The notes under the pieces are model-generated. The model was not told the origin of the DNA. It searched no databases and saw only the letters and a program-made list of their open reading frames with translations. DNA of 17,223 bases, taken from positions 1 through 17,223 of the forward strand of contig QHWL01000071.1 in NCBI GenBank assembly GCA_003222555.1. Direction: 5' to 3'. The translations under genes and the position numbers were made by a program. Source of the DNA: Acidobacteriota bacterium (GTDB lineage: Bacteria > Acidobacteriota > Vicinamibacteria > Vicinamibacterales > CAVVIG01). Of the stretch, positions 1 through 17,223 are shown piece after piece (positions within the stretch are counted from its first letter, which is position 1; each line of letters opens with the position of its first letter).

Positions 1-461
1 TGGAGCCAAGACCGGGCGACTCGCTAGAGGGCCTTTTTCAGGCGTTCGCGCTGTCTGCGCCTGTGGCGTTCGCGCTGTACGCCGTGTCGGCGCTCGCGAC
101 CCTCGTCCTTACGGCGAGAATCTGGCGAAGTCCTGCCAGCTTCGAGGTCCGCGGTTCCGCGGTTGTGCTCGCGCTGGTTCTGACAAATCCGCACGTCTAC
201 GCCTACGATCTCCTTCTTCTCGCGCCGGTGTACTTCCTGCTGTCGAACTGGCTCGTCGAGTCCGCATTCGACTACAGCACACGGGCGCTCCCCGCATTGT
301 TGTGCCTGTTGTTCCTGGCTCCGCTGTTGACCGCACTGCCGTCGGTCATCCGACTCCTGTTCTCCGTCGGCATGCCGGCGGCTATTCTCCTTGTTCTTTG
401 GCGCGTGGTCCACGTGCGGGATCTCCAGACGGAAGCTCCGGCCGCGACCGCCGCCATCTAG
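1..461 (+). CDS. GT87/DUF2029-like membrane glycosyltransferase, C-terminal part only
   Basis: The reading frame is open from the window edge to a TAG at 459-461, so only about 152 C-terminal residues are present and the start lies upstream. What is seen is a very hydrophobic protein with at least four membrane segments and the phrase TNPHVYAYDLLLLAPVYFLL. This resembles the conserved His/Tyr-Asp segment of GT87 (DUF2029) polyprenol-phosphate-sugar-dependent glycosyltransferases. Members of that family sit in the inner membrane and transfer sugars from lipid-linked donors to glycolipids or glycans on the outer face. A GTG at 63 could look like a start, but the frame continues upstream with coding-like residues, so it is probably internal. 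The gene ends 12 bases before the convergent peptidase gene, and no terminator is visible between them. The family call rests on one motif and the topology, so the acceptor and donor are unknown. Confidence 0.6.
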   Translation, partial: EPRPGDSLEGLFQAFALSAPVAFALYAVSALATLVLTARIWRSPASFEVRGSAVVLALVLTNPHVYAYDLLLLAPVYFLLSNWLVESAFDYSTRALPALLCLLFLAPLLTALPSVIRLLFSVGMPAAILLVLWRVVHVRDLQTEAPAATAAI

Positions 462-473
462 TACTACGTACGG

Positions 474-3122
474 CTACCGTAACCGCGATGTGAAGATCGA
501 ATTGAACAAGAGGCGGAACGTCGCGTGGGACTGCGCGCGATGCTGTGCGCTGAAGCCGAGGAGCACGACGCGGCCTGCGCCCACTCCGAGTTGCACCACG
601 GCGGGTCGATCGGCGATTACCTGCTCTCCTTCCAGCCAGCCGCTCAGGAGGAGATCTTTCGCGCCGTAACGCGCAACAGTCTGCACGTTGTCCAACACAT
701 TCCCAGCTGATTCGCCGCCGTGTCCACCGGTTGGCGACCGCGGCGCGAGGATCTCGTACGCGGAACTGAAGGAAAAAAAGCCGGCCGTGTGGGCGCTCAT
801 GCCGTACGACAGCGGCTGGGATGGGTCGAGCTCGACCCGCAGAATCGATCCAGGACAGAAAAACTTGTCGCTGCCGACCTCTCGCGCCACGTCGCGCAGC
901 GGCAGCTTGAATTCTGCGATCGCGAAACTGCCCGATTGATCGAGGCAGATGAGCGTGCCCCCCGCTTCGACGAACGACTTGATCGCGGCGACGCCACTCT
1001 CGCCCAGCCCGCCGGTGTACTCCGGCGGCACGACGCCGGGTGGGTAGCCGGCCACTAGTCGTTCGGCTGAGGAACTGGGCACGATGATCGCATCGAACTG
1101 CGCGCGCAGGTTGCCGGCGCGCACCTCGGCGTCGCTGACGTTTTTGAACGGGAACTCATAACGCTCGAGCAGCCACCTGGTCCAGCCTTCGTCGGTGTTT
1201 TCTCCCCACGGCTTGTAGAGCGCCACGCGTGCGCGCCTCAGCTGCCACACCGCGGCGGGCGGCTTGCCCTTCACGCCATTGGCGCGCAGGCCCAGTTGTG
1301 TCGCGACCTTGCCGACGATGGGTTCGGAGGCCTTCGAAAAGGGCACGACAAGCGATCCTCGTCCGTACTTGTAGCCGTCGACTTCGAGGTCGCTGGTGAG
1401 CCACGATGTGTTCACCCCGGCTGCAAGCAGCCGATTGACGGCGATTGCGCCGCCGTTGCCCCTCGCGTCGACGACGTAATAGCCGGGGGTGCGATCGCTC
1501 CACACTCTCGCCGGTGGGATGGTTGCCGTCGTCACGCGGGAGGTCGCCGGCGCTTCGAAAGCGCGCTCGATGGCCCGCACGTCGATTCCCATTTGCGCCG
1601 GCAGCGTCCAGCCAGCGACGTCGTAGGGCAGTTCGGGCGGTCCGCCGGGCGACACTCGACGCACCGGGTAGTCTTGTCGCTCGAGCAGCGTCTTCACGTA
1701 CGCGCGATATGGCTGCGCCAAAAGAATCACGTCTGTGCCCGCCGGGTAGGGCTTGTCGTCGGCGCGGAATGGCTCGAGTGCGCGATGAATCTCGATGCCG
1801 CCCTGCAGCAACAGCTCCTCGAGCTTTGCCGTTGCGTGCGGATCCTGCTGGTCGGACGGGATGACGAACGCAAACGGCCCGCCTCGCTTGCCGGCGTCGA
1901 CCGCGCGATGGCCCATGTCGTAGAAGTTCTGAACGATTTGCTCGCGGTAGGCCGACACGGCATGCAGCAGCCCGTGCACCGCGCTCACGTCGTACTCGAC
2001 GATGTCACGCAGCCGCCACGATCCGCCGGGCCACGGCTCGGGAAAAGTAATCTGCGGCTTGTACTCGGGCAGCCCCTTCTGACCGCCGCGCAAATCGAGT
2101 CGCGGCACGTCAATCGGCGTGGCGGTCCTCACGTTGGCGGCCTCCGTCAACAGACACACTGTGTTGTGCCCGAGCGGCGCCGAGTCCTCGTACCCCGGCC
2201 AGTAATAGTCGTACAGCCCGTTCGACAGGACGCCGGTGTGGTGGTCGTGCTGAAGCTGGAGGGTCATCGCGCCGCCGAGGAAGGCAGCTTCGCGCCACAT
2301 GAGGGGATCGTAGTTTGGATCGACCGGATCGTCGTTGGGGGGCGCGAAGAAGCGGGGTCCCGTGCTCTCCATCTGGTGCATCGTGAGGAACACCTGCGGA
2401 TGCCACTGGGTGTAGAAGAACCGCGCGAGGTTCCGGTTCTCCGGCATGTTCATCATGAACGCGTCGCGATTGATGTCGTGGCCGAGGTACTTGTGATCGA
2501 GCCACGGCATGGGACCGCCCTCCAGCGGCGTGCCCTTCTGCTTGTTGTACCAATCGACGACCATACGATGGCCGTCGGGATTGAGCATCGGAATCAGAAT
2601 CACAACGACGTTCTGCAGGATGTCCGTCGTGGCGGGATCGGTCGCCGTCGCCAGCCAGTGCAGCAGATCGTTGGCGGCCTGCGTGGCGCCGATCTCCGAG
2701 GCGTGGATGCTGCATCCGATGGCGAGCACGGCTTTGTGCCCGGCGGCGATCCGGTACGCGTCTTCAGGTGACAAGACGCGCGGATCGGCGAGACGCTGGT
2801 TGTCGGCACGGATCTGTTCGAGGTTCCTGATGTTTTCCGGAGCGCTGACGATTGCCGCGATCGTGCGGTACCCCTCCGTCGTCGGCCCGATGTCGACGAT
2901 CTTCACGCGATCGGACCGCGTCGCGACGAGCTCGAAGTATTTTTCGATTTCCTCCGCCGGCGCGAGGCGTCCGTCGTCGCCCATGCGGAAGCCGAAGTGC
3001 GATTCCGGCGTCGGAACCTGCGCGGCGGCCTGCCGCGCGCCTATCGGAAGCGCGAGCAAGGCGACGCAAAGAATGCTGATGTGCCGGCGTCGAGCGGGTA
3101 ATCGAGGAAGAGAGACCGGCAT
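474..3122 (-). CDS. Secreted M14-family zinc carboxypeptidase with GATase1-like C-terminal domain
   Basis: The product is 882 aa. The start at 3122 gives a clear Sec signal peptide (Arg-rich residues 1-14, hydrophobic 15-29, likely cleavage after AAA at 32-34) and has GGAG five bases upstream. The frame stays open 111 codons further upstream, but that part is a shadow of the neighbouring gene. The peptidase domain spans about residues 50-340. It has the M14 zinc motif HASE (H140, E143), NPDG at 181-184, NRD at 218-220, the third zinc ligand H249 in TMHQME, and a probable catalytic Glu at 327 (LLTEAA). Residues of about 700-860 resemble a glutamine-amidotransferase-like Rossmann domain (GGTLICLDQSG and a terminal GRVVLLGF segment) and probably lack amidotransferase activity. 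M14 enzymes remove C-terminal residues from peptides, and this one should act in the periplasm or outside the cell. It is the last gene of a three-gene operon, 47 bases after the 628-aa protein. The substrate cannot be told from the sequence. Confidence 0.9.
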   Translation of the reverse strand: MPVSLPRLPARRRHISILCVALLALPIGARQAAAQVPTPESHFGFRMGDDGRLAPAEEIEKYFELVATRSDRVKIVDIGPTTEGYRTIAAIVSAPENIRNLEQIRADNQRLADPRVLSPEDAYRIAAGHKAVLAIGCSIHASEIGATQAANDLLHWLATATDPATTDILQNVVVILIPMLNPDGHRMVVDWYNKQKGTPLEGGPMPWLDHKYLGHDINRDAFMMNMPENRNLARFFYTQWHPQVFLTMHQMESTGPRFFAPPNDDPVDPNYDPLMWREAAFLGGAMTLQLQHDHHTGVLSNGLYDYYWPGYEDSAPLGHNTVCLLTEAANVRTATPIDVPRLDLRGGQKGLPEYKPQITFPEPWPGGSWRLRDIVEYDVSAVHGLLHAVSAYREQIVQNFYDMGHRAVDAGKRGGPFAFVIPSDQQDPHATAKLEELLLQGGIEIHRALEPFRADDKPYPAGTDVILLAQPYRAYVKTLLERQDYPVRRVSPGGPPELPYDVAGWTLPAQMGIDVRAIERAFEAPATSRVTTATIPPARVWSDRTPGYYVVDARGNGGAIAVNRLLAAGVNTSWLTSDLEVDGYKYGRGSLVVPFSKASEPIVGKVATQLGLRANGVKGKPPAAVWQLRRARVALYKPWGENTDEGWTRWLLERYEFPFKNVSDAEVRAGNLRAQFDAIIVPSSSAERLVAGYPPGVVPPEYTGGLGESGVAAIKSFVEAGGTLICLDQSGSFAIAEFKLPLRDVAREVGSDKFFCPGSILRVELDPSQPLSYGMSAHTAGFFSFSSAYEILAPRSPTGGHGGESAGNVLDNVQTVARYGAKDLLLSGWLEGEQVIADRPAVVQLGVGAGRVVLLGFSAQHRAQSHATFRLLFNSIFTSRLR

Positions 3123-3169
3123 GACGGCTCCAATCGGCGGCACGTCGTCATGATAGCAGAGCCGCGCGG

Positions 3170-5056
3170 TCAGTCCTTGGGATCGAAGTCGGGCTCTTCG
3201 CCTTCTTCGGTGATTTCCTCCAGTTTGGAAAGCAGCGCTGCGAACCCGCACTGTTCGGGATCGAAGAACCCCCACTCGTCCTGGATCGGCTTCGGTTTTT
3301 TCGCTCGCTTCGTCGGTTTCTTGCCGGATGGGGCCGCCGGCGTCGGCGCCCGCCCTTCCTTGGGCTTTGCCGAGACAACCGGCGGCGCTGCCTGGTCGCG
3401 TCCGGAGCGGAGACGTTCGACGTCGAGTCGAAGCGAGTCGATCAGCTCGAGCCATTCCTGGCGTTTGGCAGCGGCGACGATCGGGGCTGGTGCCGGTGGC
3501 CTGACGGCTGGAGCAGGCTGAGGTTGAGCGACGACGACAGCCTCTTTGGGCCCAGGCGCGGAAGGCGTTCGTGTAAAGCCGGAAACTACCCCTGGCTTCG
3601 GTTTGGCGGCCACGACGGGGGCCGGTGCCGCTGGCCTGACGACCGGAACGGGCTGAGGTCGGGCAACGACGGCAGCCCCTTTGGGCAGGTCAGACTCAGA
3701 AGCGGTCCGGCCGAAGCCGACGCCTGCCCTCGGTTTGGCGGCGACGACGGTCGGGGCCGGAGCCGGTGCCCTGACGGCCGGAACGGGTCGAGCGACGACG
3801 GCAGCCTCTTTCGGCGCCAGAGGCGCCGACGGTACCTTCGGCTTTGCGGCGACCACGATCGGCGCTGGCGCCGGCGGCCTGGCGGGCGGAACAGCCTGAG
3901 GCCGAGCGACGACGAGGGCCTCTTTGGGCGATTGAGCAGGAGGCTGTGCCTTCGGTTTGGCAGCGACGACGACCGGCACTCGTGCCGGCGGCCTGACGAC
4001 CGGAAGGGGCTCACGTCGAGCCGGGACCGCAGGTTCTTCAGGTTCGAGCACCTCCGGAGCCGCTTCGGCCTGCACGCCCTCGAGACGAGGCCACGATCGA
4101 CGCGACATCCACAGTTCGCTCTTGGACGCCTGGGGCCCTTCGATCGCTGGGGCCTGGGGCGCCGACGCGACCGCAGGAGCTTCACCGCGTTCATCGTGGA
4201 AGAGCGCCTCGAGCGCAGCATCCGAGGAGGCGTCGAGCAGCTGGTCCGAAAGATCGATGACGTCTTCGGAGTTCGCCGCCACGGTGCCTGCGGCCTTGAC
4301 GGCCGGCGTTTTCGTCTCATAGAACAGTCCCAGAATCGTTGACCGTTTGACCGAGATGGGCTCGACGACCAGCAGCTCGTCGGGGACTGGTGCTCCGGGG
4401 GCGGCGTCAACTTCGATCCGTTCAGCGAGTGCCGGGTCGATGGCGGCGACCGGTTCGATGGCCGGCGCGAGTCCTTGGTAAACCGGCGCCTTGAGAGATG
4501 GCGCCGCGGCTTGCAAATGTTCGGAGGATTGTTCGGTGGGCTCCGACACGTTGCCAGCGGGCGCGTCGAACTCGGCCAACGGGTCGAACGCTGCTTCCCG
4601 ATCGGCGGGCCCGTCGTACTCGGTCAACGGATGGAACGGCGCTTCTTCTCTCTCGGCACGCTCGGCGGCCGCCTCTTTGAGGTAATCCGAAATTTGCTCC
4701 CCGAAGACCGCGGGATCGCAACCATCGGGCGCGGCTGTCTCGGCGCCGCCTCGCCGCCACTTCGCCAGCACGCCTCCAGGGCTTTTGCGTTTCGTCGTGT
4801 TCCCGAGAACTGGAGTCGTCAGGATGCGTACGTGGGCGGCCGCTGCGATAACGCGCAGCGCTCCCGCGAGCGCCGCGTCGTCCTGCGGCGAGAGCAGCGC
4901 AGGGACCAGGACGAGATCAGGCACCCGGTTGCCGATGGCGTCGAGCGCGTGTGCGGTCGTGTCGGCCAGCAGCAGCTCCGCGCCGACACGCCGGATCACA
5001 CCCGTGAGCTGGGCGGCCTGGCGCCGGTCCGGTTGGATGGCGAGAATGAGGGGCAT
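3170..5056 (-). CDS. Receiver-like N-terminus, Pro/Ala-repeat protein, function unknown
   Basis: The product is 628 aa with no signal peptide. Residues 1-85 look like a CheY-type receiver fold: alternating strands and helices with LILAIQPD at 3-10 and PDLVLVPALLS at 46-56. The phospho-acceptor Asp expected at the end of the third strand is replaced by Val-Pro, so it is probably a pseudo-receiver. Residues 135-170 contain two similar acidic phrases (FHPLTEYD and FDPLAEFD). Residues 350-530 are about five imperfect repeats of the type VVARPxPxPxxRPPAPAPxVVAAKPK. A short amphipathic helix follows at 533-553, then a Lys-rich stretch at 578-590 and an acidic, conserved-looking C-terminus (DEWGFFDPEQCGFAALL). 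The layout suggests a scaffold whose folded ends are joined by a stiff linker. It starts one base after the 90-aa membrane gene (TAG-A-ATG) and lies divergent from the Tad genes. A role with the pilus is inferred from context only. Confidence 0.75.
   Translation of the reverse strand: MPLILAIQPDRRQAAQLTGVIRRVGAELLLADTTAHALDAIGNRVPDLVLVPALLSPQDDAALAGALRVIAAAAHVRILTTPVLGNTTKRKSPGGVLAKWRRGGAETAAPDGCDPAVFGEQISDYLKEAAAERAEREEAPFHPLTEYDGPADREAAFDPLAEFDAPAGNVSEPTEQSSEHLQAAAPSLKAPVYQGLAPAIEPVAAIDPALAERIEVDAAPGAPVPDELLVVEPISVKRSTILGLFYETKTPAVKAAGTVAANSEDVIDLSDQLLDASSDAALEALFHDERGEAPAVASAPQAPAIEGPQASKSELWMSRRSWPRLEGVQAEAAPEVLEPEEPAVPARREPLPVVRPPARVPVVVAAKPKAQPPAQSPKEALVVARPQAVPPARPPAPAPIVVAAKPKVPSAPLAPKEAAVVARPVPAVRAPAPAPTVVAAKPRAGVGFGRTASESDLPKGAAVVARPQPVPVVRPAAPAPVVAAKPKPGVVSGFTRTPSAPGPKEAVVVAQPQPAPAVRPPAPAPIVAAAKRQEWLELIDSLRLDVERLRSGRDQAAPPVVSAKPKEGRAPTPAAPSGKKPTKRAKKPKPIQDEWGFFDPEQCGFAALLSKLEEITEEGEEPDFDPKD
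3467..4009 (-). repeat. Degenerate in-frame tandem repeats coding a Pro/Ala-rich linker
   Basis: About five imperfect units of roughly 100-135 bases encode residues 350-530 of the 628-aa protein. Each unit carries an RPPAPAP-like core followed by VVAAKPK and usually a PKEA(V)VVARP joint. Units differ in length and at many third positions, so they are old or under drift rather than freshly copied. Recombination between units could change the linker length between strains. Confidence 0.8.
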
Positions 5057-5057
5057 T

Positions 5058-5330
5058 CTAGGTTCGCAGCATGAACACGAAGACCACGCCCGAAGCGAGG
5101 ACGAAGAACAAGAGCGTCGTTTGCTCGGCGCTCAGACCCCTGGCGGTTTCCGTCACAACCCTGGTGTAAGAGCGCAAGCGGCTAGCGGCGTCAGCCACCT
5201 GCGCCGCCGGCGGTGTCGAGAGCCATAACGAGACCTGCCCACGAACGCGGGCATCGAAGGTCACGAGCGTCAGCAGCACGATCGCCAACGCCCCTATCGA
5301 CAAGAGCGTTTCGACCCTGGCGCGTCGCAT
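5058..5330 (-). CDS. Small protein with two predicted membrane segments, function unknown
   Basis: The product is 90 aa. The ATG at 5330 has a strong ribosome site on the minus strand, AAGGAG at 5345-5340, nine bases before the start. Residues 8-24 and 71-88 are hydrophobic and probably span the membrane. The region of about 25-70 between them is polar and helix-prone (QVADAASRLRSYTRVVTETARGL), so a hairpin topology with a small loop domain is likely. I do not recognise a family. It is the first gene of the minus-strand operon, 33 bases downstream of the predicted start site of a sigma-54-type promoter. It touches the 628-aa gene with a one-base gap. That coupling suggests it anchors the soluble 628-aa protein at the membrane, which is inference only. 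Confidence 0.75.
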   Translation of the reverse strand: MRRARVETLLSIGALAIVLLTLVTFDARVRGQVSLWLSTPPAAQVADAASRLRSYTRVVTETARGLSAEQTTLLFFVLASGVVFVFMLRT

Positions 5331-5374
5331 GGTGCGTCACTCCTTCCCCGAGACACTCGGACGATCTCTAGCTC

Positions 5375-5389
5375 GCAATTGTCGTTCCG
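5375..5389 (-). promoter_or_regulatory. Probable sigma-54 promoter of the minus-strand operon
   Basis: Read on the minus strand, the site is CGGAACGACAATTGC. It keeps the invariant GG (5388-5387) and GC (5376-5375) with exactly ten bases between, and matches 9 of the 11 conserved bases of TGGCACG-N4-TTGC. Transcription would begin about 12 bases on, near 5363, leaving a leader of about 33 bases that contains the AAGGAG of the 90-aa gene. The fit of position and spacing makes chance less likely, but the match is not perfect. Confidence 0.55.
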
Positions 5390-5540
5390 CCGGGCGGTGC
5401 AAGGCCCGCAATCGGTCCTGAAACCGTTGATCCACGCTAATCCGCGGCCACTTTGTGCGAGATCGGGCAGAAAGCGGCGCGCGAATGCTCCGTTTTGACA
5501 CGGGCCGCTTCGCACGAATTTCGCGGGCGCCGTTACGAAT

Positions 5541-5568
5541 GTGCCGCCAACCGACGTCGAGGCGGCAC
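5541..5568. promoter_or_regulatory. Perfect inverted repeat, candidate enhancer-binding-protein site
   Basis: GTGCCGCC at 5541-5548 is repeated exactly in inverted form as GGCGGCAC at 5561-5568, with a 12-base spacer that itself holds CGACGTCG. The centre lies about 70 bases upstream of the -24 element facing flp1 and about 166 bases from the -24 element facing the other operon. NtrC-type activators of sigma-54 RNA polymerase normally bind dyads at such distances. It could also simply form a hairpin, and the activator is not encoded in this window. Confidence 0.5.
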
Positions 5569-5623
5569 GGGATTCAAGACACAAGGCGAGCACCTTACGC
5601 GCTCTAAACCCACCCACGTCGCG

Positions 5624-5638
5624 TGGCACGACGGTTGC
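5624..5638 (+). promoter_or_regulatory. Sigma-54 (RpoN) promoter of the flp/tad operon
   Basis: The site TGGCACGACGGTTGC agrees with the -24/-12 consensus TGGCACG-N4-TTGC at every conserved base. GG is at 5625-5626 and GC at 5637-5638, with the required ten bases between. The start of transcription would fall near 5650, about 80 bases before the flp1 ATG. Sigma-54 promoters need an ATP-dependent activator, so pilus expression would be tightly switched. An upstream inverted repeat is a plausible activator site. Confidence 0.75.
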
Positions 5639-5729
5639 GGTTCGACTCTGTGTCGCGCGGTCGTGCAAGGAAGCATGACCGTATATCGGACACACGGCAT
5701 GGCGTCAATGACGACGCGCGGAGAACTTC

Positions 5730-5912
5730 ATGGATCTCATCATCAGCCGTCTGCGTCAGCTCACCGGCAACGACGAAGGACAGGACTTGCTCGAGTACGC
5801 ACTGCTCATCGCGCTCATCGCTCTCGTGGCTGTCGCCGCGGTGGCATTCGCGGGCTCGCAGGTGAACATCATCTTCAAGAATATCGGGAATCAACTCGCG
5901 GCCGTCGTCTAA
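5730..5912 (+). CDS. flp: Flp-type type IVb prepilin, copy 1
   Basis: The product is 60 aa. The ATG at 5730 has GGAG six bases upstream. The leader is residues 1-17 and ends in Gly; the expected cleavage is G17/Q18. The mature part begins QDLLEYALL, with Glu at +5 and Tyr at +6, the Flp signature, followed by one hydrophobic helix (about 24-42) and a short tail ending NQLAAVV. Flp monomers polymerise into the thin Tad pilus after cleavage by the TadV prepilin peptidase. The mature peptide is only 43 aa, at the small end typical of Flp pilins. It is first in the operon, downstream of the sigma-54 promoter, and is probably the most abundant product together with copy 2. Confidence 0.95.
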   Translation: MDLIISRLRQLTGNDEGQDLLEYALLIALIALVAVAAVAFAGSQVNIIFKNIGNQLAAVV

Positions 5913-5926
5913 GCGCACACGGTATT

Positions 5927-5946
5927 GCGCGTCGATAACAACGCGC
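5927..5946 (+). promoter_or_regulatory. Small hairpin abutting the flp2 ribosome site
   Basis: GCGCGT at 5927-5932 pairs with ACGCGC at 5941-5946 around an 8-base loop, and the GGAG of flp2 begins at the next base. It could tune translation or stabilise the processed 5' end, but a 6-bp GC stem is easily found by chance in DNA this rich in GC. Confidence 0.3.
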
Positions 5947-5956
5947 GGAGTGTCAC

Positions 5957-6139
5957 ATGAATCTCGTACTGCACCGTCTGGGTCGATTCACGGGCAACGA
6001 CGAAGGGCAGGACTTGCTCGAGTACGCCCTGCTCATCGCGCTCATCGCTCTCGTCGCCGTCGCCGCCGTGGCATTCGCCGGCTCGCAAGTGAACACGATT
6101 TTCCAGAATATCGGGAATCAACTCGCGGCCGTAGTCTAA
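5957..6139 (+). CDS. flp: Flp-type type IVb prepilin, copy 2
   Basis: The product is 60 aa and is a close paralogue of the preceding gene. The ATG at 5957 has GGAG six bases upstream. The leader again ends NDEG (cleavage G17/Q18), and the mature part has QDLLEYALL with Glu +5. It differs from copy 1 in the mature region only at residues 47 (Ile to Thr) and 50 (Lys to Gln). The two pilins probably co-assemble or substitute for each other in the same Tad pilus. The gene follows copy 1 after 44 bases without a promoter of its own that I can see. Confidence 0.95.
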   Translation: MNLVLHRLGRFTGNDEGQDLLEYALLIALIALVAVAAVAFAGSQVNTIFQNIGNQLAAVV

Positions 6140-6199
6140 ACGCAAGCAAGTAGCGCTGGTCTCCGTCGGCTTGTTTTGCACGAAATCGGTTGTTGTTCA

Positions 6200-6243
6200 A
6201 TGCCGGCGTCCCTCCTGCCGTAATGCAGGCGGGACGTCGGCAT
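6200..6243 (+). promoter_or_regulatory. Strong 19-bp hairpin between flp2 and flp3, possible attenuator or repeat
   Basis: The arms 6200-6218 and 6225-6243 pair with 17 Watson-Crick pairs, one G-U pair and one mismatch around the loop CGTAAT. No T-run follows, so it is not a classic intrinsic terminator. It could protect the 3' end of an abundant flp1-flp2 transcript, reduce read-through into the assembly genes, or be a REP-like element. It ends 30 bases before the flp3 start, and its arms do not cover the flp3 ribosome site. Confidence 0.6.
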
Positions 6244-6272
6244 CACCCATCTACGACGGAAGTGAGGATCGC

Positions 6273-6449
6273 ATGCCAGCAGTTATCGCCGCTTTGCTCA
6301 AGCGGCTGGTCGTGCGCGACGACGGGCAGGATCTCCTGGAATACGGACTTCTCATCACGCTGATCGCTCTCGTCGCGATGGCGGCCGTTTCGAGCCTCGG
6401 CAGCACGATCAACACCGTGCTATGGCAACCGATTGCCAGCAGTTTCTGA
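6273..6449 (+). CDS. flp: Flp-type type IVb prepilin, divergent third copy
   Basis: The product is 58 aa. I chose the ATG at 6273, preceded by GAGG five bases upstream, over an in-frame TTG at 6171 that would run through the hairpin and give an implausible Cys/Arg-rich extension. The leader ends RDDG (cleavage G18/Q19), and the mature part has QDLLEYGLL with Glu +5 and Tyr +6, then a hydrophobic helix. The tail differs from copies 1 and 2 (WQPIASSF instead of NQLAAVV). It may be a minor pilin or a pilin used under other conditions. Its 3' end overlaps the start of the prepilin peptidase gene by 17 bases. Confidence 0.9.
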   Translation: MPAVIAALLKRLVVRDDGQDLLEYGLLITLIALVAMAAVSSLGSTINTVLWQPIASSF

Positions 6450-6945
6450 GGCCATCGTCGTTTGCACGGTGGTCGCGAGCGTCGGCGCGAGCGCCGTCGT
6501 CGACGTGTACACGCGACGCGTGCCGAATCCGCTGACCCTCGGAATCGCCGCGGTCGGAGTCGCCATGGCGGCGACCCACGTGAGCGGCGTCAGTGTCGTG
6601 GGCGCGTTCGCCGGATTCGCTCTGGGGCTGCTCCTGATGCTTCCCGGCCATCTGATTGGCGCCACGGGAGGCGGCGACGTGAAGCTGTTCGCCGCGGTCG
6701 GCACGCTGCTCGGCCCGTCGCGGATCGGGATGGCGTTTCTTTATACCGCGATGGCCGGCGGCGCGCTTGCGATGGTGATTGCGCTCCGGCGGCGGCGGTT
6801 CGGCGCAACGATGGAGCGGACTGCCGCTCTCGTGTGCACAGGCGGGGCCAATGTCGCTGAAATCGAAGGACCATCCGCCGACAACCGATTCGCGTACGCG
6901 CCGGCGATTGCCGTTGGTGCGATCGTGGCAGCGTTGGGTGGCTGA
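6433..6945 (+). CDS. tadV: Prepilin peptidase TadV/CpaA (A24 aspartic protease)
   Basis: The product is 170 aa, a usual length for CpaA. It is an integral membrane aspartic protease that removes the leaders of the Flp prepilins at the Gly/Gln bond. Both A24 motifs are visible: D24 in VVDVYTRRVPNPLT, and GGGD at 79-82 followed by VKLF. About five hydrophobic segments are present (roughly 8-23, 34-50, 54-72, 98-117 and 152-169). The start is TTG at 6433, inside the end of flp3, with no good ribosome site, which suggests translational coupling. The next candidate, GTG at 6469, would cut into the first membrane segment. It has no N-methylation domain, as expected for the short Tad-type enzyme. 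Confidence 0.9.
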   Translation: MPAVSEAIVVCTVVASVGASAVVDVYTRRVPNPLTLGIAAVGVAMAATHVSGVSVVGAFAGFALGLLLMLPGHLIGATGGGDVKLFAAVGTLLGPSRIGMAFLYTAMAGGALAMVIALRRRRFGATMERTAALVCTGGANVAEIEGPSADNRFAYAPAIAVGAIVAALGG

Positions 6946-6977
6946 GGTGAACGAAACGCAGTTCTAGAGGATCTCTT

Positions 6978-7823
6978 ATGACTCGCATACGCGTGTTCAT
7001 CGTGCTCGTTCTGGCCATCACGGCCGGCGGCGCATTCGCGCTTGGCACCTACAACTACGTGCAGAACCTGCCAACGCAAACCACGACGATTCCGACGAAG
7101 CCTGTCGTCGTCGCGGCTTCCGATCTCGACGTCGGCGCCGAGCTTTCGAAGGACAACATCAGGATCATCCAGTGGCCGGCCAACGCCGTGCCGACCAATG
7201 TGATCAGCGATCCCAAGGATGTGATTGGCCGCGGCCTGATCCTGCCCATGATTCAGAACGAGCCGTTCCTGCCGATGAAGCTGGCGTCGGCGGAGGCAGG
7301 CGCGGGGCTGCCGCCGGCGATTCCCCCGGGGCTGCGGGCGTTGTCGATCAAGGTCAACGAGGTCATCGGAGTGGCGGGCTACGTGCTGCCCGGAACGCGG
7401 GTCGATGTCCTGGTCACGGTCAGCCCGGGCCAGGGTGGTCAGGGCGACGTGACCTCCAAAGTCATTCTCACCAACGTCCAGGTAGTGGCCGCGGGCACCA
7501 AGATCGATCGCGAGACGGATAAGAACAAGCCGATGGCGGTGACCGTGGTCACGGTTCTCGTCACTCCCGAAGAATCCGAACGTCTGACGCTTGCGAGCAC
7601 CGAAGGAAAAATCCAGCTTGCGCTGCGCAACCCGCTGGACAAGGCGACGCCGCTTACCCGCGGGATTCGGCAGTCGGCGCTGCTCGGTGTGCCCGCGACG
7701 ACGCCGAGGGCGACGGTGCGGGTGGCAGCGGCAGCCAAACCCCTGCCTCTCCCTCTTGATGCAGCGACGGTTGAAATCATCCGCGGCGACAAGCGCGCAC
7801 GTGAAGCCGTGCGTCAGGAGTAA
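6978..7823 (+). CDS. cpaB: Flp pilus assembly protein CpaB/RcpC
   Basis: The product is 281 aa. The ATG at 6978 has AGAGGA upstream. Residues 7-27 form an N-terminal membrane anchor or uncleaved signal. Residues 42-104 are an SAF domain (PVVVAASDLDVGAELSKDNI and EPFLPMKL), and 117-218 are the RcpC-type domain (ALSIKVNEVIGVAGYVLPGTRVDVLVT). The end, TVEIIRGDKR, is typical of the family. CpaB is periplasmic and is thought to link the inner-membrane machine to the CpaC secretin. It lies 32 bases after tadV and three bases before the secretin gene. Confidence 0.95.
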   Translation: MTRIRVFIVLVLAITAGGAFALGTYNYVQNLPTQTTTIPTKPVVVAASDLDVGAELSKDNIRIIQWPANAVPTNVISDPKDVIGRGLILPMIQNEPFLPMKLASAEAGAGLPPAIPPGLRALSIKVNEVIGVAGYVLPGTRVDVLVTVSPGQGGQGDVTSKVILTNVQVVAAGTKIDRETDKNKPMAVTVVTVLVTPEESERLTLASTEGKIQLALRNPLDKATPLTRGIRQSALLGVPATTPRATVRVAAAAKPLPLPLDAATVEIIRGDKRAREAVRQE

Positions 7824-7826
7824 CTA

Positions 7827-9809
7827 ATGGCGAGCAATGGTCAGAGACATCAAGGGCGCCGGGACAGCCGACGTACGGCGGCCTGGATCGTCATTTTAAT
7901 CATCGCGGTTTTCCGCTCCACCACGCTGTATGCCCAGGCGCCCGCGGTGCCGGCGGCGACGATAGCCGCCAACAGGGCCGAGGCCGCGCCGGCGGAAGTG
8001 GAGGCGCAAGCCCTGCGGGTGCTCGTCGGCCGCTCGGCGATCGTCGACACCGGCGCGTCGATCGCGCGCGTGTCGCTGACGAGCGCCGACATCGCGGACG
8101 CGCTCGTCACCTCGCCGAGCCAGCTGCTCGTCAACGGCAAAATGCCGGGCACCATCTCCATGTTCGTGTGGGATCGGGCCGGGGCGGTTCGCCGGTATGA
8201 AGTGATCGTGCAGCGAGATCTCTCGCGCCTGAGCGAACAGGTCAAGCGGCTGTTTCCTGGCGAGGCAATCGAGGTGCAGAGCAACGGCCGGAACGTCGTC
8301 GTCTCCGGCCTCGTCTCGAGCAAGGACGTCATCGAGAAGGCCGTCAACGTCGCCGCCGGCTACGTCGAGAAGAAAGAGGAAGTCGTCTCGCTGCTGCAGA
8401 TCCGTGAGGACGGCGCGAGCAACCAGGTGCTGCTGCGCGTCCGTTTCGCTGAGGTGAGCCGCACCGCGGTGTCAGAGCTTGGCGCCTCGTATGTCACGAG
8501 CCCGACCGGAATCAAGAACAACATCGTCCGCGCGACGACCCAGCAATTCGCCGCGCCGACCATAAGCGACATGGCTTGGACCAAGGCGAACGACAAATTT
8601 GGCAGCGACGTCACCGGCGCATCGGGGAAGATTTCGTTCAGCGATTTTCTGAACTTCTTTCTCTTCAATGAGAAGTATGACATCGGCATAATGATCAAGG
8701 CGCTCCAGACTCGAGGACTGTTCCAAACCCTTGCCGAACCGAATCTCGTCGCCGAGAGTGGAAAGGAAGCGAGCTTCCTGGCCGGCGGAGAGTTCCCGGT
8801 ACCCATCGCTCAGGGGTCTGGCGGGTCCGTGTCCATCTCGGTGATGTTCAAGGAGTTTGGCATCCGGTTGAATTTCACCCCGGTTGTGACCGGCAACCGC
8901 GTTCACCTCAAAGTACGGCCCGAGGTCAGCGCGCTCGACTTCAGCAACGCCGTCGTCCTGAATGGATTCCGGATTCCCGCGCTCACCACGCGACGTACCG
9001 AGACGGAAATCGAGCTCCTCGACGGACAGACGTTTGCCGTCGCCGGGTTGCTCAACAGCTCCATGAACTCGACGCTGCAGAAGATTCCCGGCATCGGCGA
9101 CATCCCGATTCTCGGGAAGCTCTTCCAAAGCAAGCAAGCTCAGAAAGATCGAACCGAGCTCGTGGTGATTATCACGCCGCAGATCCTGGCGAGGAACTCG
9201 ACCGGCGTCACCTCCGATCTTCCGCGGATGGCAGAGCCGTTCCTGCCGCCGATTTCGGAGAAGCAATCGGCTCCGCTGCCGCCGCCGGCATTCACGCGGC
9301 CGCCCGGCTCGGTCAACGACACGACCACGGCACCGGTGCCCGCAGTGCGCAGGGGTCCCGACGGCAAAGCGCTCGACCCGGCCGCCGCGGCCGCCGCGCT
9401 GACCGCGCTGTCACCGAAGGCGCGGACGGTGGTGAACGGCGATGCCACCCCGAAATCGCAGGACGGGCAGGCGTCGAGCGTGGCGCGTCCGCTCACCTCT
9501 GACGAGAAGAAGGCGCTGGAGCGCGCCCGCAAACAGGAAGACGCCGCGAAGGCCGCCGAGGCCGCCCAGGCGAGCAAGCAGTACCTGGCAGACCGCCGCA
9601 AGCAGGTGGCGGACCAGGAGCGACTGGCGGCATTGTCGCGCGAGCAGGCGAGGCGCGACGGGGAAGCGGCCCGCCGTGCGGCCGAACAAGCGAAGCGGCA
9701 GGCCGAAACCGACCAGAAACGGCAGAAGGTCATCGCCGAGGCCGAGGCGCGCCTCAAGGCGGCGGAAGCCAGGTATAAGGCCGAGGTCGCACAGAAGGAC
9801 AAGCCCTAA
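7827..9809 (+). CDS. cpaC: Secretin CpaC/RcpA with unusual coiled-coil C-terminal extension
   Basis: The product is 660 aa. Residues 17-36 are a signal peptide (cleavage near LYAQA). Residues 63-130 are the pilus N-domain (RVLVGRS...), 133-195 a BON-like domain, and about 285-455 the secretin domain (QTRGLFQTLAEPNLVAESGK, AGGEFPVP, the GLLNSS...KIPGIGDIPILGKLF signature, and ELVVIITPQIL). It should form the outer-membrane pore through which the Flp pilus leaves. CpaC proteins usually end soon after the secretin domain. Here a Pro/Ala-rich linker (about 455-555) and about 100 residues of continuous Ala/Glu/Lys/Arg coiled coil (556-656) follow. No frameshift is needed: the frame is clean and ends at a TAA nine bases before tadZ. 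The extension could be a periplasmic or surface stalk, which is inference. Confidence 0.95.
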   Translation: MASNGQRHQGRRDSRRTAAWIVILIIAVFRSTTLYAQAPAVPAATIAANRAEAAPAEVEAQALRVLVGRSAIVDTGASIARVSLTSADIADALVTSPSQLLVNGKMPGTISMFVWDRAGAVRRYEVIVQRDLSRLSEQVKRLFPGEAIEVQSNGRNVVVSGLVSSKDVIEKAVNVAAGYVEKKEEVVSLLQIREDGASNQVLLRVRFAEVSRTAVSELGASYVTSPTGIKNNIVRATTQQFAAPTISDMAWTKANDKFGSDVTGASGKISFSDFLNFFLFNEKYDIGIMIKALQTRGLFQTLAEPNLVAESGKEASFLAGGEFPVPIAQGSGGSVSISVMFKEFGIRLNFTPVVTGNRVHLKVRPEVSALDFSNAVVLNGFRIPALTTRRTETEIELLDGQTFAVAGLLNSSMNSTLQKIPGIGDIPILGKLFQSKQAQKDRTELVVIITPQILARNSTGVTSDLPRMAEPFLPPISEKQSAPLPPPAFTRPPGSVNDTTTAPVPAVRRGPDGKALDPAAAAAALTALSPKARTVVNGDATPKSQDGQASSVARPLTSDEKKALERARKQEDAAKAAEAAQASKQYLADRRKQVADQERLAALSREQARRDGEAARRAAEQAKRQAETDQKRQKVIAEAEARLKAAEARYKAEVAQKDKP

Positions 9810-9818
9810 GGCATTGCC

Positions 9819-10988
9819 ATGGCACAACTGGTGGGTCTGATCGTCAGCAATGACGATGGCTTCAAGAAGCATGTCGAACGGCTCCTCCGATCGGGAGCGA
9901 TTCCGGTCAGCGTGATGGACGATCGGGCGGCGCGCGACGGCGCGCCGCCCGATCTCGTCATCGTGGACACGCGCGGCGACGTCTCGTCGGCGATGCCGGG
10001 TATCGAACGGCTGCGCGCGTCGGCGCCAGGCGCGGGCATTTTCGCCATCGCGCTCGAGGCGGATCCCGATGTCATCCTGCAATCGATGCGCGCCGGGGCG
10101 AACGAGTTCTTCACCTGGCCGCCCGATGAGGAAACCTTTCACGGCGCCGTCCGGCGCACGGCGGCGCGGCGAGAAACCTCGCAGGGCGCACGCCCGTCGG
10201 CGACGACGCTGGTGTTTTTCGGCGCCAAGGGCGGCGCCGGCACGACGACCGTGGCCGTGAACAGCGGCGTTGAGGTCGCGCGCTTGAGTAAACGCTCGAC
10301 GATCATCATCGATCTGAAACCGGGACTCGGCGAAGTCGCCCTGTTTCTCGGCGTTCGTCCGAGGTACAGCATTCTGGATGCGATCGACAATCTGCATCGG
10401 CTGGACAAAGAGTTCCTGCGCGAGCTCGTCGTCAAGCACAAGTCGGGCCTCGAGATTCTCTCCGGATCCGATCAGTTCGACCGGCCGGGCGCCCCCGACG
10501 GCGGCGCGCTCGAAGAGCTGTTCCGCCTGCTCGCGCGCCAGTACGAGTACATCGTCATCGACGCCGGCAGCCAGATCAATTCGTGCACGGTTGCGGCGCT
10601 CTACACCGCCGATCAGATGTTCCTCATCGCCAACCCCGACGTGCCATCGATCCGCAACGCCCAACGGCTGCTCGAGCGCGTGCGCCAGCTCGGGGCGTGC
10701 GGCGAGCGCGTGCGCGTGGTGCTCAACCGGGCGGCGGAGCCGTATCCGATTCCACCCAAGCAGATTGAGGCCGCGCTCGGTCATCCGATTCATCAGACGT
10801 TTCCCAGCGACTACAAGACGGTTTCAACCGCGCTCAACTCGGGCGTGCCGCTCGCGCTGACCGGCAATTCCGACATCGCCTCGCAGTTCGATGTGTTCAC
10901 GCGGAAGATCCTCGATCCGGCGGCCGAATCGCCGCAAGCGGCCAACGCCAAAGCGTCCCGGCTCCAGCGCATCGCGTCGATCTGGTAA
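9819..10988 (+). CDS. tadZ: Tad pilus localisation ATPase-like protein TadZ/CpaE
   Basis: The product is 389 aa. Residues 1-115 are an atypical receiver domain (LIVSNDDG at 7-14, a possible acceptor Asp at 50 in VIVDTRG). Residues 128-365 are a MinD/ParA-type fold with a deviant Walker A, KGGAGTTT at 137-144, in which the P-loop Lys of GKT is replaced by Thr. The Asp of IIIDLKPG (165) and the Walker B YIVIDAG (D248) are kept. TadZ proteins bind at the cell pole or membrane and mark the site of Tad assembly. Several known members have degraded ATPase motifs, so nucleotide binding may survive with weak hydrolysis. AAGG lies seven bases before the ATG. It sits between cpaC and cpaF, the usual order. 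Confidence 0.92.
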   Translation: MAQLVGLIVSNDDGFKKHVERLLRSGAIPVSVMDDRAARDGAPPDLVIVDTRGDVSSAMPGIERLRASAPGAGIFAIALEADPDVILQSMRAGANEFFTWPPDEETFHGAVRRTAARRETSQGARPSATTLVFFGAKGGAGTTTVAVNSGVEVARLSKRSTIIIDLKPGLGEVALFLGVRPRYSILDAIDNLHRLDKEFLRELVVKHKSGLEILSGSDQFDRPGAPDGGALEELFRLLARQYEYIVIDAGSQINSCTVAALYTADQMFLIANPDVPSIRNAQRLLERVRQLGACGERVRVVLNRAAEPYPIPPKQIEAALGHPIHQTFPSDYKTVSTALNSGVPLALTGNSDIASQFDVFTRKILDPAAESPQAANAKASRLQRIASIW

Positions 10989-10994
10989 ACAACC

Positions 10995-12350
10995 ATGACT
11001 TCTGTTGGCACAACCGTCGCACCCCTCTCGACACTCCCGTCGGGGCCCGCTTCAGGGCCCAAGCTGCCGGCTCCGCGCGCCGGATACCTGGAGCTCAAGG
11101 CCAACATCCATCGCAAGCTGCTCAACCGCCTGAACCTCGAGGCGCTGGCGCAGTCGGATCGTGCGCGCGCCGAGAGCGAGATACGGACCGTGCTCGGTCA
11201 GCTGCTCGCCGAAGAAGGCGCGCCGCTCAGCCTCGGCGAGCGCGAGGGGTTGTTCGTCGAGCTGCTCGACGACGTGTTCGGGCTGGGGCCGCTGGAGCCG
11301 CTGCTGCGCGACCCGTCCATCAGCGATATTCTCGTCAACACGCACAAGAACGTGTTCGTGGAGCGCGCCGGCCAGCTGGAGCGCGTCGCGGCCCAGTTCC
11401 AGGACGATCGCCATCTGATGCGCGTCATCGATCGGATCGTGAGCGCGGTCGGCCGCCGGATCGACGACAGCTCGCCAATGGTCGACGCGCGACTGCCCGA
11501 CGGCTCGCGCGTCAACGCGATCATTCCGCCGCTGGCGGTGGACGGCCCGATCGTCTCGATTCGCCGCTTTCCGGCCGAACGGCTCAAGGCCGAGGATCTC
11601 GTGACGCTGCGCGCGTTGACCCGTCCGATGCTCGACTTCCTCGCGCACTGCGTGCGCGCACGCCTCAACTGCCTCATCAGCGGCGGCACCGGCTCCGGCA
11701 AGACGACGCTGCTGAACGTGTTGTCGAGTTTTGTTTCCGAACGCGAGCGCATCGTCACCATCGAGGACGCGGCGGAACTGCAGCTGCGTCAGGAGCACGT
11801 CGTGCGCCTGGAGACGCGGCCGCCCAACGTGGAAGGGAAAGGCACCGTTCGCCAGCGCCAGCTCGTCATCAACGCCCTTCGTATGCGCCCCGATCGCATC
11901 ATCATCGGAGAGGTGCGCGGTGAAGAGGCGCTCGACATGCTGCAGGCGATGAATACCGGTCACGACGGATCGTTGACGACCGTCCACGCCAACACTCCTC
12001 GCGACGCGCTCGGCCGAATCGAGACGATGATCGCGATGGGCGCCATCAACCTGCCCGAGCGCGCCATGCGGCAGCAGATGTCGTCGGCCATCCAGATCGT
12101 CGTGCAGCAGACCCGTCTCAGCGACGGCACACGCAAAATCTCGAGCGTGTCGGAGATCACCGGCATGGAAGGCGAAGTGATCACGATGCAGGAGATCTTC
12201 GTGTTCGAGAAGATGGGGGTCACGCAGGACGGCAAGGTGATCGGCCGGTTCCGCGCGACGGGCGTGCGGCCGAAGTGCTGCGAGCGTCTGAAGGCATCGG
12301 GCATCCATCTTCCGGCCGACATGTTCGAAGGCGTGACGGAGGTGCGGTGA
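10995..12350 (+). CDS. cpaF: Secretion ATPase CpaF/TadA
   Basis: The product is 451 aa, within the normal size range. It is the hexameric cytoplasmic motor that hydrolyses ATP to drive Flp pilus assembly. Seen in order are an N-terminal helical domain (30-110), the conserved [13 protein letters not shown] segment, Walker A GTGSGKTT (231-238, Lys 236), the Asp box [10 protein letters not shown] (D258), the R-rich PPNVEGKG loop (276-283), Walker [11 protein letters not shown] (302-311) and the His box [12 protein letters not shown] (322-333). All motifs look intact. It starts six bases after tadZ, and its TGA shares one base with the tadB ATG (TGATG), so the two are translationally coupled. Confidence 0.97.
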
Positions 12351-13324
12351 TGTTTTTGGCAATTCTCGTGTTTCTGTTGGTCGCGGGCACGATCGTCGGC
12401 GCGTACGCCGCGGTGGTGTACCTGCCTGGCTTCCTCGCGGGTCGACGGCTCGATCAGCGGCTGCAGGAGGTCTCGTTCGACCCTCCGCCGGTGGATGCGG
12501 GGTCGACGGACACGACTCTGGTCAAGGACACGAGCCAGGGTCCCCTCCCAGGCGTCGATCGACTCATTTCTGACACGCGGGCCGGATCGTGGATGGCGAA
12601 GTTGATCGAGCAATCGGGCACGCGCACGACCCCGAGCGCCGTGGCCATCATCAGTCTGGTCGCCGCAATCGTTGGCGGCTCCCTGATGTCGTTGTTCGTC
12701 CAGCAGGCATTCGCGGTGGCGCTGGCCGCCCTGGTGTTCGGGTTCGCGCCGTTTGGCTGGCTCCTGCACCGGCGGACCAAGCGGATCAAGCGCTTCGAAG
12801 AGCAGTTCCCCGAAGCGCTGGACCTGCTGTCGCGCGCGATCCGTGCCGGGCACGCGTTGCAGACGGCCATGGGAATGGTCGCCGACGAGCTGCCCGACCC
12901 GGTCGGGCCCGAGTTCAGGAAGACCTTCGATCAGCAGAACTACGGGCTGCCGCTGCGCGACGCCCTGGAGGATATGTCTCTCCGCATGCCGGTGCTCGAC
13001 GTGCGCTTTTTCGTGACGGCCGTGCTCATTCAGCGCGACACCGGCGGCAATCTGGCGGAAATTCTCGACAACCTCGCCCATGTGGTTCGCGAGCGCTTCA
13101 AGATCCGGCGCCAGGTGCGCGTGCACACGGCTCATGGCCGATTCACCGGATGGGTTCTGCTCGCGCTGCCCGCCGCGCTCGCCGTCGCGCTCTCCTTCAT
13201 CAACCCGGACCACATGAACCTGCTGTTTCATGAGCATTCGGGCCAGATGCTGCTCCTCGCCGCAGCGGTCATGCAATTCATCGGGTTCATCTGGATTCGC
13301 CAGGTGATCAAGATCGAGGTGTAA
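12350..13324 (+). CDS. tadB: Inner-membrane platform protein TadB
   Basis: The product is 324 aa. I chose the ATG at 12350, which overlaps the cpaF stop by one base and has GGAGG seven bases upstream; the frame stays open 25 codons further but without a better start. Membrane segments are at about 3-24, 97-115, 119-139, 266-284 and 298-317. A T2SS protein F domain lies between about 150 and 280 with FPEALDLLSRAIRAGHAL at 153-170. TadB forms the inner-membrane platform with TadC and contacts the CpaF ATPase. It ends two bases before tadC. Confidence 0.95.
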   Translation: MFLAILVFLLVAGTIVGAYAAVVYLPGFLAGRRLDQRLQEVSFDPPPVDAGSTDTTLVKDTSQGPLPGVDRLISDTRAGSWMAKLIEQSGTRTTPSAVAIISLVAAIVGGSLMSLFVQQAFAVALAALVFGFAPFGWLLHRRTKRIKRFEEQFPEALDLLSRAIRAGHALQTAMGMVADELPDPVGPEFRKTFDQQNYGLPLRDALEDMSLRMPVLDVRFFVTAVLIQRDTGGNLAEILDNLAHVVRERFKIRRQVRVHTAHGRFTGWVLLALPAALAVALSFINPDHMNLLFHEHSGQMLLLAAAVMQFIGFIWIRQVIKIEV

Positions 13325-13326
13325 TC

Positions 13327-14235
13327 GTGACGATGCTTCTTCCGCTTCTCGGATTCCTTTTCGTGTCGCTGCTGGTGACGGCTGCCGCGATGGCGCTCTC
13401 ACCCGCCGCCGTCGGAACAATTGAACGCCGTCTGGGGGAATTCACCGGCGCGCGTCCCAAGGAAGTCGCCGAGGATTCCGGATACGAGCGCGTCATGATC
13501 GAGTCGTTGAAGCGCATCGGCGCCGCCGCGCCGCATTCCTCGTCAGAGATGGGGAAGCTGCAGCAAAAGCTCCTGTGGGCGGGGTATCGGAGCCACGATG
13601 CGATCGCGGTTTTCTTCGGCATCCGGATCGCCTGTGCGCTGCTCGGCTTCGCGCTGCTGGCCAGCCCGATTCTGATCCACCCGAGTCTCGTCCTTGCGCT
13701 CGGCGCCTGCGGCATCGGCTATCTGCTGCCGAGCATGGTACTCGGCCGGCTCGCGAAGCGCCGTCAGCACCGCATCCGCCTCGGGCTGCCCGACGCGCTC
13801 GATTTGCTCGTCGTCAGCGTCGAAGCCGGCCTGGGCCTCGATCAAGCCATCCAGCGCGTCGGCGAAGAGCTGGCGTTCGCGCACAAGGACTTGGCAGACG
13901 AGCTGCGGCTGATCAATCTCGAGTTGCGCGCCGGCAAGGCGCGATCCGAGGCGCTTCACAATCTCGCCGAGCGCACCGGCCTGGACGACATTCAATCGCT
14001 CGTCGCCATGCTGGTGCAGACCGACAAGTTCGGCACGAGCGTGGCGCAGTCGCTCCGGGTCCACTCCGACACGGTCCGGACCAAGCGCCGTCAGCGCGCC
14101 GAGGAAGCGGCGGCCAAGACCGGCGTGAAGATGGTGTTTCCCCTGGTGTTCTGTATTTTTCCGGCCATCTGGGTCGTGACGATCGGGCCGGCCGCAATCA
14201 AGTTCGTCCAGGTGCTGGGTCCAATGAACAAATGA
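13327..14235 (+). CDS. tadC: Inner-membrane platform protein TadC
   Basis: The product is 302 aa. The GTG at 13327 has GAGG seven bases upstream; an ATG two codons later is the alternative. Membrane segments are near 4-24, 93-115, 119-139 and 270-292. The T2SS-F domain covers about 150-280 with LPDALDLLVVSVEAGLGLDQAI at 154-175 and GVKMVFPLVFCIFPA near the end, as in TadC proteins. It partners TadB. Its TGA overlaps the start of the AAA+ ATPase gene (ATGA), so that gene is probably translated by re-initiation. Confidence 0.95.
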   Translation: MTMLLPLLGFLFVSLLVTAAAMALSPAAVGTIERRLGEFTGARPKEVAEDSGYERVMIESLKRIGAAAPHSSSEMGKLQQKLLWAGYRSHDAIAVFFGIRIACALLGFALLASPILIHPSLVLALGACGIGYLLPSMVLGRLAKRRQHRIRLGLPDALDLLVVSVEAGLGLDQAIQRVGEELAFAHKDLADELRLINLELRAGKARSEALHNLAERTGLDDIQSLVAMLVQTDKFGTSVAQSLRVHSDTVRTKRRQRAEEAAAKTGVKMVFPLVFCIFPAIWVVTIGPAAIKFVQVLGPMNK

Positions 14236-15599
14236 CTACCATGCCTCCGCTGCCCGACATCGCGAGCGCGGCAACGGTGCCGCGGGTGCCGACGACTCTT
14301 CGAGAGACCGGACTGAGCGCGGACACGGTCGAGCAGTTGCTCATGAAAACGCTCTTCGGCGCGGAGGCGAGCGGCCTCATGCTCGCCGACCGGATGCGCC
14401 TGCCGTTCACCATTCTCGAACCGATGCTCGAGCGCGTGCGCGCCGAGCTCCTCGTCGAAGTCCGCGGATCGGCCGGAGGGGGCTCGGCGGGTTACCGCTA
14501 TGCGCTCACCGATTTGGGCCGCGGCCGTACGCTCCAGTACCTGGACATCAACCACTACGTCGGCCCCGCGCCCGTTCCACTGGCGGCCTACGTTGCCGAA
14601 GTGGCCGCCCTAGCGGCAGTGCGCGGCTACATGGATCGCGAGCGGCTCCGGCAGGGCTTTTCGCACCTCGTGGTGAACGATCCGCTGCTCGAACAGCTCG
14701 GGCCTGCGATCAACGCGGGAAAGGCCATTTTCCTGTACGGACCACCGGGAAACGGCAAAACGGTCATCGCGGAAGGCATGGGACGGACGCTCGGCGGCGA
14801 CATGTATATGCCGCACGCGATCGAAGTCGACGGGCACATCATCACGATGTTCGATCCGATCAACCACGAATCGCTCGAAGTCGACGTCGAGGCGACGAGT
14901 GTCATTGCCGTGGAGCCGCGCGATCGCCGCTGGGTGCGCATCCGCCGTCCCGTCGTGATGGTCGGAGGCGAGCTCACGCTCGACATGCTCGATCTGAAAT
15001 TCAACCCGATCGCGAAGTTCTACGAGGCGCCGATCCAGCTGAAGGCGATCGGCGGTGTGTTTCTCGTCGACGACTTCGGCCGTCAGCGGATCAGCCCGCA
15101 GGATCTGCTGAACCGCTGGATCGTGCCGCTCGAGAGCCGCGTCGACTATCTCACGCTTCACACCGGCAAGAAGTTTCAGGTGCCCTTCGACGTGCTCATC
15201 GTGTTCGCCACGAACCTCAAACCCGCGTCGCTGGCCGACGAAGCCTTCCTGCGCCGCATTCCCTACAAGATTGCCGTCGGGGATCCGTCGCTCGATGAAT
15301 TCAGCCGCATCTTCGAGATGAACTGCCGCCGCCGTAACCTGCGGTTCCACCAGGTGATGGTCGCCTACCTGCAGCGGCGGCACTACGGCCCCGCGCGCCG
15401 GCCGTTCCGCGCCTGCCACCCGCGCGATTTACTGGATCAGGTGACCGCGTTGTGCCGCTATCGCGGGATCGAGCCGGCTATCACGCGGGAACTGCTCGAT
15501 GCCGCCTGCTCGTCCTATTTTGTCGACGAGGAACCGGGCGCGGCGCCGGTCGCGGCGCGAGCGCGCAAAGCAGCCCCCCAACACCTCGAAGTTCACTGA
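14232..15599 (+). CDS. AAA+ ATPase with winged-helix-like N-terminus, coupled to tadC
   Basis: The product is 455 aa. The start at 14232 overlaps the tadC stop; an ATG at 14241 is the alternative. Residues 22-110 look like a winged-helix domain (TLRETGLSADTVEQLLMKTL, RMRLPFTILEPMLERVRAE, YRYALTDLGRGR). An HYVGPAPVPL linker (108-117) follows. The ATPase core has Walker A GPPGNGKT (170-177), Walker B IGGVFLVDD (273-281, with Asp where AAA+ proteins usually have Glu), sensor-1 FATNL (325-329) and a possible arginine finger in LRRIPYK (340-346). Similar uncharacterised ATPases, as I recall, occur near flp genes in other phyla. A role in pilus assembly, remodelling or regulation fits the context but is not known. 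The winged helix could bind DNA or protein. No cofactor motif or membrane segment is seen. Confidence 0.85.
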   Translation: MTTMPPLPDIASAATVPRVPTTLRETGLSADTVEQLLMKTLFGAEASGLMLADRMRLPFTILEPMLERVRAELLVEVRGSAGGGSAGYRYALTDLGRGRTLQYLDINHYVGPAPVPLAAYVAEVAALAAVRGYMDRERLRQGFSHLVVNDPLLEQLGPAINAGKAIFLYGPPGNGKTVIAEGMGRTLGGDMYMPHAIEVDGHIITMFDPINHESLEVDVEATSVIAVEPRDRRWVRIRRPVVMVGGELTLDMLDLKFNPIAKFYEAPIQLKAIGGVFLVDDFGRQRISPQDLLNRWIVPLESRVDYLTLHTGKKFQVPFDVLIVFATNLKPASLADEAFLRRIPYKIAVGDPSLDEFSRIFEMNCRRRNLRFHQVMVAYLQRRHYGPARRPFRACHPRDLLDQVTALCRYRGIEPAITRELLDAACSSYFVDEEPGAAPVAARARKAAPQHLEVH

Positions 15600-16216
15600 T
15601 GCGGATGAGCCGCGAGATCGCGACGGACCTGCTCGCGCGGGCCATCGTCGCGACATTGATGGCCTTCCTGTCGTACAACCTGCTCGCCGATTTCATGCGC
15701 ACCGGCCGGTTGACCGGCCTCCTCCTGCTCGTGAGTGAATCGATGGTGGTCGTGTTCACGATCACGCGGCGGCGGGCGCGGCGCATCGACCGATCCGTCG
15801 ATGCGGCGGTCGCGACGATGTTGTCGGTGGCGGGACCACCGCTGCTGCGAGCGACCGACGCCCCGGGCCTTCTGCCAGATGTCGCGACGGCGCTGATGGC
15901 GACCGTCGGGCTTGGCCTGGTGATCGCGGCCAAGTTCACGCTGGGCCGCAGCTTCGGCATCGTGCCCGCCAATCGCGGCGTCATCGTGGGCGGGCCGTAT
16001 TCCTTCGTCCGGCACCCGATCTATACCGGATATCTGATCACGCACCTGGGATTCCTGATCGCACACCCGACACCATGGAACGTGATGATCGCAATCACGG
16101 CCGACACCGCGCTCGTCGTGCGCGCCCTGATCGAAGAGCGCGTGCTCGGCGCCGACGTCGAATATCAGTCGTACTGCCGCCGTGTCGGATGGCACCTCAT
16201 GCCGGGAGTGTTCTGA
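15599..16216 (+). CDS. Isoprenylcysteine carboxyl methyltransferase-family membrane protein
   Basis: The product is 205 aa. The ATG at 15599 overlaps the ATPase stop by one base (TGATG). There are about five hydrophobic segments, including 12-30, 39-55, 95-112 and 145-175. The C-terminal half carries the family signature: GPYSFVRHPIYTGYL (132-146, with R138, H139 and P140) and EERVLG...YQSYCRRVGWHLMPG (179-203), which form the S-adenosylmethionine pocket. These enzymes methylate carboxyl groups or small sulfur or lipid substrates at the inner membrane. Bacterial members have varied and mostly unknown substrates, so the name describes the fold rather than the reaction. Coupling to the Tad operon may be functional or simply operonic. 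Confidence 0.85.
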   Translation: MRMSREIATDLLARAIVATLMAFLSYNLLADFMRTGRLTGLLLLVSESMVVVFTITRRRARRIDRSVDAAVATMLSVAGPPLLRATDAPGLLPDVATALMATVGLGLVIAAKFTLGRSFGIVPANRGVIVGGPYSFVRHPIYTGYLITHLGFLIAHPTPWNVMIAITADTALVVRALIEERVLGADVEYQSYCRRVGWHLMPGVF

Positions 16217-16217
16217 C

Positions 16218-16652
16218 GTGGCCGTCGCGCTGATGAATGAACGGACGGGTGTTTCCGTTGCCGACGCGGTGGAGTTGGCGGACACGAGGGCGTCGCGCCG
16301 CCGTGGGCTTCTCGGCCGCGACTGTCTTGAACCGTCTGCCTGCCTGATTCTCGCGCCCTGCGTCGCGGTGCACACGGCGTTCATGCGCTTTGCCATCGAC
16401 GTCGTGTTCGTCGATCGCGCCGGCCATGCGCTGAAGATCGTGAGCGAGCTGCCGCCCTGGCGCATCGCGTGGTCGCCGTCGGCGCACGCCGTCGTCGAGC
16501 TGGCGGGCGGCCGCTTGCGGTCCTGCGAAGTGGCCGTCGGCGATCGTCTTTATCTGGCGCCGCCGTCCGGGTTGTCCACCGCGTCTCCGTCCACCTCGCC
16601 GATCGGGTTCGCCGAGCGCATGCCAACGGTGGCCGAGAAGCCAAACAGCTGA
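16218..16652 (+). CDS. DUF192 family protein
   Basis: The product is 144 aa from GTG 16218, which lies one base after the previous stop with GGGAG nine bases upstream. An ATG at 16233 is possible but has no ribosome site. The DUF192 motifs are clear: RRRGLLGR (27-34), VHTAFMRFAIDVVFVD (51-66) and SAHAVVELAGGR (88-99). This small beta-rich fold is widespread and uncharacterised. Many members are secreted, but this one has no signal peptide. A polar Ser/Thr/Pro tail (116-144) follows the domain. It is the last gene of the plus-strand run; DUF192 genes are also found beside Tad genes in other bacteria, as far as I recall. Confidence 0.85.
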   Translation: MAVALMNERTGVSVADAVELADTRASRRRGLLGRDCLEPSACLILAPCVAVHTAFMRFAIDVVFVDRAGHALKIVSELPPWRIAWSPSAHAVVELAGGRLRSCEVAVGDRLYLAPPSGLSTASPSTSPIGFAERMPTVAEKPNS

Positions 16653-16712
16653 AGTGGCGCCGAAGAGGTGGCACGAGGCTTTAGACCCCGCGTTTGCAGA
16701 CCTGAAAGCCCT

Positions 16713-16808
16713 AAAAAAATGCGACGTTTGAACGCAGAGCTCGCAGAGCACGCTGAGAAGTCCTTTGAGATTTCTTCTCTGCGGCCTCGGCGTTCTCTGC
16801 GTTGAACG
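16713..16808 (-). terminator. Long imperfect palindrome with T-run, likely terminator of the Smr gene
   Basis: Arms of about 34 bases (16725-16759 and 16775-16808) built from CGCAGAG-type words pair imperfectly. On the minus strand the stem is followed after five bases by seven T residues (16719-16713), as in an intrinsic terminator, and it lies 22 bases after the Smr stop. On the plus strand it has no T-run but could still block the end of the Tad operon transcript. The arms also belong to a dispersed repeat type, listed separately. Confidence 0.55.
16725..16808. repeat. CGCAGAG-type palindromic repeat element
   Basis: The left arm reads AACGCAGAG, then CGCAGAG, then CGCTGAGAAG; the right arm mirrors it with TTCTCTGCGG, CCTCGGCG and TTCTCTGCGTT. 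The loop is about 15 bases. I recall dispersed intergenic palindromes with this CGCAGAG heptad in Acidobacteriota and other environmental bacteria. Nothing suggests coding. Confidence 0.65.
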
Positions 16809-16830
16809 TGGCTCCAAACGGCCTGCGCCA

Positions 16831-17097
16831 CTACAGCCGGGCCACTGTTGCGCCCAGGTGCGCCCGCGGATCGTCCCAGAATTCGACGACGCGCGCATGC
16901 CGTTCGAGCGCGGCCTGTACGATGCCGCGCTGCACGCCGCGTCCTCGTCCGTGTATGACACGGATCTCGTCAAAGCCTGCCGCCGCCGCAGCCTCGACGT
17001 ACTCGGCGACGACCGAGGGAATGTCGCTTGGCGCGAAGGGGTGAAGATCGAGCTCGGCCTCGATGGGGATGCGGATCGGGTCATCGGGTGCAGGCAT
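16831..17097 (-). CDS. Small Smr-domain protein
   Basis: The product is 88 aa from the ATG at 17097. The frame runs on to 17211, but that part is translated repeat DNA (Cys/His/Phe-rich), so the internal start is preferred. The Smr signatures are LDLH (16-19) and VIHGRGRGVQR (47-57). The Smr fold is found at the C-terminus of MutS2 and as stand-alone proteins, often with nuclease or nucleic-acid-binding activity. The LDLH and HGxG motifs needed for nuclease activity in studied members are present. No Shine-Dalgarno site is evident before this start. The protein converges on the Tad operon and seems unrelated to it. Confidence 0.88.
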   Translation of the reverse strand: MPAPDDPIRIPIEAELDLHPFAPSDIPSVVAEYVEAAAAAGFDEIRVIHGRGRGVQRGIVQAALERHARVVEFWDDPRAHLGATVARL

Positions 17098-17110
17098 CGG
17101 GTAACGCAAT

Positions 17111-17222
17111 AAGAATGCAAGAATGCACGAATGCAAAAACGCACGAATGCACGAAACCACAAATGCTCGAATGCACATGCACCAATGGCAAAATGGTCGC
17201 CATTCGTGCATTCATGCATTTG
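17111..17222. repeat. AATGCACG-type degenerate repeats with inverted outer arms
   Basis: Short words of the form GAATGCAC repeat at steps of about 8 bases from 17113 to 17176. The last 22 bases carry the same words inverted (CATTCGTGCATTC). Bases 17114-17134 pair with 17201-17220 almost completely, and AATGGC/GCCATT forms a smaller stem near 17184-17204. The element begins 14 bases upstream of the Smr start and ends near the window edge, so its full size is unknown. Confidence 0.65.
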
Positions 17223-17223
17223 A

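Follow-up and report, generated by a model that had tools for sequence, protein, structure and literature searches.

Conserved back-to-back sigma-54-type promoter sites between a Tad pilus operon and a predicted pseudo-receiver operon in one order of Acidobacteriota

The window (the whole 17,223-nucleotide stretch of DNA that was analysed, from a fragmented assembly of 784 contigs that is 82% complete) contains two divergent operons separated by an intergenic region of 399 bp. On the right, three pilin-type genes precede a full set of Tad machinery genes, and this content identifies a Tad/Flp pilus locus, with the pilins falling below the Pfam cut-off. On the left lie genes for a 90-aa protein, a 628-aa protein and a peptidase. 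The features, in window coordinates, are as follows.

474..3121, minus strand: M14 zinc carboxypeptidase family protein, the third gene in the window's lineage only
3170..5056, minus strand: 628-aa protein with a predicted receiver fold at residues 1-130, a low-complexity middle and the C-terminal motif DEWGFFDPEQCGFAALL
5058..5330, minus strand: 90-aa small protein, first gene of the divergent operon, with hydrophobic stretches close to its two termini and RVR invariant
5389-5375, minus strand: 90-aa-facing sigma-54-type -24/-12 site, CGGAACGACAATTGC (CGGAACG-ACAA-TTGC, 9/11), predicted start near 5363
5514-5543, plus strand: shared two-part element, a putative activator-binding enhancer, ACGAAWT-N12-TTACGAATGTG, conserved in the family alignment
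5624-5638, plus strand: flp-facing sigma-54-type -24/-12 site, TGGCACGACGGTTGC (TGGCACG-ACGG-TTGC, 11/11), predicted start near 5650
5657-5682, plus strand: hairpin of the predicted flp leader, with covariation among relatives; the window's copy has 10 pairs and an AAGGAA loop
5730..5912, plus strand: flp pilin 1 (Pfam Flp_Fap below cut-off)
5957..6139, plus strand: flp pilin 2 (Pfam Flp_Fap below cut-off)
6273..6449, plus strand: flp-like pilin 3, resembling pilins 1 and 2 and present in relatives
6433..14235, plus strand: Tad machinery (prepilin peptidase A24, CpaB/RcpC, secretin, CpaE, TadA, TadB, TadC)

In three related loci (L043, L045 and L049), the genes between those for the secretin and CpaE were read, from sequence only, as TadE/G-like or vWA-like. 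The window closes at the contig end with short repeats around AATGCACGA (17105-17223), at which the assembly probably broke. On the left side, the M14 protein probably starts at the ATG at 3121, which opens a signal-peptide-like sequence, rather than at the ATG at 3455 of the listed frame, which overlaps the 628-aa gene.

Neither the 90-aa nor the 628-aa protein matched a Pfam (E ≤ 0.001) or NCBIfam (E ≤ 0.1) family. A copy of the 90-aa protein was recognisable in 15 of the 16 loci of the window's family (the exception being L048), and RVR was invariant in a 15-row alignment. Relatives of the 628-aa protein were found in 20 of 27 family genomes, and its first 130 residues matched in 49 out of 162 genomes of the order. 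No receiver-like gene was found outside the order: in a draw of 396 genomes from the phylum, all 10 matches (E ≤ 1e-6) lay inside it. The N-terminus was modelled with a mean AF2 pLDDT of 71.8; Foldseek gave 12 matches with E ≤ 0.001, of which 11 carried titles of response regulators or receivers. A sequence search of the PDB gave a LacI-type protein as the best match (E 0.0043) and response regulators as the other six (E 0.17-0.69), while a profile comparison gave a weak match with true receivers (Prob 3%, E 0.014) and none with the N-termini of CpaE. Ten of 15 receiver-domain rows weakly matched Pfam Fis1_TPR_C (best E 0.0035), an identity that was set aside because the predicted fold is that of a receiver. 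The acceptor Asp at the end of strand 3 is absent; the aligned register has Pro at this place, and its column has Pro, Ala, Ser or Thr across a 15-row alignment of the protein, and we therefore call the domain a pseudo-receiver. Thus, the earlier note's description of the 628-aa protein as receiver-like applies to residues 1-130 by predicted fold, the sequence likeness being weak and the acceptor Asp missing. The pseudo-receiver domain of CikA (5jyu) was among the fold matches, and a receiver fold would be common to both; unlike CikA, the 628-aa protein continues from this domain into a low-complexity linker and a C-terminal EWGFFDP-CGF motif, and no Pfam family matched it over its full length.

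This tail motif is conserved among the 628-aa relatives. The expression EWGFFDP-x2-CGF-x-ALL, or a close variant (3170-3300 in the window), also ends small separate proteins at L056:1063-1338, near position 746 of L057 and in L190, and in L056 and L057 a GG-N10-GC site with TTGC lies 35-36 nt ahead of a possible start codon. In L185-L189, small proteins that matched the C-terminus of the 628-aa protein did not fit the motif expression. The motif looks like a docking tail.

RpoN promoters carry a -24/-12 consensus, TGGCACG-N4-TTGC, in which GG and GC are 10 bases apart. Both sites lie where the earlier note had placed them, have the 10-base spacing and agree with what it had reported, namely a match at every consensus base (11/11) for the flp-facing site and a 9/11 match for the 90-aa-facing site, whose mismatches are the T and the first C. 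The leader that had been described for the 90-aa gene was likewise recovered: with the ATG at 5330, preceded by AAGGAG, and a predicted start near 5363, it would span about 33 nt and include a ribosome site. When up to two mismatches were allowed, the window contained 9 consensus matches, compared with 8.1 expected, so that the 90-aa-facing site taken alone carries no weight. The window's own genome (4.8 Mb) contained 5 perfect matches, compared with 4 for the reversed pattern, i.e. no enrichment. A sigma-70 scan of positions 2900-5760 returned no match, a result that says little because just 0.1 match was expected.

We compared the arrangement across 37 loci from 37 different genomes, which represent nine families of a single Acidobacteriota order (16 loci from the window's family, the window counted, and 21 from eight other families). 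A locus was included if a receiver-like gene had flp within about 1 kb upstream, back to back; since the loci were thus selected for the receiver gene, its presence beside flp is not independent evidence. Contig-end loci (L128, L134 and L152) were excluded, as were the Tad loci L159, L161, L162 and L163, in which the stretch stops before or right at flp. Twelve receiver loci without flp linkage were kept out of the 37 and are reported separately below, several weak matches also stand outside the set, and L160, which has the paired sites and lacks the receiver gene, was counted apart. Promoter counts were compared with shuffles that preserve dinucleotides and, as a second control, with the reversed pattern on the real sequences.

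On the flp-facing side, a GG/GC site scoring at least 9/11 was found in all 37 loci (range 9-11 of 11), and in 36 of them it was combined with TTGC (shuffle mean 1.2, maximum 5; reversed control 1). The sole exception was L140, in which TTGC is replaced by ATGC (TGGCACGCCCGATGC). On the 90-aa-facing side, a GG site with TTGC scoring at least 8/11 was likewise present in 37 out of 37 loci (shuffle mean 4.2, maximum 9; reversed control 3), and 27 loci reached at least 9/11 (shuffle mean 1.5, maximum 4; reversed control 0). Scores on this side ranged from 8 to 10 and were never 11, and the canonical T and C of TGGCAC were missing in most loci. Two sites tied at 8/11 in L131, one of them at the expected place, and in L042 and L043 the site ended just 12 nt ahead of the assigned 90-aa ATG, so that the starts there would be leaderless or mis-assigned. 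In the family alignment, whose median pairwise identity was 50%, the columns of the sites showed 97-100% majority identity, compared with 53% elsewhere in the region. The GG and GC positions, the loss of which in relatives with the same gene order the earlier note had named as the point to watch, are therefore kept in 37 out of 37 loci, with the single TTGC change on the flp side of L140. Shuffles, the reversed control and the held-out families together rule out chance or base composition as the origin of the sites, and the proposal of divergent sigma-54-type promoters is strongly supported by their conservation across the 37 loci.

The left-hand site also keeps its position before the first gene when the genes themselves change. 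In L144, a site of the 90-aa type lies 28 nt ahead of the receiver gene, which leaves no space for the 90-aa gene, and in L160 (genome G110, no receiver match) the 90-aa gene and both sites persist beside flp. Moreover, 9 of the 12 receiver paralogues unlinked to flp (L145, L146, L148, L149, L150, L151, L155, L055 and L130) had their own GG-N10-GC site with TTGC within 150 nt, compared with 0.25 in shuffles, and in L130 the paralogue and a cpaE gene point away from each other, with two outward sites present there too. These results suggest that a wider family of pseudo-receivers under putative sigma-54 control exists in the order.

As a control, 16 Tad regions were compared. Five were of the same Tad type; the other eleven, which come from both inside and outside the window's family within the order, were of a second type that is only distantly related, its CpaE being about 34% identical. 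A flp match lay within range in 10 of the 11 second-type regions. None of these 10 flp promoters had a flp-facing site of at least 9/11 with TTGC within 450 nt, and none of the 10 loci had an opposed site of at least 8/11 with TTGC within 1500 nt. Lesser or unusual matches were present in L165 and L172 (8/11 with TTGC, about 90 nt ahead of flp), in L173 (8/11 with TTGC at 16 nt) and in L167 (9/11 without TTGC at 343 nt), and some second-type loci may be under sigma-54 control. Judged from these comparisons, the paired arrangement is a mark of one Tad lineage.

Alignment of the family loci brought out a further conserved feature between the two sites, which was absent from the earlier note. It consists of two halves, ACGAATT (5514-5520) and TTACGAATGTG (5533-5543), and contains a direct repeat of ACGAAT at 21 bp, equal to two helical turns; no palindrome was seen. 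The 21 loci of the other families served as a held-out test, and in 15 of them the second half (at least 9/11) lay 126-141 nt away from the flp-facing site (shuffle expectation 0.01). Overall, the element was recognisable (at least 9/11) in 32 out of 37 loci and not recognisable in five. Its distance from the flp-facing GG was 127-142 nt in 29 of the 32, and that from the 90-aa-facing GG was 130-134 nt in 16, the remaining 16 ranging from 78 to 333 nt. The window, at about 92 and 146 nt, respectively, is not the tidiest example. Enhancers of the NtrC class generally lie roughly 80-200 bp from the promoter, and the sites of NtrC-type activators are usually palindromic, a direct repeat not being typical. 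The element is thus conserved at a constrained distance as an enhancer would be, tightly on the flp side and more loosely on the other.

We also searched the 27 family genomes for the bipartite pattern, allowing a single mismatch. It occurred 10 times, at nine such loci (9 of the 16 family loci) and once in G001, so that a site of regulon-wide use was rejected. In G001, the element is followed by CGGAACGCGCCTTGC, a small protein with the C-terminal motif of the 628-aa protein and an M14 gene, with CGGAACG-N4-TTGC recurring ahead of the motif protein. No close CpaE match was found in this genome (best E 2.2e-7), which indicates that the left side of the arrangement can exist without the pilus. 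The exact 13-mer GTTACGAATGTGC was seen elsewhere in four copies within a tandem array of about 125-bp units in G007 (L157:4000-4520) and in one copy on G022:C10, away from the Tad locus (L158, near 3229-3241).

Downstream of the predicted flp start, by about 7-32 nt, lies the hairpin. Of the 37 leaders that were folded, 18 (16 from the family, L125 and L156) were aligned and L124 was left out. In this alignment, 88.3% of the cells were paired and 6 of the 10 pairs had changes on both sides, and the covariation score was matched by 0 of 500 shuffles, although rows and structure were chosen by hand and relatedness inflates such scores. The number of further pair types was unexceptional (reached in 141 of 500 shuffles), leaders of other families differ in appearance from the family hairpin, and Rfam gave no match at the gathering threshold. 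The covariation supports the idea that this stretch is transcribed, while the sequence may instead be a DNA dyad.

RpoN is encoded in the window's own genome, and its DNA-binding domain was detected in 22 of the 27 family genomes; the five in which it was not found are fragmented assemblies and include three with paired sites (G014, G020 and G022). The own genome gave 29 Sigma54_activat matches, 18 of them over 200 bits, the weak ones being unspecific since the same search produced matches in all 14 control genomes. No NtrC-type activator gene was found within the flp-linked loci (the window, those among L040-L059 and the loci of other families), and the one such gene among L040-L059 was in L055, a locus without a flp match. 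A dedicated activator gene inside or adjoining the tad operon was thus discarded for the flp-linked loci. An orphan NtrC-type regulator of 463 aa is a weak candidate. In 6 of the 16 downstream stretches (L191, L194, L195, L199, L201 and L202; in L195 at 12766-14157), it is located about 7-12 kb beyond DUF192 on the contig that carries the Tad locus, next to genes that read from their sequence as dihydrolipoamide dehydrogenase-like. L192 has a partial match, the orthologue of that genome being on a different contig, and the window's genome has a partial copy that is 87% identical (G000:C514:566-1615). The regulator was found order-wide, also where this Tad type is absent, and its co-occurrence therefore does not single it out.

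These observations can be brought together in a model, to which we assign a probability of about 0.85, in which the intergenic region is a two-way sigma-54 region with two promoters and one central enhancer, and one activator switches the pilus operon and the 90-aa/pseudo-receiver operon together. RNA polymerase bearing RpoN would occupy the two back-to-back -24/-12 promoters and start transcription at both, and an activator of the NtrC class would bind the central element, ACGAAWT-N12-TTACGAATGTG. By DNA looping in either direction, over a distance that is typically about 130 bp, the protein bound there would activate both promoters, so that a single activator may serve both directions and both operons would be switched on at the same time. 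The earlier note had proposed that the 90-aa, 628-aa and M14 genes are all expressed together with the pilus. For the 90-aa and 628-aa genes, the conservation of sites and element gives good support to co-regulation with the pilus, and this part of the proposal stands as a sequence-based prediction. The M14 gene fared differently. Among the 16 family loci, it comes next after the 628-aa gene in 3, namely the window, L040 and L053, and gives a partial match in L045; it was not found in eight (L042, L043, L046-L050 and L052), and L041, L044, L051 and L054 end too soon to be judged. It also follows related genes in L055 and L056, both without a flp match. Because it occurs in few of the 16 family loci, we regard it as lineage-specific.

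The earlier note had also suggested that the products of the left-hand genes may act in the pilus, which is a fair guess; our own guess is that the 90-aa and 628-aa proteins are most likely accessory or feedback parts of the same surface-attachment programme and not building blocks of the pilus. More tentatively, and at somewhat less than even odds, one locus-specific enhancer at near-equal distances from both promoters might fix the ratio between the pilus and the two-protein module, so that the module, which would be new, could sense or limit assembly and be one member of a broader, order-specific group of pseudo-receivers under sigma-54 control. A competing explanation, also plausible without being probable, accepts that the promoters are real and co-regulated and supposes that the divergent genes are unrelated to the pilus, sharing activator and element merely through adjacency. 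The persistence of element, promoter, motif protein and M14 gene in G001, which is without this Tad type, would be expected under such an arrangement, as would the sigma-54-type sites of receiver paralogues in flp-less stretches. On the other hand, the arrangement beside flp is kept in nine families (with loci selected for the receiver gene), and the paralogue in L130 is divergent from cpaE with two sites. Furthermore, five genomes had a close CpaE and no receiver match, and L160, the only one of these loci to extend past flp, keeps the pair of sites and the 90-aa gene.

The two-way sigma-54 region has also to be weighed against the idea that the conserved blocks are the site of another regulator or sigma factor that resembles the -24/-12 pattern. 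The lack of genome-wide enrichment of 11/11 matches over the reversed control is compatible with this, but the letters that are conserved follow the RpoN consensus (GG, GC, TTGC and GGCAC), the blocks face outward at both ends with a conserved element at a distance, and the genomes encode RpoN and many activator-type genes, all of which make another regulator improbable. Marginally less credible still is that only the flp-facing promoter is sigma-54-dependent and the left site is degenerate or silent, with the left operon transcribed otherwise: left scores of 8-10 that never reach 11, letters mostly off the canonical TGGCAC and the two loci (L042 and L043) with a site too near the start codon fit this, whereas the presence of a left GG site with TTGC in 37 out of 37 loci, its place before the first left gene in L144 and the recurrence of CGGAACG-N4-TTGC ahead of the motif protein in G001 speak against it.

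Control of a Tad pilus by sigma-54 is already known in kind from Desulfovibrio vulgaris, in which, according to the available part of the report, the sigma-54-dependent response regulator DVU2114 targets Tad-type pilin genes; their machinery is said to resemble cpaA-F/Tad most closely (PMC3333781). The likeness to the present locus lies in sigma-54-type control of such pilin genes; that system is from another phylum, and in the same part of the report neither a divergent partner operon nor a central shared element is described. The available text also lists PilR/sigma-54 control of pilA in Pseudomonas, Myxococcus and Geobacter (PMC3333781). The present locus resembles these in having a pilin gene under sigma-54 and, as inferred here, an NtrC-type activator, and it differs from them in being a Tad/Flp locus with a two-way region. 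The PilR/pilA systems concern type IVa pili, with sigma-54, an NtrC-type activator and a one-way promoter. In Pseudomonas aeruginosa, the tad locus is reportedly controlled by PprB, which is said not to be an RpoN activator system; dedicated control of flp-tad transcription would be shared with the present locus, and the divergent pseudo-receiver operon is found in the latter and is not known from PprB/tad. No RpoN promoter for flp is given in the accessible portions of PMC4371752, PMC5234846 and PMC4260858. In the literature searched, as far as its text was available, neither the control of Tad pili by sigma-54 in Acidobacteria nor a paired divergent sigma-54/Tad arrangement was described.

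The conserved, predicted two-way sigma-54 region defines a directly testable regulon and ties two uncharacterised protein families to the pilus programme. It may also be a natural example of a single enhancer acting on two sigma-54 promoters at fixed distances, the central element being the putative binding site of the activator for both. Taken together, the results suggest that in this acidobacterial lineage the Tad/Flp pilus shares its programme with the 90-aa and 628-aa proteins.
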